From Luteolibacter sp. (GTDB taxonomy: Bacteria; Verrucomicrobiota; Verrucomicrobiia; Verrucomicrobiales; Akkermansiaceae): DNA of 64,000 nucleotides. The notes beneath the pieces are model-generated. The model saw only the letters and a list, made by a program, of their open reading frames with translations, did not search any database and had not been told where the DNA came from. The stretch spans positions 62,001 through 126,000 of the forward strand of contig JAUYNL010000053.1 of the NCBI GenBank assembly GCA_030696085.1, given 5' to 3'. The stretch's first letter is position 1; each line of letters begins with the position of its first letter. Position numbers and translations under genes: made by a program. Shown in pieces: positions 1 to 64,000 of this stretch.

Positions 1-387
1 GTAGTTGCCTACCATCACGTTGCGAACCGTGCGAGGCGGCGGGCAGTAGCCGCTTCCCTGCCGCCAGCCATGCGGGTGGGGCACGCCATAGACGGAGTAC
101 GGGCGGTAGCCGATGGGGTAGTAGCCGTAAAGATAGGGATCGTAGTAACGGCGGCTGCGGTAATCATAGTAGCAGTAGCTGTAGGGATCGTATCCCCAGC
201 GTGGATCGCCAGTGCTGACAAATAAGGAGGTGGAAAAATTGCCGCCGCCATAGCCATATCCATCACCGTAGCCGCTGCTGTAGGAGCCACCGGCGGATGA
301 GTAATACGGATCGTAGGCGCAGGAACTGAATGCCAGTGAGGCGGCGGCTGCCAGCCCCGTGGTCCATGAGAGAAGGTTTTTCTTCAT
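1..387 (-). CDS. Tyr/Gly-rich lipoprotein, 3' end outside window
   Basis: The first 129 codons read from ATG at 387 and run off the left edge of the window in frame. The N-terminus is a lipoprotein-type signal (MKKNLL start, hydrophobic stretch, then FSSC with the Cys at about residue 22). The mature part is low complexity, very rich in Tyr, Gly, Ser and Pro with repeated YDP/YGY motifs, as in many outer-membrane or surface lipoproteins of unknown role. I do not recognise a family. A promoter-like pair lies just upstream. The complete length is unknown. Confidence 0.7.
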   Translation of the reverse strand, partial: MKKNLLSWTTGLAAAASLAFSSCAYDPYYSSAGGSYSSGYGDGYGYGGGNFSTSLFVSTGDPRWGYDPYSYCYYDYRSRRYYDPYLYGYYPIGYRPYSVYGVPHPHGWRQGSGYCPPPRTVRNVMVGNY

Positions 388-393
388 GCGGCT

Positions 394-423
394 AAGACAG
401 CCCGGGACGCGGCGATATTCGAA
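394..423 (-). promoter_or_regulatory. Promoter candidate for the lipoprotein gene
   Basis: On the minus strand TTCGAA (418-423), an 18-nt spacer and TGTCTT (394-399) end 6 nt before the ATG at 387. The spacing fits a leaderless transcript, as at many genes in this window, but the -35 match is weak. Confidence 0.3.
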
Positions 424-465
424 TGCATTTTTTGGAAATTTTTTACGCCCTCGTTCGCGCATGGG

Positions 466-495
466 TTGACACTGACCGGCCCTCTCCGGTTTCAT
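466..495 (+). promoter_or_regulatory. Promoter candidate for galE
   Basis: TTGACA (466-471), an 18-nt spacer and TTTCAT (490-495) lie 11 nt upstream of the galE ATG at 507. The -35 box is a perfect consensus and the -10 is weak. If used, it leaves almost no 5' leader, and it would exclude the longer reading frame that opens at 423. Confidence 0.35.
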
Positions 496-506
496 GCGTC
501 CGAAAC

Positions 507-1535
507 ATGATTACGGCACAGAAGGCATCGATCCTCGTCACCGGAGGCGCTGGTTACATCGGTTCCCACACCGTTCGCCTTCTCGCCAGCCAAGGCCGCA
601 AGATCGTGGTTCTGGACAATCTCGTATTCGGCCATGAGGGCGCGATCGTCGATCCCGGAGTCGAATTGGTCGTCGGCGACGTGGGAGATCAGGATCTGGT
701 GCGCTCCTTGTTTGAGAAACACCATTTCGGCGCGGTGGTCCATTTCGCCGCCTTCGCCTACGTCGGCGAATCCGTCACCGATCCCCTCAAGTATTACCAG
801 AACAACACTGCGGAGCCTATCAAGCTGCTGCAGGTGATGCAGGAATTCGGCTGCAAGGTTTTCGTATTTTCCTCCACCTGCGCCACCTACGGGGTGCCCG
901 ACAAGCTGCCGATCACCGAGAGCAATACCCAGGATCCGATCAATCCCTACGGCCGCAGCAAGCTGATGGTCGAGTGGATGCTCAAGGACTGCGACCGAGC
1001 CTGGGGGCTGCGCAGCGCCTGCCTGCGGTATTTCAACGCCAGCGGATCCTCCGCGGACGGAAAAATCGGCGAGGACCATGACCCGGAGACCCACCTCATT
1101 CCACGGGTCATGATGGCCGTCACCGGCGAAATCGAATGCCTCGAAGTCTTCGGCACCGATTACAACACCCCGGACGGGACCTGCATCCGCGATTACATCC
1201 ACGTCGAGGATCTGGCCGACGCGCATGCCCGCGCACTGGACCATCTGGCTGCGGGTGGCGAATCCGTGCGTTGCAACCTCGGCACCGGAGTCGGCGTCTC
1301 AGTGAAACAAATCATCCAGGCCGTCGAGGAAATCACCGGCAAGACCGTGCCGGTGAAATACGGACCCCGCCGCGCGGGCGATCCCGATTCGCTGGTCGCC
1401 GATCCCTCGCTCGCAAAGCAGCTTCTCGGATGGGAGGCATCCCGCCGGGATGTGCGCGGCATGGTCCGCCCGGCCTGGCTGTGGGCCAACGGTCCGAATC
1501 GCGGTAGATTCCCCAAAAACTCCCCATCGAGGTAA
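507..1535 (+). CDS. galE: UDP-glucose 4-epimerase
   Basis: A 342-residue extended short-chain dehydrogenase of the GalE family, interconverting UDP-glucose and UDP-galactose with bound NAD in the cytoplasm (Leloir pathway and envelope polysaccharide supply). The Rossmann motif TGGAGYIGSH is at residues 12-21, the SSTCATYG segment follows, and the catalytic pair YGRSK is at about Tyr148/Lys152. The family length is about 340 residues, so I start at ATG 507 and not at the in-frame ATG 423, which would add 28 residues without similarity. It stands alone, followed by a prepilin cluster on the same strand. Confidence 0.93.
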   Translation: MITAQKASILVTGGAGYIGSHTVRLLASQGRKIVVLDNLVFGHEGAIVDPGVELVVGDVGDQDLVRSLFEKHHFGAVVHFAAFAYVGESVTDPLKYYQNNTAEPIKLLQVMQEFGCKVFVFSSTCATYGVPDKLPITESNTQDPINPYGRSKLMVEWMLKDCDRAWGLRSACLRYFNASGSSADGKIGEDHDPETHLIPRVMMAVTGEIECLEVFGTDYNTPDGTCIRDYIHVEDLADAHARALDHLAAGGESVRCNLGTGVGVSVKQIIQAVEEITGKTVPVKYGPRRAGDPDSLVADPSLAKQLLGWEASRRDVRGMVRPAWLWANGPNRGRFPKNSPSR

Positions 1536-1611
1536 TTGCCTTGTATTGACATTTTCACTTGCGGACCCGCACCAACCGACGCAGTTTTCCCCCAACCCAA
1601 TCCCAAACCCC

Positions 1612-2385
1612 ATGCAATCGTTTCAACCGAAACCGTCTCTCCGATGGGGACTTGGCGCCTTCACCCTGGTGGAGTTGCTCGTCGTCATCGCCATCATCTC
1701 CATCCTGATGACCGCCGGGTCCATCGGCCTGAGCGGCATGGGTGGCAAGGGTGTCACCAGCGGCGTGGCCACTGCGGAGTCGCTGTTTGACGAAGCGCGC
1801 ACCACGGCGGTCGGGCGCAACCTGCGCTCCTGCGTGTTGGTGGCCAAGTCATTGACGAATAATCCGACGGAGGACCTGCGGCGCATTTTGGTCGCGTATG
1901 AGGAAGTCGATCTTACCGGCACACCCGCCACAAACCCCAAGTACGGTCAGGCCAAGAATCCGGATAGCCCAAGCCCCAAGTGGGAGCTGTCCAGCAGGGG
2001 GGCGATCCTGCCCGACCAGACATTTTTCAGCAGCGAATTCAGCTTCAAGGATCATAAAAACCAATCGGATAAAATCGATATCATCACCCACGCCAAATTC
2101 GTGACCGCGAAAAAGGCGTATGAAGGTGAATATTACATCTACCAGTTCAATACCCAGGGCATCATTATTGATTCCACCAACGCCAACTACAGGGGTGGTG
2201 CGAGTTTCATCATCGGCAGCGGGGCCAGAAAACCCGTGAAGAACGCACTTCCAAAGGTCACCGGCAGCGCCAAGCGCGACTTCGGCGGATTCGTGATCTG
2301 GCGTAATGGAAGGACTTCCGTCTTCCGCAGCCCCGAACAAATGGGATCGGGAGTCAAAGGAATCAGTTCCGGCGGCACATTCTAA
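1612..2385 (+). CDS. Prepilin-like protein (Verru_Chthon cassette D type)
   Basis: A 257-residue protein with a type IV prepilin/pseudopilin N-terminus: a short basic leader, then FTLVELLVVIAI with Glu at +5 of the predicted mature protein. The residue at -1 is Ala16 and not Gly, which prepilin peptidases tolerate. A single hydrophobic helix (about 17-40) is followed by a globular domain with FDEARTTAVGRN, typical of GspH-like minor pilins. It is first of three consecutive prepilin genes with 3- and 22-nt gaps. From memory of family descriptions I match it to Verru_Chthon cassette protein D; function unknown. ATG 1612 was chosen because it gives a normal leader. Confidence 0.75.
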   Translation: MQSFQPKPSLRWGLGAFTLVELLVVIAIISILMTAGSIGLSGMGGKGVTSGVATAESLFDEARTTAVGRNLRSCVLVAKSLTNNPTEDLRRILVAYEEVDLTGTPATNPKYGQAKNPDSPSPKWELSSRGAILPDQTFFSSEFSFKDHKNQSDKIDIITHAKFVTAKKAYEGEYYIYQFNTQGIIIDSTNANYRGGASFIIGSGARKPVKNALPKVTGSAKRDFGGFVIWRNGRTSVFRSPEQMGSGVKGISSGGTF

Positions 2386-2388
2386 TTC

Positions 2389-3156
2389 ATGAAAACTCAC
2401 CTTTCACCCCGCAAACGCGGCTTCTCCCTGATCGAGACGGTCATCGCCATCGGCGTGCTGGCCGTGCTGCTCACCGGCTTCATGATCGTCTTCGCCCCGG
2501 CGGCGGCGGGCATCAAGCGCTCCATCAGCATTCAGGAGGCGGACCGCCTGGCTTCGACCTTGGAGCAGGAGCTGGTCAATTGGCGCTCCGGCAATCCAGG
2601 GACCACCGGATTCGACAAGGCCTTCGAGTGGATCAAGGATTCCGACAAGGCCACGACCGCCCTGATGATCTATCAATATCGCGCCAGCCTCTCCGCCAGC
2701 CTCTCCGGCAACCGCGCGGATGGAACGCCCAATCCCGTGCCTCTCGCCACCAACAACGTGCCCGGCAAGGATTATTATGTGCAGACCATGGTGCGCCGCA
2801 AGGGCGACGCCGAATTCCTGGAGGATCTGGAAGCCCTGGAAGGCGGGGTCTATCTGGTGAAGTGCACGCAGTTCGTCTATGGAGATCTTCCTGCCCCATT
2901 GTCTGGAAAAGGCTTGAAACCAGGCACTGCGGGCCAGATCAAGAATCCCAAACCGAACTCCTCACCGCCTGATCCGAATTACAAAGCGGGTCCATTCACC
3001 GACCCTGATGAATATCCGGAGGCGGTGATCGCGTTTTCAGCGGAGTTCTTCTCATTGCCCGGAAGGTCCGAAGGCTATCTTGACGGGGCTTTCGTGACGA
3101 ATTTCGCGAAATTCAAAACCCCCGTCTTCACCCGCAATCTCGCGGTGAGGCGCTGA
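2389..3156 (+). CDS. Prepilin-like protein (Verru_Chthon cassette B type)
   Basis: A 255-residue protein beginning with a basic leader and a canonical prepilin cleavage site after Gly11 (RKRG, then FSLIE), with Glu at +5 and a hydrophobic helix to about residue 38. The rest is a Pro/Gly-rich globular domain without motifs I recognise. The start lies 3 nt after the stop of the upstream prepilin gene, so the two are almost certainly cotranscribed. The segment FSLIETVIAIGVLAVLL resembles PilV/GspI-type minor pilins; assignment to Verru_Chthon protein B is from memory and tentative. Confidence 0.75.
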   Translation: MKTHLSPRKRGFSLIETVIAIGVLAVLLTGFMIVFAPAAAGIKRSISIQEADRLASTLEQELVNWRSGNPGTTGFDKAFEWIKDSDKATTALMIYQYRASLSASLSGNRADGTPNPVPLATNNVPGKDYYVQTMVRRKGDAEFLEDLEALEGGVYLVKCTQFVYGDLPAPLSGKGLKPGTAGQIKNPKPNSSPPDPNYKAGPFTDPDEYPEAVIAFSAEFFSLPGRSEGYLDGAFVTNFAKFKTPVFTRNLAVRR

Positions 3157-3178
3157 ATCCCATTCGTCGAAACATCCC

Positions 3179-4078
3179 ATGAAAATCCACCGGACTTCCC
3201 TTTCCAAACGCGGCTTCACCCTGTTGGAACTGATGGTGGCCATGGCCATCACCAGCATCATCGTCACGGTGCTGGTCTCCATCACCTCCATCGCCATCGA
3301 TACCTGGAACCGCAGCCGCTCGGAACTGCGCGCCGCCCGCCAGGCCAAGGCCTTCGTGGATACCATGGCCCGCGATTTCGAGTCGCTGGTCACCCGCCGC
3401 GGAAATGACAGTGAATGGTTGTCGGCCGCTTCAGAACCTCCGGCCTTGAGCTCGAATGCCGCGACGCTGGTTTTCTTTTCAGCGGCGACTGATCGCTACA
3501 ATGGCGAGATCGGCAAGACCGGCGTGGACCTCGGAGGCGACGTTTCCTGCGTGGGGTACAAGCTGGAGCGCAAGGATCCCATCGAAGGGGGAGCGACGGG
3601 GGAATTCCAAACCTTCGTCCTGAACCGCTACCTCGTGGATCCCAAGCCCACCTTTGAAAAACTGCTGGGCAAAACAGAGATTGGAAACCTGTTCACCACC
3701 ACCTACGGCACCCAACTCTCCGAGGAGGAGAATTTCATCTGCGAGAACGTGTTCCAGTTCACGGTGACCTTTTATGTGGAGGTTGCTCCGGCCACGGGGT
3801 CCACCTCCAGCCAGCCGGATATCAAACAGATCTCGATCGGAACCGCCGGTGGTGACAAGAAGACGAAATTCAGCATCAAGGGCACGGGTATCGCGACCCT
3901 GCCGGCAGACCCGGCCCTGACAGCCGGAAGGATCACCTCGGTCGGGATTTCGCTCACCGTGCTTTCCGATGCCGGCATCGATTTGCTGCGCAAGAGTTCC
4001 TCAAGGGCGAGCGACGCCGCGTGGCTCGCCAAGAATTCCTATCAGTATTCCAAGCTGATCCAGGTGCCGGGCATGTGA
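3179..4078 (+). CDS. Prepilin-like protein (Verru_Chthon cassette C type)
   Basis: A 299-residue protein with a prepilin signal: leader MKIHRTSLSKRG, cleavage after Gly12, then FTLLE with Glu at +5 and a helix to about residue 40. The region after the helix, with RSELRAARQAKAF and MARDFESL, resembles GspJ/PilW-type minor pseudopilins. It is the last of the three-gene prepilin set. The next gene is convergent on the other strand, so the large fourth protein (A) that I recall with this cassette is not adjacent. Confidence 0.75.
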   Translation: MKIHRTSLSKRGFTLLELMVAMAITSIIVTVLVSITSIAIDTWNRSRSELRAARQAKAFVDTMARDFESLVTRRGNDSEWLSAASEPPALSSNAATLVFFSAATDRYNGEIGKTGVDLGGDVSCVGYKLERKDPIEGGATGEFQTFVLNRYLVDPKPTFEKLLGKTEIGNLFTTTYGTQLSEEENFICENVFQFTVTFYVEVAPATGSTSSQPDIKQISIGTAGGDKKTKFSIKGTGIATLPADPALTAGRITSVGISLTVLSDAGIDLLRKSSSRASDAAWLAKNSYQYSKLIQVPGM

Positions 4079-4103
4079 GCGTGGCGGTCGCTCCGGAGGG
4101 CGA

Positions 4104-5738
4104 TCAGCGGTATTCCCTCTCGATCTCCCCGGCTGCCTGTTTGATGGATTTTCCGCCATCCACGCGCCGGGTGAAATCCATGTATTTGTCCAGGTCGCGG
4201 CGGATGACCGGTAGCAGGAAATAGACGCCAATCAGGTTGGGAATGCTCATGGCGAAGAGCGAGGCATCGGAGAAATCGATCGCCTTGTCCATCGATGCGG
4301 CGGAGCCGGCGATGATCACCGCGCAGAAGATGATCTTGTAAACGAGCGCCGTCTTTCCGCCCAGGCCGAACAAATACTGCCATGCCTGCAAGCCATAATA
4401 ACTCCAGGTGATCAGCGTGGAGAAGGCGAAGAGCAGCACGCAAACAAATAATACATACTTGAAGCCTTCATGGACGGTCTGGAAGGCCTGTGAGGTCATG
4501 CTGATGCCGAACGAGGTGCTCGCATTGGAGGTGTCACCCAGATGGAAGGTCTGGCCGTTGATGAGAAACTCGCCGCTATCGCCCTTGAAATACATCGAGG
4601 TCACCAGCACCAGCGAGGTCATCGTGCAGACGACCACCGTGTCGAGGAAGGGCTCCAGCAGCGCCACCACCCCTTCGGAAGCGGGCATGCGCGTCTTGGC
4701 GGCGGAGTGGGCGATCGGGGCCGAGCCGATGCCGGCCTCATTGGAGAAAGTCGCGCGCCGCATGCCCCAGACAAAGGCGGCGAGAATGCCGCCGGTGACC
4801 GCCGCGCGGGGGTTGAAGGCCTCGCTGACGATCATTGCGATGGCTGCCGGAACATGGCCGGCGTTTGAAATCAGCACGATCAGCGCGCTGGCGACATATA
4901 CGAGGCACATCGCCGGCACCAGGCGGGCGGTGACCTTCGCGATGCCGCGGATGCCGCCGATGATCACCAGTGCAGTGATCACCGCAAGCATCAGGCCGAA
5001 GACCCATTGCTTTCCGATAAAAAAGCTGTTCTCCCCGCCCGTGACATTGATCAACTGCGCGGTGGCCTGATTGACCTGGAACACATTTCCGCCACCGAAC
5101 GAGGCGAAGATGCAGAAGAAGGCGAAAAGACCGGCAAGCAGGGAGCCGAGCGGTGCCAGCCCGCGCTCGGCAAAGCCTTTTTTGAGATAATACATCGCGC
5201 CGCCGTGGATCTTCCCCTCGGCATCGAACTCACGGTATTTCACGCCCAGCGTGCACTCGGCGAACTTGGTGGCCATGCCGAGAAAGCCGGATAGAAACAG
5301 CCAGAAGGCCACGCCCGGCCCGCCGATCATGATGCCGATGGCCACGCCCGCGATGTTGCCCAGTCCCACCGTTCCGGAAACGGCGGCGCTGAGTGCCTGG
5401 AAGTGGCTGATTTCCCCGGGATCTTCGGTGTGGCTGTAGTGTCCGCGCACCGTCCTGAGGGCGAGTCCGAAGGCGCGGAGATTGATGAACTTGAAGAACA
5501 AAGTCAGCAGGATGCCCGCCAGCGCCAGCCAGATCACCACGGCCTTGACCGGGTAGCCGTTGATCGGAATGTCGGTGAAGATGCCATTCACGAACCAGCC
5601 CGTCGCCCGACCGAAGAATAGATCGATCTTCTGGTCCAGCGTGCTCGCCTGCGCCGCCGGTTCGGCAGCCGCCGCCCAGGTGGTGGATAGAAGAAACATC
5701 AGCAACGTAGCATGGCTGCGAAACAATCGGCCGATCAT
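4104..5738 (-). CDS. Sodium:alanine/glycine symporter (AGCS family)
   Basis: A 544-residue inner-membrane protein of the alanine or glycine:cation symporter family, importing small amino acids with Na+. It has a cleavable-looking N-terminal signal (to about residue 25, AAAAEP), an amphipathic segment, then about ten membrane spans. Family hallmarks are visible: AVSGTVGLGNIAGVAIGI, GGPGVAFWLF and FSNEAGIGSAPIAHS, which line the Na+/substrate site. Family members are usually 450-540 residues. It is the last gene of a minus-strand run with a hydrolase and an oxidoreductase (gaps of 12 and 63 nt), probably one operon. Substrate choice between Ala and Gly cannot be read here. Confidence 0.9.
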   Translation of the reverse strand: MIGRLFRSHATLLMFLLSTTWAAAAEPAAQASTLDQKIDLFFGRATGWFVNGIFTDIPINGYPVKAVVIWLALAGILLTLFFKFINLRAFGLALRTVRGHYSHTEDPGEISHFQALSAAVSGTVGLGNIAGVAIGIMIGGPGVAFWLFLSGFLGMATKFAECTLGVKYREFDAEGKIHGGAMYYLKKGFAERGLAPLGSLLAGLFAFFCIFASFGGGNVFQVNQATAQLINVTGGENSFFIGKQWVFGLMLAVITALVIIGGIRGIAKVTARLVPAMCLVYVASALIVLISNAGHVPAAIAMIVSEAFNPRAAVTGGILAAFVWGMRRATFSNEAGIGSAPIAHSAAKTRMPASEGVVALLEPFLDTVVVCTMTSLVLVTSMYFKGDSGEFLINGQTFHLGDTSNASTSFGISMTSQAFQTVHEGFKYVLFVCVLLFAFSTLITWSYYGLQAWQYLFGLGGKTALVYKIIFCAVIIAGSAASMDKAIDFSDASLFAMSIPNLIGVYFLLPVIRRDLDKYMDFTRRVDGGKSIKQAAGEIEREYR

Positions 5739-5801
5739 GGCGCGGACCCTGCCAACCCATCATGCGCCCGGCAAGCCTCAATCCCCCGCCGTGCCGCCGG
5801 C

Positions 5802-6530
5802 TCACTGCGTGCCGAAGCGGGGCGTCAGCCAGGCATCCACCGCCTCGATGATTTGCGGGTAGGATTCCTCGTCAAACACATGACCCGCCCCGGGGATTTC
5901 CAGCCACTGTTTTTCGCTATGCGCCGCCGCGTAGGCGTCGCGACCGTCGTCCGGCGGCACCAGGTCGTCCGCCGTCCCATGGATCAGCAGCCACGGCTGC
6001 GCCACCCGCGCGGCCGCATCGAGTGTGGACCCGATGGCTTTCAAATCGTCGACCAAAGCGGCGGATAGCGGAAACGCCTCATCCTCCCAGATGGAATCCT
6101 TTCCGGGAACCAGGCCGCGAAATTCACGCTCCGCGAAATCCGCCGTATGCGTCATGCCCGCAAGCGAGACAAGGGCGCGGATCCGGAGATCCTGTGCGGC
6201 GGTGAGCACCCCGACCGCCGCGCCCATGCTGTGGCCGATATAGGCAACCCGCACATAATCCGGCACGGTGGCGAGCACGGCCTTCAGGTCCTGAATGTGC
6301 TTGGTGATGTTTGAGTCCTCGAAGCGTCCTTGCGAGGCCCCGTTGCCGGAAAACGAGATCCTCAGACAGGGCCACCCGCGGGCGGAAAGACCTTCCGCGG
6401 CAGCCACCAACAGTGGGCGGTCCATGTTTCCGGTCAGGCCGTGGCCGAGAATGACCAGCGAGCCGCGCCGCCCGCCCGGATGAAAATGATGATCGAGTCG
6501 CTCGCCCGCCGGATTTTGCAGATCATTCAT
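5802..6530 (-). CDS. Alpha/beta hydrolase (serine aminopeptidase-like)
   Basis: A 242-residue cytoplasmic alpha/beta hydrolase. The oxyanion region LGHGLTGN is at about 28-35, the nucleophile elbow GHSMGAA places Ser101, the acid is in HGTADDLVP and the catalytic His in GAGHVFDE. Length and layout fit the S33/hydrolase_4 group (esterases, cinnamoyl esterases, lysophospholipases); no specific substrate can be assigned. It begins 12 nt after the stop of the dehydrogenase gene, which points to a shared transcript. Confidence 0.85.
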   Translation of the reverse strand: MNDLQNPAGERLDHHFHPGGRRGSLVILGHGLTGNMDRPLLVAAAEGLSARGWPCLRISFSGNGASQGRFEDSNITKHIQDLKAVLATVPDYVRVAYIGHSMGAAVGVLTAAQDLRIRALVSLAGMTHTADFAEREFRGLVPGKDSIWEDEAFPLSAALVDDLKAIGSTLDAAARVAQPWLLIHGTADDLVPPDDGRDAYAAAHSEKQWLEIPGAGHVFDEESYPQIIEAVDAWLTPRFGTQ

Positions 6531-6542
6531 GGAGGTGTATGG

Positions 6543-7442
6543 TCAGACCAGGGCTTGGAACAAGCGGGCGGGAAATGTCAACTCGGCCACGCCGGATTTA
6601 TCCAATCCTCCGAGACCGAGTTCAATCATTTTCTGATATTGGGTTTCCGCGGCATGAGACAAGGGGACGCGCACTCCTACCGCCCTTGCCAAAGCATTCG
6701 CAATGCCGCTGTCCTTCGCGGCGTGCTCCGCGGAGAAATAACAATCATGCTCGCGACCGATCATATCATCTCCATCCGTTTCCAGCACGCGGGAATTCGC
6801 GCCGGTCTGGGAGAACACCTCCTTGAGGATCCGCATGTCGATTCCCAGCGCCGCACCGAGGCCCAGGCCTTCCGCCAGGCCGGCGGTGTTGATGTTCATG
6901 ACCATGTTCACCAGCGCCTTGATCTTCGCCGCATGGCCGATCGGACCGACGTGACGCAGCGTGGCGGACAGGTCCTCCAGCAGTGGTGTCATCCGCTTGT
7001 AAAGCTCCTCATCGCCGCCGACCATAAGATAGAGCGTTCCCTGCCGCGCCTGCGGAATGCTGGAGGCCATGCTCGCGGCCAGCGTCTCCGCCCCGGCGCG
7101 CGCGGCGGCGCCCGCCGCCGCCTCGTGCGCTTCCGGGCTGGCCGTGGCGCAGTTGATAAACACCCGCCCGGCGGCTCCCGTGAGCAGCGATGGGCTGTCT
7201 TCGGAAAAAATTCCGCGCATCGCCTCGTCGTCGGTCACCACGGTGAAAATCACGTCGCACACGGCCGTGAGTTCCGGCAGCGACTGGACCGCCAGGCAGT
7301 CCAGTTCCATGGCCAGGGATGCCGCCGCGGATTCATGCGGATCATGGATCGCGCCGATCCGGTAGCCCAAATCCACCAGACGCCGCGCCATATTGGCACC
7401 CATCCGGCCCACTCCCACGAATCCGATGTCATGTGTTTTCAT
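6543..7442 (-). CDS. 3-hydroxyisobutyrate dehydrogenase-family oxidoreductase
   Basis: A 299-residue NAD(P)-dependent beta-hydroxyacid dehydrogenase. The N-terminal Rossmann motif GFVGVGRMG is at residues 8-16; the all-alpha C-terminal domain contains the conserved catalytic Lys segment GHAAKIKALVNM. Enzymes of this family oxidise 3-hydroxyisobutyrate, tartronate semialdehyde/glycerate or related short hydroxyacids, or act on succinic semialdehyde; the substrate is not deducible. It is first of the minus-strand run with the hydrolase and the AGCS symporter. A second family member lies at 12989-13843. Confidence 0.85.
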   Translation of the reverse strand: MKTHDIGFVGVGRMGANMARRLVDLGYRIGAIHDPHESAAASLAMELDCLAVQSLPELTAVCDVIFTVVTDDEAMRGIFSEDSPSLLTGAAGRVFINCATASPEAHEAAAGAAARAGAETLAASMASSIPQARQGTLYLMVGGDEELYKRMTPLLEDLSATLRHVGPIGHAAKIKALVNMVMNINTAGLAEGLGLGAALGIDMRILKEVFSQTGANSRVLETDGDDMIGREHDCYFSAEHAAKDSGIANALARAVGVRVPLSHAAETQYQKMIELGLGGLDKSGVAELTFPARLFQALV

Positions 7443-7450
7443 CCTGCGGG

Positions 7451-7478
7451 ACTATGGAAAGAACAGGTCCCGGCGCAA
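7451..7478 (-). promoter_or_regulatory. Promoter candidate, dehydrogenase operon
   Basis: On the minus strand TTGCGC (7473-7478), a 16-nt spacer and CATAGT (7451-7456) end 8 nt upstream of the ATG at 7442, predicting transcription starting at or next to the start codon. Confidence 0.45.
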
Positions 7479-7605
7479 CCCGAAGTTTCATTCCGGCTAC
7501 TAGCCGTTCCGCCGGATGTCGTTTCGGGTTTGTTTTCCCGGATTAGTCGTTAAGGTCCGCACGAACCGCCCATGGAAACATTCCGGGCGGCCTGCCATCC
7601 CAATC

Positions 7606-8577
7606 ATGAAACCACCACCCATCCACCGCACCGTCACCATTGGCGGCTCCCAGATGTCCTTCGCACCGCGCTGGCTGATTCTCGCCCCGGTGGCCGTCAT
7701 CCTGATTTACGGCGTCCTGTCCTCGTTCTACACCATCAGCCCCGAATCGGTGGCCGTCGTCCAGCGCTTTGGAAAATACCAGCAAACCGCCAGCCCCGGT
7801 CTTCATTTCAAGCTCCCTTATGGCATCGACACCGCCGTCATCGTGCCGGTGCGCCGCCAGCTCAAACTCGAGTTCGGCTTCGGCTCGCCCAATGCCACCA
7901 ACCCCGACCAGATCAGCGACGAACCTGACAGGGAACGCGATATGGTCACCGGCGATCTCAACGCGGTCAACGTCGAGTGGGTGCTCAACTACAGCATCAC
8001 CGATCCCAAACAATACCTTTTCCACTTCCGTAATCCCGGCTCCACGCTGCGGGATCTCACCGAAAGCGTCGTCTGTCAGGTCATCGGTGATCGCACCGTG
8101 GACGAGGTCCTCACCATCGGCCGCAACGAAATCGAAGCGGACTCGCTCTTGCGCCTGAAAGCCATCCTCGAAAACCTCAACATCGGCGTGGCGGCCGAAC
8201 AGATCCAACTCATGAACGTTCACCCGCCCGGCCCGGTGCAGCGATCATTTGATGAAGTGAACCGCGCCCAGCAGGAACGCTCCCAATTGATCAACGAAGC
8301 CAACGGCGAATACAACCGCGTCATTCCCAGGGCTAAAGGTCTGGCGGAACAACGCATCTCCGGCGCTGAGGGCTTCGCCGTCCAGCGCATCAACCAGGCC
8401 GAGGGGGACGTAGTCCGCTTCAAGGAATTGCTCGCGCAATACGACAAGGCTCCCGCCATCACCAAACAACGCCTCTATCTGGAAACCATGAACGAGGTGC
8501 TGCCGAAGCTGGGCCCCAAGATCATTCTCGACGAAGACGCAAAGCAGTTCCTGCCCCTGATGAATCTCAACAAGTGA
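7606..8577 (+). CDS. hflK: HflK, SPFH-domain membrane protease modulator
   Basis: A 323-residue SPFH/band 7 protein. One N-terminal membrane anchor (about residues 19-38) is followed by the SPFH domain (SPESVAVVQRFGKY onwards) and a coiled-coil C-terminal half (DEVNRAQQERSQL region). HflK and HflC form a membrane complex that controls the FtsH protease. It is followed 19 nt later by hflC, the usual order. I start at ATG 7606, which gives a normal short cytoplasmic tail; the frame is open to 7516 but the extra residues look unrelated. No Shine-Dalgarno sequence is visible. Confidence 0.88.
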   Translation: MKPPPIHRTVTIGGSQMSFAPRWLILAPVAVILIYGVLSSFYTISPESVAVVQRFGKYQQTASPGLHFKLPYGIDTAVIVPVRRQLKLEFGFGSPNATNPDQISDEPDRERDMVTGDLNAVNVEWVLNYSITDPKQYLFHFRNPGSTLRDLTESVVCQVIGDRTVDEVLTIGRNEIEADSLLRLKAILENLNIGVAAEQIQLMNVHPPGPVQRSFDEVNRAQQERSQLINEANGEYNRVIPRAKGLAEQRISGAEGFAVQRINQAEGDVVRFKELLAQYDKAPAITKQRLYLETMNEVLPKLGPKIILDEDAKQFLPLMNLNK

Positions 8578-8596
8578 TCCCCGAATCCTCATTTCC

Positions 8597-9571
8597 ATGA
8601 AATCACTCATCACGCTCATCCTTCTCGGCGCCGCCGTCATCGTCATCTCCAGCAGCGCCTACACCGTCAGCGAGACCGAGCAGGTCTTCATCACCGAGTT
8701 CGGAAAACCCGTGGGCGATCCGATCAATGCCTTCTCCAGGAAAAACGAGGCCGGCCTGCAATTCAAGATGCCCTTCATCCAGAAGGTCAACCGCATTGAA
8801 AAACGCATCCTCGAATGGGACGGCCCCGCCACCGACATGCCCACGCGCGACAAGCTCTACATCACCGTGGACAATTTCGCCCGCTGGCGCATCAGCGATC
8901 CCAAGACCTACTTCGAAAAACTCCGTGACGAACGCACCGCGCTCTCCCGCCTGAACAACATCATCGGCAGCGCCACCCGCGACGTCATCGCCAAACACGA
9001 TCTCATCGAAGTGATCCGCGGCGACAAGGACCGCAAACCGGAACGCGATGAGGCGCTCGTGATCGAAAACTCCAGCCTCGGACTCCTGCCCCCCATCCGC
9101 TCCGGCCGTGGCATCCTCACCAGCCAGATCCTCACGGCCGCGCGGCCCAAGGTCAAAGACCTGGGAATCGAGTTGCTCGACGTCCGCTTCAAGCGCATCA
9201 ACTACAAGGCGGGTGTCATTGAAAAAATCTACTCCCGCATGTCCTCCGAGCGCCTCCAGATCGCCGACCGCTTCCGCTCCGAAGGCGCGGGTGAGGCGGC
9301 GAAAATCATCGGCCGCAAGGAGCGCGACCTGCTATCCATCGAGTCTGGAGCCTACCGCAGGGAACAGGAAATCAAGGGCAAGGCGGATGCGGAGGCCACC
9401 GGCATCTATGCCACCGCCTACAGCTCCAGCCCCGGCGCCGCGGATTTCTATCAGTTCACCAAGACCCTGGAGACCTACCAGAAAACTCTCGGCAAGGACA
9501 CCACCGTGATCCTTACCTCGGAGAGCGATCTTTTCCGCCTGTTCAAGAGCGTGGAGCCGGGAGAAGACTAG
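8597..9571 (+). CDS. hflC: HflC, SPFH-domain membrane protease modulator
   Basis: A 324-residue partner of HflK. The N-terminal anchor (residues 4-22) leads directly into the SPFH domain with SETEQVFITEFGKPVG, as in HflC proteins, then the segment MSSERLQIADRFRSEGAGEA and a coiled-coil C-terminus that ends FRLFKSVEP. The protein is thought to face the periplasm and, with HflK, to cage and restrain FtsH. Gene order and spacing indicate cotranscription with hflK. Confidence 0.9.
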   Translation: MKSLITLILLGAAVIVISSSAYTVSETEQVFITEFGKPVGDPINAFSRKNEAGLQFKMPFIQKVNRIEKRILEWDGPATDMPTRDKLYITVDNFARWRISDPKTYFEKLRDERTALSRLNNIIGSATRDVIAKHDLIEVIRGDKDRKPERDEALVIENSSLGLLPPIRSGRGILTSQILTAARPKVKDLGIELLDVRFKRINYKAGVIEKIYSRMSSERLQIADRFRSEGAGEAAKIIGRKERDLLSIESGAYRREQEIKGKADAEATGIYATAYSSSPGAADFYQFTKTLETYQKTLGKDTTVILTSESDLFRLFKSVEPGED

Positions 9572-9674
9572 ATCTGTTGCAAGGAAAATAGCCGGATCAT
9601 CTTCAACGCGCATCACCTTGAGACGGCGATGCGTGAGCGGCAATGGGGATGGATGGCCGATGCTTGGAGCTTCG

Positions 9675-9714
9675 TTCCTTCCTTCGTCCGGTCATTCCTT
9701 CCTTCGTCCGGTCA
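9675..9714. repeat. Tandem 20-bp duplication
   Basis: A 20-bp unit, ttccttccttcgtccggtca, occurs twice back to back (9675-9694 and 9695-9714) without mismatches, in the spacer between the ends of hflC and tpiA. I see no function; it looks like replication slippage. Confidence 0.9.
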
Positions 9715-9757
9715 TCCGTGGCATGAGAGGCGAGGGAGATCCAGGCAAACCGAATGC

Positions 9758-10555
<798 letters not shown>

Positions 10556-10588
10556 GTGAGGTGATGTGGTGGGATTCGGTGGGGAGAA

Positions 10589-11833
10589 TCAGATGTCGTT
10601 GAGCGCGGCGACGCCGGGCAGGACTTTGCCTTCGAGGAATTCGAGACTGGCTCCGCCGCCGGTGGAGCAATGGGTGACCTTTTCGGCGACGCCGAATTTC
10701 TTGGCGGCGGTGGCGGTATCCCCCCCACCGACGACGGTGATGGCTCCGGCTTCGGTGGCGGCGGCGATGGCGGCGGCCATGGACTTGGTGCCTTCGGCGA
10801 AGGCGTCGAATTCAAAGACGCCCGGAGGGCCGTTCCAGATGATGGTCTTGGAGGCGGCGATGACCTTGGCGAAGAGCTCGCGGGTTTTCGGCCCGCCGTC
10901 AAGGCCCATGATGCCCGCCGGGATGCTGTCGGTGGCGGTGGAAACGGTGGCGTCCGGGGCGAACTTGTCGGCGGTGACAAAATCGACGGGAAGATGGAGG
11001 TTCACGCCCTTGGCCTTGGCCTTTGCGGCGAGTTCGGCGACGATGGTGGCGCCCTCGGCATCGAAGAGGCTGTCACCAATTTCCCAGCCATTGAGGATCT
11101 TGCGGAAGGTGAAGGCCATGCCGCCGCCGATGATGATATCGTTGGCCTTGTCGAGCAGGTTGGTGATGAGCGGGATTTTATCGGCGATCTTGGCACCGCC
11201 AAGGATGGCGAGCAGCGGGCGCTTCGGGTCGTCGAGCACGGCGGTGAAGGCGCTGATTTCCGCATCCATGAGGAAGCCGGCGGCTTTCTGCGGCAAGTCC
11301 ACGCCGACCATCGAGCTGTGCGCGCGGTGGGCGGTGCCGAAGGCGTCGTTGACGAAGACATCGCCGAGCTTGGTGAGGCTGGCACGGAAGGCGGCCACGG
11401 CGGCGGGGTCGGCTTTAAGGGATGTGCCATCCTCCTGCTTGGCCTTGCCTTCCTCTTCGATATGGAAACGGAGGTTTTCAAGCAGGACCACATGGCCGGG
11501 CCGGAGTTTACCGGGGGCGCAGGCGGCTTCTACTTCCGGGCCGACACAATCGGCGAGGAAATCGACGGGGTTTCCGAGCAGCTTCGAGAGCTCGTCGGCG
11601 ACGGGCTTGAGCGAGAATTTTCCGACCCTTTGGCCATTCGGGCGGCCCAGGTGGGACATCAGGATGACGGAAGCGCCCTTTTCCAGGGCAAACCGGATGG
11701 TCGGCAGGGCCGCGAGGATGCGCTGGTTGTTGGTGATGGCTCCGGTGGTCTTGTCCTGGGGAACATTGAAGTCAACGCGGATGAGAACACGCTTGCCGGA
11801 AAGATCGAGGTCGCGGATGGAGAGCTTGGCCAT
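10589..11833 (-). CDS. pgk: Phosphoglycerate kinase
   Basis: A 414-residue two-domain kinase moving phosphate between 1,3-bisphosphoglycerate and ADP. The substrate-binding motif RVDFNVP is near residue 20, SHLGRP follows, and the nucleotide-binding domain ends with the conserved GGGDTATA segment and the [14 protein letters not shown] signature. I use ATG 11833 (MAKLSIRDL); the frame opens 13 residues earlier but the extension is not family-like and would overlap the promoter. It is the first gene of the pgk-tpiA operon; gap is not next to it. Confidence 0.96.
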
Positions 11834-11842
11834 GGGGGCGGA

Positions 11843-11872
11843 AATACCGCCTCGCCGACACTCTGCTGTCAA
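11843..11872 (-). promoter_or_regulatory. Promoter candidate for pgk-tpiA
   Basis: On the minus strand a perfect TTGACA (11867-11872), an 18-nt spacer and GGTATT (11843-11848) end 9 nt before the pgk ATG. A one-base shift gives GTATTT with a 19-nt spacer. It supports a very short or absent leader. Confidence 0.45.
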
Positions 11873-11974
11873 GCATGCGTGGTCAAAATCAGGACTCCCG
11901 AGAAATATCGCGCAGACTTTGCTGGATTTCGCGGATTGAATCTGCTACGTCCGAAGCCGCACCCTGAAATACCT

Positions 11975-12133
11975 ATGAAAAAACTGCTGCTGCTGCTTCC
12001 GCTCGTCGCGCTCGCCTTTCTGGCCGGTTCCTGCCGCACGATGAGACCGCTCGATCCGATGACGATGAAACCCTCAGACCGCTGCCTGCCTGGAAACACC
12101 TCACCCCAGGAAGAAGGCTATTCCGGCAAATAA
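11975..12133 (+). CDS. Small lipoprotein
   Basis: A 52-residue ORF beginning MKKLLLLLP, with a hydrophobic core and a lipobox-like LAGSC that places the lipidated Cys at about residue 20. The mature peptide is only about 33 residues (TMRPLDPMTMKPSDR region) and has no recognised domain. The signal sequence makes it credible despite its size. It lies between the divergent pgk start and the end of the ygfZ operon. Function unknown. Confidence 0.6.
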   Translation: MKKLLLLLPLVALAFLAGSCRTMRPLDPMTMKPSDRCLPGNTSPQEEGYSGK

Positions 12134-12146
12134 GCGGGCGTTCTTT

Positions 12147-12992
12147 TCAGAGCACCCTTGCGGGATGACGGATTCCATCCGGGCCGGTGACGAATACGGG
12201 ACCGGCTCCGCGTTTCACGTAGGCCAGCGCCATGCGGACCATTCCGTCCGCCAGGGGCGAAATGCTGGTCAAGCTGCCGGCATCATGGCCGTTCGCATCC
12301 ACCAGAAGCAGATCCGTGACGGGCAGGGCGGCGGCGAATTCCAGGCGGGCGAGGCGTTTGTTCAGCTTGCCGGCGAATTTGATGCGGGAAATCACTTCCT
12401 GGCCGATGTAGCAGCCCTTTTGATAGGAAATATCGCTCGCTTCTAGCGCGGCCTCGGGCGGCAGCAGCCCATCGCCCAGCTCGCTGCCCCACAGCGGCAC
12501 GCCGTTGGCGATGCGGAAAGCCTCCAGTTCGTCGCCATGCAAGGACGTGATTCCCACTGGAAGTTCAAATTCGGATCCCGTGGAACACCACCAGTCGCTG
12601 CCGTCCACGCCAAATCGGTTCGATCCGCGCGCGAACACGCCCTCAGGCATCGCGGGAATCGATCCGATCAGATGCATCAGGCGATACCTCCCGGCGAGAT
12701 TCTCCACCTCGACATCATCCGCGATCAAATAGCGGGTTAGCCGCGCCTCTAGCGGCTCCGCGGAACCGGCAGGCCCTTCGATCCACAAGGCTCCATCCGC
12801 TGCCTCGGTGATTCTCACGCGAAACTGCAATTTCCCCTTCGCATCCGTCACGCAGGAGGGCAGCGAAATGTTTCCACCGGCCACCCGCCTCACGTCCTGC
12901 GTGAGCTGGCCATTGAGGAAACGCACGGCATCCGGGCCGCGAAACTCCAGCAGGTCCGGAGTCCCCATCATGACCATGCGGCACCCGCTCAT
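12147..12992 (-). CDS. ygfZ: YgfZ/GcvT-like folate-binding protein
   Basis: A 281-residue GcvT-fold protein related to YgfZ, a tetrahydrofolate-dependent factor for iron-sulfur enzyme maintenance (IBA57 in eukaryotes). The diagnostic K-G-C-Y-x-G-Q-E motif is present as YQKGCYIGQEV, followed by KLNKRLARL. The N-terminal RFLNGQLTQDV is also typical. The start at 12992 overlaps the upstream stop as ATGA, so translation is probably coupled; ATG codons at 12977, 12971 and 12968 are alternatives. Confidence 0.88.
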   Translation of the reverse strand: MSGCRMVMMGTPDLLEFRGPDAVRFLNGQLTQDVRRVAGGNISLPSCVTDAKGKLQFRVRITEAADGALWIEGPAGSAEPLEARLTRYLIADDVEVENLAGRYRLMHLIGSIPAMPEGVFARGSNRFGVDGSDWWCSTGSEFELPVGITSLHGDELEAFRIANGVPLWGSELGDGLLPPEAALEASDISYQKGCYIGQEVISRIKFAGKLNKRLARLEFAAALPVTDLLLVDANGHDAGSLTSISPLADGMVRMALAYVKRGAGPVFVTGPDGIRHPARVL

Positions 12993-13843
12993 GATTTCCG
13001 CAGATAGGGTTTCGCGAGCGCGGAATAATCCAATTCGCCGAGGCCAGCATCGCACAAGTCTGTCAAGCGGCGGGAAACGGCGGTGATCGCCGGGGTTTCC
13101 AGGCCTGCGGAATCGGCCAGGGCAAGCATGTAGCGGCTGTCCTTGCCCATGTTGGAGAGCGAGAAATGAGTCTCGTAGTTTCCAGCAAGCATCGCCGGGA
13201 ACTTCATCGCGCTGAGCGCCGAGGCACTCACGTTTTGCGACACCGCATCCACCAGGCATTGCGCGGGCACGCCGTGATGTGTGGCGATGGCCAGCGCCTC
13301 CGCCAGCGCCTGCACGGTGCAGGCGGATATCAGGTTGGTGGCCAGTTTCACCACCGTGGCAGCTCCCACCGGGCCGCACGGCAGACGGGCCTTGCTGGTG
13401 ACAGATAGATAAGCATCCAACTCGGCCGCCAGCGCGGGTTCCCCGCCGATGTAATAGACCAGCTGTCCGTCTCCAGCCGCCAGTCTGCTGCCGGTGAAGG
13501 GGGCGTCAAGAAAACGACAGCCTCGGGCGAGGCAGCGTTTCTCCAGCCAGCGCGTGGTTTCCAGATCCACCGTCGAGTGGTTCATTACGATCCGGCCCGG
13601 CTTCAGGAAGGCCTCGATGCGCCCGATCACTTCGCGCACGGCGGGCGCGTCCTTCAGATAGAAAGAAATGACCGCAGCGCCATGGATCGCCTGTTCCGGG
13701 GTATCGGTCTCGCCGGGCATTCCCCTGGGAGTGCGGTTCCAGCAAGCCACGCTCCAGCCGGCTGCGGCGAGTCGCGAGCGCGCGCGGGAGCCGATGATGC
13801 CGAGCCCGAGCACGGCGGCCCTGTCAGATGGTTCGGGGCTCAT
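12989..13843 (-). CDS. HIBADH-family NAD(P)-dependent oxidoreductase
   Basis: A 284-residue beta-hydroxyacid dehydrogenase-type protein: Rossmann motif VLGLGIIGSRA at residues 11-21, substrate-binding segment DAPFTGSRLAAGDGQL and catalytic-Lys region GAATVVKLATNL. The canonical G-G in the substrate motif is changed (S-R-L), so the substrate probably differs from 3-hydroxyisobutyrate; glyoxylate or succinic semialdehyde reductases are alternatives. Both of its ends overlap neighbours by the 4-nt ATGA arrangement, which ties it to the gene before it and to ygfZ. Confidence 0.82.
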   Translation of the reverse strand: MSPEPSDRAAVLGLGIIGSRARSRLAAAGWSVACWNRTPRGMPGETDTPEQAIHGAAVISFYLKDAPAVREVIGRIEAFLKPGRIVMNHSTVDLETTRWLEKRCLARGCRFLDAPFTGSRLAAGDGQLVYYIGGEPALAAELDAYLSVTSKARLPCGPVGAATVVKLATNLISACTVQALAEALAIATHHGVPAQCLVDAVSQNVSASALSAMKFPAMLAGNYETHFSLSNMGKDSRYMLALADSAGLETPAITAVSRRLTDLCDAGLGELDYSALAKPYLRKS

Positions 13844-14730
13844 TGTTTGCGCTCCAATGCGAGCCCCACCAGATTTGCGGACTGCTCGCGGATTTCCCTC
13901 ATGATTGCCGGTGTCGGCTCCTCGCCATCCTTGAGCACCATCTCGGCACGCAGGCCGGCCAGCAGGTTGCGCATCGCCAGATAATTCGGCCGCTCGGATA
14001 TCCGCGGCTCCAGGCCGGCCACCGACTCGGTGTAATAATCCGCGATATCCTCGCGCATCACCTTGCGAGCGCGCTCCGGCGAGAACTGCTTGTCCACCGC
14101 GACTGCCGAGACGTGCAGTGCGCGGATCCAGCCGCCGAGGGAAATCAAGTGCGCGAGATCCGCGTCCTTGAGGATGACCAACTCGGTTTCCACATCGCGC
14201 TGGGTGGATGAGAGTTCCTTTTTCAACTGTGCCACATCCTTGCGTTTCGCGCTGTCCAGCAGGCTCGCCGCGTGGCGGTTCACACGGTCTCCGGCACCGA
14301 GCGCCTTGCCGTATTTCGTGAGTTTGGTGGCCAGATCCTCCACCTTTTCCAACTGCTCCGCCTGCACCACGAGGAATCCATCGGCGATCAGGAATCCCAA
14401 CTCGATGGCCAGATCCGCGCGGTCCAGTGGCATCCGCTCGGAAAGCTTCAGCTCGGTCTCCAACAAGGGCAGCGGCATCAGAAATTGCAGGGTATCGAAC
14501 AATTTTGAAATCGACGGCGCGGTGAACTCATTGACCGCCAACTCCTCCCGCACATGCGGATCGTCCAGCAGGTCCGCAGGAATGCCGGTCATCTCAGCGG
14601 CCTGCTCTTGCGCCTTGTCCGCCGCACTCACCTCCACGGCCTCTTTCACAGCGGGTGTTTCCTCAGCAGAGGCCGCCGGAATCACCAGCATGGCCAGCAA
14701 ACCAGACAGGCATGTCTCACGAATCTTCAT
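13840..14730 (-). CDS. Secreted helical protein of unknown function
   Basis: A 296-residue protein with an N-terminal signal peptide (to about residue 22, cleavage near PAASA). The mature part is rich in Ala, Glu and Leu and predicted mostly helical, with charged segments such as [18 protein letters not shown] recognise no domain. It is first in a three-gene unit with an oxidoreductase and ygfZ, joined by ATGA overlaps. The frame is open to 14949, but ATG 14730 supplies the signal peptide and sits 6 nt after a promoter-like -10 box. Confidence 0.7.
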
Positions 14731-14736
14731 GCGCGG

Positions 14737-14765
14737 AGATTGGCACCGACCCGCCGATTCGGCAA
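14737..14765 (-). promoter_or_regulatory. Promoter candidate for the ygfZ operon
   Basis: On the minus strand TTGCCG (14760-14765), a 17-nt spacer and CAATCT (14737-14742) end 6 nt before the ATG at 14730, which supports that start and a leaderless mRNA. Confidence 0.45.
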
Positions 14766-14893
14766 CCGGCAAAACGGCACGCTTTGGCCGCCGATTCACA
14801 TCCGTGCTTGTTTTCCGCCGAAAAACAGCGATTGCCTTGCCTCCCGGGACGATTGAAAGCGTGTCGCCGCCGGAATTCCGCTTTTTTTTGCCC

Positions 14894-16570
14894 ATGGAAA
14901 CACCTCCTTTCTCCGAACTCGGCCTGTCCGCACCACTGCTCGCCGCCATTGAAACCCTTGGCTACGAACGCCCCTCGCCGATCCAGGCGCTGAGCATCCC
15001 GCCCGCGCTGGAGGGCAAGGATCTCGTCGGCCTCTCCGCCACCGGTTCTGGAAAAACCGCGGCCTTCGCCCTGCCCGCGCTGACCCTGCTCGATCTGAAA
15101 GCCCTCCACCCGCAGGTGCTCATCCTCTGCCCCACTCGCGAACTCGCAGTGCAGGTCTGCGAGGAAGTCCACCGTCTCGGCGCGAAGATGCGCGGCCTGC
15201 ACGCCACCCCGGTTTATGGCGGCGCGCCGATGGACCGCCAGCTCCGCGCCCTGCGTGACGGCGTGCATTTGATCGTCGGCACCCCCGGTCGTCTGCTCGA
15301 CCACCTGCGGCGCGGCAGTTTCGATCCCTCGCACGTCAAGATGGCCATCCTCGATGAGGCGGACCGCATGCTCGACATGGGTTTCAAGGATGAAATGGAC
15401 GAGTTGTTAGGCTCGCTGCCTTCGGATCGCCAAACGCTGTTTTTCTCCGCCACCATGAGCCCGGGCGTCTCGCGGCTCATCAAGAGCTTCGGCAAAAACC
15501 CGCAAATCGTCGAGATCCAGCAGAAGGCGCGCACCGTCTCCACCGTCGAGCAATCATATTTCGAAGTCCGCCAACGCTCGAAGGTCGAGGTGCTTTCCCG
15601 CATCCTGGACATGAACCCGCCGCGTCTCGGCATCATCTTCTGCAACACCAAGCGCTCGGTGGATGAATGCACCGAGGACCTGGTGAACCGCGGATACGCC
15701 GCAGACCGCCTCCACGGCGACATGACCCAGATGATGCGCGAACGCGTGCTGAAACGTTTCCGCGAAGGTTCGGTCGAGTTGTTAGTGGCCACCGACGTAG
15801 CCGCCCGCGGGCTGGACATCGATGAAATCGACATCGTTTTCAATTACGACCTGCCGACCGACCCCGAAGACTACGTACACCGCATCGGCCGCACCGGCCG
15901 CGCCGGCCGCTCGGGCCGCGCCGTGAGTTTCTGTTACGGCCGTGATATCTATCGGATGCAGACCATCGAGCGCTTCACCCGCTCCGTCGTGCGCCGCGAG
16001 CGCATCCCGTCGGTCGAAGCCGTCGAAGGCCGCCGCGCCGATCTCATTTTCGACCAGCTCAAGGAACGCCTCGAAACCGGCAAGTTCGACGCCTATCAGG
16101 ACAACATCGACCGCTTGCTCGAACAAGGTCACACGCCCACCGACATCGCCGGAGCGCTGGCCACCATGCTGCGGGAAGCCAGCGGCCGCGAGGGCTCGCT
16201 CATCGAGGAGGACCGCGAACCGGAACGCCGCGAGCGCCCTCAGCGAAACGAGCGCCCTCAGCGCGAGGAGCGCGGCCCGCGCCCGTCCGACAACCGTTTC
16301 GAGCGCGGCCCGATCCCGCAGGAGCAGGGCATGACGCGCATGTTCCTCTCGCTCGGCAAAACCCACGGCGTGATGGCCAAGGAAATCGTCGGCATGCTCT
16401 ACCGCGAAGCAGGCCTGCCTGACGGCTGCCTCGGGCGCATCACCCTGTTTCCAAAACACTCCCTCGTCGATGTGCCGGAAAGTCTCGTCCCGCAGGTGAT
16501 GGAACGCACCCGCAACGCCCGCCTCCGCGGCCGCCCATTCCGCATCGATGTGGACCGCGGTCCGGCGTGA
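14894..16570 (+). CDS. DEAD-box RNA helicase with DbpA-type C-terminal domain
   Basis: A 558-residue ATP-dependent RNA helicase. Motifs in order: Q-motif with [10 protein letters not shown], Walker [49 protein letters not shown] and [13 protein letters not shown]. After the core comes a charged linker of RERPQ-type repeats (about residues 435-475) and a roughly 75-residue C-terminal domain ([15 protein letters not shown] to the end) that fits the DbpA/DeaD RNA-binding domain. A role in ribosome assembly or cold adaptation is likely. ATG 14894 was chosen; the longer open frame overlaps the divergent gene. Confidence 0.92.
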
Positions 16571-16572
16571 GC

Positions 16573-16592
16573 GTGGCGGCGATCACCGCCAC
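16573..16592. terminator. Hairpin between convergent helicase and purC
   Basis: GTGGCGG (16573-16579) pairs perfectly with CCGCCAC (16586-16592) around a 6-nt loop in the 29-bp gap between two convergent stops. There is no T-run on either side, so it may be a weak bidirectional terminator or an mRNA end stabiliser. Confidence 0.4.
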
Positions 16593-16599
16593 ATAGGAT

Positions 16600-17313
16600 T
16601 CACGCCAGGTTCTGCTTCACGCGGCCGAGAACTTCCTCATAGGCTTCCATGACGTTGCCGAGATCGCGGCGGAAGCGGTCCTTATCCATTTTCTCACCGG
16701 TCTTGAGGTCCCATAGGCGGCAGCCATCGGGGCTGATTTCATCGGCGAGCACGATCACGGAGGGATCGGAAACGAGGCGGCCGTATTCGAGTTTGAAGTC
16801 CACGAGCTGGAGGCCGCACTTGATGAAGAATTCGCAGAGCAGTTCATTCACCTTGAGGGCGGACTTGCGCAGGAAGGCGAGATCCTCGGGCGTGGCGAGC
16901 TTCATTTCACGGATGTAGTCGTCGTTGATGAGAGGATCGCCGAGGGCGTCGTCCTTGTAGGAGAATTCGACGATGGGCTGGGAAAACACATGCCCCTCAG
17001 GCATGCCGGTGCGCTTGCAGAAACTCCCTGCGGCGATGTTGCGGACGATCACCTCGACCATGAGGATGCCTACTTTTTTGACCTCGACGTTGGTTTCATC
17101 GATTTCGCGGACGAAGTGGGTGGGGACGCCTTGTTTTTCGAGCATGCCGTAGATCAGCGTGCTGATGGCGTTGTTGAAGCGGCCCTTGTTCTCGAAACTG
17201 ACCTTTTTCTCACCGTTGAATGCTGTGGCGTCGTTCTTGAACTCCATGCGGAGAGTCTCCGGATTGTCGGTGGCCCAGAGTCGCTTGGATTTGCCTTCGT
17301 AAAGTGGAGTCAT
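16600..17313 (-). CDS. purC: SAICAR synthase (phosphoribosylaminoimidazole-succinocarboxamide synthase)
   Basis: A 237-residue enzyme of de novo purine synthesis that joins CAIR and aspartate with ATP. The N-terminal LYEGKSKRLW is the ATP-binding loop of PurC, and conserved segments EVIVRNIAAGSF, LVDFKLEYG and LADEISPDGCRLWD are all present. Length matches bacterial PurC. I take ATG 17313, since the alternative at 17319 is a GTG inside the predicted transcription start region. Single gene, apparently with its own promoter. Confidence 0.96.
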   Translation of the reverse strand: MTPLYEGKSKRLWATDNPETLRMEFKNDATAFNGEKKVSFENKGRFNNAISTLIYGMLEKQGVPTHFVREIDETNVEVKKVGILMVEVIVRNIAAGSFCKRTGMPEGHVFSQPIVEFSYKDDALGDPLINDDYIREMKLATPEDLAFLRKSALKVNELLCEFFIKCGLQLVDFKLEYGRLVSDPSVIVLADEISPDGCRLWDLKTGEKMDKDRFRRDLGNVMEAYEEVLGRVKQNLA

Positions 17314-17319
17314 GGCCAC

Positions 17320-17348
17320 TATCTAGGAGCAGCCCCCGCCGTGGTCAA
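17320..17348 (-). promoter_or_regulatory. Promoter candidate for purC (leaderless)
   Basis: On the minus strand TTGACC (17343-17348), exactly 17 nt, then TAGATA (17320-17325), ending 6 nt before the ATG at 17313. Transcription would begin at or beside the A of the start codon. It argues against the upstream structured RNA being a purC riboswitch. Confidence 0.55.
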
Positions 17349-17467
17349 GAGCACGTCGCAACGAATTCCAAAACAATTTCACCCGTCCTGCGGGATGCCA
17401 GCTCACCAGCCGGTCCAACGCGGTTCGCCCGGATGATCCGCGCCTGGCGTGGCGGAGGCCCGGACAC

Positions 17468-17511
17468 AAAAAAACGCGCGTTGGAATTCCCCCCGGATTT
17501 CTCAACGCGCG
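17468..17511 (-). terminator. Intrinsic terminator of the candidate small RNA
   Basis: Read on the minus strand, CGCGCGTTG (17503-17511) pairs with CAACGCGCG (17475-17483), 9 bp with a 19-nt loop, followed directly by seven T (17468-17474). Confidence 0.75.
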
Positions 17512-17661
17512 CCTTATTTTCCGAGCTGCCCGGCTTTGGCCTTGTTCGGTTGATTTCCCCCCGGAGATCAATTCGAAACTGTAAGGCTAAACTCGGATGA
17601 GCCTGGTGCCCGGCTGGGTCGAAACCGTCGCCGAACAAGGCGAGAATGCATGAAAATCAGG
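17468..17661 (-). ncRNA. Candidate structured small RNA between recN and purC
   Basis: No protein gene fits 17314-17729. On the minus strand this stretch holds an 11-bp perfect closing helix (GCCTTGTTCGG at 17539-17549 with CCGAACAAGGC at 17631-17641). It encloses two smaller hairpins (an AGGCT/AGCCT stem and a TTGAT/ATCAA stem) and is followed by a strong intrinsic terminator at 17468-17511. A weak promoter (TTGGCC, 16 nt, TACTTT at 17668-17673) would give an RNA of about 190 nt. I do not recognise the family: 4.5S, RNase P and tmRNA signatures are absent, and it does not form the long rod of 6S RNA. A regulatory leader is less likely because purC has its own promoter downstream. Confidence 0.45.
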
Positions 17662-17680
17662 AATGCGAAAGTATTTTTTC

Positions 17681-17712
17681 AAAAAAACCGGCCAAGTGCC
17701 CCCAAACCCGGT
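17681..17712 (-). terminator. Probable recN terminator
   Basis: On the minus strand ACCGG (17708-17712) and CCGGT (17687-17691) form a short stem followed by a run of T (17681-17687), starting 18 nt after the recN stop. The stem is only 5 bp, so efficiency is uncertain. Confidence 0.45.
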
Positions 17713-17729
17713 CATACGGGCGCAAAAAC

Positions 17730-19379
17730 CTAACCATTGAGCAGCGAGGCGGCCATGGCGCGGGCTTGCTCCCCTCCCCCTCCCAGCATTCGGACGAGTT
17801 CCTGGATGCGGGTTTCGCCGCTGACCGGGAAAAGCCGCGAGCGGGTGCGGCCGTTGGAAACTTCCTTATCGACGACAAAATGAAGCGATGCGGTGGCGGC
17901 GACCTGCGGAAAATGGGTGATGGCCACCACTTGATGGCGGGTGCCGAGCGCGGCCATCTTGCGGCCGACGGCACGGGCGACCTCACCGCCGACGTTGGCG
18001 TCGATCTCATCGAAGACCATGAGCGGGGTGTCGTCCTGATCGGCGAGCGCGGATTTCACGGCGAGCATGACGCGGCTGATTTCCCCGGACGAGGCGATCT
18101 GGCGCAGCGGCAGCAGCGGCTCGCCGGGATTGGGGCCGAACTGGAACTCGATGGATTCGAAGCCCTGCGGACCAGGTTCCGATAGGGAAACGAGCGGCGC
18201 CTCGAAGGAGGATTGTTTGAAGCCGAGGTCCTTGAGCTGGCTGGAAATTTCCCTGGCGAGCCTGGGCGCGGCCTTACGGCGCAGGGCGCTCAGGGATTTG
18301 CCGGCGGCATCGAGCGTGGCGCGGCAGGCGGCGAGCTCCCTCACCAGCGCTTCGAGTTTCTCGCCGCGGTTTTCAATGGTGTCCAGGCGGGCGGCGGCGC
18401 TCTCCCGGCGCGCGGTCACATCGGTAAGAGAGGGGCCGTATTTGCGCTTGAGGGATTCCAGCAGGTTGACGCGCTCTTCGAGTGCGGCCGCTTCGGCGGG
18501 GTTGATGTCGAGTTCCTCCGCGTACTCGGTGAGATTGCCTTCGAGATCCTGGAGTTCGATGACGGCGGTATCGAGCGAGGCGGTTTGCCCGCGGATCGAG
18601 GGATCGAGTTTTTCGAGGTCGCGCACGAGGCGCTGGATTTCGGAGAGACGCGAGAGCACCCCATCGTCCCCGCTGAGGGCGGCGGAGGCGGCGGCGGCGG
18701 TTTCCACCAGGCGGCTGGCATTGGAAGCGCGGTGCCAGCGGTCCTCGAGGTCCTGCTCGTCGCCGGGCTTGAGGTTTGCGGCGTCGATTTCCTGGATCTG
18801 ATGGCGGAGGAGCTCGATTTCCTGCTCGGAGGCATTTTCCGCATGGCGGAGTTCATCGAGTTCGGTGGCCTTGGCGCGCCAGGCGCGGTGGTGCTCGCGG
18901 TATGCGGCGTGGGTCTTGTCGGCTCCGGCGTAGGCATCGAGCATGGCGAGCTGGCGCTCGGTGGAGAGCAGCGATTGGTGGTCGTGCGGGCCATGGAGGT
19001 CCACGAGGTGCTCGCCGAGGCGCTTGAGCAAATTGAGCGTGACCGGGGAATCGTTGACGAATTGGCGGTTGGAGCACTGGCCGATCACACGCCGCACGAT
19101 GAACTGGGTGTCCTCGCAGGGCGGAAGGCCGCCGTCTTCGAGAATGGCGTTGATTTCCACGGGGGCCTTGAGTTCAAACACGGCCTCCACCGAGCAGGCT
19201 TCCGCGCCGGTGCGGATGAGTGATTTGTCAGCGCGCTCGCCGAGCACGAGCTTGAGCGCTCCGACGATGACGGATTTGCCGGCTCCGGTTTCCCCGGTGA
19301 CGCCGATCAGGCCAGGGCCGAGTTCCCAGACGAGTTCATCGACCAGGGCCAGATTGCGGATTTTCAGAAGAGTGAGCAT
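17730..19379 (-). CDS. recN: DNA repair protein RecN
   Basis: A 549-residue SMC-like ATPase acting in double-strand break repair. Walker A GETGAGKS is at residues 29-36, the central 150-370 region is coiled coil, the ABC signature appears as ASSGEISRVMLA, and Walker B as LMVFDEIDANVGG. Length is typical (550-560). It starts MLTLLKIRNLALVDEL, a standard RecN N-terminus. The upstream helicase ends 44 nt before it, and a promoter-like pair overlaps that end. Confidence 0.96.
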   Translation of the reverse strand: MLTLLKIRNLALVDELVWELGPGLIGVTGETGAGKSVIVGALKLVLGERADKSLIRTGAEACSVEAVFELKAPVEINAILEDGGLPPCEDTQFIVRRVIGQCSNRQFVNDSPVTLNLLKRLGEHLVDLHGPHDHQSLLSTERQLAMLDAYAGADKTHAAYREHHRAWRAKATELDELRHAENASEQEIELLRHQIQEIDAANLKPGDEQDLEDRWHRASNASRLVETAAAASAALSGDDGVLSRLSEIQRLVRDLEKLDPSIRGQTASLDTAVIELQDLEGNLTEYAEELDINPAEAAALEERVNLLESLKRKYGPSLTDVTARRESAAARLDTIENRGEKLEALVRELAACRATLDAAGKSLSALRRKAAPRLAREISSQLKDLGFKQSSFEAPLVSLSEPGPQGFESIEFQFGPNPGEPLLPLRQIASSGEISRVMLAVKSALADQDDTPLMVFDEIDANVGGEVARAVGRKMAALGTRHQVVAITHFPQVAATASLHFVVDKEVSNGRTRSRLFPVSGETRIQELVRMLGGGGEQARAMAASLLNG

Positions 19380-19399
19380 GCGTTTTGCGGAATGTGCGC

Positions 19400-19427
19400 A
19401 TTATGCAAGGAAGGGAATCGGAATCAA
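19400..19427 (-). promoter_or_regulatory. Promoter candidate for recN
   Basis: On the minus strand TTGATT (19422-19427), a 16-nt spacer and CATAAT (19400-19405) lie 20 nt before the recN ATG. Unlike most promoters proposed here it leaves a short leader; no SOS-type operator was noticed. Confidence 0.4.
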
Positions 19428-20698
19428 CCGCGGGTTCCGCGGCGCTTCTTGCGAGGATCTTCCGGGGCGGGTCCGGTCTTTTTACGGGCCTCGATTTGGC
19501 GGGTGCGTTTCCGCCAGTCGCGGCGCGGCGCGGCCTCACCGGGCTTGTAGGGCGGAATCGGCGCGTGATAGTCGAATCCTTTCAGGCGCTTCTTCGGCAG
19601 GCGGCGGGCGATGAAGAGCTCGAGGATGCCTAGCAGATTGAGATCCTGTTTGGGAACGAAGCTGATCGCCTCGCCCTGGGCCTCCGCCCGGCCGGTGCGG
19701 CCGATGCGATGGACATAGTCTTCGGGATTGACCGGAAAATCATAATTCACGACGTGGGTGACGCCCTCGATATCGATGCCGCGCGCCACGATGTCGGTGG
19801 CGACGAGAACCTGGGATTTTCCGTCCTTGAAATCCTGGAGCGCCAGCAGCCGTTGTTCCTGGGAGCGGCTGGAGTGAAGCTTGGTCGCGTTCACCCGGGC
19901 GGCCTTGAGAAACTGCGTCAGGCGGTCCGCACCATCCTTCATCCGGGTGAAGACGAGGACCCGGTCGAAACCGGGCTGCCGGAGAAGTTCCAGCAACATG
20001 GCTCCCTTCAAATGTGCCGGCACTTCATAGACACATTGCTCCACGGTGTCCGCGGGGTTGGAGCGTTTTCCGATCTGCACCATCTTCGGCTGATAGAGGA
20101 AACGGCGCGCCAGCGACTCGACCTCCTTCGGAAAAGTCGCGGAGAACATGAGCGTCTGCCGCCGTTTCGGCAGGGCGGCGGCGATGGTCACGATGTCCGG
20201 CAGAAAACCCATGTGAAGCATGCGGTCCGCTTCATCGAGAACGAGCATTTCAAGCATGCTGAAATCGACCGTCCGGCGTCCGATCAAGTCGATCAAACGC
20301 CCCGGTGTGGCGACGACGATGTGCACGCCTTTGTATAGAACCTTGATTTGCGAGGCCTCATCGACTCCGCCGTAGATGGCCGCGACGCGGATCGGCAGAC
20401 TCTGGCCGTAAATCCGGATGTTCTCCATGATCTGGGCGGCAAGCTCGCGGGTGGGGGCGAGGATGAGCGCCCTGATGCGGCGTGGCTGGCCCTGCCGCTC
20501 CGGGTTTGCCAGGCGATGCAGCATCGGCAGCACGAAAGCCGCCGTCTTGCCGGTACCGGTCTGGGCGATGGCGATCACGTCATTGCCCAGCATCACCTTG
20601 GGAATGGCGGCGGCCTGCACCGGAGTCGGGCGGGTGTATCCTGCTTTTTGAATGGCCTTGAGGATCGCGGCCCCAAGTCCGAATTTACGAAACGGCAT
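19424..20698 (-). CDS. DEAD-box RNA helicase (RhlE type)
   Basis: A 424-residue helicase: [66 protein letters not shown] and HRIGRTGR are all present. The short Lys/Arg-rich C-terminus (KRTRQIEARKKTG region) resembles RhlE proteins and probably binds RNA non-specifically. It differs from the helicase at 14894 by lacking a folded C-terminal domain. ATG 20698 (MPFRKFGLG) was chosen; an upstream extension of 12 residues is not family-like. Confidence 0.93.
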   Translation of the reverse strand: MPFRKFGLGAAILKAIQKAGYTRPTPVQAAAIPKVMLGNDVIAIAQTGTGKTAAFVLPMLHRLANPERQGQPRRIRALILAPTRELAAQIMENIRIYGQSLPIRVAAIYGGVDEASQIKVLYKGVHIVVATPGRLIDLIGRRTVDFSMLEMLVLDEADRMLHMGFLPDIVTIAAALPKRRQTLMFSATFPKEVESLARRFLYQPKMVQIGKRSNPADTVEQCVYEVPAHLKGAMLLELLRQPGFDRVLVFTRMKDGADRLTQFLKAARVNATKLHSSRSQEQRLLALQDFKDGKSQVLVATDIVARGIDIEGVTHVVNYDFPVNPEDYVHRIGRTGRAEAQGEAISFVPKQDLNLLGILELFIARRLPKKRLKGFDYHAPIPPYKPGEAAPRRDWRKRTRQIEARKKTGPAPEDPRKKRRGTRG

Positions 20699-20733
20699 GC
20701 GCGGAAGATAGGCACTTGGAGTCCCGGATGGCA

Positions 20734-20747
20734 CGGATTTAAATCCG
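20734..20747. promoter_or_regulatory. 14-bp perfect palindrome upstream of helicase gene
   Basis: cggatttaaatccg is perfectly self-complementary and lies between the divergent helicase (start 20698) and sufT (start 20806). It could be an operator. It also contains the CACGGATTT word seen as a triplet at 27789, so a repeat remnant is possible. Confidence 0.4.
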
Positions 20748-20769
20748 CGGTGGCGGCGGAAACTCGCCC

Positions 20770-20798
20770 TTGCCCGCCGCGGACGGCTGGGCTTTACT
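20770..20798 (+). promoter_or_regulatory. Promoter candidate for sufT
   Basis: TTGCCC (20770-20775), 17 nt, TTTACT (20793-20798), then 7 nt to the ATG at 20806. The predicted start of transcription coincides with the start codon. Confidence 0.45.
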
Positions 20799-20805
20799 GC
20801 CGCCC

Positions 20806-21351
20806 ATGCAGCAAGAAATTCAACTGACGCGCGAGGTTTCCGCCATCCAGATTCCGAGTGGCGATAGCCTCTCGCTGCCAGCCGGCACTGCGGTCTTCAT
20901 CACCCAGCGCCTCGGCGGCACCTACACGGTGGCCACTTCTCAAGGGCTGGCGCGCATCTCCGCGCAGGATGCCGACGCCCTCGGTGTCGATCCTGCGGAG
21001 GAGCAGAAAAAGCAGGAGATCGCCGTAAAACTCAAGGGTGCGCCGCTCGAAGAGCAGGTCTGGGCACAACTCAAGGGCGTCTATGACCCGGAAATCCCGG
21101 TGGACATCGTCAATCTGGGCCTCGTCTATGACTGCGCCATTGAGGATCTCGAAGGCCAAACCGTGGTCTCGGTGAAGATGACCCTCACCGCCCCCGGATG
21201 CGGCATGGGGCCGGTTATCGCCGCTGACGCCCAAGCGAAAATCATGACCATCGACGGCATCGACGATGCCCGGGTCGAACTCGTCTGGGACCCCGCGTGG
21301 AATCAGGAAATGATTTCCGAGGAGGGCAAGATGAAGCTCGGGATGATCTGA
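20806..21351 (+). CDS. sufT: SufT-like Fe-S cluster assembly protein
   Basis: A 181-residue protein with two parts: an N-terminal domain (1-65) typical of SufT and a MIP18/DUF59 domain from about residue 80 (VWAQLKGVYDPEIPVDIVNL). The domain ends with the conserved TAPGCGMGP containing Cys132. Such proteins help deliver or mature Fe-S clusters. It stands alone; no suf genes are near. ATG 20806 was preferred over the in-frame codon at 20770, which lies inside the proposed -35 box. Confidence 0.88.
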   Translation: MQQEIQLTREVSAIQIPSGDSLSLPAGTAVFITQRLGGTYTVATSQGLARISAQDADALGVDPAEEQKKQEIAVKLKGAPLEEQVWAQLKGVYDPEIPVDIVNLGLVYDCAIEDLEGQTVVSVKMTLTAPGCGMGPVIAADAQAKIMTIDGIDDARVELVWDPAWNQEMISEEGKMKLGMI

Positions 21352-21478
21352 GAGGCTCCATATCCTGCGACAAGCCCCCCTCCTGACAGCCCTGCGGCAT
21401 CTCCAAGGGCTTCACCCGCGTTCCGGCATTCCCGGCGGGCGGGAACAACCCTCCGCCCGGGCAATAGCCGTGCTCAAA

Positions 21479-22000
21479 TCAATAAGCGAGGATCGCGCTC
21501 ACCGGGTGCGGCGCGAGTTTCGCGCGACCACCCAGAAAGCCCAACTCGATGACAAACGAGATGCCGACGAGCTTGGCACCGAGCTCATCGAGCAACTTCA
21601 CCGCAGCCGCAGCGGTGCCGCCGGTGGCGAGCAGGTCGTCCACTAACAAAATGGATTCGCCGGGTTTCACCGCGTCTTCGTGGAGCTCGACGATGGACTC
21701 GCCGTATTCGAGCGAATAGGCGGTTTGGCGGGTTTTCCATGGCAGTTTGCCCTTTTTCCGGATCGGCACGAAGCCCGCGCCGAGACGGTCGGCCACGGCG
21801 GCGGCGAAGATGAAGCCGCGGGCATCGATACCCACCACCTTGTCGATCTTCGCGCCACCGGTGGTTGCGCATAGCAGGGAGATGGATTCGCGAAAGAGTT
21901 CTCCATCGGCGAGAATGGGGGTGATGTCCTTGAAGACGATTCCCGGTTTCGGAAAATCGACAACATCACGAATGGCGGCACGGAGGGATTCTGCGGACAT
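21479..22000 (-). CDS. apt: Adenine phosphoribosyltransferase
   Basis: A 173-residue purine salvage enzyme converting adenine and PRPP to AMP. N-terminal DFPKPGIVFKDITPIL is characteristic of Apt, and the PRPP-binding loop reads LLVDDLLATGGTAAA. Family length is about 170-180. ATG 22000 gives the usual N-terminus MSAESLRAAI. It is flanked by sufT on the opposite strand and a parvulin-type gene upstream on the same strand with 245 nt between; I see nothing convincing in that gap. Confidence 0.95.
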   Translation of the reverse strand: MSAESLRAAIRDVVDFPKPGIVFKDITPILADGELFRESISLLCATTGGAKIDKVVGIDARGFIFAAAVADRLGAGFVPIRKKGKLPWKTRQTAYSLEYGESIVELHEDAVKPGESILLVDDLLATGGTAAAAVKLLDELGAKLVGISFVIELGFLGGRAKLAPHPVSAILAY

Positions 22001-22245
22001 GGCGGGACGACGGTATGAAGCCAATCGCCGGGATGGAACTGCGAATTGACAGGGACTTGAGATTCCGACTCAGGATATTTGCGGATTGCGGGCCTACCGC
22101 CGATGCAATACTCCCGAAGCGTTCGGCCCCACGCCATGAACCCAAACACCGTCTTTGCCATCCGCAGTGGGGTATTGCTCATCGGGGGCGCATCCCTTTG
22201 TGGAGTATGGACAAATGCGAATTGCATCCGCTCTCGCGGTTTCTG

Positions 22246-23310
22246 TCATGGCCCGGCGATCATGTCGTGGAAGACGTCGATTTTTGCGGCTTCAAAGCGG
22301 CGCAGCGCGTCGCGGTATCGGCTGATGGCCTGCTGGCGTTTCACTGCCTCCAAGGCGGCGAGCACCTCGGCTTGCGCGTCCTCGAAAGAGCGGGGCGCCA
22401 CGGGCAGGCGGGCGGTGACCTCGACAAGATGCCAGCCGAGACTGCCGCGCACCAGCGAGGGTTTTTGAAGCGGGAGGGTGAAGACCGCCGCGGCGAATCC
22501 GGCGGGCAGGCGCTCGCGGGTCATCCAGCCGAGCGCCCCGCCCTTGTCCTTGGTCGCGGGGTCCTCGCTGAGCTCGCGGGCGAGGGTGGCGAAATCCTTT
22601 TTACCGGCAGTTAGATCGGCGAGCGCGGTGTCGAGCGCGGTTTTCGCCTCCTCTGGCGTACGCTCGAGCGTGGCGATGAAAACATGGCGGACCTCGGCGC
22701 GTTCCGGCGTGGCGAGATGGCTCTCGTTTTCTGCGAACCAGGAGCGCGCCTCCTCATCGGTGACCTGCGAGAGCGGGCCGATGCGCATGAGCACATATTT
22801 TTCCTGCTGGATGCGAGCGGCGATGCGATCGCGCAGGGCCTGTTCGCTGGCGATGCCCTGGGATTTCATCGCGCTCTCCATCGCGCCCTTGGATTCGAAA
22901 CGGCCTAACAAGCGGCGCAGGCGCTCATTGATTTCCTCGCCGGAGACTTTGAGATGCAGGGCGTTGGCCTTGGCTTTGACGCGCAGGAGTTCGTGATCGA
23001 TGAGCTCGTCGAGCGCGGCGTAGCGCAGAATCTTGAGGTTTTGCGGGCTGATATCGGCGGGGCTTTTTCCTTCGAGCCAGAGGCGTTCGTACACGGCGCG
23101 CTCGAGTTGGCCGCGGGTGATCTGGTGGTTGAAGACGCGGGCGACGACGCCCCGGTTCTTGGCGGCGGCGATGGCCTCCTGACTGGATGGATCGGCGAGG
23201 TCGATTTTCCGGCGGAGCGGGCCGTGAAATAGGAACAGGTCTCCGGCGAGCCAGGCGATCACCAGCCCGTAGAGGGCGAGGCGCAGGGAGAATTTAGCGA
23301 GCGGGGACAT
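22246..23310 (-). CDS. Membrane-anchored parvulin-type peptidyl-prolyl isomerase
   Basis: A 354-residue protein with one N-terminal membrane helix (about 8-28), a SurA-like helical region (residues 60-190) and a parvulin/rotamase domain at about 205-320 (EVRHVFIATLERT, ATLARELSEDPATKDKGGALGW, LVRGSLGWHLVEV). It should act on exported proteins at the outer face of the inner membrane. Start at ATG 23310 keeps the anchor close to the N-terminus. Confidence 0.87.
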   Translation of the reverse strand: MSPLAKFSLRLALYGLVIAWLAGDLFLFHGPLRRKIDLADPSSQEAIAAAKNRGVVARVFNHQITRGQLERAVYERLWLEGKSPADISPQNLKILRYAALDELIDHELLRVKAKANALHLKVSGEEINERLRRLLGRFESKGAMESAMKSQGIASEQALRDRIAARIQQEKYVLMRIGPLSQVTDEEARSWFAENESHLATPERAEVRHVFIATLERTPEEAKTALDTALADLTAGKKDFATLARELSEDPATKDKGGALGWMTRERLPAGFAAAVFTLPLQKPSLVRGSLGWHLVEVTARLPVAPRSFEDAQAEVLAALEAVKRQQAISRYRDALRRFEAAKIDVFHDMIAGP

Positions 23311-23433
23311 GGCGGGCGCGAATGTCGTCACCCATGGGGGCATTCAGGGAAAGCCGAAATTTTCCGGGGCGCTGCGGCAACACCCGGTTTTTTGCGCTTT
23401 TCGCGGTGAGTCGGCGTGTCTTAGGATGTCGGT

Positions 23434-23796
23434 GTGTTGCAGATTGTTTTCAATGAGATCAGCGCGGCGGAGCTTTCCGGGCTCGGGACCCTGGAGCAGC
23501 TTGAGCTGCTGGAGGAGTTCAAGGTGGGCAAGGAAGATCTGGAGAACCTGAGCGGCGAGCGTTTCGGCAAGATCGAGCGCGACGGGCGGGTCTTGTATCG
23601 GTTCCGCGCGAAGGATTACCGGTTTTATTTCGAGGTGAAGGAAGGCGCGGTGATCGTGCACCGGGTGCTGCACAAGGGGACCTTCTCGGATTTCATGTTC
23701 CGCTCGAAACTGCCGCTGGCGGAGGATGAGGCGCTGGCGGGATCAAAGCATTTCTGGAAGCTCATCGACGAAGGGCGCAACGCGCGGAGGATGTGA
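23434..23796 (+). CDS. RelE/ParE-like fold protein without antitoxin
   Basis: A 120-residue protein starting at GTG 23434. The central segment (GRVLYRFRAKDYRFYFEV followed by VIVHRVLHK) matches the strand pattern of RelE/ParE toxins, where an Arg-x-x-D-Y-R strand precedes a second strand ending near His. N-terminal LGTLEQLELLEEF is unusual for toxins. No antitoxin-sized gene lies on either side, so a domesticated housekeeping role is more likely than a toxin-antitoxin pair. Assignment is by pattern only. Confidence 0.55.
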   Translation: MLQIVFNEISAAELSGLGTLEQLELLEEFKVGKEDLENLSGERFGKIERDGRVLYRFRAKDYRFYFEVKEGAVIVHRVLHKGTFSDFMFRSKLPLAEDEALAGSKHFWKLIDEGRNARRM

Positions 23797-23831
23797 ATTA
23801 AGCGGAATTTTTGCTTCCGGTCGGGAGGCGC

Positions 23832-24653
23832 ATGCCGCTAGAAACGCCAATGATGAAAGCGCTGATGTATCTCGTCCTGGTGCTCCTGGTGGGTGGTTCG
23901 TGGTGGATGTTTTCAAAAAAGGGAAATGAGATGGAAACCCTGCGGCAGGAAATCGTGCAAGTCGAGGCGGCGGGCGATCCTGACGGGCTGCTGGGAAAAA
24001 AGGAAACCGAGTTGAACTCGATCGAGGGTGAAAGAACTTTCAGCGGGATTCTGCTGACTTTTCTGAGCGCCGGGCTGGTGGGAATTTTATTCGTGGTGCA
24101 CTTGCTGCCGTTTTTCGCCCAGCGCGTCACCCACGCGGTGTATGACAGCGCGGAAATGGTGGAGAGGGATGTCATGCATGACGCCCGTTCGCTGATGGCA
24201 CAGGGCGACTATCATGGCGCGATCGCCGCGTTCAAGGAGGCGGCGGCGGCGGACCCGATGAACCGCCTGCCATGGGTGGAAATCACCAAGATCTACAAGG
24301 ACAACCTGGAGGATCCGCATTCGGCGATCGAAACGATCCGCCATGCCTTGGAAAGCCAGGCCTGGGAGGTGAACGATGCGGCCTATTTCCTGTTCCGGCT
24401 GGCGGAATTGTATGACGAGGTGCTGGGAGACCGCGCCTCGGCGGTGGCGATCCTGCACCAGGTGGTGGAGCAATTTCCGGCGACGCGGCATTCCGCGAAC
24501 GCAAATACCAAGCTGCATGAATGGAAGGCAGATGAGGAGGAAGCCGATCCCGTGCAGGTGCAGGTGAGCCGGACGGTCGAACCCTCGCCCATAGGCGCGA
24601 TGGCGAGATACGAACTCCCGCCGGTGGAGGACGAATCCGACAGGCCCGCCTGA
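23832..24653 (+). CDS. Membrane protein with TPR-like domain
   Basis: A 273-residue protein with a first membrane helix at about residues 8-26, a coiled coil (METLRQEIVQVEAAG), a second helix at about 70-95, then a soluble domain of TPR-like helical repeats (LMAQGDYHGAIAAFKEAAAADP, AIETIRHALES, ASAVAILHQVVEQFP). Such proteins usually scaffold complexes. GGGAGG-like bases precede ATG 23832 by only 3 nt. It is followed 19 nt later by comEC, so the two may be cotranscribed. Confidence 0.75.
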   Translation: MPLETPMMKALMYLVLVLLVGGSWWMFSKKGNEMETLRQEIVQVEAAGDPDGLLGKKETELNSIEGERTFSGILLTFLSAGLVGILFVVHLLPFFAQRVTHAVYDSAEMVERDVMHDARSLMAQGDYHGAIAAFKEAAAADPMNRLPWVEITKIYKDNLEDPHSAIETIRHALESQAWEVNDAAYFLFRLAELYDEVLGDRASAVAILHQVVEQFPATRHSANANTKLHEWKADEEEADPVQVQVSRTVEPSPIGAMARYELPPVEDESDRPA

Positions 24654-24672
24654 TGCGGAAAGGCTCACCGCC

Positions 24673-26943
24673 ATGGGGAAAACCGATTGGGTGGCGGGAG
24701 TCTGGCTGAGGGCATTCAGCGGTCGGCATCCTTTATTCTCGGCGGCGGTGGTGGCCGCTGCCTCTGTGGTCGCGGCGGATGTGCGACCGTGGTGGGGCGT
24801 GGCGGCGGCGGTGGGTTTCGCGCTGCTGGGAGCGGCCGGCGGCGCATGGCGGCGCGGCTTGGTGTGGTTGGCCTGCGGGTGCGTGGCGGCGGCGGTTTTC
24901 GCCTCGCGGGATGGCGGGAGGCGGCAGGCCGAGGCGGCGCTTCTGGCGGCTCCGGGCGGATCAAGGGAGGCGCGGCTGCTGGAGGACGGGCGTGGAAGCG
25001 AGCGCTTGTGGGCGGCCCCCGCTCGATTGCGGGGTGGCGAGCATGCGGGCGTGATCGTGTGGTGGGAGGGGACGGGCGAAGTGCCGGTGGCGGGTGCGGT
25101 GGTGAGCGCCAAGGGGAGTTTCCTGCCCCTGCCGGAGCCGCGCAACCCCGGGGAGTTCGACCGCGCGGAATGGATGCGGCGGCAAGGCGTGGCGGCGGTA
25201 TTTCACGGAAAATGGATGCATGGATCTCTGGCAAGCGGTCGCTTGGCGAAGCTGGGGGCGAGGATTCGCCATGGTTTCCGGGACCGCGTGACGGCCGGGT
25301 TGACAGACGATTCCCAGGAAGCTCATGTCATCCGCGCGGTGGTCATCGGGGAAAAACCGTCGGATGAGGATCATTTGGTGGCGGCATTCCGCAACAGCGG
25401 GACCTTGCATGTCTTTTCAGTCAGCGGCTTGCATGTGGGAATGGTTGGCGGAATCGGCTGGTTGCTGCTCGGCTGGGCGGGCGTGCCACGGCGCCGGGCG
25501 GTCCCCTTGTTGATACTCCTGGTTTTCGGCTACGCATGGATCACCGGCCACAGCGCCCCGGCGGTGCGCTCCGCCTGGATGGCGGCGGTGTTTCTGGGAG
25601 CCTTCGCCTTCCGCCGACGGCCGGATCTGCTCAACGCGCTGGGCGCGGTCCTCTTAGCCGCCATGTTGTGGGATGGCCGCCTGTTGTTTCAGCCGGGCGT
25701 CCAACTTTCCTACGGGGTGGTGGCCGCCATCGCGGTGGGCACCTCATGGGCCGCCAGGAGTTTCGCGTGGATGGCCAGACCGGAGCTTTACATGCCCACG
25801 CAGTTGCTGAGCCGGCGGCAGAAATTCATGCTTGGCCTGCGGCAGAAAACCGCCTCTTCGCTCGCGGTTTCACTGGCCGCCGGGGTGGGGTCCGCGCCTC
25901 TCACCGCCTTTCATTTCGGCCTGATCACTCCGGTCTCGGTGATCGCCAGTCTGGTGCTGGTGCCGCTGGTCTTCGTAATGCTGTCCTTCTCACTGCTCTC
26001 GGCCGCCTTGTTTTCCATGGCCCCTCCCCTCGCCCGCGGAATCAACCACCTGAATGGCTGGCTGGCGAATGCCTGCGTGCTCTCCGCACAGGCGTTTTCC
26101 GCGATTCCCGGCGGCCATTTTCCCATAGGCGGGGACGAGCGTCCGATGCTGCTGGTCTATGATCTCGAATATGGTTCCGGCGCGGCCTGTCTCTCGGATG
26201 GAAAAGGCTCCGCCACGCTGTTTGATTGCGGCGGTACCAGGAGCTTCAAGCATCTCGTGGCTCCCTCGTTGCAGCGGCTCGGCATCGTGCCGGATTCCAT
26301 CGTGCTGAGCCACCCCGATGGAGGGCATCTCGGCGGCGGACCAGCGGTCTGGGATGCTTTTCCGATTCGGCAGGCGGTGCTGCCGGTGAAGCGTTCGCGA
26401 AGTCCGACGTTCCGGGCGTGGATCGATCAAGCTCCCCGGGCGGGCATCCGCATCCATCAGGTTTCAAACATCGCCCGCCCGCTGTCCCTGCCCCACGGAG
26501 CGACGCTGGAAATCCTGCATGTTCCAGATCCATACGCGCTGAACTCCAGGGCGGACGAGCGAGTCGCCGTATTCCGCCTCCGCTGGCGGGGTTGGAAATT
26601 GCTGCTCACCAGCGATGCCGGTATGGGCACGGAATTGCGAATGCTCGATGCCCGCACCGACGTCTCCGCCGATGTCATCATCGCCGGCCGCCACCGATCG
26701 GATCTCACGCTCTGCGACCGCTTTCTCGATGCCGTCCGCCCGCAGGCGATCATCGTCTCGAACGCGACCTATCCCGAAGGGGAAGCCGTGGAGCCCGGCA
26801 CCCTCGATTACTGGAAATCGCGGGGCATCCTGGGGATCGATCAGGCGGAATCCGGCGGAGTGACCCTAACCATCGATTCGCAGGGGCAACTTGTGATCGA
26901 TGGTTTTCTCACCGATCCGCCACTCGTCCTCACACTCCGTTGA
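24673..26943 (+). CDS. comEC: ComEC/Rec2-family DNA uptake channel
   Basis: A 756-residue polytopic protein. Two or three N-terminal helices flank an OB-like DUF4131 domain, followed by the competence domain with FSVSGLHVGMV (the family signature) and GHSAPAVRSAWMAA. A C-terminal metallo-beta-lactamase-like domain (about 490-750) completes it. The protein forms the channel for single-stranded DNA during natural transformation. In the hydrolase motif the usual H-x-D-x-D-H reads LSHPDGGHLGG, so one Asp is Gly. That may weaken metal binding. The type II/IV pilus genes downstream fit a DNA-uptake role. Confidence 0.9.
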   Translation: MGKTDWVAGVWLRAFSGRHPLFSAAVVAAASVVAADVRPWWGVAAAVGFALLGAAGGAWRRGLVWLACGCVAAAVFASRDGGRRQAEAALLAAPGGSREARLLEDGRGSERLWAAPARLRGGEHAGVIVWWEGTGEVPVAGAVVSAKGSFLPLPEPRNPGEFDRAEWMRRQGVAAVFHGKWMHGSLASGRLAKLGARIRHGFRDRVTAGLTDDSQEAHVIRAVVIGEKPSDEDHLVAAFRNSGTLHVFSVSGLHVGMVGGIGWLLLGWAGVPRRRAVPLLILLVFGYAWITGHSAPAVRSAWMAAVFLGAFAFRRRPDLLNALGAVLLAAMLWDGRLLFQPGVQLSYGVVAAIAVGTSWAARSFAWMARPELYMPTQLLSRRQKFMLGLRQKTASSLAVSLAAGVGSAPLTAFHFGLITPVSVIASLVLVPLVFVMLSFSLLSAALFSMAPPLARGINHLNGWLANACVLSAQAFSAIPGGHFPIGGDERPMLLVYDLEYGSGAACLSDGKGSATLFDCGGTRSFKHLVAPSLQRLGIVPDSIVLSHPDGGHLGGGPAVWDAFPIRQAVLPVKRSRSPTFRAWIDQAPRAGIRIHQVSNIARPLSLPHGATLEILHVPDPYALNSRADERVAVFRLRWRGWKLLLTSDAGMGTELRMLDARTDVSADVIIAGRHRSDLTLCDRFLDAVRPQAIIVSNATYPEGEAVEPGTLDYWKSRGILGIDQAESGGVTLTIDSQGQLVIDGFLTDPPLVLTLR

Positions 26944-26972
26944 GCGGCCTGCGGCAGCGCGGGCGCCTCCTC

Positions 26973-27171
26973 TAAGGGTAGCGTTTCCCCGGGCATCCCA
27001 TGTTACGGCGATATTCCCTCCGTAGCCGGTCGCGTAGCCGGTTATGATTGATCCATCCTGGGAGGATGAAGTGATGGTTCCGCCAACAAAAAAGCGCTCC
27101 GATTCCAGAGGGATAAGTTCGTTAGCGTCACCAAACGTCCCAAAGACGATTGACGCACAAAAGCCGAGCAA
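26973..27171 (-). pseudogene. Remnant resembling a HAF-type extracellular repeat protein
   Basis: Between comEC and gspG the minus strand is open for about 66 codons. It reads as protein-like sequence with GGTITSSSQDGSIITGYA and NIAVTWD, similar in pattern to the SADGSVVVGYA/AFRW units of HAF extracellular repeat proteins. It has only a TTG at its upstream end, no ribosome site, and collides with the end of comEC. A decayed fragment is the best explanation; chance is possible. Confidence 0.3.
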
Positions 27172-27188
27172 GGTCCGTGAGCAGGAGC

Positions 27189-27770
27189 TTAGAAATTCCG
27201 GATGTCGTCCTGGACGTCCTTGTGGGAAAAATCGGCAGCCGAGTTACCGGTTTTCGTCAGGCCGTCCTTACCGATGGACCAGAGGTCGAAGTCCGGGTTT
27301 TGGGCGCTGGGGTTTTTCGTTCCGTTGGAAAGAACCGCGACACGATAGCGGTATGGCTGTCCCCATGGATCCACAATGGTAATTGATGTGCCGCTACCGG
27401 TGATCCAGCCTTGTTTGTTATTAATCGGATCCAGTTCCGGGAGGTAAATCTTTCCGGGAGGATTGGTGGCGGCCCCGTCCAAATAAAGGAGCTTGTATAG
27501 CAGATAAGTGTTACCTGTTCCGTTTTTATGTTTTACATCGGTAGCTGATGTCCCGGCAGGAGTCGGATAATTACCATTATCCAGCTTGTATTCCTCGATG
27601 GCCTTGGAGAGCAGGGCGATCTGGACCTTGGCTTTTTCGCGGGCCTGCTTTTCGTTGACGTAGCCCATGCCGCCAACGACGAGGCCGGCGAGGATGACGA
27701 TGATGGTGATCACCGCCATCAGTTCGATGAGGGTGAAGGCGGCGGGATGGCGGCGGGGTGGGGCTTTCAT
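27189..27770 (-). CDS. gspG: Type II secretion major pseudopilin GspG
   Basis: A 193-residue pseudopilin. The leader is short and basic (MKAPPRRHPAA), with cleavage predicted before FTLIE (Ala at -1, Glu at +5). The N-terminal helix is followed by the GspG hallmark region KVQIALLSKAIEEYKLDNGNYP, and the C-terminus has DPWGQPYRYR and DFDLWSIGKDG, typical of the calcium-binding end of GspG. It is last in a minus-strand run of gspE, gspE, gspF, gspG. I use ATG 27770; the frame stays open through an upstream repeat (27789-27815). Confidence 0.9.
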   Translation of the reverse strand: MKAPPRRHPAAFTLIELMAVITIIVILAGLVVGGMGYVNEKQAREKAKVQIALLSKAIEEYKLDNGNYPTPAGTSATDVKHKNGTGNTYLLYKLLYLDGAATNPPGKIYLPELDPINNKQGWITGSGTSITIVDPWGQPYRYRVAVLSNGTKNPSAQNPDFDLWSIGKDGLTKTGNSAADFSHKDVQDDIRNF

Positions 27771-27788
27771 GGTGGTGGGTAAGGAAAC

Positions 27789-27815
27789 CACGGATTTCAC
27801 GGATTTCACGGATTT
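27789..27815. repeat. Three tandem CACGGATTT units
   Basis: The 9-bp word cacggattt is repeated three times without mismatch just upstream of gspG, preceded by AAC. It resembles one arm of the dispersed ACCACGGATT/ACCACGAAA repeat family; a fuller inverted copy of a related word lies at 43604-43694. Confidence 0.8.
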
Positions 27816-27846
27816 AAACGTAGCGGCCATGGGCCCGGCAGGTGGC

Positions 27847-29130
27847 TCACTGGTTGCCCATGGTGGAAATCATCTTGATCAGCGGCAGGAAGAGGGCGAA
27901 CACGACCGAGCCGACGATCAGGGCGAGGAAGACGATCATGATGGGCTCAAGGATCGAGGTCAGGGCGGTGACGGCGTTATCGACCTCGTCGTCATAGACG
28001 TCGGCCACCTTGAGCAGCATTTCCGGGAGCTGGCCGGTTTCCTCGCCGACGTCCACCATGGAGATGACCATGTTCGGGAAGACGCCGGAAGCTTGGAGGG
28101 GGGTGACGATGGTTTCGCCTTCCTTGACGGCCTCGTGGACCTTTTCGATGGCTTGGGAAATGACGACGTTACCGGCGGTATCGCGGGTGATGTTGAGGGC
28201 CTGGAGGATGGGCACGCCGGAGGTGACGAGGGTGCCTAGGGTGCGCGAGAAGCGGGAGACGGCGCTCTTGCGCTGGATGTCCCCGAGAACGGGCATTTTC
28301 AGCTTCATGGTGTCGATCATCGAGCGTCCGCCCTTGGTGCGGCCCCACAAGTTGAAGAGGAAGACGCAGATGCCGATGAGGAAGAATACAAAGACGATGT
28401 TCGGCAGGACCAGCGGCCGGGCAAGGAAGAACTCGGAGGTGCCAAAGACGATTTTGGAAATCAAGGGCAGTTCCTGATCGGTGTTGGCGAACATTTCCTT
28501 GAACTTGGGCACGATAAAAATCATCAGGAAGACGAGGATGGCCACGGCGATGAACATGACGATCACCGGATAGACCATGGCGGAAACGATCTTGTTTTTG
28601 AGTTTCTGGGCCTTTTCCTGATACTCGGCGAGGCGGTTGAGAACGATTTCAAGCACACCGCCGAGTTCGCCGGCCTTGACCATGTTGACGTAGAGCTTGT
28701 TGAAGATCTTCGGGTGCTGGGCGAGGGATTCCGAGAAGGTGGAACCGCCCTGGACGTTCTCGGCGAGGGCGGAGACGGTGGCGCGCAGCACCGGGTGGGG
28801 TTCCTGTTTTTCGAGCACCGTGAGGCTGCGCAGCAAGGGCAGGCCGGAATCGATGAGGGTGGCGAGCTGGCGCGTGAAGATCATCAGGTTCTTCGGCTTG
28901 ACGTGGCCGCCGAGGTTGCTTTTCGAGGCCTTGGGCTTGGCTTTGGCATTGCGCTTGAGCGGCGGCACGGTCTTGGCCCCCTTCTTGCCCTTGCCCTCTT
29001 CCTGGATCTGGGTGGGGTAGAGCCCTTTGGCCCGGAGTTGCTGGATCGCCTCGGCTTCGTTGCCGGCGGAGACGACGCCGTCGGTCTGTTCTCCTTTGGC
29101 ATCAAGCGCGGAGTAGTGGAAATTGGCCAT
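27847..29130 (-). CDS. gspF: Type II secretion/type IV pilus inner-membrane platform GspF/PilC
   Basis: A 427-residue platform protein. The N-terminal domain YSALDAKGEQTDGVV is followed by a Lys-rich linker (GKGKKGAKTVPPLKRNAKAKPKASK, about residues 46-71) and two GspF domains of about 125 residues each (FTRQLATLIDSGLPLLRSL and FSRTLGTLVTSGVPILQAL). Three membrane helices follow the usual arrangement. It anchors the assembly ATPase and the pseudopilus. It sits between gspE (86 nt) and gspG. Confidence 0.93.
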   Translation of the reverse strand: MANFHYSALDAKGEQTDGVVSAGNEAEAIQQLRAKGLYPTQIQEEGKGKKGAKTVPPLKRNAKAKPKASKSNLGGHVKPKNLMIFTRQLATLIDSGLPLLRSLTVLEKQEPHPVLRATVSALAENVQGGSTFSESLAQHPKIFNKLYVNMVKAGELGGVLEIVLNRLAEYQEKAQKLKNKIVSAMVYPVIVMFIAVAILVFLMIFIVPKFKEMFANTDQELPLISKIVFGTSEFFLARPLVLPNIVFVFFLIGICVFLFNLWGRTKGGRSMIDTMKLKMPVLGDIQRKSAVSRFSRTLGTLVTSGVPILQALNITRDTAGNVVISQAIEKVHEAVKEGETIVTPLQASGVFPNMVISMVDVGEETGQLPEMLLKVADVYDDEVDNAVTALTSILEPIMIVFLALIVGSVVFALFLPLIKMISTMGNQ

Positions 29131-29216
29131 GGTGGTGCTTGCTTTAGGGGTTTTGGAATTGTTTTGAAGGAATCAAAGTGGAATTGCAGGGGCTTGGCGA
29201 TGGGAAATTTCCGCGC

Positions 29217-30887
29217 TCAGGTGTATTTGAGAACTTCTTCAATCGTTGTATTGCCAAGGTAAATATTGCGCAAGCCATCCTCGCGCAGGGTGTTCATGCC
29301 GAGCTCGACGGCTTTCTGTTTGATGACGACGGTGGGGGCGCGGGCGGTGATCAACTCGCGGATGGGATCGGTGATGTTGAGTAGTTCGTAGAGTCCGCGG
29401 CGGCCGCGGTAGCCGGTCTGGCCGCAGGCGTCGCATCCGGCACCGGTGAAGAATTGTTTATCTCCGAGTTCGTGGGCCGAGATGCCGAGCTGACTGAGAA
29501 TGGCCTCGTTCGGTTCGTAGGGTGCCTTGCACTCGGGACAGATGGTGCGGACGAGGCGCTGGGCCAGCACCCCTTCGAGCGAGGCGGCGACGAGGAACGG
29601 TTCACAGCCCATGTCCACCAGACGGGTGACGGCGCCGGAGGAGTCGTTGGTATGAAGGGTGGAAAGCACCAAGTGGCCGGTGAGGGCGGCCTGAATGCCG
29701 ATGGTGGCGGTTTCCTTATCGCGCATTTCCCCGATCATGATGCGGTCCGGGTCCTGGCGGAGGAAGGCGCGCAACACGCGCGGGAAATCGAGGCCGATCG
29801 CTTCGTTGATCGGAATCTGGATGATGCCGTCGATGTCATACTCGACCGGATCCTCGGCGGTGAGGAGTTTGGAATCGATGGTGTTGATGCGGCGCAGCGC
29901 GGCGTAAAGGGTGGTGGTCTTGCCCGCGCCGGTGGGACCGGTGACGATGAAGATGCCGTTTGGCTTCTCGATCGTTTCGGTGATGTAGTTGTAGATGTAA
30001 TCGGTGAGGCCGAGATTTTCGAGCGAAAGGTTCACCGAGGAGCGGTCGAGCACGCGCAGCACGATGGACTCACCGTGGTGGGTGGGCAGCGAGGAAACGC
30101 GCATGTCCACCTGCTTGTCGCCCACCTGCTTGACGATGCGGCCGTCCTGCGGGATGCGACGTTCCGCGATGTTCATGTTGGACATGACCTTGACGCGGGA
30201 AAGGATCGGCAACGCGAGATGGATCGGCGGCGGAGCCATTTCATACAGTGCTCCATCGACCCGGTAGCGGATCTTGAAGTCCTTCTCGAAGGGCTCGAAG
30301 TGAATATCCGACGCCTTCTCCTTGATCGCCTGATAGAGAACCAGATCGACGTAGCGGATGATGGGCGCGGAGTTGGCCTCCGCCTCCAGGTCCGCGGTGC
30401 TGATGCTCTCGCCGCCGATCTCCAACTGCGCGAGGATGTCCTCCATCGCCTTGCCTTCGCCGCCATAGCACTCGTTGATTTTGGCTTCGACGAGGTAATC
30501 CGGGGCGACGACGACGTTGATTTCGCGACCAAGTGCGAAGCGGAGATCCTCGACGGTCTGCGGGTTGAGCGGATCGACGAGGGCCACGGAGAGACCGGTT
30601 TCATCGAACTGGACGGGAAGAGCGCCATGAAGACGGGCGGTGCCGGCGGGCACCAGGGCGAGCAGCGCCTCGGGCGGCGTCCAATTGCGGATATCGACCA
30701 TCTGGGTGCCAAGCTCGGTGGCGACCAGCGGCCAGATGTCATCGCGGTGTTGGATGACTTGGAAATCGGCGAGGATTTCGGCGATTTCCTTACCGCTCTG
30801 ATTGACCTCCGCGAGAATGTCCTGGGCGAGGCCTTGATCGATGAGGCCGCGCGATTCGAGGAGTTCGATGATCTGATTGTTGTCCAT
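29217..30887 (-). CDS. GspE/PilB-family assembly ATPase (second copy)
   Basis: A 556-residue secretion ATPase. N-terminal T2SSE_N domain (about 1-150), Walker A GPTGAGKTT at 317-325, Asp box, Walker B RIMIGEMRD at 382-390, His box and a zinc-binding domain with CPEC (450-453) and CDAC (485-488). It powers pilus or pseudopilus assembly from the cytoplasmic side. It is a paralogue of the gene immediately upstream (30944-32623), of nearly equal length, so the pair arose by an old duplication or forms a hetero-oligomer. Confidence 0.92.
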   Translation of the reverse strand: MDNNQIIELLESRGLIDQGLAQDILAEVNQSGKEIAEILADFQVIQHRDDIWPLVATELGTQMVDIRNWTPPEALLALVPAGTARLHGALPVQFDETGLSVALVDPLNPQTVEDLRFALGREINVVVAPDYLVEAKINECYGGEGKAMEDILAQLEIGGESISTADLEAEANSAPIIRYVDLVLYQAIKEKASDIHFEPFEKDFKIRYRVDGALYEMAPPPIHLALPILSRVKVMSNMNIAERRIPQDGRIVKQVGDKQVDMRVSSLPTHHGESIVLRVLDRSSVNLSLENLGLTDYIYNYITETIEKPNGIFIVTGPTGAGKTTTLYAALRRINTIDSKLLTAEDPVEYDIDGIIQIPINEAIGLDFPRVLRAFLRQDPDRIMIGEMRDKETATIGIQAALTGHLVLSTLHTNDSSGAVTRLVDMGCEPFLVAASLEGVLAQRLVRTICPECKAPYEPNEAILSQLGISAHELGDKQFFTGAGCDACGQTGYRGRRGLYELLNITDPIRELITARAPTVVIKQKAVELGMNTLREDGLRNIYLGNTTIEEVLKYT

Positions 30888-30943
30888 GGGACCGGAACTG
30901 TGAAAACGGGAGAGGGTTTAGGGGGTAAGGTGGGATTTGGCGC

Positions 30944-32623
30944 TCAATCGGCATCCGACATGGTGGCATGAACCACCTCGCTGCCGGATGTGAGGCCGGC
31001 GAGCACCTTGCGGATGCCATCCTCGCGCAGCGTGCGCATGCCGAGTTCGCGTGCGCGGCGGCGGAGCTGGGTGGTGGTGAGGCCGGTGTTGACCATCTGG
31101 CGAACCTCGTCGTCGATGAGGAACAGCTCGAAAATGCCCATGCGGCCCTTGAATCCGTTGCCGCGGCATTTTTCGCAGCCGACCGGGCCGAAAATCGTGG
31201 CCTCGGTCATGCGGGAGGCGTCCAGCGAGAGTGCGCGCATTTCCTTGTCACTGAGCACGCCGGGGGCTTTGCAAATCGGGCAGAGTTTCCGGACAAGGCG
31301 CTGGGCCAGAATGGCGCGGACGGCGGAGGCGATGAGGAAGGGTTTCACGCCGATGTCCGCAAGACGGGCGATGGCGGAAGGCGCGTCGTTGGTGTGGAGC
31401 GTGGAGAAAACCAAGTGGCCTGTGAGCGAGGCGTTGATGGCGATGTTGGCGGTTTCCGCATCGCGGATTTCCCCGATCATGATGATGTTAGGAGCTTGGC
31501 GCAGCATCGCGCGCAGGGCGGCGGCGAAGGTCATGCCGATGTCGGTCTTGACCATGACCTGGTTGATGCCGGGTAGCTCATACTCGACCGGATCTTCCAC
31601 CGTGATGATTTTTTTATCGGGCTTGTTGATGACGTTGAGGCAGGCGTAGAGCGTGGTGGTCTTGCCGGAGCCGGTGGGGCCGGTGACAAGCAGGATGCCG
31701 TCCGGCAGGCCGAGGAGTTGCTCAAAGGTCTGCTGGTCGTCGGAGAAAAAACCAAGCTCCGGCAGCCCTAGCAGCAGCGCGGTTTTATCCAGAATCCGCA
31801 TGACGATGGACTCGCCGTGGTTCGAAGGGACCGAGGAAACCCGGAGGTCCACCTCCTTGTCGCCCATCTTGAGCTGGATCCGCCCGTCCTGCGGCAGGCG
31901 CTTTTCCGCGATGGACATGGTGCCGCTCATCACCTTCAAGCGGGCGATGATGGCGGGCAGGAGTTTTTTCGGGTGGGTGTCCACATGGATCAGCTTGCCA
32001 TCAAGGCGGTAGCGGACGCGGACGGAGGTCTCCAAAGGTTCGATGTGGATGTCCGAGGCGCGGACGCGGAAGGCTTCGGAGAGCATCTGCAGCACCAGAC
32101 GGATGATGGGGGCGTCGTCCTTGCCATCGCCCGCTTCGGAGTCGCCCGTGGTGACAGTGAGGCCGCCGGAATCCACCGCTGAGGATGGTTCACCGGCGCG
32201 GTAGAACTGGCGCAGATGGTCCTGGATGTCCTGGCGGGTGGCGCACACCAGGTTCAACTCGCGCCCGACGATGTGGGGCAGGCTGTCGAGGGTGTCAAAA
32301 TCCAGCGGGTCCGCGATGGCGACTGTCAGCGCCATGCCATCATCCAGGACGGGGACCACGCGGTAGCGGTTGGCGGTGTCTTCGGCGATGGTCTCGGTGA
32401 TGCCCGGCTCAAAGCTCATTTCAGAGAGCTTCACAAACGGAATGCTGGCATTGGAGGCGAGCGTGCGGGCGACCTCCTCCTGAGTCAGGGCGGTGTGGGC
32501 CAGCAAATGCTCGACGATGGTCTCCGCTCCAGAAAGCGCGCGGCGGGCGCGATCAAGGTCATCGGCACTCACCATGCCAGCTTCGGCGAGTAATTCCGCT
32601 AGGTAATCTTCGTTGGAAAACAC
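30944..32623 (-). CDS. GspE/PilB-family assembly ATPase (first copy)
   Basis: A 559-residue ATPase with the same plan as its neighbour: N-terminal T2SSE_N domain, Walker A TGPTGSGKTTT, Walker B IIMIGEIRD, LVFSTLHTNDAPSA, and a zinc module with CPIC and CEKC. I propose GTG 32623 (reads FSNEDYLAELL next, with AAGGA 12 nt upstream) because it matches the length of the paralogue; ATG 32686 or TTG 32704 would add 21 or 27 unlike residues. First gene of the gspE-gspE-gspF-gspG set. Confidence 0.9.
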   Translation of the reverse strand: MFSNEDYLAELLAEAGMVSADDLDRARRALSGAETIVEHLLAHTALTQEEVARTLASNASIPFVKLSEMSFEPGITETIAEDTANRYRVVPVLDDGMALTVAIADPLDFDTLDSLPHIVGRELNLVCATRQDIQDHLRQFYRAGEPSSAVDSGGLTVTTGDSEAGDGKDDAPIIRLVLQMLSEAFRVRASDIHIEPLETSVRVRYRLDGKLIHVDTHPKKLLPAIIARLKVMSGTMSIAEKRLPQDGRIQLKMGDKEVDLRVSSVPSNHGESIVMRILDKTALLLGLPELGFFSDDQQTFEQLLGLPDGILLVTGPTGSGKTTTLYACLNVINKPDKKIITVEDPVEYELPGINQVMVKTDIGMTFAAALRAMLRQAPNIIMIGEIRDAETANIAINASLTGHLVFSTLHTNDAPSAIARLADIGVKPFLIASAVRAILAQRLVRKLCPICKAPGVLSDKEMRALSLDASRMTEATIFGPVGCEKCRGNGFKGRMGIFELFLIDDEVRQMVNTGLTTTQLRRRARELGMRTLREDGIRKVLAGLTSGSEVVHATMSDAD

Positions 32624-32829
32624 AGGGTTTAAAGTCCTTGAAATTGATTTTTGAAATTGCGGCGTCGGACCTTGCCCTTGCTGCATCTTCGGCAGGTTGG
32701 TCAAGCAGCCCCGTTGTTGTCAACCAGCCACATCACGGGATTTTACGTTTTCCCACCGGATTGTGGAATTCCGCGCCTGATGTAAACACCATGCCTATTC
32801 ATCCGCGTGACAATGCGCGGCGAGGCCGC

Positions 32830-33735
32830 CTATCGGGCACTCAGCCAAGTTTCGAGGAGGAGCTGCCAGCCGGCGGAATCGCCCTTGCCCCTGAAGCCGA
32901 ATCCGTGCCCGCCTTCGGCGAAAATGTGGCACACCACGGGCACATGGTTTTCCGCGCAGCGGGCTGCGAATTCCAGCGAGTTGCGCACCGGCACGCTCTG
33001 ATCGTCCGCCGCATGCACAAGAAAACACGGCGGCGTCCGTCCGTTCACTTTCCTTTCGGCGGAAACCCGCAGCAGCAGCGCCTCATCAGGGGTTTCACCC
33101 AGCAGCCGTCTCCTCGATCCCGCGTGCCCCCAGGACTCGCCCATCGCGATCACCGGATAGACCAGAACCGCGAAGTCTGGACGGCAGCCGAGCGCGTCGA
33201 TCTCATCGGCGGTCTCCTGCGGAAATTTTTCGTCCCATAATGTGGCGCACATCGATGCCAGGTGACCGCCGGCCGAGGAACCCATCACGCCGATTTTCAT
33301 CGGATCCACTCCCCATTCCCCGGCCTTGGAGCGGGTGAGCCGGATCGCCCGGCGGGCATCCAACAAGGGCACCGGAAACTGGTAAGCCGCCGCATCATTT
33401 CCGCTCACCCGGTATTTCACCAGCACGGCCACGATGCCGCGATCGGAAAGCCATTTCGCGTAGTCCCGGCCCTCGTGATCCATGGCGAGAATCGTGTATC
33501 CCCCGCCGGGAAAAATGACCACGGCGGCACCCGTGCGCTTCGATATTTCCGGCAGGTGTACCTCATATTGCGGCGCCGCGATATCCGTCAGGTGACCGCC
33601 CTTGCCCTCATTCTCAGTCATCGCCGCCGGTCCCGCCCCTCCCGGCGCATCCCCCGGCCACAGCGGCAACCACTCGGCATTGGCTTGAAGTCCGGTGGCA
33701 ATCATCACGAACAACGCGGTTTTCAATGGATTCAT
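32830..33735 (-). CDS. Secreted alpha/beta hydrolase (acetyl esterase/xylan esterase type)
   Basis: A 301-residue exported esterase. A signal peptide covers about residues 1-20 (cleavage after QANA). The oxyanion motif is FPGGGYT, the nucleophile elbow GSSAGGH, the acid lies in HAADDQSVP and the His in EGGHGFG, as in BD-FAE/axe-type esterases and lipases of the hormone-sensitive-lipase-like group. It probably removes acyl groups from polysaccharides outside the cytoplasm. Monocistronic, divergent from mgtE. Confidence 0.87.
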   Translation of the reverse strand: MNPLKTALFVMIATGLQANAEWLPLWPGDAPGGAGPAAMTENEGKGGHLTDIAAPQYEVHLPEISKRTGAAVVIFPGGGYTILAMDHEGRDYAKWLSDRGIVAVLVKYRVSGNDAAAYQFPVPLLDARRAIRLTRSKAGEWGVDPMKIGVMGSSAGGHLASMCATLWDEKFPQETADEIDALGCRPDFAVLVYPVIAMGESWGHAGSRRRLLGETPDEALLLRVSAERKVNGRTPPCFLVHAADDQSVPVRNSLEFAARCAENHVPVVCHIFAEGGHGFGFRGKGDSAGWQLLLETWLSAR

Positions 33736-33742
33736 CGGTGCC

Positions 33743-33771
33743 AAGACAACGCACCGCCCGCCAGAACACAA
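33743..33771 (-). promoter_or_regulatory. Promoter candidate for the esterase
   Basis: On the minus strand TTGTGT (33766-33771), 17 nt, TGTCTT (33743-33748), then 7 nt to the ATG at 33735. Confidence 0.4.
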
Positions 33772-33851
33772 GGACCAAGAGGGCCGGGCTTCGTTAAAAA
33801 CCGCCACCTAACACCCGAATGCCGGAGCTCATGGAAGCGGCCTGCTTTTCC

Positions 33852-33880
33852 TTGCCCGCATCCGTCCCGCCAGCCAGTCT
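33852..33880 (+). promoter_or_regulatory. Promoter candidate for mgtE
   Basis: TTGCCC (33852-33857), 17 nt, CAGTCT (33875-33880), then 6 nt to a GTG at 33887. The spacing favours GTG 33887 over ATG 33914 as the start of mgtE. Confidence 0.4.
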
Positions 33881-33886
33881 CCGCGC

Positions 33887-35284
33887 GTGACGGACGAATT
33901 CGAACCAAATTCCATGGATGAATTGCTCCGGGCCCTCGAAGCGGCCGATTGCTCAGCCGTGCTTTCAGCCGCGCAAGACATCCACTACGCCGACCTCGCC
34001 TCGCTTTACGAAAATCTCGAAGACGGCAAGCGCGACCTGCTGCTCAAGACCATCGGCCCGGAACTCGCCACCGACCTCATCGCGGAACTTCCAGACACCC
34101 TCATTGAGGATGCGCTGGGCCACTTCAAACCCGCCCAGCTCCGGGTGCTGCTCGGAAATCTCTCCGACGACGACCGCGTGGACGTCTTCCAAGTGGTAAG
34201 CGAAGAAGCCCAGGTCCGCTTTTTCAGCCTGCTGGGCCCGCGCGACAAGGAACTCACCCGCAATCTCCTCAAATACGAGGAAGACACCGCCGGCGGCCGG
34301 ATGACTACCCGCATCGGCCGGATCACCGCGGACATGACGGTGAAACAAGCCATCACCGTGCTCAAGCGCGACCGCGAGGACACCGAAACCCTGGCCCGTA
34401 TCTTCGTGGTGGACGACCAAGGCCGCCTTGCCGGGAAAATCCGTCTGCGCGATCTCGCCTTCAGCACCTGGGATACCCCCATCCACGACATCATGGAGGA
34501 TGCCGGAGAATTCATCCTCGCCACCGCCGACCAGGAGGAAGCGGCCCGCACGCTATCAAAATACGACCTCGTTGTGCTGCCGGTGGTGGACGAGTTCCAT
34601 CACTTGTTAGGCGTGCTGACCTATGATGACGCCCTGGAAATCGTCCAGGAGGAGTCCACCGAGGATATCGAAAAACTCGCCGCCATCAGCGGTGAGCAAT
34701 CCGAAGTTTCCTATCTGAATACCAGTGTCGGCATGCACTACCGCCGCCGGGTCGCCTGGCTCGTGGGGCTGGCATTCGTCTCCATCGCCTCCGGCTACGT
34801 GATGTATCGATTCAGCGAGACCCTGGAAAAAGCCTTCGTGCTTTCCCTGTTCCTGCCGATGGTCGTGGCGGCGGGAGGAAACTCCGGCGGGCAGGCCGCC
34901 ACGATGGTCATTCGCGCCATGGCGCTAGGTGAGATCAGCGCCGGCAACGCCCTGCGCATTGCCTGGAAGGAAGTGCGCACCGGCTTGTTTCTAGGGCTGT
35001 CGTTAGGCATCGCCATCGCCGCGTTCATCGCGCTCATCCTGCCCCATCTGCAAAATGGAACCGGCGCGGATTTCGATTTCTTCCACCTCGCCGCCGCCGT
35101 GGCCGCCGCCATCACGGTGCAGGTTCTATCCGCCACCGTGCTCGGCGCGTTGCTGCCCATCGGTGCCCGCGCCATCAATCTCGATCCGGCCGTCGTCTCA
35201 TCGCCCTCGCTGGCATCCACCGTCGATGTTTCGGGCATGCTGATCTATTTCACCACAGCCGGCGCGATCCTGAACCTGCACTGA
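33887..35284 (+). CDS. mgtE: Magnesium transporter MgtE
   Basis: A 465-residue Mg2+ channel. The cytoplasmic N domain (about 1-135; superhelical, with LIAELPDTLIEDALGHF) is followed by paired CBS domains (about 140-265), a connecting helix and five C-terminal membrane spans. These carry the pore signature PMVVAAGGNSGGQAATMVIRAMA, where Mg2+ passes. Mg2+ bound between the N and CBS domains closes the channel. No Mg-responsive leader is visible. Start GTG 33887, with ATG 33914 as alternative. Confidence 0.94.
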   Translation: MTDEFEPNSMDELLRALEAADCSAVLSAAQDIHYADLASLYENLEDGKRDLLLKTIGPELATDLIAELPDTLIEDALGHFKPAQLRVLLGNLSDDDRVDVFQVVSEEAQVRFFSLLGPRDKELTRNLLKYEEDTAGGRMTTRIGRITADMTVKQAITVLKRDREDTETLARIFVVDDQGRLAGKIRLRDLAFSTWDTPIHDIMEDAGEFILATADQEEAARTLSKYDLVVLPVVDEFHHLLGVLTYDDALEIVQEESTEDIEKLAAISGEQSEVSYLNTSVGMHYRRRVAWLVGLAFVSIASGYVMYRFSETLEKAFVLSLFLPMVVAAGGNSGGQAATMVIRAMALGEISAGNALRIAWKEVRTGLFLGLSLGIAIAAFIALILPHLQNGTGADFDFFHLAAAVAAAITVQVLSATVLGALLPIGARAINLDPAVVSSPSLASTVDVSGMLIYFTTAGAILNLH

Positions 35285-35346
35285 CGCAAAAGTGGTTGTG
35301 GCGTCCCGTTCCAGCAAAACACCGGAGCATCCTGCCCCGGCCATGG

Positions 35347-35381
35347 GATTTTACCATCACTCCGGCGCGAGTGGTGAAATC
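35347..35381. terminator. Imperfect hairpin between convergent genes
   Basis: GATTT (35347-35351) and AAATC (35377-35381) flank an inner stem CACTC/GAGTG (35358-35362 and 35369-35373). There is no T-run. It may end transcripts of mgtE and the converging transporter gene. Confidence 0.25.
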
Positions 35382-35476
35382 CCCGGATTTTACGCGGGAA
35401 CGGTTTTCGCGTTCTCCGGTCTGTTTTGAGCTTCGGGGCAGGAGGCGCGGCAGGAATGATGCCCATGCCCGTTTCC

Positions 35477-37357
35477 TCAAATGTGCGGCATGAAGGCCGT
35501 GTAAACCTCGGACGGGATGTCCAGCAGGCCGTAGTCCTTCGAGGAGACGAACAGGAGGCTCTGCCTGCCCTTGCCCAGCAACTCGTTGTCCGAGCCGAAG
35601 ATCTGGTGCTCCAGCGTGCAGAACTTGCGGTTGAAGTCCGCCACCCGGATTTTCACGGTGATGACATCGAACTCGCGCGACTCGCGCACGAACTTGTGCT
35701 CGAAGGAACGTGTCAGAATGTAGAACTTGGTGGTCTTGAGGTCGAAATCCGGCATCACCGAGTTAAAGAAAAGCTCGCGCGTTTTCCCCACGAACAGGCC
35801 ATACATGCCGAAATAGACGTTGCCCACCGAGTTGGTGTCCTGATAGGTGGCGATCAGGGAGTAAACGAACCACTTGCCCTCGAAGTGGCCGCTGATGGCA
35901 TGGGCGTCCTGCGGCATGGGGGCGCTGACCTGCGTGGCACTGATGGCGGAAGCGGTCTTGGTGATCGTCTTGATGGCCGGAATTTCGTGCGCGGCGGCTT
36001 CCAGAACTTCGCCGGCCTTTTCGGTGACAACGCGCAACAGATCGGTGTTGAAGACGAGCCACGCCACGTAGATGAGCGGCAGCATCGAGCCGAGGATGAG
36101 CAGGGAGTCCGCATCCGTGCAGTAGCCGAAGGCGAAGATCACCAGCGAGATGCTGGCCAGTGAGAACATCCGGATCTGCGGCAGCGGTTGCTGCGAGTTC
36201 GGCACGAAACAGCGGGCGATGGCCAGCGAGGCATAGCCGACGAAGAACGAGGCGTAAAACACCATGAAGTATTCCAGCTCCAGCTTCGCCACGAGTGCCA
36301 CCAGGGTGATGAGCATCACCAGGAAAAACGTGGGGATGGGTGACTCGAGCAGGCGTTTCGGCAGCATGCCGATGAGCAGGTTCTGGCTCTTGCCGAGGTT
36401 GGCGCCGAGGAACCATTTCAGCGCCACATAGCCGCTGTCCAGCGTGGTCAGCACGCAGATTCCGAGAAACGAGAAATAGGCGACCGGCAGCAGGCCCTTG
36501 GATCCGGCGTCGAGGCGATCAATGTATTGCACGACCATCTGGTGCGCGTAGCGGAAGCCGTCGAGGCTGTCCTTATTGCCATAGCTGTCCACACCGCCCT
36601 TGCTCATGACCCAGGCCGCGAGGCAGCCGTGGAAAAGAAGCAGCAGGAAGAAGATCACCCCGCCGAACATATAACTCATCCGGATGGACGTGTTTTCCCG
36701 GTGGATCTGGACCGCACGCTGCCAATGCTGGAGATCCAGCCACGGCCCTACCAGGAGCCCCACCAGTAGCGGAATCGCATAGGCGAAAAGATCCGGCCCC
36801 TTCCACGCGTCCGGCAGCACCGGGCCCCATTGGAGGTTTTCAGGAATCAATGGATTCAGGCTGAAAAGCACCGCCGCCACGCAGGCGAGCAGCAGGCCGC
36901 CGAGGATGCCGTGACCGATCTTGATGCGCTGGATGCCGAATTCCTCGCCGAACAAACAGCCCGCCGCCAGCACCACGAACACCACCATGCACAGGTAAAG
37001 CGGCATCATGGACCCGGTAACGAGTTTCAACGGATCAAACAGATAGCGCGTGAGCGCGAAGACCGTCAGCGCGAGCGCGATCACTTGATAGAGATAGAGG
37101 ATCAGGCGGAAGGGTTTCGAGAATTTCTCGAAAAACAGCGCCAGGGATTCCTGCCCGCCCGCGTGTCGCCGCGCCACGATCTGCGTCAGGAAACCGAAAC
37201 CCATCAGGCCCAGGGCGTTCGGAATGGCAAAGAGCAGCAGTCCCCGCAGTCCGAACATGAAGGTCATCTGGACGCTGAAAAACAGTCCCAATCCCCACAT
37301 CCAGGCCAGAGCCACGGAATTCCCCCATAACAGCGAGTTGATCCAACGGAAATTCAT
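35477..37357 (-). CDS. Polytopic transporter fused to a hotdog thioesterase domain
   Basis: A 626-residue protein in two parts. Residues 1 to about 455 are a polytopic membrane domain with about 12 spans; WMWGLGLFFSVQMTF and FAIPNALGLMGFG resemble sodium:solute (SSS)/APC-type transporters. Residues about 490-626 look like a cytoplasmic hotdog domain: YQDTNSVGNVYFGMY with Asp507, then GKTRELFF, the pattern of 4HBT-type acyl thioesterases, especially the DTN-x-x-GNVYF group known from enediyne pathways. The frame is continuous. I know no standard family with this order; function is unknown, possibly coupling transport to thioester hydrolysis. Start ATG 37357. Confidence 0.8.
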   Translation of the reverse strand: MNFRWINSLLWGNSVALAWMWGLGLFFSVQMTFMFGLRGLLLFAIPNALGLMGFGFLTQIVARRHAGGQESLALFFEKFSKPFRLILYLYQVIALALTVFALTRYLFDPLKLVTGSMMPLYLCMVVFVVLAAGCLFGEEFGIQRIKIGHGILGGLLLACVAAVLFSLNPLIPENLQWGPVLPDAWKGPDLFAYAIPLLVGLLVGPWLDLQHWQRAVQIHRENTSIRMSYMFGGVIFFLLLLFHGCLAAWVMSKGGVDSYGNKDSLDGFRYAHQMVVQYIDRLDAGSKGLLPVAYFSFLGICVLTTLDSGYVALKWFLGANLGKSQNLLIGMLPKRLLESPIPTFFLVMLITLVALVAKLELEYFMVFYASFFVGYASLAIARCFVPNSQQPLPQIRMFSLASISLVIFAFGYCTDADSLLILGSMLPLIYVAWLVFNTDLLRVVTEKAGEVLEAAAHEIPAIKTITKTASAISATQVSAPMPQDAHAISGHFEGKWFVYSLIATYQDTNSVGNVYFGMYGLFVGKTRELFFNSVMPDFDLKTTKFYILTRSFEHKFVRESREFDVITVKIRVADFNRKFCTLEHQIFGSDNELLGKGRQSLLFVSSKDYGLLDIPSEVYTAFMPHI

Positions 37358-37523
37358 CTTGAACCCCAAGGAACGCTCATTAGAGCCCGCGGGCAAGCCG
37401 GATTCCGCCAAAATTCCGGCGCAATCCCGGAAAGTCCCCGGCGATCCCCGAGAATTACCATTGAAGAGCGGACGACGGCCCTCTTAACTCCCCGCGTTCG
37501 CAGAACCCGCACAGCACCGTTTC

Positions 37524-39200
37524 ATGATCGAAAACATCCGCAAATACACCGGCCTCATCATCTTCTTCATGGCCCTTGTCGTCTTTTCCCTCGTCATCGG
37601 CATCAAGGACGACCTCTTCCGCGGCAGCGCCGGCGGCGGCCACGGCATCCTGAAAATCGATGGCCGTGTCTATAGCGACAAGGAATTTCAAAATCTCGGC
37701 AGCGGTGCCTTCCAGGTCGCCTCCGGCCTCGCCCGCTCCGGTGATTTCGGCCTCTATCAATTCATCATGAGCCTCTCCACCGGCGCCACCAGCCAGGACG
37801 ACGCGGCCGAGAAATTCTTTGTCGGCCGCATGATCCTGCGCCAGGCGAAGGAGGAATTCGGCGTCCATCCGGGCGAGGAGGAGATTTCGGAATACCTCCG
37901 CAAGCTGCGCGCCTTCTCCAGCCCCGAGGGCAAATTCGATCAGGAAAGCTACCGCCGGTTCGTCGAAAAAGGCATCGGGCACCTCGGCATGACCGAGACC
38001 GACCTCCGCGAACTCGCGTCCGACGCACTCGCCGCCCAAAAAATCAACGCCATTGTCGGCTCCGGCCTTGGCGTGAACCGCGATATCGTCGCCCAGAACC
38101 TGGCCCTCGATAACCAGCGCGTCGCCGGCAGCCTCGCCCGCCTCGACATCGATTCCTACGAGGCAGCCATCCAGCCCACCGAGGAAGAGATCAAGGCGTA
38201 TTGGGAAACCATCCAGGACGCCTTCACCACCGCGCCGCTGCGCAAGTTCACCTACATCATCGCCACACCGGACATGCCTGCGGACGCCGAGGCCGAAAAG
38301 GAGGACGCTCCATCCATCGCCGACGCCGCGCTGAGCGACGAGGCGAAGAAGGCCGCCGATAAGAAAAAAGCCGATGAAAAGGCCAAGAAAACCGCCGAGC
38401 TCGCCGAAACACGCCGCAAGAAACAGATCGAAATCGATGCCAAGGTGGACGAATTCACCTTCCAACTCGAAGAACAGAAGGGGGCCGGTTTCGAAGAACT
38501 CGCCAAGACCAACGGCTGGGAAGCGAAAGCCACCGAGTTGTTCGCCCAAGCCACCCCGCCCGCAGAGCTCGATATCAAGCTCCGCTCCTCCAGCCGCGGC
38601 GGCAAGGCCGTCGATGAGCTTTTCCGCATCGAACCCACCTCGGATCCGGTCTCCAAAATCTCCCAGCCCATCGCCATCGGTGAAAACCAGTGGCTCGTCG
38701 CCCGCCTCGATGGCGAGGAGAAATCCCGCCCGAAAACCTACGAGGAAGCCAAGGACGAGGCCCGCGCCCAATACATCGCGGAAAAGGCAGCAGAAGCCCT
38801 CAAAACCGCCGCTAACGAAGCAGTCGCCAAAATCAAGGACGCCCTCGCCGCCGGGAAATCCTTCGCCGATGCCGCCAAGGATGCCGGCCTCAAGGAAACC
38901 CGGGATTTCACCAAGGTCACTAGCGATTACCGCCCGGACGCCGCCACGGAACCGCGCAACCTGTTTGAGGCCACCCGCAACGTCGATCCCGGCTCCCTCG
39001 CCGAGGTGATCACCGAGGCCGACCGCGCGTTCATCGTCCACGTCGCCAAGCGCGAGGTCGAGAAAACGCCGGATGCCGCCACCAAGCTCGACGCCGAAGT
39101 CGCCAACCGCGCCCGCCAAAACGAAACCATCGCCTTCATGAGCTGGATCGCCGCCCGCGTCGAAGCCTCTAAGGTAGAGCAGCTCTACAAACAGCGCTGA
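37524..39200 (+). CDS. PpiD-like membrane-anchored folding factor
   Basis: A 558-residue protein with the PpiD/SurA_N_3 layout: short cytoplasmic tail, one helix (about residues 9-28), then a periplasmic helical chaperone region (REEFGV and LRAFSSPEGKFDQESYRRFV are typical). A Lys/Ala/Glu-rich helical insertion follows at about 255-320 (EAKKAADKKKADEKAKK). A clear parvulin active-site motif is not seen, so isomerase activity may be missing. It likely helps newly exported proteins near the translocon. Confidence 0.8.
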   Translation: MIENIRKYTGLIIFFMALVVFSLVIGIKDDLFRGSAGGGHGILKIDGRVYSDKEFQNLGSGAFQVASGLARSGDFGLYQFIMSLSTGATSQDDAAEKFFVGRMILRQAKEEFGVHPGEEEISEYLRKLRAFSSPEGKFDQESYRRFVEKGIGHLGMTETDLRELASDALAAQKINAIVGSGLGVNRDIVAQNLALDNQRVAGSLARLDIDSYEAAIQPTEEEIKAYWETIQDAFTTAPLRKFTYIIATPDMPADAEAEKEDAPSIADAALSDEAKKAADKKKADEKAKKTAELAETRRKKQIEIDAKVDEFTFQLEEQKGAGFEELAKTNGWEAKATELFAQATPPAELDIKLRSSSRGGKAVDELFRIEPTSDPVSKISQPIAIGENQWLVARLDGEEKSRPKTYEEAKDEARAQYIAEKAAEALKTAANEAVAKIKDALAAGKSFADAAKDAGLKETRDFTKVTSDYRPDAATEPRNLFEATRNVDPGSLAEVITEADRAFIVHVAKREVEKTPDAATKLDAEVANRARQNETIAFMSWIAARVEASKVEQLYKQR

Positions 39201-39208
39201 ATCGTGGC

Positions 39209-39229
39209 GGCGCTTTTGCAAGAAGCGCC
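39209..39229 (+). terminator. Hairpin after the PpiD-like gene
   Basis: GGCGCTT (39209-39215) pairs with AAGCGCC (39223-39229), 7 bp with a 7-nt loop, 9 nt after the stop; a CCCCCCTTTT tract follows 4 nt later. A weak or attenuating terminator before the TPR gene. Confidence 0.4.
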
Positions 39230-39246
39230 AAGCCCCCCTTTTCCAA

Positions 39247-39585
39247 ATGGCCGATCTCCAAGCGATTTTCGATGACGCCAACGGCCACCTCGCCCTCGGA
39301 GAACTCGATGAGGCCATCGCGCTCTACCGGCGCTGCGTGGAGCTCGATCCCGCGTTTTTCGATGGCTGGCACGCGCTGGGCATGGCCCTTCTGAAAACCG
39401 GCAACATCAAGGAAGCCATCGGCTGCGGCCTGCAATCCATCACCCTCAAGCCCAACGACCTGCTAGCCTGGACCAGCCTCTCCCAGATGTATGTCCGCGC
39501 CGGCAACATCCCCGAAGCCGAGGCCGCCAAAGGCAAGGCCCGCATCCTCTCGCTGGGCGGCAAAGTGGTGAAAGACCCCGCCTGA
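39247..39585 (+). CDS. Small TPR protein
   Basis: A 112-residue cytoplasmic protein made of about three tetratricopeptide repeats: LALGELDEAIALYRRCVELDP, FDGWHALGMALLKTGNIKEAI and LLAWTSLSQMYVRAGNIPEA. It has no signal peptide or membrane span. It probably mediates a protein-protein contact, partner unknown. It lies between the PpiD-like factor and grpE, on the same strand. Confidence 0.85.
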   Translation: MADLQAIFDDANGHLALGELDEAIALYRRCVELDPAFFDGWHALGMALLKTGNIKEAIGCGLQSITLKPNDLLAWTSLSQMYVRAGNIPEAEAAKGKARILSLGGKVVKDPA

Positions 39586-39619
39586 TTTCGCGCTTCCCGC
39601 GACATGCCGCCCCCCGGGG

Positions 39620-39647
39620 TTGACGCGGCGGCTTTCGCGGCTACAGC
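39620..39647 (+). promoter_or_regulatory. Promoter candidate for grpE-dnaJ
   Basis: TTGACG (39620-39625), 16 nt, TACAGC (39642-39647), then 8 nt to the grpE ATG at 39656. No CIRCE-type inverted repeat or heat-shock sigma consensus was noticed. Confidence 0.45.
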
Positions 39648-39655
39648 TATGCGCC

Positions 39656-40216
39656 ATGCAAGCCGACAACGATCCGCCCCAAACCGCTGAGGAACAGCCC
39701 GTGGACCCCGCCACCGTGGAAAACCCGCCGGAAACCCCGGAACTCGATCCGTGGGAGGAACTCGAAGCCGACGTCGCGAAATGGAAGGAGCTCTCGCTGC
39801 GCACCGCTGCGGAAATGGACAACCTGCGCAAGCGCACCGCCCGCGAACGCGAGGAGGCCATCCGTTACGCAAATCAGCGCCTGCTCGAAGAACTGCTGCC
39901 CGTCATCGACAACTTTGAAATGGGCATGCAGGCCGCCTCCCAGGACACCACTTCCATGATCTACATCGGCATGGACATGGTCCGCCGCCAGCTCAATGAA
40001 TTTCTGGCATCCCAGGGAGTCGAGGAAATCGACGCCGCCGGCCTGTTCAATCCGAATCTTCACGACGCCGTCGCCCAGGAAGACTGCGCCGCCGGCGAGG
40101 AAGGCCGCATCCTGCGCGTCACCCGCCGCGGCTTCAAACTCCGCGACCGCCTGCTCCGCCCCGCCAGCGTGGTCGTTTCCAAACTTCCAGCCCCTGCGGA
40201 AGGGGGCGCTGCTTAA
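39656..40216 (+). CDS. grpE: GrpE, nucleotide exchange factor for DnaK
   Basis: A 186-residue co-chaperone. An acidic, Pro-rich N-terminus (to about 35) is followed by the long GrpE coiled coil (AAEMDNLRKRTAREREE) and the C-terminal beta domain, with NPNLHDAV and GFKLRDRLLRPASVVVSK typical of the family. It drives ADP release from DnaK. The stop lies 6 nt before dnaJ. An out-of-frame ATG lies at 39649, so the start is ATG 39656. Confidence 0.95.
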   Translation: MQADNDPPQTAEEQPVDPATVENPPETPELDPWEELEADVAKWKELSLRTAAEMDNLRKRTAREREEAIRYANQRLLEELLPVIDNFEMGMQAASQDTTSMIYIGMDMVRRQLNEFLASQGVEEIDAAGLFNPNLHDAVAQEDCAAGEEGRILRVTRRGFKLRDRLLRPASVVVSKLPAPAEGGAA

Positions 40217-40222
40217 TTTCCC

Positions 40223-41353
40223 ATGGCTGAAAAACGCGATTATTACGAAGTGCTCGGCGTCCCGCGCGATGCCGCCGCCGATGAAATCAAAAAAGCCTAC
40301 CGCAAGCTGGCGGTGAAATTCCACCCGGACAAAAACCCGGGAGATCACACGGCTGAAGACAAGTTCAAGGAACTCGGCGAGGCCTACGAGGCCCTCAGCG
40401 ACCCGGACAAACGCGCCGCCTATGACCGCTACGGCCACGCAGCCTTTTCCGGCGGCGGCGGCGGACGCCCCGGCGGCGGCTTCCATGATCCGATGGATAT
40501 CTTCTCGCAGATCTTCGGCGGCGGATTCGATGAATTCTTCAGCGGCGGCGGATCCCGACGCAAAGGCTCCGGCAAACAACGCGGCAGCGATCTGCGCTAC
40601 GATCTGGAAATCTCACTCGAAGAAGCCGCGCGCGGCATCGAAAAGGAACTGGAAATCGAGCGCTACGTCCCCTGCGATTCCTGCGGCTCGAAAGGCACCA
40701 AGGGCTCCGGCGGCGTCAAAGCCTGCACCACCTGCGGCGGACGCGGCGTCGTCGCCCGCCAGGCCGGCATTTTCATCCAGCAAACGACCTGTCCCGAATG
40801 CCGCGGCGCGGGCGAAACCATCTCGGATCCCTGCAATAGTTGCCGGGGCGAAGGCCGCGTCCAGCGCGACAGCCGCATCAAGCTGCGCATCCCCGCCGGT
40901 GTGGATACCGGCACCCGCCTGCGCTCATCCGGAAATGGTGACGCCGGCGTGCGCGGCGGCACCGCAGGTGATCTCTATGTGTTCCTGCACGTCAGGGACC
41001 ACGATGTCTTCGAGCGCGACGACGCCAATCTCTTCTGCGAGGTCCCCCTGCCCTTCTCCACCGCAGCGCTCGGAGGGGAACTCAAGGTCCCCTCCCTCGA
41101 TGGCCAGTCCTCGATCAAAATCCCCGCCGGCACCCAGGGCGGCACGGTTTTCCGCCTCCGCGAAAAAGGCATGCCATCCCTCTCCAACGGTCGCCGCGGC
41201 GATCTGAACGTGCGCGTCCAGGTAGAGGTCCCCACCAAGCTCAGTCACGACCAGCAGGAAAAACTCCGCTCCTTTTCCGAATCCATCGGCGATCACAACT
41301 CACCTATGCAGGAAGGTTTCCTCCAGAAGGCGAAGCGGTTTTTTGATCTGTAA
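40223..41353 (+). CDS. dnaJ: Chaperone protein DnaJ
   Basis: A 376-residue type I J-protein. J domain at 1-70 with HPD at 34-36, Gly/Phe-rich region (about 75-115), then a zinc domain with all four CxxCxGxG repeats ([32 protein letters not shown]), and the C-terminal substrate-binding domains. It delivers clients to DnaK and stimulates its ATPase. Cotranscribed with grpE; dnaK itself is not in the window. Confidence 0.96.
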
Positions 41354-41358
41354 TCGGC

Positions 41359-41414
41359 AAGCGGAAGGCGGCATTCGGAATGCGAAACATCTTCATTCTT
41401 CGCGCCTACCGCTT
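41359..41414. repeat. 56-bp imperfect inverted repeat between dnaJ and rsmE
   Basis: AAGCGGAAGGCG (41359-41370) pairs with CGCCTACCGCTT (41403-41414) with one mismatch, and the interior contains a second short pairing (GAATG with CATTC). There is no T-run. It may be a dispersed hairpin element or an mRNA-processing site between dnaJ and rsmE. Confidence 0.5.
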
Positions 41415-41437
41415 CCCGCTTTCCACCTACCGAGTCC

Positions 41438-42157
41438 ATGGCCCGTTTTTTCCTTCCTCCCGCTGGCTGGCAAGCCGCCGCCCTCACCGGCGATGAGGCG
41501 CGCCACCTCTCGCAGGTGCTGCGCATCAAGCCCGGCGAAAGCATCACCGTCTTCGATGGCCACGGCCGCCGCGCACCGGCGGAAGTTCTAACTGTTTCCA
41601 GGGACCATGTTTCCCTCAAACTCGGAGAAACCCTCACGCCACCGCCGCCGCTCCCGGCCATCACGCTGGCCCAGGCGGTTCCGAAGGGAAAAAACATGGA
41701 CCTCATCGTCCAGAAAGCCGTCGAACTCGGCATCGCCCGCATCCAGCCGCTCGTCACCCGCAACACCATCGTCCAGCCCGGCGGCGGCAAGTCCGACAAG
41801 TGGCGGCGCAACGCGATGGAAGCCTGCAAACAATGCGGCCAGGACACCCTCCCCGACATCGCCGATCCCCTGCCCTTCGAGCGTTGGCTCGCTACGCAAA
41901 CCGGGACTCCCGGCCTGAAAATCATCGCCTCGCTCGCCCCCGGCGCGAAGGTCTTGCGCGAGGTTCTCCACGCCCACCCCGGCACCACCGCCGCCACGCT
42001 GTTAGTCGGCCCGGAAGGCGATTTCACGCCCGAAGAAACCACCACCGCCCTCGCCGCCGGGTTTCTCGCCGTCTCGTTAGGGTCAATTGTTCTCCGCGTC
42101 GAAACCGCCACGATCTTCTGCCTTTCCGCGCTGAGGTATGAGTTCTCTCAGAATTGA
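41438..42157 (+). CDS. rsmE: 16S rRNA m3U1498 methyltransferase
   Basis: A 239-residue SPOUT methyltransferase. An N-terminal PUA-like domain (ARFFLPPAG, LTGDEARHLSQVLRIKPGE) is followed by the knotted SAM-binding domain with AVPKGKNMDLIVQKAVELG, LLVGPEGDFTPEE and LGSIVLRVETA. It methylates U1498 of 16S rRNA at N3. It follows dnaJ as in many bacteria, though other neighbours such as prmA are absent. Confidence 0.94.
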   Translation: MARFFLPPAGWQAAALTGDEARHLSQVLRIKPGESITVFDGHGRRAPAEVLTVSRDHVSLKLGETLTPPPPLPAITLAQAVPKGKNMDLIVQKAVELGIARIQPLVTRNTIVQPGGGKSDKWRRNAMEACKQCGQDTLPDIADPLPFERWLATQTGTPGLKIIASLAPGAKVLREVLHAHPGTTAATLLVGPEGDFTPEETTTALAAGFLAVSLGSIVLRVETATIFCLSALRYEFSQN

Positions 42158-42203
42158 GACACCGGAAACAAGGAATCCGCCATGAGGATTCCGGATTCTT
42201 TTC

Positions 42204-42596
42204 TCACCCCAACACTTCCACTCTCAAATCGGGAATGGCACCGAAGTGACGGATGTTCCGGGTGATCAAGGGCTTGCCCAGCGCCACACTCACTGCGGCA
42301 ATCCAGAGATCATTCTGCCCGATCTCGCGATAGGCCGGCATTTCCTGAATTGCGCTGCAAATCCTTCCGTAAACGGCAATCACCGGCTCAGGATCAAGGA
42401 TGGGCACACCCACTGAGAGAAATCCCCGGACCAGCGACGAATCGTGTCCCGCGCGGATCGCCCCATGCCAAAATTCGCCCAGCACCACCCACGGCAGGCC
42501 CAGGGACTTGGCAGGATGGGCGGAAGCGTAGGCGACCGCCCACGGTTGCCGCCGCCAAAGCCCGATCAAAAACGACGTGTCTGCGATCAGGTCCAC
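42204..42596 (-). CDS. vapC: VapC-type PIN-domain toxin
   Basis: A 130-residue PIN ribonuclease. Acidic residues in place: Asp6 (ADTSFLIGL), Glu41 (LGEFWHG), Asp96 (QNDLWIAA); the fourth position is Asn114 in ITRNIRHF, a common variant. Such toxins cut tRNA or rRNA when freed from the antitoxin. The gene overlaps the upstream vapB by 10 nt, the usual arrangement for coupled expression. Confidence 0.88.
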   Translation of the reverse strand: MDLIADTSFLIGLWRRQPWAVAYASAHPAKSLGLPWVVLGEFWHGAIRAGHDSSLVRGFLSVGVPILDPEPVIAVYGRICSAIQEMPAYREIGQNDLWIAAVSVALGKPLITRNIRHFGAIPDLRVEVLG

Positions 42597-42817
42597 GCGT
42601 CCTCCTTGGCCGGAGACCGTTCATCCACCGCTTCTTCCATGAGATCGTTACCGGCCAATGACTGCGTCTGGTGCAACTCAGCAAATCCCAGAAATGCCCC
42701 CAAACTGCCGGGTTCGGGAATCACCCGCTTCACCACGCTGGAAAACGATTCTCCCCGGCCCTTCTTCCACGCCTTCAAGCGCTCATATGCGACATCGTCC
42801 AAGGTGATCGTTTTCAT
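42587..42817 (-). CDS. vapB: VapB-type antitoxin
   Basis: A 76-residue antitoxin. N-terminal MKTITLDDVAYERLKAWK fits the DUF217/VapB group; the segment ESFSSVVKRVI resembles the ribbon-helix-helix type DNA-binding end, and the C-terminus should wrap the VapC toxin. ATG 42817 is chosen since it gives the family N-terminus and lies 6 nt after a promoter-like -10 box; the frame is open for 17 further codons upstream. Confidence 0.85.
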   Translation of the reverse strand: MKTITLDDVAYERLKAWKKGRGESFSSVVKRVIPEPGSLGAFLGFAELHQTQSLAGNDLMEEAVDERSPAKEDAWT

Positions 42818-42823
42818 ATTTCG

Positions 42824-42851
42824 TGCATACACGAGCGCTGCCATGAAACAA
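42824..42851 (-). promoter_or_regulatory. Promoter candidate for vapBC (first pair)
   Basis: On the minus strand TTGTTT (42846-42851), 16 nt, TATGCA (42824-42829), then 6 nt to ATG 42817; again a leaderless layout. It overlaps a GTGTATGCAC near-palindrome that could be bound by the antitoxin. Confidence 0.4.
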
Positions 42852-42910
42852 GGCAAATTGCGGTTCAACTCCCTTTTTTTACCGTCGCCCGTTCCCTGGT
42901 TCCACCACCC

Positions 42911-43510
42911 TCACTCCCGCAGCCGCGCCGCCTTCATCCGCTCCACGGTGACCAGCGCGAGGAAGCGCGCGTAGTCCTCCTCGCGGGTGGATGAGAGCAG
43001 CACATAACAATATGCCCGCCAGTGGCTCATTTCATCAAGAGCATTGGCCATGCGGAGTGAAATCACTTCCTCGCTGTCGGTGCCGCGGCCCGAGAGCCGC
43101 GCGTGCAGTTCCTGCTCGCCGGGCGGCATCACGAACAGATCCACGAAGGCGCGTCGGATCACGGGGTCGCTGCAATTGCGAATCTGCTCCGCGCCCTGCA
43201 CATCGATGTCCATCACCACATCCACCCCGGCATCGAGGTGGGCGATGACTTCGGATTTCAGAGAACCGTAGAAATTCCCATGCACACCCGCGTGCTCCAG
43301 GAAATCCCCCGCCGCCAGCCGGGACTCGAAGTCGGCGCGATCCAGGAAATGATAATCGCGCCCGTCCACCTCGCCAGGCCGCGGTTCCCGCGTGGTGCAG
43401 GAAATCGAATATCGGACATCGCCCGCATCCGCCAGGCGGCGGCAAAGCGTGGTTTTCCCGGAACCCGAGGGGCCGGATACGACGAGAAGCATCCCGGTGC
43501 GCGCGAACAT
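42911..43510 (-). CDS. gmk: Guanylate kinase
   Basis: A 199-residue enzyme phosphorylating GMP to GDP. The P-loop GPSGSGKTT is at residues 15-23, the GMP-binding segment STTREPRPGE is present as SCTTREPRPGEVDGRDYHF, and DVVMDIDVQGAEQI contains the Walker B-like Asp. Start ATG 43510 is favoured by a promoter ending 6 nt upstream; ATG 43492 is the alternative. rpoZ and yicC, common neighbours elsewhere, are not adjacent. Confidence 0.95.
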   Translation of the reverse strand: MFARTGMLLVVSGPSGSGKTTLCRRLADAGDVRYSISCTTREPRPGEVDGRDYHFLDRADFESRLAAGDFLEHAGVHGNFYGSLKSEVIAHLDAGVDVVMDIDVQGAEQIRNCSDPVIRRAFVDLFVMPPGEQELHARLSGRGTDSEEVISLRMANALDEMSHWRAYCYVLLSSTREEDYARFLALVTVERMKAARLRE

Positions 43511-43516
43511 GCGCCG

Positions 43517-43544
43517 ATCATGCGGACAGGCACGCCGGTGGCAA
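43517..43544 (-). promoter_or_regulatory. Promoter candidate for gmk
   Basis: On the minus strand TTGCCA (43539-43544), 16 nt, CATGAT (43517-43522), then 6 nt to ATG 43510. Confidence 0.45.
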
Positions 43545-43603
43545 CACGAGAAACGATCCCTGCGCGAAACACCGCCGGACTGCGCCCGGGAAGTTGAATC
43601 GGC

Positions 43604-43694
43604 AACCACGAAACTCACGAAATATCGCGAAAACAAAAAATTCCGGGACTCTCAATTCCCTCTTGTTTCATACCTTTTCGTGGATTTCGTGGTT
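43604..43694. repeat. Terminal-inverted-repeat element of about 91 bp
   Basis: The left arm aaccacgaaactcacgaaa (43604-43622) and the right arm tttcgtggatttcgtggtt (43676-43694) are inverted copies, 17 of 19 bases pairing. The 53-nt interior is AT-rich compared with its surroundings. It has no coding capacity and no obvious target duplication. It looks like a MITE/REP-type dispersed element, between divergent gmk and a Gfo/Idh gene. Confidence 0.65.
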
Positions 43695-43728
43695 CGCATT
43701 CCGGCATTGAAGGTGAGAGATTCCGGCC

Positions 43729-44796
43729 ATGAAATTCGGAATCATCGGTTCGGGAACCATCGCGCGGGTCCACGCCCACGCCATCCGTGAAATGAGCGGC
43801 GGCACGCTTCACTCGGTTTTCAACCACCGGCCCGAGGGTGCCCGGCAGCTCGCCGCCGAGCATGGCGTCCGCGCGTTTTCCGATTTGTCCGAATTCCTCG
43901 CCGATCCGGAACTCGACGCCGTCACCATCTGCACCCCCTCCGGCGCCCATTACGAACCGGCACTCGCCGCGCTCCAGGCGGGCAGGCATGTGATCGTCGA
44001 AAAACCCTTGGAAGTGACCTTGGAACGCGTGGATCAATTGATCGCCACCGCTGCGGTCCAGGGGAAAACGCTGGCCTCGGTGCTCAACCGCCGCTTTCAA
44101 CCCGCCATCACCGCATTCAGGAAAGCCTGCGAGCACGGCCGCTTCGGCACGCTCACCTCCGCCTCATGTTATGTGAAATGGTTTCGCGACCAGGCCTACT
44201 ACGATTCCGCAGCCTGGCGCGGCACCTGGGCGCTCGATGGCGGCGGCGTCCTGATGAACCAGGCCATCCACGCCATCGATGCCCTGCTCCATCTGGCCGG
44301 CCCGGTCACCGCCGTCCAGGCACACTGCGCCTGCCTCGCTCACAGCGGGATCGAAGTGGAGGACAGCGCCGCGGCCATCGTGGAGTTTGAAAATGGCGCG
44401 CGCGGGGTGATCGAGGCGAGCACCTGCGCCTGGTCGAAGGAAGGCCATCCGGTGCGCGTGCAACTCGCCGGCACCGAGGGCTCGGTATTCCTCGCGGACG
44501 ATGCCTTCGAGATATGGGATTTCATGGATGAGCGTCCCGAAGATGCCCACATCCGCGCCACCCTCATGAAAAGTAGCAGCGCCGGCCTCGGCGCGAATGT
44601 TCCATCCGCCATCGGCCATCAGCAACACCAGCGGAATTTCGAGGACTTCGTCACCGCGATCCGCGAGCACCGGGAGCCCTCCACCTCCGCCGCGGAAGCC
44701 CGCAAGGCGATCACCCTGATCCGCGCCATCTACGAGAGCGCCCGCCATGGCGGCCGGCGCATCGCGCTTTCGCATTCCGCACACCCCCCGGACTAA
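43729..44796 (+). CDS. Gfo/Idh/MocA-family oxidoreductase
   Basis: A 355-residue NAD(P)-dependent sugar dehydrogenase-type protein. Rossmann motif GIIGSGTIARVHA at residues 4-16, the family signature EKPLEVTLE with the catalytic Lys, and a C-terminal alpha/beta domain with DGGGVLMNQAIHAID. The family oxidises or reduces inositols, glucose-type sugars and their derivatives; the substrate cannot be told. No sugar pathway neighbours are present. Confidence 0.88.
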   Translation: MKFGIIGSGTIARVHAHAIREMSGGTLHSVFNHRPEGARQLAAEHGVRAFSDLSEFLADPELDAVTICTPSGAHYEPALAALQAGRHVIVEKPLEVTLERVDQLIATAAVQGKTLASVLNRRFQPAITAFRKACEHGRFGTLTSASCYVKWFRDQAYYDSAAWRGTWALDGGGVLMNQAIHAIDALLHLAGPVTAVQAHCACLAHSGIEVEDSAAAIVEFENGARGVIEASTCAWSKEGHPVRVQLAGTEGSVFLADDAFEIWDFMDERPEDAHIRATLMKSSSAGLGANVPSAIGHQQHQRNFEDFVTAIREHREPSTSAAEARKAITLIRAIYESARHGGRRIALSHSAHPPD

Positions 44797-44872
44797 GGCG
44801 TATCGATCATTCGGTGGGCCGCCTTGTTCGCGTTGGTCCCGGCTGGTGGCGGCGGGCTTGGAAGAATTCCGC

Positions 44873-44900
44873 TTCCGTTCGCGCTCCCGTCCGCTAGACT
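44873..44900 (+). promoter_or_regulatory. Promoter candidate for nagZ
   Basis: TTCCGT (44873-44878), 16 nt, TAGACT (44895-44900), then 5 nt to the ATG at 44906. Confidence 0.35.
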
Positions 44901-44905
44901 CACTC

Positions 44906-45985
44906 ATGCCCGACGGCTCGTTACTCCTGCTCGGCCTCTCCGGCCCGGAGCTCACGCCGAAGGAGGCCGCCCTGTTCCGCAAGCTCCAGCCGGCGGGTTA
45001 CATCCTTTTCACGAGAAACATCGCCTCTCCACAGCAGACGCGCAAACTCACCGACGACCTCCGCGGACTTTCCACCGACACGCCGATCATCGCCATCGAC
45101 CAGGAAGGCGGTCGTGTCACGCGGACCCGGGAAATCGCGCCCGCCGCGCCGTCCGCTCCGGCGCTCGCGGCAAGGAAGGATCTGGGAAAAATCGCCGATG
45201 CCGGGGCGCTCACCGGCGATCTGCTGCGCTTGTTGGGCTTCAATTTGAACTTCGCGCCGGTGCTCGATCTCGATCATTTCCCCGACGAACAAAACGCCCT
45301 GCGCGGTCGTTGCTGGGGGCGCGATCCACAGCGCGTGATCGACTACGCCGGCCAGTGGAACCGCTGGCTGCGCAAACGCGCCATCGCCGGCTGCGCGAAA
45401 CATTTCCCGGCAGGCGGGCGCGCTCTATCCGATCCGCACCACGATCTCCCGTCCTCGCCCGCCACGCTGGACCAGCTGCTGCGCGAGGACGTGATCCCCT
45501 ACACCGCGCTGATGCCGGAAATCGACGCCGTCATGCTCGCACATGTGGAGTTTCCAAACATCGACCCGGATTTCCCGGCATCGCTCTCACCACGCATCAT
45601 CCGGCGTTTCCTGCGCGACCAGCTCGGCTTCGACAAACACCTCGTTCTAACCGACGATCTCGACATGGGCGCCATCACCGGCCGCTACGGCCGCGGCGAG
45701 GATGTGAAACTCGCCATCAGCGCCGGCAACGATCTCGCGATGATCTGCCACCGCACCGATACCGCGGAAACCGCCGCCCGCGCCATCGCCGAACTGCCGC
45801 ACTGGATGACCGAGGAAGCGCGCGAGCGCATCGAGCGCTTCCGCCGCAGGAAACTCCATGCGCCGCTCACATGGTCGGACAACAAATGGGCCGGGACCTG
45901 CGCCGCGCTGGAGAAGCTCGCCGCGGAGTTTCCAGAGGATCCGGGCCATGAAACCGCCGCCGCCAGTCCGGTGGCGGAGTATTGA
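44906..45985 (+). CDS. nagZ: Beta-N-acetylhexosaminidase, GH3 family
   Basis: A 359-residue GH3 enzyme of the NagZ type, removing N-acetylglucosamine from muropeptides during cell-wall recycling. IAIDQEGGRV and the nucleophile segment LTDDLDMGAI are conserved. The mobile catalytic loop that normally reads KHFPGHG followed by D-S-H is here KHFPAGG and S-D-P-H: the Asp/His pair survives but Gly-His is replaced by Ala-Gly. No signal peptide, so it is cytoplasmic. It ends 6 nt from the convergent metX. Confidence 0.87.
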   Translation: MPDGSLLLLGLSGPELTPKEAALFRKLQPAGYILFTRNIASPQQTRKLTDDLRGLSTDTPIIAIDQEGGRVTRTREIAPAAPSAPALAARKDLGKIADAGALTGDLLRLLGFNLNFAPVLDLDHFPDEQNALRGRCWGRDPQRVIDYAGQWNRWLRKRAIAGCAKHFPAGGRALSDPHHDLPSSPATLDQLLREDVIPYTALMPEIDAVMLAHVEFPNIDPDFPASLSPRIIRRFLRDQLGFDKHLVLTDDLDMGAITGRYGRGEDVKLAISAGNDLAMICHRTDTAETAARAIAELPHWMTEEARERIERFRRRKLHAPLTWSDNKWAGTCAALEKLAAEFPEDPGHETAAASPVAEY

Positions 45986-45991
45986 GATTCC

Positions 45992-47143
45992 TCATTTTCC
46001 CAGCACCCACGCGATGTGCGGAGTATAAAGATCCGGCTCCAGCAGGAATGAGTCATGCCCCTTGTCGGAGTGTACGGTGATGTGCATCACATCGACCTTG
46101 GCGGTTTCGAGATGTTTCACCAGCTCCGCCTGTTCCTCCGGATAGAAACAGAAGTCGGAGTCGATGGAAAACACCAGCCAGCGCTGGCCGGCGAGGCGGG
46201 CGCGCTCGAAGAGATCCGCGGGCGATTCGGCGTCGCCCTCGTGGGTGGCGTCGTAGCGCGACCACAAATCGATGATGCGGAGATAGGTGTTCGCATCGAA
46301 GCGTTTCACGAACTTCTTGCCCTGGTGGAGCATGTAGCTTTGGAACTGGTCGCGCACCCGGTACCAGGCGAGCACGTCGTCCGGCTGGACCACGTCCTGG
46401 CGCGCGCGGCTCTCGATGGAATCGAGGTGCACGAAGGTCTTGTGGGAGATCATGCGGGCGAGCGCCAGGCCATATAGCGGCGGCTCGTTGTCATAATAAT
46501 CGCCGCCGTTGAAATACGGGTCGTTTTCGATGGCGAGGATTTGTTCGAAAAGAATGAGCCGGTTGAGCACCGTGGTTTTGCAGCCCGAGGCGATGGCGAT
46601 CACATTGCGGACACGATCGGGAAAACGGGTGGCGAAGGTGGCCGCGATCAGGCCGCCCACCGAAGGACCGACCACCGCGTGGAGGGAGCCGATGCCCAGG
46701 CCGTCGAGCAGGCGGGTGAATGCCTCCACCTGATCGGCGGCCGTCACAGCGGGAAACGACGAGCCCCAGGGCTGGTCGGTTTCCGGATTCACCGAGGCCG
46801 GCCCGGTGCTGCCATAACAGCCGCCGAGATAATTCCCGCAGATGATGCAATACTTGTCCGTATCAAGCGCCTTGCCGGGGCCGATCATCTCCTCCCACCA
46901 ACCGGCGTGAAGCTCCTCCTGCCAAAGCGTGCCCACGCCCTCGATGGCGGGATTGAACCCGGCCGCGTGGTGGGAGCCGGATAGCGCGTGGAACAAGAGG
47001 ATCGCGTTGGATTTCTCCGAGTTCAAGGCCCCCCACATTTCGTAGGCGATCCGCACGCCCGGCAACAGCCCGCCATTGCGCAGCCGCACGGGGTCCTCGG
47101 GGCTGCCTGTTTCAAAAAATCGGGTCCGGGTCTCAGCGGGCAT
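45992..47143 (-). CDS. metX: Homoserine O-acetyltransferase
   Basis: A 383-residue alpha/beta hydrolase-fold acyltransferase in methionine synthesis, acylating homoserine from acetyl-CoA (succinyl-CoA is possible for some members). The N-terminal FHALSGSHHA and NYLGGCYGSTGP segments are typical. The nucleophile is Ser161 in GPSVGGL, the acid lies in IDSDFCFYP and the His in SDKGHDSFL. Length fits MetX. metY is not next to it. Confidence 0.93.
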   Translation of the reverse strand: MPAETRTRFFETGSPEDPVRLRNGGLLPGVRIAYEMWGALNSEKSNAILLFHALSGSHHAAGFNPAIEGVGTLWQEELHAGWWEEMIGPGKALDTDKYCIICGNYLGGCYGSTGPASVNPETDQPWGSSFPAVTAADQVEAFTRLLDGLGIGSLHAVVGPSVGGLIAATFATRFPDRVRNVIAIASGCKTTVLNRLILFEQILAIENDPYFNGGDYYDNEPPLYGLALARMISHKTFVHLDSIESRARQDVVQPDDVLAWYRVRDQFQSYMLHQGKKFVKRFDANTYLRIIDLWSRYDATHEGDAESPADLFERARLAGQRWLVFSIDSDFCFYPEEQAELVKHLETAKVDVMHITVHSDKGHDSFLLEPDLYTPHIAWVLGK

Positions 47144-47149
47144 GGGCGC

Positions 47150-47178
47150 AAGCTAGCGGGCCGATCCCCGCCGCGCAA
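47150..47178 (-). promoter_or_regulatory. Promoter candidate for metX
   Basis: On the minus strand TTGCGC (47173-47178), 17 nt, TAGCTT (47150-47155), then 6 nt to ATG 47143. I see no S-adenosylmethionine riboswitch, which such a leaderless layout would exclude. Confidence 0.45.
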
Positions 47179-47205
47179 GCCGCCTTGCAGCAGGATGTTC
47201 CGGGC

Positions 47206-47233
47206 TTGCATGAACCGGCAACCGGGCTAGAAC
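47206..47233 (+). promoter_or_regulatory. Promoter candidate for the ABC transporter operon
   Basis: TTGCAT (47206-47211), 16 nt, TAGAAC (47228-47233), 15 nt before the GTG start at 47249. Confidence 0.35.
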
Positions 47234-47248
47234 CATCGGGACGATCCC

Positions 47249-48592
47249 GTGAAAAGTTATTTCCTCCGCCGCCTGCTGCTGATTCCCCCCACCCTGGTGG
47301 GGATCACGCTGCTGGTCTTCACCATCACGCGTTTCGTGCCCGGCGGCCCGCTGGACCGGATGCTGCAGGAAGCGGCGCGTGGGGCCGAACAAGGGGGGAA
47401 ACGGGCGTCCTCCAGCCAGGCGCAGGGGGGATTGAGCGAGGAGCAGCTCGAGGAGCTCGAAGAGCAGTTCGGTCTCAACAAGAACGTGCTGGTCGCCTAC
47501 GGACAGTGGCTGGGGATCGTCCCCCGCGAAGTGAGGATCTCCAAGGGCGAGTTCGGCGGGCAGGGCGAGGAGAAGATCGCCGGCACGCTGGATGCCGCCA
47601 CCACCGCGGAAGTCGTGCTGCGCGGCGACGGCCGGGCCGTGCACGTGAAACGCAGGGGCGAAAGCGTGGAGTCCGCCGTCTTTGCGGAAACCGGGAAAGC
47701 GGTGGCTGTGGAGGCCTGGAAAGTCCGCTACGAGACCCAACAGGACCGCCAGGACCGCTTCAAGCGGCGCAACACCGGCAACCAGACCGCGCCGGACTAT
47801 TCACCGCGCGCGGTGATCTATCAGACGCGCGTCTCCGGCCTGCTGCAGGGCGATCTAGGACGCTCGACGGTTTACAACGATCCGGTCCACGAAATGATCT
47901 TCTCGCGCATGCCCATCGCGGTTTATTTCGGCCTGCTCACCGCCTTCATCACCTACGCGGTGTGTCTGCCGCTGGGCGTGTTGAAGGCCTTGAAACACCG
48001 CACCTTCATCGACTCCGCCACCTCGGTGCTGATTTTCCTCGGCTACTCGATTCCCGGTTTCGCGCTCGGCGCGATCCTGCTGGTGCATCTCGGCGCGCGC
48101 ATGAACCTGTTCCCGCTCTTCGGCCTCACCAGCGCGGATTTCGACCAACTCTCCAATTTCAATAAACTCAAGGATCTCGCGCACCACACGGTGCTGCCGC
48201 TGCTTTGTTATATCATCGGCTCCTTCGCCGGGCTCACGATGATGACCAAGAACAACCTGATGGACAATCTCGCCGCCGACTACGTGCGTACTGCGGTGGC
48301 CAAGGGAGCGAGTTTCCGCAAGGCGGTCTTCGGCCATGCCTTCCGGAACTCGATGATCCCCATCGCCACCAGCCTCGGGGACCTCGTCACTGTTTTCATC
48401 GGCGGCTCGATGCTCATTGAGACCGTGTTCGACATCCAGGGCTTCGGCCTGCTGCAATATCAATCGGTCATTGCCCGCGACGTGCCGGTGATCATGGGCA
48501 CGCTGACCATCGCCGCGTTCCTCATGCTGATCGGACATGTGATCTCCGACTTCATCGTGGCGATGGTGGACCCCCGCATCAAATTCGAGTGA
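47249..48592 (+). CDS. Peptide-type ABC transporter permease (OppB/YejB class)
   Basis: A 447-residue inner-membrane permease starting at GTG. The N-terminal helix (YFLRRLLLIPPTLVGITLLVF) and the C-terminal five-helix BPD domain with the EAA-type loop (YVRTAVAKGASFRKAVFGHAFRN) are classic OppB. About 105 extra residues are inserted between YGQWLG and GDLGRS on the periplasmic side, so it is longer than usual (310-365). It starts a five-gene operon of overlapping genes importing peptides or similar solutes. Confidence 0.9.
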   Translation: MKSYFLRRLLLIPPTLVGITLLVFTITRFVPGGPLDRMLQEAARGAEQGGKRASSSQAQGGLSEEQLEELEEQFGLNKNVLVAYGQWLGIVPREVRISKGEFGGQGEEKIAGTLDAATTAEVVLRGDGRAVHVKRRGESVESAVFAETGKAVAVEAWKVRYETQQDRQDRFKRRNTGNQTAPDYSPRAVIYQTRVSGLLQGDLGRSTVYNDPVHEMIFSRMPIAVYFGLLTAFITYAVCLPLGVLKALKHRTFIDSATSVLIFLGYSIPGFALGAILLVHLGARMNLFPLFGLTSADFDQLSNFNKLKDLAHHTVLPLLCYIIGSFAGLTMMTKNNLMDNLAADYVRTAVAKGASFRKAVFGHAFRNSMIPIATSLGDLVTVFIGGSMLIETVFDIQGFGLLQYQSVIARDVPVIMGTLTIAAFLMLIGHVISDFIVAMVDPRIKFE

Positions 48593-48594
48593 CC

Positions 48595-50169
48595 ATGCGA
48601 TTGATCGGAACTATCGAAATCCTGTTAGGTAGCCTTGCGGTGGCGGGCGAACTGCTGGGCATCGTGTTTCCCACGGCGCGCTGGTTCTTCGAAACCAGCA
48701 GGCAGGTTCCATGGCTCCATGCGAAATCCGGAGCCGGCATGGCATTTCCGTGGTTCGGCTGGCTCAGCGCGGCGCTGCTCATCGCCTGCGGCGCATGGAT
48801 GCTCATCCGCTCTTTCACCCGCGGGCCGGCCAATCCGGTCACCGCGATGCGCATCAAGCGTTTCCGTGAAATCAAGCGCGGGTATTACTCGCTCGTCATC
48901 CTGATCACCCTCGGCGGACTCGCCGCGCTGGACCAGGTCGTGGTCGGGAAACAGGCGCTCGCCGTGCAATACCAGGGACGCTGGGTTTTCCCCGCCTTCC
49001 TGCCCGTGGCACTCAAAAACAAGGATTTCGGCATCACCAAAGAGTCACCCGACGCACCAGTCAACTATCGCAAACTCAGGAAAACCCTCCACGCCACCGG
49101 CGGCGGGCGGGTGATCATGCCGCTCATTCCATACGATCCCACCGGTGACACGCTGCCACCGCGCTCGCGGCAGTTGGTCCAGCGCGAGGGCGTCTATTAC
49201 GAATCCGGTAGCAGCAAACCCTACTTTGGTCTCGCCGCCCACTATCACAATGTGGACGAGGCGGTGATGCACGTCCGCTACACGCTGCGCAAGGGCCTGC
49301 CATCCGGCCCCGTGGACGGCTGGAGCGCGGACGGCACTCCGGTTTATAGCGGGGAATACCTCGATGGCAGACTGCTGCGCGAGCGCTTCAGCGGCGAGGG
49401 TGACAAGAAATCCTTCCTGCCCCACGCGAACATGGATCTGCGCGCCGTCAAATACCACCCGGCGCCGCCGATCCCGGAGGAGGGAAACTGGCTCGGCACC
49501 ACCTCGCAGGGATACGACGTGCTCGCCTATCTCTATGGCGGAATGCAGGTGAACTTCAAGGCGGCCATCATCTATCTGCCCATCGTCTATCTGATCGGCA
49601 TCACCATCGGCATGATGATGGGCTACTTCGGCGGATGGTTCGATCTCGCCGTCCAGCGCCTGATCGAGATTTTCTCGAACATGCCCTTCCTGTTCGTGGT
49701 GATCATTTTCTCAAGCATGGTGCCGGACCAGTTCAAGGGACTGCCCACCATCCTGACGATTCTCGTCGCCTTCGGCTGGATGGGCATGACCTTCCTGATG
49801 CGCACCGCCGCGTACCGCGACAAGGAGCGCGATTACATCGCCGCCGCAAGGGTGCTTGGCGCGGGCACGCCGCGCATCCTGTTCCGCCACCTGCTGCCCA
49901 ATACCGTCGCCATCATCGTGACGCTGGTTCCCTTCACCATGTCCGGCCTGGTGTTCGCGCTCACCTCGCTCGATTACCTCGGTTTCGGCCTGCCGCCCGA
50001 ATACGCCACCTGGGGGCGTCTGCTCAACGACGGACTCTCCAATCTATCGGCACCATGGCTCGTCTCCTCGACCTTCGCTGTGCTGGTGGCGCTGCTGGTG
50101 ATCATCACCTTCGTGGGCGAAGCCGTGCGCGAGGCTTTCGATCCGAAAAAGTTCACTTATTACCGATGA
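48595..50169 (+). CDS. Peptide-type ABC transporter permease (OppC/YejE class)
   Basis: A 524-residue permease. Two N-terminal helices are followed by an unusually long periplasmic part (about residues 120-305), including a MORN-like GEYLDGRLLRERFSGEG. The BPD domain follows with WLGTTSQGYDVLAYL and the EAA-type loop YIAAARVLGAGTPRILFRHLLPN. Typical OppC proteins have about 300-340 residues. ATG 48595 begins 2 nt after the stop of the first permease; GTG 48589 would overlap it. Confidence 0.88.
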   Translation: MRLIGTIEILLGSLAVAGELLGIVFPTARWFFETSRQVPWLHAKSGAGMAFPWFGWLSAALLIACGAWMLIRSFTRGPANPVTAMRIKRFREIKRGYYSLVILITLGGLAALDQVVVGKQALAVQYQGRWVFPAFLPVALKNKDFGITKESPDAPVNYRKLRKTLHATGGGRVIMPLIPYDPTGDTLPPRSRQLVQREGVYYESGSSKPYFGLAAHYHNVDEAVMHVRYTLRKGLPSGPVDGWSADGTPVYSGEYLDGRLLRERFSGEGDKKSFLPHANMDLRAVKYHPAPPIPEEGNWLGTTSQGYDVLAYLYGGMQVNFKAAIIYLPIVYLIGITIGMMMGYFGGWFDLAVQRLIEIFSNMPFLFVVIIFSSMVPDQFKGLPTILTILVAFGWMGMTFLMRTAAYRDKERDYIAAARVLGAGTPRILFRHLLPNTVAIIVTLVPFTMSGLVFALTSLDYLGFGLPPEYATWGRLLNDGLSNLSAPWLVSSTFAVLVALLVIITFVGEAVREAFDPKKFTYYR

Positions 50170-52316
50170 TCCGCAGTTTTTTCAAAGTCCTGGCCATGCT
50201 ACTGCCCTGCGCGCTCGCGCTGACTGGCGCGGGATGTCGCCGCGAGACGGTGGAAAGCTCCCGCGCGCTCGGCTTCGACAGCTTCGTGCCGGCCTACAAC
50301 CGGCACATCGCGGAATGGCTGAAGACCCAGCAGGAAGCCACCCGCAAGGAAGTGGCGCGCGTGGAGGCCGACCTCGCCAATGCGGACGATACGGCCCGCG
50401 CCACCTTGCTCAACCGGCTGAAAACCCTCCGGCAAGACCAGGAAAAATGGAAGTTCCGCCTCGTGATCGGTGATTTCCTGAAACTCGGAAACCCCTCGGA
50501 AATCCCTGCGGAACTCGTTTGGGAAACCGGCATGGACCAACCGGAAATCGGCGATCCCGCAGCGAAAAAAGGCGGTGTTTTCCGCAAATACATCCCGTCC
50601 TTTCCTCCGACCATCCGCCCGTTCGGCGACAACTCCAACAACTTCTTCCGCGGCGATCTTTACGACTACATCGACCTCCCACTGGTCACGCTCCATCCCG
50701 AAACGATGGAAATGATTCCCGGCCTCGCGAAGGAATGGGCGGTCTCCGAAGACGGACGCACGATCTATTTCAAGATCGATTCCGAGGCGCGCTACTCGGA
50801 TGGCAAACCCGTCCGCGCCCGTGATTTCCTGGTGGGCGTTTATCTCCGCGTTTCGGATCACATCGTCAATCCATACGCCAAACAATTCTATCGGGAGAAC
50901 ATCGCGCAGATCGCCATGTATGACGAACTCACCGTGTCAGTCTCGCTGCCCGAAGCGAAGATCCACGGCCCCGTCATCGCCGGCCAGATCCAGCCCTCGC
51001 CGCCGCATTTCTATGCGGAATACGGCTCCGACTACACCGAGCGCTACCAGTGGCGCTTCCCGCCGACCACGGGGGCCTACGAGGTCCTGCAAAAGGATAT
51101 CATCAAGGGAGCCTCCATCACCCAGACCCGCGTCAGGGACTGGTGGGCGAAGGACCGGAAATACTATCGCCATCGATTCAACCCGGACAAGATCGTCAGC
51201 ACGGTGGTGCGGGACGAGTCGAAGGCCTTCGAGCTGTTTCGCGCCGGAGAGCTGGACACGTTTTTTCTAACACGACCGGAACGCTGGTATGAGAAATCCG
51301 AGATCGAACCCGTTTACAAGGGCTACATCGAACGCGTGACCTTCTACAACCGCTATCCTAAAGTCCCGCTCGGCCTCTATCTCAATGTCAGCAAGCCGCC
51401 GCTCAACGAGCGCGCCATCCGCGTCGGCATCCATCACGCGATGAACTGGCAGAAAGTCATTGATGTGATGTACCGTGGAGACTACCAGCGCCTCAACGCC
51501 TTCAACGAAGGTTACACCACCTTCAGCGATCCCTCGATCAAGGCGCGGCCGTATTCCATCGATCTCGCGCGCGAGTCCTTCCGGTCGGCCGGTTTCACCA
51601 CCGAAGGCAGGGATGGAATCCTCACCAAACCGGACGGCACGCGACTCTCCATCTCAGTCACCTATCCGAGCATGCCGATCTATGACCGCATCTTCGCCAT
51701 CCTCCGGGAAGAAGCGAAGCGCTGCGGGTTCGAGCTGCGCCTCGACGGACTGGAAGCCACCGTTTCCTATAAGAAGGAAATGCAGAAACAGCACGAAATG
51801 GGCTTCGGAAGCTGGCTCATCCAGCCGCCGGTGCCGGATTTCCACCAGTTCCTCCACTCCACCAACGCCTATGATGAAAAGGGCAGCCCCAAGCCACAGA
51901 CGAACAACACCTTCGTCTGGAGCCGCCCGGACACCGATGCCCTCTGCGATCAGGTCCGCACCGGCCGCACCAGCGAGGAAATCAAGGACGCCGCATGGAA
52001 ACTCCAGCACATCATCCACGACGAGGCGATCTTCGTGCCCGGATTCTCGGTGGATTTCGTTAGAATCGGATCCTGGCGCTGGGTGCGCTGGCCGGATTGT
52101 GACACCACGCGTTTCAGCCCTCCCGTCGTCTATGATCCGCATGAAGTCTTCGTCTTCTGGGTCGATGAGGAGATGCGGGAGGAAACCCAGTCCGCCCGCA
52201 GAAGTGGCAGGGCTTTCCCGGAATCCACCAAAACCGTCGATGCCTACCGCATGGTCGCGGAGCCCATGCCTGCAAACGAATCTCCAGCCCCCGCGGACGA
52301 TCCCGAATCCCCATGA
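50166..52316 (+). CDS. Extracellular solute-binding lipoprotein (family 5)
   Basis: A 716-residue SBP_bac_5 protein, the binding component of the transporter. Signal with lipobox ALTGAGC, then a coiled coil of about 80 residues (EWLKTQQEATRKEVARVEADL) that is not usual for the family. The periplasmic peptide-binding domain follows from about residue 130 (AKEWAVSEDGRTIYFKI; YSDGKPVRARDFL). Closest in plan to YejA-like proteins. It overlaps the permease by ATGA. The longer open frame upstream lies inside the permease gene and is not used. Confidence 0.88.
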   Translation: MIRSFFKVLAMLLPCALALTGAGCRRETVESSRALGFDSFVPAYNRHIAEWLKTQQEATRKEVARVEADLANADDTARATLLNRLKTLRQDQEKWKFRLVIGDFLKLGNPSEIPAELVWETGMDQPEIGDPAAKKGGVFRKYIPSFPPTIRPFGDNSNNFFRGDLYDYIDLPLVTLHPETMEMIPGLAKEWAVSEDGRTIYFKIDSEARYSDGKPVRARDFLVGVYLRVSDHIVNPYAKQFYRENIAQIAMYDELTVSVSLPEAKIHGPVIAGQIQPSPPHFYAEYGSDYTERYQWRFPPTTGAYEVLQKDIIKGASITQTRVRDWWAKDRKYYRHRFNPDKIVSTVVRDESKAFELFRAGELDTFFLTRPERWYEKSEIEPVYKGYIERVTFYNRYPKVPLGLYLNVSKPPLNERAIRVGIHHAMNWQKVIDVMYRGDYQRLNAFNEGYTTFSDPSIKARPYSIDLARESFRSAGFTTEGRDGILTKPDGTRLSISVTYPSMPIYDRIFAILREEAKRCGFELRLDGLEATVSYKKEMQKQHEMGFGSWLIQPPVPDFHQFLHSTNAYDEKGSPKPQTNNTFVWSRPDTDALCDQVRTGRTSEEIKDAAWKLQHIIHDEAIFVPGFSVDFVRIGSWRWVRWPDCDTTRFSPPVVYDPHEVFVFWVDEEMREETQSARRSGRAFPESTKTVDAYRMVAEPMPANESPAPADDPESP

Positions 52317-53308
52317 ACGGCCACCCCGAAAACATCCTCGAAGTGGACAAGCTCATCACTTCGTTCGAGACCGACCGCGGCCTGCTACGCGCCGTCGATC
52401 AGGTATCCTTCTCGGTGCCGGAGGGGAAAACCGTGGGCATCGTCGGCGAGTCCGGCTGCGGGAAAAGCGTCACCGCCATGTCGATCGTCCGGCTGCTGCC
52501 CCAGCCCGCAGGCAAGATCCTCGGCGGCCACGTGTTTTTCAAAGGCCGGGACCTCGTGCGTGCCAGCGATGCTGAAATCCGGCGTGTCCGCGGCGGCGAC
52601 ATCGGCGTGATTTTCCAGGAGCCGATGTCCGCACTCAACCCCGTGCACCGCATCGGCCGCCAAGTCGCGGAAGTCTTCCGCCTGCACAAGAACATCTCGA
52701 AACGCGATGCCTGGGACGCCGCCTTCGAGATGCTCAGGCTGGTCCGCATACCGGCTCCCGAAAAGCGCATGATGGACTACCCCCATCAGCTTTCCGGCGG
52801 CATGCGCCAGCGCATCGTCATCGCACTCGCACTCGCCTGCCGGCCGTCCCTGGTCATCGCCGACGAACCGACCACCGCGCTGGATGTGACCGTGCAGGCG
52901 CAAATCCTCGATCTCATGGCCCGCCTCCAGAGTGAGATGAACATGTCCATCATTCTCATCACCCATGATCTCGGTGTCATCGCCGAAACCTGTGACGAAG
53001 TGGTGGTGATGTACGCCGGACGGGTCGTGGAAAAAGCCCCGGCAGAGGAACTCTTCGCCCATCCCCTGCACGCCTATACCAAGGGCTTGCTGCGATCGAT
53101 CCCCACCTTGGAAACTCCGTCGAAATCCGTTCTCCACACCATCCCTGGCATGGTGGCCTCGCTGGCGGAGCACACCCATGGATGCCGCTTCTGCCAGCGT
53201 ATGGGGCGCATCAGCTCGGGTGGCGGCGTCAGCCGCGAGCGCCCGGCCTTCGCCCAGATCTCACCCGGCCACTGGGTGGAAACATGTCACTATTGTTATC
53301 AACCATGA
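52313..53308 (+). CDS. Peptide-type ABC transporter ATPase (OppD class)
   Basis: A 331-residue ATPase. Walker [10 protein letters not shown]-loop [11 protein letters not shown], signature LSGGMRQR, Walker [12 protein letters not shown] and switch His in ITHDLGV. The C-terminal oligopeptide extension with [11 protein letters not shown] is present; it contains a CRFC but the second pair of Fe-S type cysteines is partial. It overlaps the binding-protein gene by ATGA. Confidence 0.94.
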
Positions 53309-54333
53309 CATCACTGCTTTCCATCTCCAAGCTTCGCGTCCACTTCCCGGTGCGCGGCGGCGTCATGCTGCGCCAGACCGGCGCCGTGCGCGCGGTGGAT
53401 GGTGTCTCGCTCGACATCGCCCCCGGTGAAACCCTCGGCCTCGTCGGCGAATCCGGCTGCGGTAAATCCACGCTCGGCAAGGCCGTGGTGCGCCTGCTCA
53501 AACCGACTTCCGGCAACATCCTTTTCGAAGATCGTGATATCTCCCATCTCAGCCAGCGCGCGCTGCGCCCCTTGCGCAGGGATTTCCAGATGATCTTCCA
53601 GGACCCCGCCGAATCGCTCGATCCTCGCATGAGCGTGCGCTCGATCATCGAAGAACCCTTCATCATCCACAGCCTCGGCAACCGCGCGGAACGCACCCGG
53701 CGCGTGAACGAATTGTTGGACCGGGTCGGCCTGCCATCCTCCGCGGCGGATCGATATTCATTCGAATTTTCCGGCGGCCAGCGCCAGCGTATCGGCATCG
53801 CCCGCGCGCTCGCCCTCAAGCCGAAACTCATCGTCTGCGACGAACCGGTCTCCGCGCTTGATGTCTCGATCCAGTCGCAGATCCTAAATCTGCTAGTCGA
53901 GCTTCAGAAGGAATTCGGATTGTCCTACCTTTTCATCGCCCACGATCTATCGGTCGTGAAGCATGTCAGCGACCGCGTGGCCGTGATGTATCTCGGCAAG
54001 ATCGTCGAACTCGCCACGGCGGAGACAATCTACCGCGATCCCCGCCACGCCTACACCAAGGCGCTGCTCTCCGCCATCCCCACGCCCGATCCGCTGGCGC
54101 GCCGCGAGAAAATCCTGTTGGAGGGAGATGTTCCCTCGCCCATCGATCCGCCCGCCGGCAGCGCCTTCGGCCACCGCATCAGCCACCCGCTCTATCAGGA
54201 AACCATCGGCATGGATCTCGCCCTCGCGGAGATTTCCCCCGGGCACCTGGTCGCCGCGGACCCCTGCTGCCTCAGCACCGAGGACTGGCGGAAAATCGGG
54301 CACGGCATCGTGCCCCCCCGTATCCCGGGTTGA
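53305..54333 (+). CDS. Peptide-type ABC transporter ATPase (OppF class)
   Basis: A 342-residue ATPase with Walker [11 protein letters not shown]-loop [11 protein letters not shown], signature FSGGQRQR, Walker [12 protein letters not shown], switch His in IAHDLSV and an OppF-type C-terminus ([12 protein letters not shown]). ATG 53305 overlaps the oppD stop by ATGA. It is the last gene of the operon; ATP hydrolysis is shared with the OppD-type subunit. Confidence 0.94.
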
Positions 54334-54392
54334 TTTTCCCGCGCTGGCTTCAAAGCTTCGCTTTCCGATCGCTCCGGGATGGGTTATCGAAC

Positions 54393-55070
54393 ATGGCCAT
54401 GGCCGCCACACCCACGCCGAAGGATCGCGCGATCCGCCTGATCCTGATCGAAGATCACGCCGATTTCCGCGAATCGGTGGCAATGGTGCTGGAGCAACGG
54501 GCGCATTACCAATGCGTGGGCAGCTTTTCCACCATGGAGGACGCGCTCGAGGCCATTCGCGGCGGACTGGAGGCGGACCTCGTGCTCTCGGATCTCGGTC
54601 TGCCCGGCATGAGCGGCATCGCCGGCATCCGCAAGGTGCGCGAACTGCTGCCCGAGGCCCGCGTGCTGGTGCTCACCGCCTTCACGGACAAGGCGAAGGT
54701 TTTCTCCGCCCTTGAAGCGGGTGCCCATGGTTATCTGGTGAAAGCTGGCAGCGCCTCGCGCCTGCTCGAAACGCTGGAGGAAGTGCTCGCCGGTGGCACG
54801 CCGCTCGATCCCAAGATCGCCGGCATGATCCTGCAAACCTTCCGCCAGCTCAGCCCTATCCCCGAGGCGGAATCGCTTTCCGCCCGCGAGTGCGAGGTGC
54901 TGCAACTTTCGGCCAAGGGCCTGACCCGCAAGGAAATCGCCGACGATTTGAAACTCAGCGAGCACTCGGTGACCGAATACATCAAGCGCAGCTTCGACAA
55001 ACTCCACGTTCGCAGCCTCCCTGCCGCCGTCAGCGAGGCGATCCGACGTGGATTCCTGGATCTCTCGTGA
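54393..55070 (+). CDS. NarL/LuxR-family response regulator
   Basis: A 225-residue regulator. Receiver domain at about 14-130 with the acidic pair ED (20-21), phospho-acceptor Asp67 (LVLSDLGLPG), Thr in LTAFTD and Lys in YLVKAG. C-terminal LuxR-type helix-turn-helix at about 155-220 (SARECEVLQLSAKGLTRKEIADDL). No histidine kinase is adjacent, so it is an orphan here. It is followed after 7 nt by the first copy of the tandem element. ATG 54399 is an alternative start. Confidence 0.9.
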   Translation: MAMAATPTPKDRAIRLILIEDHADFRESVAMVLEQRAHYQCVGSFSTMEDALEAIRGGLEADLVLSDLGLPGMSGIAGIRKVRELLPEARVLVLTAFTDKAKVFSALEAGAHGYLVKAGSASRLLETLEEVLAGGTPLDPKIAGMILQTFRQLSPIPEAESLSARECEVLQLSAKGLTRKEIADDLKLSEHSVTEYIKRSFDKLHVRSLPAAVSEAIRRGFLDLS

Positions 55071-55077
55071 CCGCCCG

Positions 55078-55209
55078 CGTGTCCCATGATTTAGGGACAT
55101 GACAGAAATCCGGATTTCCCGCATTCTTCGCCCGTCGAGGGGAGAGGTCCCCGGTTTCAATCATGACAAAGCTTTGGGGGTCGCGCAGGGGCGCGACCCC
55201 TTTTGTTTG
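55078..55209 (+). ncRNA. Tandem structured element, copy 1 (candidate small RNA)
   Basis: The 84-nt block 55078-55161 recurs at 55224-55307 with 7 mismatches. It opens with a hairpin (CGTGTCCC/GGGACATG around ATGATTTA, one G-U pair), has a second hairpin GGGGA-GAGG-TCCCC (55139-55152), then a variable stretch and an intrinsic terminator. The whole unit is about 130 nt, no promoter is obvious, and it starts 8 nt after the regulator stop, so it may be made by its own promoter or processed from that mRNA. A short frame from ATG 55099 (49 codons) is open across it; coding is an alternative. Confidence 0.5.
55177..55209 (+). terminator. Intrinsic terminator of element copy 1
   Basis: GGGGTCGCG (55177-55185) pairs with CGCGACCCC (55192-55200), 9 bp with a 6-nt loop, followed by TTTTGTTTG. 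Confidence 0.8.
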
Positions 55210-55223
55210 TCCCGGGCCGCTTC

Positions 55224-55361
55224 CGTGTCCCATGATTTAGGGACATGACAAAAATCCGGATCACCCGCATTCTCTCGCCGTCGAGGGGAGAGGTCCCCGG
55301 TTTCAATAGAGTTCATGACAGAACACAAGACGGGTCGCGAGGGGTCGCGGCCCTTTTTGTT
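55224..55361 (+). ncRNA. Tandem structured element, copy 2 (candidate small RNA)
   Basis: Second copy of the element, about 138 nt including its terminator. The first 84 nt (55224-55307) match copy 1, with both hairpins intact; the following stretch has diverged but keeps CATGACA and a GC-rich terminator of the same shape. From ATG 55245 a frame is open for 305 codons antisense to the pyrophosphatase gene; only its first 21 residues match copy 1. It lies between the regulator and the convergent pyrophosphatase gene. Confidence 0.5.
55332..55361 (+). terminator. Intrinsic terminator of element copy 2
   Basis: GGGTCGCG (55332-55339) pairs with CGCGGCCC (55346-55353), 8 bp with one G-U pair and a 6-nt loop, followed by TTTTTGTT. 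Confidence 0.75.
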
Positions 55362-55397
55362 GCCCTCAATTCGAGTGACTCCTGCCCACCCATTCTC

Positions 55398-57080
55398 CTA
55401 CGCGGATTGGTGAATCGCCTCGCAAACCGCGGGAAAAATCTGGCGCTTGCGGCTGACGACTCCCGGCGCGTGGAACAGGCTTTCGTCCTTTCGCTCGAAG
55501 GGCAGTTTGGCCAGCGCATTCTCCGGGCCCACCGCCAGAATCATGCTGTGATGCAGCGCGACATCCGTGACCGCCAAGATGGAAAGATCGTATTCGCGAT
55601 TCTTGTGCAGCTTCATCAGCTCCGCTTCGAGCTCTTCACGCCGCGCCGCGAAGCCGTGCAAATCCCGCTCCTCCACCTGCGAAATGCTGACGTTCCGCCC
55701 CTGTTCGGTGAACTCCTTGCGATCAGCGTTGAGAATTTCCTCGGGCGTGCCATTGGCGATGAGCGAACCGACCGCGAAAAACTCCTCGGTGAACGTTTTC
55801 GGATCCACACCCGCCACACCGCTGAGCCAGGTCAGCATTTCGCGGTCCAGCAAGGTGGTGGTCGGCGAGGTGAGGCACAGCGTATCGGAAACGATGCCCG
55901 CGCACAGGCACATGGCCACACCTGGAGCAGGCATGAGGCCACGGTAGAAAAACTTGCGGCCCACCAGCGTGCAGGTGGAGCCGACGGGCTCGTTGAGATA
56001 GCGGATCGGCTCGCGCGAAACAAGATCGCCGGCGAGACGGTGGTGGTCGATCACCTCGGTGACTTCCGCCTCCTCCACACCATTGACCGCTTGCGCGTAT
56101 TCGTTGTGGTCCACAAGCGCAAGCCGGATGCGCGGCGGATCGACGAGGTCGGATTTTGAAATGACACCCACCATTTTTCCGGTGCTATGATCGACCACCG
56201 GGAACAAATCCTGCTCGGAGGAGGACAAGTGCTTGCGGAGTTTGGAAACCGGCTCCATCGGGCAGACGGTTTCAAACTTCCGCTCCATGACATGGCGGAC
56301 CGTGCGCGAGCAGCGGATCAGCGTGGAGGCGCTAGCCGTATCCTGGGCACAACGGAGCAGCACGACACCGCGGGTTTTGGCGAAATCACGGATGTCTGGA
56401 GAAACCGAATTGCCGCCGGTGACGAGCAAAGCACGGGCACCAAAATCAATCGCGGAGCGCTGGACGATTGGTCGGTCGCCACAAATAACGAGGAAATTGC
56501 CGATATTTCCTTCGTTTTTCGCCTGCTTGAGGCGGGCATCCACGGTTTCCTGGGAGGAGGCGCCGACCAGCAGGATCAAGTCTTCCTCGCATTCCGGCAA
56601 TGGAACGCGGGCTCCGAGACTCTCGGCCTGCAAAGTGGCTGCAAGGTGAGCCAGCGAGGCATGCACCGTCCGAACACTGAGACCCTCGGTATCCGCTGGG
56701 AGCAGAAGCCGCAGCAGATCAAAATAGCGGAGAATGCCGCAAAGGTCACCGTTTTCGTCCTCCACCGGCACGCAGCGGATTTCCGCAGCGAGCATACGGC
56801 GATAGGCCGTGAGGAATGTGTCGGAGACCGTCACCTTGATGACTTCACGGTGACTGATCATGCCGGCATTGGTGCGGATGTCGGTGATCAGGACGGGCGG
56901 CTCGAAGCCGGCGCGTTCCAGCACCCACTTGGTGCGCTGCGAAATCTCACCGCAGCGGGCGGCGACGGCATCCCGTTCCTCGCCCACGGCCCGCAATAGG
57001 GCGGCATAGCCAATCGCGGAACAAATCGCATCCGTGTCCGGATTCTTGTGACCGATGACGTAAAATGGGGGCTTTGACAT
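55398..57080 (-). CDS. ppaC: Family II inorganic pyrophosphatase with CBS and DRTGG domains
   Basis: A 560-residue manganese-dependent pyrophosphatase. The DHH domain begins with GHKNPDTDAICSAI (residues 9-22) and continues after an inserted regulatory block: CBS motifs (about 70-125 and 255-310) with a DRTGG-type domain between. The second catalytic stretch LVDHNEYAQAV and VIDHHRL follows, then the DHHA2 domain. In characterised CBS-PPases the insert binds adenine nucleotides and adjusts activity. ATG 57080 gives a standard N-terminus. Confidence 0.9.
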   Translation of the reverse strand: MSKPPFYVIGHKNPDTDAICSAIGYAALLRAVGEERDAVAARCGEISQRTKWVLERAGFEPPVLITDIRTNAGMISHREVIKVTVSDTFLTAYRRMLAAEIRCVPVEDENGDLCGILRYFDLLRLLLPADTEGLSVRTVHASLAHLAATLQAESLGARVPLPECEEDLILLVGASSQETVDARLKQAKNEGNIGNFLVICGDRPIVQRSAIDFGARALLVTGGNSVSPDIRDFAKTRGVVLLRCAQDTASASTLIRCSRTVRHVMERKFETVCPMEPVSKLRKHLSSSEQDLFPVVDHSTGKMVGVISKSDLVDPPRIRLALVDHNEYAQAVNGVEEAEVTEVIDHHRLAGDLVSREPIRYLNEPVGSTCTLVGRKFFYRGLMPAPGVAMCLCAGIVSDTLCLTSPTTTLLDREMLTWLSGVAGVDPKTFTEEFFAVGSLIANGTPEEILNADRKEFTEQGRNVSISQVEERDLHGFAARREELEAELMKLHKNREYDLSILAVTDVALHHSMILAVGPENALAKLPFERKDESLFHAPGVVSRKRQIFPAVCEAIHQSA

Positions 57081-57085
57081 GGGTG

Positions 57086-57113
57086 AATGAAGAGGAAAGC
57101 AAAAGACTGTCAG
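57086..57113 (-). promoter_or_regulatory. Promoter candidate for ppaC
   Basis: On the minus strand CTGACA (57108-57113), 16 nt, TTCATT (57086-57091), then 5 nt to ATG 57080. Confidence 0.35.
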
Positions 57114-57176
57114 GGCTGCGAACTCCAAGCAAGTCAAGACCCATGGGCCCCAACGTCACTCATATTCAGAATTTTC

Positions 57177-57191
57177 GCATCAAAATGATGC
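57177..57191. promoter_or_regulatory. Palindromic operator candidate upstream of vapBC
   Basis: GCATCA-AAA-TGATGC is a perfect inverted repeat with a half-site TTGATGC again at 57207-57213, inside the vapB promoter. VapBC systems repress themselves through such sites, so this is a plausible operator. Confidence 0.45.
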
Positions 57192-57200
57192 GAATTATGT

Positions 57201-57229
57201 TTTACATTGATGCCAAATGAAGCTTTATT
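57201..57229 (+). promoter_or_regulatory. Promoter candidate for vapBC (second pair)
   Basis: TTTACA (57201-57206), 17 nt, TTTATT (57224-57229), then 6 nt to ATG 57236. Confidence 0.5.
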
Positions 57230-57235
57230 TCCCGC

Positions 57236-57469
57236 ATGAGAATTACTGTGGACATCGAAGATGATGTTTTGACCGAATTACTGAAGATCACCGGGGACAA
57301 AAACAAGAGTCCCGCGGTGGCGCGGGCGGTCACCGAGTTCGTGCGCCGCAAACAGGCGCGGGAATTCGGACGCATGATCCGGGAAGGAGTATTCGACTAC
57401 CCTGCCCCGGCGGCGGATGCGGCAGGTCAGGATCCCTCCAATCCGGTGCCACCACTCTATCAGGACTAA
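57236..57469 (+). CDS. vapB: VapB-type antitoxin
   Basis: A 77-residue antitoxin. N-terminal MRITVDIEDDVLTELLKI and AVARAVTEFVRRKQARE fit the DUF2191/VapB ribbon-helix-helix group, with the toxin-binding tail from about residue 45 (Pro/Ala-rich). It precedes vapC by 5 nt. The antitoxin should bind both the toxin and its own operator upstream. It differs in family from the vapB at 42587. Confidence 0.85.
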   Translation: MRITVDIEDDVLTELLKITGDKNKSPAVARAVTEFVRRKQAREFGRMIREGVFDYPAPAADAAGQDPSNPVPPLYQD

Positions 57470-57474
57470 TCGCC

Positions 57475-57900
57475 ATGGTGCTTGTGGATTCATCCGCCTG
57501 GATCGAGAGCCTCCGCCGTAATGGCGATATGAGGGTGAAATTCGCCGTCGAGGGTCTGCTGGAAGCCTATGAGGCCCAGTGGTGCTCACCGGTCCGCCTG
57601 GAAGTCCTCGGCGGTGCCCGCCTGGAGGAACGGACGCATCTCGGCCAACGCTTTTCAGTCATCCCCTACCGCCCCAGCCGCGAGGACGACTGGGACCGCG
57701 CCGTCGCCCTCGCCTGGCGGCTCCGCGCCAAAGGTCTCACCGTCCCATGGCTCGATGTGCTCATCGCCGCCATCGCCATCCACGACGGAGTGCGGCTCTA
57801 TGCCATCGACGCGCATTTCCAGGAAATCTCAAAACACAGCACCCTGATTCTCTATCGGCCGGGCTATGGCGGGAGCTTCAATGATGCGGACGACGGGTGA
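57475..57900 (+). CDS. vapC: VapC-type PIN-domain toxin
   Basis: A 141-residue PIN ribonuclease with the four acidic positions in place: Asp5 (VDSSAWIE), Glu43 (RLEVLGG), Asp94 (WLDVLIAA) and Asp112 (AIDAHFQEI). Cotranscribed with vapB. It ends 3 nt before the convergent argS stop, so overrun into the argS 3' end is likely unless a terminator lies within the gene. Confidence 0.9.
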   Translation: MVLVDSSAWIESLRRNGDMRVKFAVEGLLEAYEAQWCSPVRLEVLGGARLEERTHLGQRFSVIPYRPSREDDWDRAVALAWRLRAKGLTVPWLDVLIAAIAIHDGVRLYAIDAHFQEISKHSTLILYRPGYGGSFNDADDG

Positions 57901-57903
57901 ATC

Positions 57904-59649
57904 TCACATCCGCTCCGGGCACTTGATGCCTAACAAGCCGAGGCCGGTGCTGAGGATGCGCGAGGTGAGCTCACAGAGCGCGAGGCGGCTGTCGCGCACG
58001 GCGGCCTCGGACTTGAGGACGGGGCAGGCCTCGAAGAAGGAGTGGAAGGCGCGGGCAAGCTCCAGCAGATAGTTGGCTAGCAGATTCGGGCGGAAGTCCT
58101 CGATGATAAGTGGCAGCAACTCGCCGAAGCGGGCGTGCAGACGGGCAAGGTGGATTTCCGCCTCCTCGTTGAGCGTGATGACGGCGGATGCGGCATCAAA
58201 TGGAGCATCAAGTTTTCGGAAAATCGAACGGATCCGGACCGTCGAGTATTGCAGGTAGGGCGCGGTGTCGCCTTGCAGCGCGAGCATGCGGTCCCAGGCG
58301 AAGACGTAGTCGGTGAGGCGCCCTTGCGAAAGCTCGGCGAATTTCACCGCGCCGATTCCGACGATTTTCGCGATTTCCTCTGCCTCCTCGCCCTGTAGGT
58401 CCGGATTCTTCTCGGCGATAATGTTGGCGGCGCGCTCGATGGCTTCAGTTAGGACGTCGGTGAGCTGCACGTTCTCGCCGGAGCGGGTCTTCATCAACTT
58501 GCGGTCCTCACCGAGTATGGAACCAAATGCGACGTGTTGGAAATTTCCGATTTTTCCCCAACGCGCGGCGGCATCGAAAAGCTGGCGAAAATGGAGTTGC
58601 TGCGGCACGCCGACGACATACCAGATCCGGTCCGCCTTCCATTCGTCGATGCGGAACTGGATCGTGGCGAGGTCGGTGGTGGCGTAGAGAAAACCGCCAT
58701 CGGCCTTGCGGATGATGGCGGGATTGTCCGTCCAGCCGTCCTCCTTGTGGACCATGAAGGGATCGTCCTCGGGGTTTTTCGCGCCGTCCGAGAAGATACA
58801 GATCGCACCTTCGCTCTCGCGGGCGATGCCTTTTGTTAGAAACACATCAACGAGGCCGGCAAGGCGATCATTGTAATAACTCTCGCCAAGCCAGTGGTCG
58901 AACTTCACGTCCAGGATTTCGTAGATTTTCCGCAGGCCGCGTTTTGAAACGTCGATGCATTGTTGCCAGATGGCGAGGTTTTCCGGGTCGCCGGCCTGTA
59001 GTTTCACCAACTCGTTTTTGCAGGTCTCCAAAACGGATGGATCCGCCTTGATCGCGGTGTTCACATCACGGTAGATGCGGAGCAGCTCGGGAATGGGATC
59101 GGCTTCGAGCGCCTCGGCGTTGAGCATGGTTTTCCAACCATGGAGAATCATGCCAAACTGGGTGCCCCAGTCGCCGATGTGATTGTCCGCGATAACTTTA
59201 AATCCAAGAAAACGCGCGATGCGGCCGAGCGAATCCCCGATGATCGTCGAGCGAATATGGCCGACGTGCATCGGTTTGGCCACGTTCGGCGCGGAGAAAT
59301 CGACAACGACGGTTTGTCCCTCGCCCACGGTCGGGACGCCGAGTTTTTCATCGTGCAGCAATTCGGCGGCCTTCGCCGCGTAGGCAGCGGGAAGAATCCG
59401 GAAGTTGATGAATCCCGGACCGGCGATGTCCGCTGTGGCGAGTCCGTCAAGTTGGAGATGATCGATGATTTCCTGGGCCAGCGCGCGGGGATTGATCTTG
59501 CGGTGCTTGGCCAGCACCATCGCCGCGTTGGTCTGATAGTCGCCAAAGCGCAGATCGGCGGTGGGGGTGACGGCGGCCGTGAGAGGCTCGCCAAGGGTGG
59601 AGGAAAGCGCGGCGGCGAGGCGGGCCTCAAGGTCTTGCAGAAGCGTCAT
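57904..59649 (-). CDS. argS: Arginyl-tRNA synthetase
   Basis: A 581-residue class I synthetase. An N-terminal Add1-type domain (about 1-105) is followed by the Rossmann core with the HIGH box as AKPMHVGHIRST. The KMSKS position reads LMKTRSGENV, a degenerate form common in ArgRS, and a helical DALR anticodon-binding domain (about 460-581) ends the protein. It charges tRNA-Arg. It starts 9 nt after the ptsN-like stop, suggesting cotranscription. Confidence 0.96.
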   Translation of the reverse strand: MTLLQDLEARLAAALSSTLGEPLTAAVTPTADLRFGDYQTNAAMVLAKHRKINPRALAQEIIDHLQLDGLATADIAGPGFINFRILPAAYAAKAAELLHDEKLGVPTVGEGQTVVVDFSAPNVAKPMHVGHIRSTIIGDSLGRIARFLGFKVIADNHIGDWGTQFGMILHGWKTMLNAEALEADPIPELLRIYRDVNTAIKADPSVLETCKNELVKLQAGDPENLAIWQQCIDVSKRGLRKIYEILDVKFDHWLGESYYNDRLAGLVDVFLTKGIARESEGAICIFSDGAKNPEDDPFMVHKEDGWTDNPAIIRKADGGFLYATTDLATIQFRIDEWKADRIWYVVGVPQQLHFRQLFDAAARWGKIGNFQHVAFGSILGEDRKLMKTRSGENVQLTDVLTEAIERAANIIAEKNPDLQGEEAEEIAKIVGIGAVKFAELSQGRLTDYVFAWDRMLALQGDTAPYLQYSTVRIRSIFRKLDAPFDAASAVITLNEEAEIHLARLHARFGELLPLIIEDFRPNLLANYLLELARAFHSFFEACPVLKSEAAVRDSRLALCELTSRILSTGLGLLGIKCPERM

Positions 59650-59658
59650 GGCGGTAAT

Positions 59659-60141
59659 TCAGGCCCCGGGCGTTGCGGCACGCGCCGGTTTGGGGTCGAG
59701 AATGGCAAGGATTTCATCGCGGGTTTCCGCAGCTCCGAACTGGCGGCGCACTTCACAGTTGGTGAACATTTTTGCGATCGCCGCCAAGGTCCGGAGATGC
59801 AGGTGGTAGTCCTTGCGCGGCACGATGAAAAGAATGATGAAATGCACCGGGGCGTTGTCGATGGCCTCGAAATCGATACCCGCCTTGGACCGGCCGAAAA
59901 CCGCCGCGACCTCCCCGATATCGTCGGAAAATGCGTGAGGAATGGCCACTCCCGAGCCGATACCAGTACTCACCTGGTCTTCACGGGCTTTGAGCGCCTC
60001 CAGCACCTGCTCCTTGAGCACCTCCGGCAGCCGTTTGCACTCAAAGAGATGGTCCACCAGCTCCATGATCGCCGGCCAGTGCTCCACTGCCTTCATATCG
60101 AGGATGATCTGGTCCGCACTGAGCAATTTCGCCAACTTCAT
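59659..60141 (-). CDS. PTS EIIA (fructose/nitrogen type) domain protein
   Basis: A 160-residue single-domain PTS IIA protein of the fructose/PtsN family. The active-site His69 lies in GSGVAIPHAFSDDI, and conserved FIILFIVPRKDYHLHLRTLA follows. No EIIB or EIIC is nearby, so a regulatory PtsN-like role is more likely than sugar uptake. ATG 60141 (MKLAKLLSADQI) gives the normal N-terminus. A 16-bp inverted repeat lies 17 nt upstream. Confidence 0.88.
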   Translation of the reverse strand: MKLAKLLSADQIILDMKAVEHWPAIMELVDHLFECKRLPEVLKEQVLEALKAREDQVSTGIGSGVAIPHAFSDDIGEVAAVFGRSKAGIDFEAIDNAPVHFIILFIVPRKDYHLHLRTLAAIAKMFTNCEVRRQFGAAETRDEILAILDPKPARAATPGA

Positions 60142-60157
60142 AAAAGAGGAACGGAAT

Positions 60158-60173
60158 CCGCAAATTTTTGCGG
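60158..60173. promoter_or_regulatory. Inverted repeat upstream of the PTS EIIA gene
   Basis: CCGCAAA and TTTGCGG, separated by 2 nt, form a perfect inverted repeat 17 nt before the start at 60141. It could be an operator or a hairpin in the leader. Confidence 0.4.
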
Positions 60174-60235
60174 TAGAGGCGGGTGGGTATCGTTCCAAAC
60201 CCGCATTGGCAAGCGGATTCCCAGGACCACCAAAC

Positions 60236-61495
60236 TCACGAATAGTCCTCCGCCCGTGCGCTGAGATCGCGCAACAACCAACAGCTCAGGCCCACCACAA
60301 CGACCGTCGCCACCCCGAGCACGGCGAAGCCGCTACGATAAGACAGCGTGTCAAACAGCCGTCCCGCCAGTAGCGGACCCACCGAATTGGAGGCAATCAT
60401 GCAAAACCCCAGCAGAGTGAAATGTCCGGCACGGTTCTCCGGACGCGGAATGCCGCTGGTGAGAGCATTCATCGCCCCGGAAAACCCGCTGCCCGCCACG
60501 GCGGCAATGCCGGCGGACGCAAACACGCTGGCCGCCGTTGGAAATAGTGCCAGCAATAGGAAACCCCCAGCCACCATCCCGGCCCAAAGTAATAACGTGT
60601 GGCGCGCTCCCCACGCATCGGTGAACCAGCCCGCCGCCGGACTCAGCGCCAGCCGGCAGCCAGCGGCCGTCATGCCCAGCCAAGCCGCCATCTGCGCCTT
60701 GAAGCCCAGGTCGCGGAAGGCAAACACACTGGAAAACACCGCAAGCTGCCCCAGCAAGGGCGAGATCAGGCACACCACAAGGGTCACACGCACGAACTTG
60801 CGATCACGAAAAAACGCCCGCCACATTTCCCGGCCCCACGGACGCGGAGAAGCCTCCACTGGCGTCGGCGGCTCCTTAGCGAACAACACTGCGGTATCCG
60901 CCAATTGGCAAAGCAGCCAGGCGAGCGCCAGCAAGGCGCCAAAGGCCTCCGGCTTTGGCATCACACCCAGGATCCACGCCGCGATACCCGTGGCCCCCAG
61001 CCCGAGCACTCCGCCCAACCCTGCGGAAACCCCGGCCAGGCGTCCGCGCAGGCGCATCGGAATGCAGGCCGTGAAGAACTCCTGGTTCGGCAGCCCGCCG
61101 AAACCTGCGGCGATCTGCCCCAACAACATCAGCAGCACAATGAGCCAGATCATCTTTTCATTTCCGCCCGCACCGCCCGCCCACACCACCGCGCCCACGA
61201 TCCCCACCGGCAGCAGATAGAGCGAATCCATCACAAACAAATAGATCTTCTTGTGGCGGAAACGCCGCGTGATCCACGGCGAGAGGAACATCCCCGGCAG
61301 CGTGGCGATGAGCACCCCCTGCACAATGCCGATCTGCATGTTGCTCGCGCCATAATGCACCAGCAGCGGCTGCAAAACCACCACCACCTCCGACCACCCC
61401 ATCGCAAATACCGAGCCCATCCACACAAGACACGCGAAATTTCGCCGAACGTCGCGGCGGCTCAATACGGGTTGGTTCAAGATTTCGGCATCCAT
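60236..61495 (-). CDS. MFS transporter
   Basis: A 419-residue major facilitator superfamily protein with about 12 membrane spans and an internal loop around residue 200 (FAKEPPTPVEASPRPWGRE). RRFRHKKIYLFVMD in the loop between helices 2 and 3 resembles the MFS signature; PENRAGHFTLLGF lies late in the protein. Substrate unknown. I use ATG 61495; ATG 61570, preceded by GGGAG, would add 25 residues that look unstructured, so the start is uncertain. Confidence 0.75.
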   Translation of the reverse strand: MDAEILNQPVLSRRDVRRNFACLVWMGSVFAMGWSEVVVVLQPLLVHYGASNMQIGIVQGVLIATLPGMFLSPWITRRFRHKKIYLFVMDSLYLLPVGIVGAVVWAGGAGGNEKMIWLIVLLMLLGQIAAGFGGLPNQEFFTACIPMRLRGRLAGVSAGLGGVLGLGATGIAAWILGVMPKPEAFGALLALAWLLCQLADTAVLFAKEPPTPVEASPRPWGREMWRAFFRDRKFVRVTLVVCLISPLLGQLAVFSSVFAFRDLGFKAQMAAWLGMTAAGCRLALSPAAGWFTDAWGARHTLLLWAGMVAGGFLLLALFPTAASVFASAGIAAVAGSGFSGAMNALTSGIPRPENRAGHFTLLGFCMIASNSVGPLLAGRLFDTLSYRSGFAVLGVATVVVVGLSCWLLRDLSARAEDYS

Positions 61496-61629
61496 CTCGT
61501 CAGCGGGCGGACAACTCGCATTTCCCCGCAGCCCTGCCGAGTCCGAATTGTGCCAATGGGAAAGCGGCATCGTGCTCCCGCTCCTGAAAATGCGGTTTTC
61601 ATTTCAGCCACCCATGCCAAGCTGGCTCC

Positions 61630-62076
61630 ATGAAAATTTCCATCCGTTTCGTGCTTCCGGCGCTTGCCGTGCTGTCACTCGCGGCCTGCTCGCTGTTCGA
61701 CAAGCCCGATGATCCCGCCGCTTCCGGTGAAAAGCCCGCGACCGAAGGCCCCAAACTCGTCGGCCGGATCGCCTCGATTCCCGCCGATAAAAGATTCGTA
61801 CTCATTCAAGGCTACGGTAGCTGGAATATCGAGGCAGGCACGATTTTAACAACCCGTGGCCCCGACGAACGCTCCGCAAACCTACTCGTCACCGGTGAAT
61901 CGTTGGGCCAATTCGCCGCCGCCGACCTGCAATCGGGCACTGCCGAAATCGGCGACGCTGTCTATTCCCGCCATGCTCCCAAAGCCCCGGCAACACCTGT
62001 CGCGACCGAACCAGATCCCGAACTCCCTAAAAATCAGCAGGAATCCACAAGCGGAAATGTTCAAAAAAATAATTAA
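61630..62076 (+). CDS. Lipoprotein of unknown function
   Basis: A 148-residue protein with a lipoprotein signal (MKISIRFVLPALAVLSLAAC; Cys at residue 20). The mature part has a short conserved-looking segment (LVGRIASIPADKRFVLIQGYG, AGTILTTRGPDERSANLLVTGE) that could be a small beta domain, and ends in a Pro/Glu/Gln-rich tail. I do not recognise a family. It is followed by an AT-rich spacer of 190 nt. Confidence 0.75.
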   Translation: MKISIRFVLPALAVLSLAACSLFDKPDDPAASGEKPATEGPKLVGRIASIPADKRFVLIQGYGSWNIEAGTILTTRGPDERSANLLVTGESLGQFAAADLQSGTAEIGDAVYSRHAPKAPATPVATEPDPELPKNQQESTSGNVQKNN

Positions 62077-62176
62077 CTTTTCGCGAATTCTTTTCTTTCG
62101 AAACCTCTTTGAATCGTGTATTTTCAAAATGTCCCGAGCAGCACAGACGTTGAACTAAAAATATTGAATTTTAGGG

Positions 62177-62206
62177 TTGATAAATATCCGCACTTCCGGG
62201 TAGCTT
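62177..62206 (+). promoter_or_regulatory. Promoter candidate for the marR-type gene
   Basis: TTGATA (62177-62182), 18 nt, TAGCTT (62201-62206) in an AT-rich spacer, about 60 nt before the ATG at 62269. Confidence 0.35.
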
Positions 62207-62233
62207 CTCATCCGCAATGGCTGTGCCCCCTTA

Positions 62234-62249
62234 CATGTCCCGAAACATG
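62234..62249. promoter_or_regulatory. Inverted repeat in the marR-type leader
   Basis: CATGT-CCCGAA-ACATG (62234-62249), flanked by TTA and AAC. Its position just downstream of the proposed promoter fits autorepression by a MarR protein. Confidence 0.4.
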
Positions 62250-62268
62250 AACACTACAACCAGCCATA

Positions 62269-62724
62269 ATGAAAACCATGAACGCCTCGGGCGCTTCGGT
62301 GAAAGCCGACGCGGACCGTCTTGCTGACTTCGTCCTGTTTACCCAGCGGAGCTGCATCCTCAACCTGTCCACAGAACTCAATAAAGGTAACGTCTCGTTT
62401 CCGCAGTTCTTCCTCCTGACCTATCTTTCAAGCGAAGAGTATCTGACGATGTCGGATATCGCGAAGAAGATGGGACATTCGACCGCAGCCGCCACCGGCT
62501 TGGTTGATCGTTTGGAAAAGCTGTCGTATGTCGAGCGTGTCCATGCCGCCGAAGATCGCCGCAAGATCATGGTGCGCATCACGGCGAAAGGAGTCGAACT
62601 CGTTTCCAAGATGCGTTCTGAGATCGCAACGGATCTTGCCGGAATCCTGGCAGGCATGGATGAAGACCAGGCGGAAACCGTCGAACATACCAAACGCGCC
62701 ATACAAGGCCGCGCGATGGCGTGA
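62269..62724 (+). CDS. MarR-family transcriptional regulator
   Basis: A 151-residue winged-helix regulator. FFLLTYLSSEEYLTMSDIAKKMGHS begins the DNA-binding domain, the recognition helix region reads STAAATGLVDRLEKLSYV, and the wing has ERVHAAEDRRKIMVRITAKG with the conserved D-R-R. Ligand unknown. Neighbours on the same strand are a lipoprotein and a laccase-domain gene; no efflux pump is adjacent. ATG 62278 is a possible alternative start. Confidence 0.9.
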   Translation: MKTMNASGASVKADADRLADFVLFTQRSCILNLSTELNKGNVSFPQFFLLTYLSSEEYLTMSDIAKKMGHSTAAATGLVDRLEKLSYVERVHAAEDRRKIMVRITAKGVELVSKMRSEIATDLAGILAGMDEDQAETVEHTKRAIQGRAMA

Positions 62725-62762
62725 TCGGGAGAGAATCCACCTGAAACAGCTTGGAGAATCCA

Positions 62763-63467
62763 ATGCGCCTCCGTTACCGTCCCCGGGTGATGGAGGCGTT
62801 TTCCTTTCTGGATCCTTTGAATGCGGTGCCCGGCGTGCGCGCAGGATGGGTGGAACGCGTGCCAGACCTGAAGATCGCCGGTGACCGGGACGAGGCGATG
62901 CGGCAATTGCGTCCCTTCCATCAGGCCGCGATCACGAAATTCGCCGGACCCGCAGCAAAGTGCTGGCGGGCGGAGCAGGTGCATGGCAATGCCGTGGCCG
63001 TGGTGCCGGGATGCCCGCAAATCAAGGCCCCGGATGGCCTGCCGGTCGTCGCCGGGGTGGACGGATTGATAACCAACGAATCCGGGGTGGCGCTCGCCAT
63101 CCATGTCGCCGATTGCGGAGCCATCTGGCTTGCCGACGGCAGGACGGGAGCCATCGGCCTGCTTCATTCCGGCAAGAAGGGTAGCGAAAGCAATATTTTG
63201 GGCGAGGCGATCCGCTTGATGGCGGAGCGATTCGGCAGCCGGCCGGAGGATTTGACGGTGGTGCTCGGCCCCTGCATCCGGCCGCCTGACTACGAAGTGG
63301 ATTTCGCCGCGGAGATTGGCCGGCAGGCGGGTCGCGCGGGCCTGGGAAATTTCATCGACTGCGGGCTCAATACCGCGTCAGATCCCGCCCGGTTTTACAG
63401 TTACCGCAAGGAACTGGGAAAAACCGGCCGCATGATGGCCCTGATTGTCCGTGATTGCCCGCCATGA
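62763..63467 (+). CDS. Laccase-domain (YfiH/LACC1-type) protein
   Basis: A 234-residue member of the DUF152 family, whose characterised members act on purine nucleosides (phosphorylase/deaminase) and in some reports as oxidases. Zinc ligands are visible: His in EQVHGNAV, Cys in VADCGAIW and His in LLHSGKKGS; the usual HAGWRG is altered. GPCI closes the core. ATG 62763 is preceded by GGAG with 6-nt spacing, one of few Shine-Dalgarno-like sites here. It overlaps ispE by ATGA. Confidence 0.85.
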   Translation: MRLRYRPRVMEAFSFLDPLNAVPGVRAGWVERVPDLKIAGDRDEAMRQLRPFHQAAITKFAGPAAKCWRAEQVHGNAVAVVPGCPQIKAPDGLPVVAGVDGLITNESGVALAIHVADCGAIWLADGRTGAIGLLHSGKKGSESNILGEAIRLMAERFGSRPEDLTVVLGPCIRPPDYEVDFAAEIGRQAGRAGLGNFIDCGLNTASDPARFYSYRKELGKTGRMMALIVRDCPP

Positions 63468-64000
63468 GCCCCCTCCTCCTTCCAGCCCCCGCCAAGCTCA
63501 ACCTTTCCCTGCGCGTGCTCGGCAAGCGCGACGATGGATTCCACGAAATCGACTCCCTGATGGTGAAGCTGCCGGGACTGGCCGATGGCCTCGAATTCCG
63601 CGAAGCCGATGGATTTTCCTTCCAATGTGATGATCCCACGCTGCCCTGCGATGAGAGCAATCTGGTGGTCAGGGCCGTGCGAGCCTACGAGACTGCGGCG
63701 GGTATCCCCTGCAATCTATCGATCTCGCTCAAGAAAATGATCCCTCACGGCGCGGGCTTGGGAGGCGGCAGCAGCGATGCGGCCACCACCCTGCTCGGGC
63801 TCGATCAAATCCATGAGGGAAAACTTGGCGCAGATCGCCTGCACGAACTGGCTGCGGAACTGGGATCGGACATTGCGTTTTTTTTGAAGCCCGGCGCGGC
63901 CCGTTGCACAGGGCGTGGCGAAATCATAGAAGCCGCCCCCTCCCCGCCCGCACTGCGGGTATTGCTCCTGAAGCCGGTGTTTTGCGTGCCCACGCCGGAC
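63464..64000 (+). CDS. ispE: 4-diphosphocytidyl-2-C-methyl-D-erythritol kinase, 3' end outside window
   Basis: The first 179 codons run off the right edge in frame. IspE phosphorylates CDP-methylerythritol in the non-mevalonate isoprenoid pathway. N-terminal APAKLNLSLRVLGKRDDGFHE is the IspE signature, and the GHMP kinase ATP loop PHGAGLGGGSSDAA is intact; ELGSDIAFFL follows. ATG 63464 overlaps the preceding stop (ATGA), suggesting translational coupling with the laccase-domain gene. Confidence 0.93.
   Translation, partial: MSPLLLPAPAKLNLSLRVLGKRDDGFHEIDSLMVKLPGLADGLEFREADGFSFQCDDPTLPCDESNLVVRAVRAYETAAGIPCNLSISLKKMIPHGAGLGGGSSDAATTLLGLDQIHEGKLGADRLHELAAELGSDIAFFLKPGAARCTGRGEIIEAAPSPPALRVLLLKPVFCVPTPD

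Follow-up and report, generated by a model that had tools for sequence, protein, structure and literature searches.

The two near-identical blocks downstream of a NarL/LuxR-type response regulator gene in the window (the whole 64-kb stretch of DNA analysed here) are probably two complete sRNA genes, activated by the adjacent regulator and giving rise to trans-acting sibling sRNAs. We give this joint reading a probability of roughly 0.75. In the best reading of the sequences, each unit consists of an operator, a promoter and an sRNA, the last made of a first stem-loop (SL1), a terminator and, between them, a stretch in which UUCAUGAC is frequent. Comparison of homologous units establishes this anatomy at the sequence level, together with the promoter-like layout, the covarying stems and the co-inheritance with the regulator. 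The units form a well-delimited family of predicted sRNA genes without a match in Rfam. As promoter, folded RNA and terminator recur together with the regulator in dozens of related species, a family of regulatory RNAs not yet described is the likely explanation.

Two tandem units downstream of a NarL-type regulator gene

The regulator gene (54393..55070, forward strand) encodes a receiver domain (PF00072) and a GerE HTH domain (PF00196). Its ORF opens at TTG 54330; our guess is that translation starts at ATG 54393 instead. Alignments of orthologues on the long ORF begin in many cases only at residue 18–28 and in others at 6–11. The stop codon occupies 55068–55070 and the first block starts 8 nt downstream, exactly as given in the original prediction. 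The likeness of the two blocks noted there was also reproduced, 55078–55161 and 55224–55307 being identical at 77 of 84 positions. The same duplication can be described as a 91-nt repeat (55071–55161 and 55217–55307, 89% identity). With up to three mismatches, the 25-nt block start has two copies in the window and none in 100 shuffles, and BLAST against the genome of the window (G000) returned this pair and no further match.

The pair sits between the regulator stop and a convergent gene with DHH, CBS, DRTGG and DHHA2 domains, which by this domain make-up we take to be pyrophosphatase-like. On the other side of the regulator, ABC transporter genes (48589–54333), the last one with ABC_tran and oligo_HPY domains, occupy the place held in several relatives by a sensor kinase gene.

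Each block had been proposed to carry its own terminator, and the terminator scan indeed placed stem-loops followed by T tracts at 55176..55201 and 55332..55353 on the forward strand; five terminator-like sites were found in the 1.2-kb region where 1.4 were expected. Folding energies of the two units are below those of shuffled sequences on the forward (z = -1.96 and -3.25) as well as the reverse strand (-3.70 and -2.98). Folding energy by itself is thus uninformative about the strand, which is indicated by the T tracts and the covarying model instead. No Rfam family (release 15) reached its gathering score in the window, in keeping with the earlier remark that no family was recognisable. A permissive Rfam scan of six loci gave two sub-threshold matches, symR and Leu_leader, both at one locus. 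Phages gave no match to the units, and viral contigs no exact match to the box TGTCCC-N8-GGGACA found at the start of each.

Homologous units in two genera

A family-wide BLAST with the whole 291-nt stretch as query gave matches in 31 of 195 genomes from the same family; in a third genus (g16) an isolated terminator stretch of 21 nt was all that matched. Searching named genome contigs for the box yielded 36 stretches, whose titles include Akkermansiaceae, Verrucomicrobia, Luteolibacter and Haloferula; a few come from MAGs titled Akkermansia muciniphila or Prosthecobacter. One of the stretches, L037, holds a unit on contig NZ_JACZFQ010000059.1 of Luteolibacter marinus NBU1238, a relative in culture. 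We aligned 54 distinct units of at least 80 bits each and retained 44 of them in alignment A1, the 10 omitted by hand being mostly near-duplicates. A covariance model (R1) built from these 44 units detected the family in 36 of the 73 genomes of the window's own genus (g1) and in 17 of the 18 genomes of genus g7. Among 387 genomes drawn from the phylum, R1 found units in eight, all of g1 or g7. A later set of 92 hand-chosen sources (the window and 91 loci) gave 90 distinct rows (alignment A2), of which 85 entered an ungapped profile; the five omitted rows do not begin with TGTCCC.

The number of copies per genome ranges from one to four (one in 21, two in 21, three in eight and four in three of 53 genomes), and copies lie within 500 bp of each other in 12 of the 53. 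In some genomes the closest counterpart of a copy is its sibling; in others it is a copy from a different species, as for the second unit of the window.

The first hairpin as a probable operator fused to a promoter

Each unit starts with an inverted repeat of perfect 6-bp half sites separated by an 8-bp spacer. The predicted operator 1, TGTCCCATGATTTAGGGACA, lies at 55080..55099 and an identical operator 2 at 55226..55245; neither is assigned a strand. Among the 12 half-site positions of the 85-unit profile, 10 are invariant, one is conserved at 99% and one at 82%, a conservation that is partly by construction because R1 includes the box and the 36 box-scan loci were retrieved with the box itself as query (either G or T at one position of the stem). 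The TGTCCC arm is invariant and both variable positions fall in the second arm.

At a fixed spacing after the box, the 85 units share TGACA, a weakly conserved 17-nt spacer and a -10-like CAnnTT (C 87%, A 94%, T 59%, any base, T 56%, T 88%). In the window, the -35-like ATGACA of unit 1 (55099..55104, forward strand; positions 20–25 of the profile) overlaps the last base of the operator and is followed 17 nt later by CATTCT (55122..55127); the corresponding elements of unit 2 are at 55245..55250 and 55268..55273 of the same strand. A loose stretch then leads to the predicted start near GTC, about 54–55 nt into the unit when counted from the first T of TGTCCC. ATGACA matches TTGACA at 5 of 6 positions and CATTCT matches TATAAT at 3 of 6; a simple sigma70 scan of 54300–55500 reported no promoter-like site.

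The original prediction took the hairpin as the beginning of the RNA, which would make the whole 130-nt unit the transcript with TGTCCC/GGGACA as its 5' stem. This hairpin is present in the predicted fold of both units. Read as an RNA stem, however, it showed no double changes in 44 units, and one of its six pairs was broken without compensation in nine of them. Conservation upstream is low, none of the 30 positions before the box exceeding 0.66 bits (54 units), the -35/-10-like layout is fixed inside the unit, and boxes are also found doubled or without an RNA. A whole-unit RNA is therefore very unlikely. The first hairpin is very probably not part of the RNA and looks like an operator in the DNA that runs into a -35 element, since it lacks covariation, has little conserved upstream and is followed by a -35, 17-nt, -10 layout. 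Accordingly, the transcription units of about 130 nt proposed at first are replaced by shorter predicted RNAs, of about 73 nt (55134..55206) and 82 nt (55280..55361), both on the forward strand.

In the genome of the window, TGTCCC-N8-GGGACA with up to two mismatches occurs at 93 places compared to 66 for a backward-read control, and the two units are the only mismatch-free places. One look-alike (G000:C43) overlaps the apparent end of an open frame. At another locus (L052, 5520–5570), two boxes 26 bp apart precede a single unit; the outer one is bare and followed by TGACC in place of TGACA.

Anatomy and covariation of the predicted RNAs

Measured from the predicted 5' end to the end of the T tract, the RNA part spans 69–105 nt in the 85 units, mostly 70–85. 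SL1 (GGGGA-GAGG-UCCCC at 55139..55152; 55285..55298 in sRNA 2) and the terminator are the best supported elements. In A1, 94.5% of the SL1 cells are paired, with double changes at four of five pairs, and 97.3% of the terminator cells, with double changes at eight of ten; the whole structure scores above all 500 shuffles and all slid versions. The same trend was observed in the 90 rows of A2 (92.7% for SL1, 98.1% for the terminator), an alignment that leans towards the structure as its rows were fitted to the model. Thus the compensatory stem changes by which the RNA was to be recognised are present in SL1 and the terminator and absent from the 5' hairpin.

The middle region is only partly conserved. 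Its motif is UUCAUGAC in 56 of the 85 units, UUGUGA in 15, CAUGAC in five, UCAUGA in four and another sequence in five; sRNA 1 has CAUGAC at 55162..55167. The trinucleotide CAU is present between SL1 and the terminator in 80 of 85 units and missing in five. For sRNA 2, a second stem-loop, SL2 (GUUC-AUGACA-GAAC, 55311..55324), is predicted. SL2 is weak across the family: 71.8% of its cells are paired in A1, and in A2 its two parts reach 81.6% and 55.9%. Among the 56 UUCAUGAC units, a hairpin presenting AUGAC(A) in its loop is formed by at least three contiguous pairs in 38, by one pair in two and not at all in 16, a pairing above that of 2000 shuffles of the 3' flanks.

The conserved AUGAC could also be the start of a small protein: it is found in 62 of the 85 units with a purine-rich stretch upstream. 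From AUGAC, though, 40 of the 62 units have no stop before the unit end, and the distances from AUGAC to the unit end are spread over the three reading frames (28, 18, 16). A small ORF was rejected on account of these stops and frames, and coding at this position is extremely unlikely.

A different role for SL1 would be that of a protein sponge of the RsmZ/CsrB kind, titrating an RNA-binding protein. A repeat of the SL1 sequence within the RNA was seen in two genomes (G161, loci L023 and L124; G117, locus L024), and a partial one in G176, and by eye GGA lies in or beside SL1 in many units; Rsm RNAs are likewise amplified in tandem according to the available part of PMC7911923. Against this, SL1 loop and stem sequence drift freely in g7, leaving no fixed binding motif visible, and no CsrA match was obtained in the genome of the window at E ≤ 1. 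We consider a sponge unlikely compared to sibling sRNAs acting on other RNAs. An anti-SD reading of the GAGG loop was dropped because by eye the loop varies freely.

Association with the regulator and a sensor kinase

Within g1, the regulator (E ≤ 1e-100) was found in 34 of 73 genomes, all 34 of which also carry the RNA; 37 genomes have neither and two (G176, G188) have the RNA alone. A relative of the regulator at 58–61% identity occurs in three of the 37 g1 genomes without RNA. In g7, regulator and RNA occur together in 17 of 18 genomes and are both missing from the other, which is 61% complete. Over the two genera, 51 of 91 genomes thus carry both, 38 neither and two the RNA alone (Fisher p = 1.3e-23, a value without kinship correction; shared ancestry may be part of the cause). 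This co-inheritance agrees with the proposal of duplicated small RNA genes tied to the NarL-type regulator, expression itself being predicted.

The box followed by TGACA, with up to one mismatch, is present in 34 of the 73 genomes of g1 and absent from all 37 RNA-negative ones; a backward-read control gave 0. The 63 pattern rows correspond to 54 units, two of the same boxes on the other strand, one doubled box, one unit cut by a contig end and five lone boxes at four places. In G105 regulator and RNA were both found, yet the box falls outside the one-mismatch pattern. G188 (570 contigs) has unit and box and no regulator was found in it. In G176 (L126, 2035–2157), where no regulator was found either, the box is gone and SL1 is partly duplicated; SL1, UUCAUGACA and the terminator remain.

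We counted linkage on 99 unit rows, leaving out the five weakest (antisense terminator matches and lone boxes), and on 51 regulator rows, leaving out six at 58–65% identity. Within 600 bp downstream of the regulator and on its strand lie 54 of the 99 units, and 40 of 51 genomes have a unit in this position. Such a location would fit a cis-acting 3'-UTR or attenuator structure of the regulator mRNA. However, the other 45 units lie elsewhere. Nine of the 51 genomes, among the 11 without such a downstream unit, show no unit although the contig extends 1.7 kb or more beyond the regulator, yet they keep one elsewhere, and in G203 (L179, G203:C75) the unit is just upstream of the regulator, between it and a kinase-type gene. 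Moreover, copies keep their own promoter-like layout. A cis element is thus hardly probable, and the units are better read as separate sRNA genes. In G048, where the regulator is at the contig start, linkage is not judgeable.

A kinase gene lies upstream of the regulator in several relatives (a cluster of 18 proteins, duplicate contigs counted). The kinase of one relative (L067) has HisKA_3 and HATPase_c domains and a sub-cut-off F5/F8-type C match. In the genome of the window, the closest kinase match (65% identity) is on another contig and has one TAA inside the match. Judged from these comparisons, the sRNA genes are very probably controlled by the adjacent two-component system.

Operator-like boxes without an sRNA

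The lone boxes belong to two species, G152 (L129, 2504 on the minus strand and 10168 plus/10187 minus) and G166 (L128, 3287 and 5570, both minus). The core TGTCCCTTACTTAAGGGACA is present in both. Three of the four places precede genes whose products are of a secreted type, carry repeats or are very long. In G152 the boxes precede genes for TIGR02601-repeat proteins, one of which has a PEP-CTERM match (18.7 bits, cut-off 16, E 0.0023); one of the boxes also faces a gene on the opposite side. In G166 one box is 86 nt before an open frame that spans 1067 aa or more and begins with a signal-like sequence, and the other faces no listed gene start. The activity of lone boxes is doubtful because of their poor -10 positions.

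Proposed mode of action

We infer transcription of the units, binding by the regulator together with its sign, and action in trans from the arrangement described above. A HisKA_3 sensor kinase, adjoining in several relatives and encoded on another contig here, would pair with the NarL-type regulator. Once phosphorylated, the regulator would bind the operator TGTCCC-N8-GGGACA, whose centre lies near -44.5 relative to the predicted start and which precedes a sigma70-like core promoter, and activate sRNA transcription, with extra unit copies raising the dosage. The RNAs would then act in trans as sibling sRNAs, the CAU-bearing middle region most likely pairing with (GUCAUGAA-like) translation starts of target mRNAs. 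This pairing with start codons, drawn from analogy, is the least certain step and is put forward tentatively, since a motif of three nucleotides says little and the units are related to one another. A search for Hfq found none in the genome of the window (of its 14 controls, 6 ring and 5 exceed the cut-off); mRNA pairing would therefore have to do without it.

On a broader scale, we lean slightly towards the view that this Akkermansiaceae kinase-regulator pair has RNA as its main output: in g1 its operator would stand almost only at one to four sibling sRNA genes, working without Hfq or CsrA, and in two species also before genes for secreted proteins.

Comparison with known systems

Among the matches listed in a search of the open-access literature, none described a regulatory sRNA in these genera and none dealt with this sRNA family. 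By their logic, the closest systems are the streptococcal csRNAs and the GacA-driven Rsm RNAs.

As described in the available parts of PMC3091779 and PMC4507080, the csRNA genes of the Streptococcus CiaRH system are defined by a regulator box, a -10 element and a terminator. The RNAs often have two stem-loops and an unpaired CAU (anti-AUG) region, the siblings act additively, and their action on comC was tested. The site for CiaR consists of a direct repeat, TTTAAG-N5-TTTAAG, separated by 10 nt from the -10 that follows it (same sources). To the extent covered by these sources, both families comprise several similar sRNAs, of like size, under one response regulator (a predicted control in our case), and stem-loops plus a CAU region have their counterpart here in SL1, the terminator and the CAU of 80 of 85 units. 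In contrast to csRNA genes, our units carry an inverted repeat, TGTCCC-N8-GGGACA, that abuts the -35-like element and ends 22 nt before the -10-like element. They also presumably depend on a NarL-type regulator, in another phylum, and their action on target mRNAs is predicted by analogy.

GacA activates RsmX/Y/Z through a palindromic upstream activating site, and rsmX-1 and rsmX-2 are tandem copies each with its own site (accessible portions of PMC2375449 and PMC7911923); the latter source also names the Qrr sRNAs of Vibrio. As far as these portions go, the common features are a LuxR/NarL-type regulator, a palindromic upstream site, short sRNAs and tandem copies. The units described here differ by their box and may lack fixed GGA loops, GGA in or beside SL1 being seen by eye in many g1 units and absent from several g7 units. 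CsrA/RsmA (PF02599) had no match at E ≤ 1 in the genome of the window, which is 95.99% complete (controls of this search: 7 of 14 ring, 3 over the cut-off), and the regulator scored 99.2 bits with the GacA/UvrY model NF007018, whose cut-off is 280. With no CsrA and a regulator below the GacA cut-off, membership in Csr/Rsm was rejected for this genome. As box, regulator class or target protein differ, the family belongs to neither the csRNAs nor Gac/Rsm.

In Vibrio, several sibling Qrr sRNAs are activated by one response regulator, LuxO, a sigma54 regulator, and use Hfq. The present case departs from them in that no Hfq was found in the genome of the window. If our reading is true, these units would be another independent case of a regulator with redundant short RNAs as its output, beside the csRNAs, the Rsm RNAs and the Qrr RNAs, set in a genome with neither CsrA nor Hfq detected. 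The family has dozens of homologues, its regulator is a likely one, and both its operator and its start are predicted.
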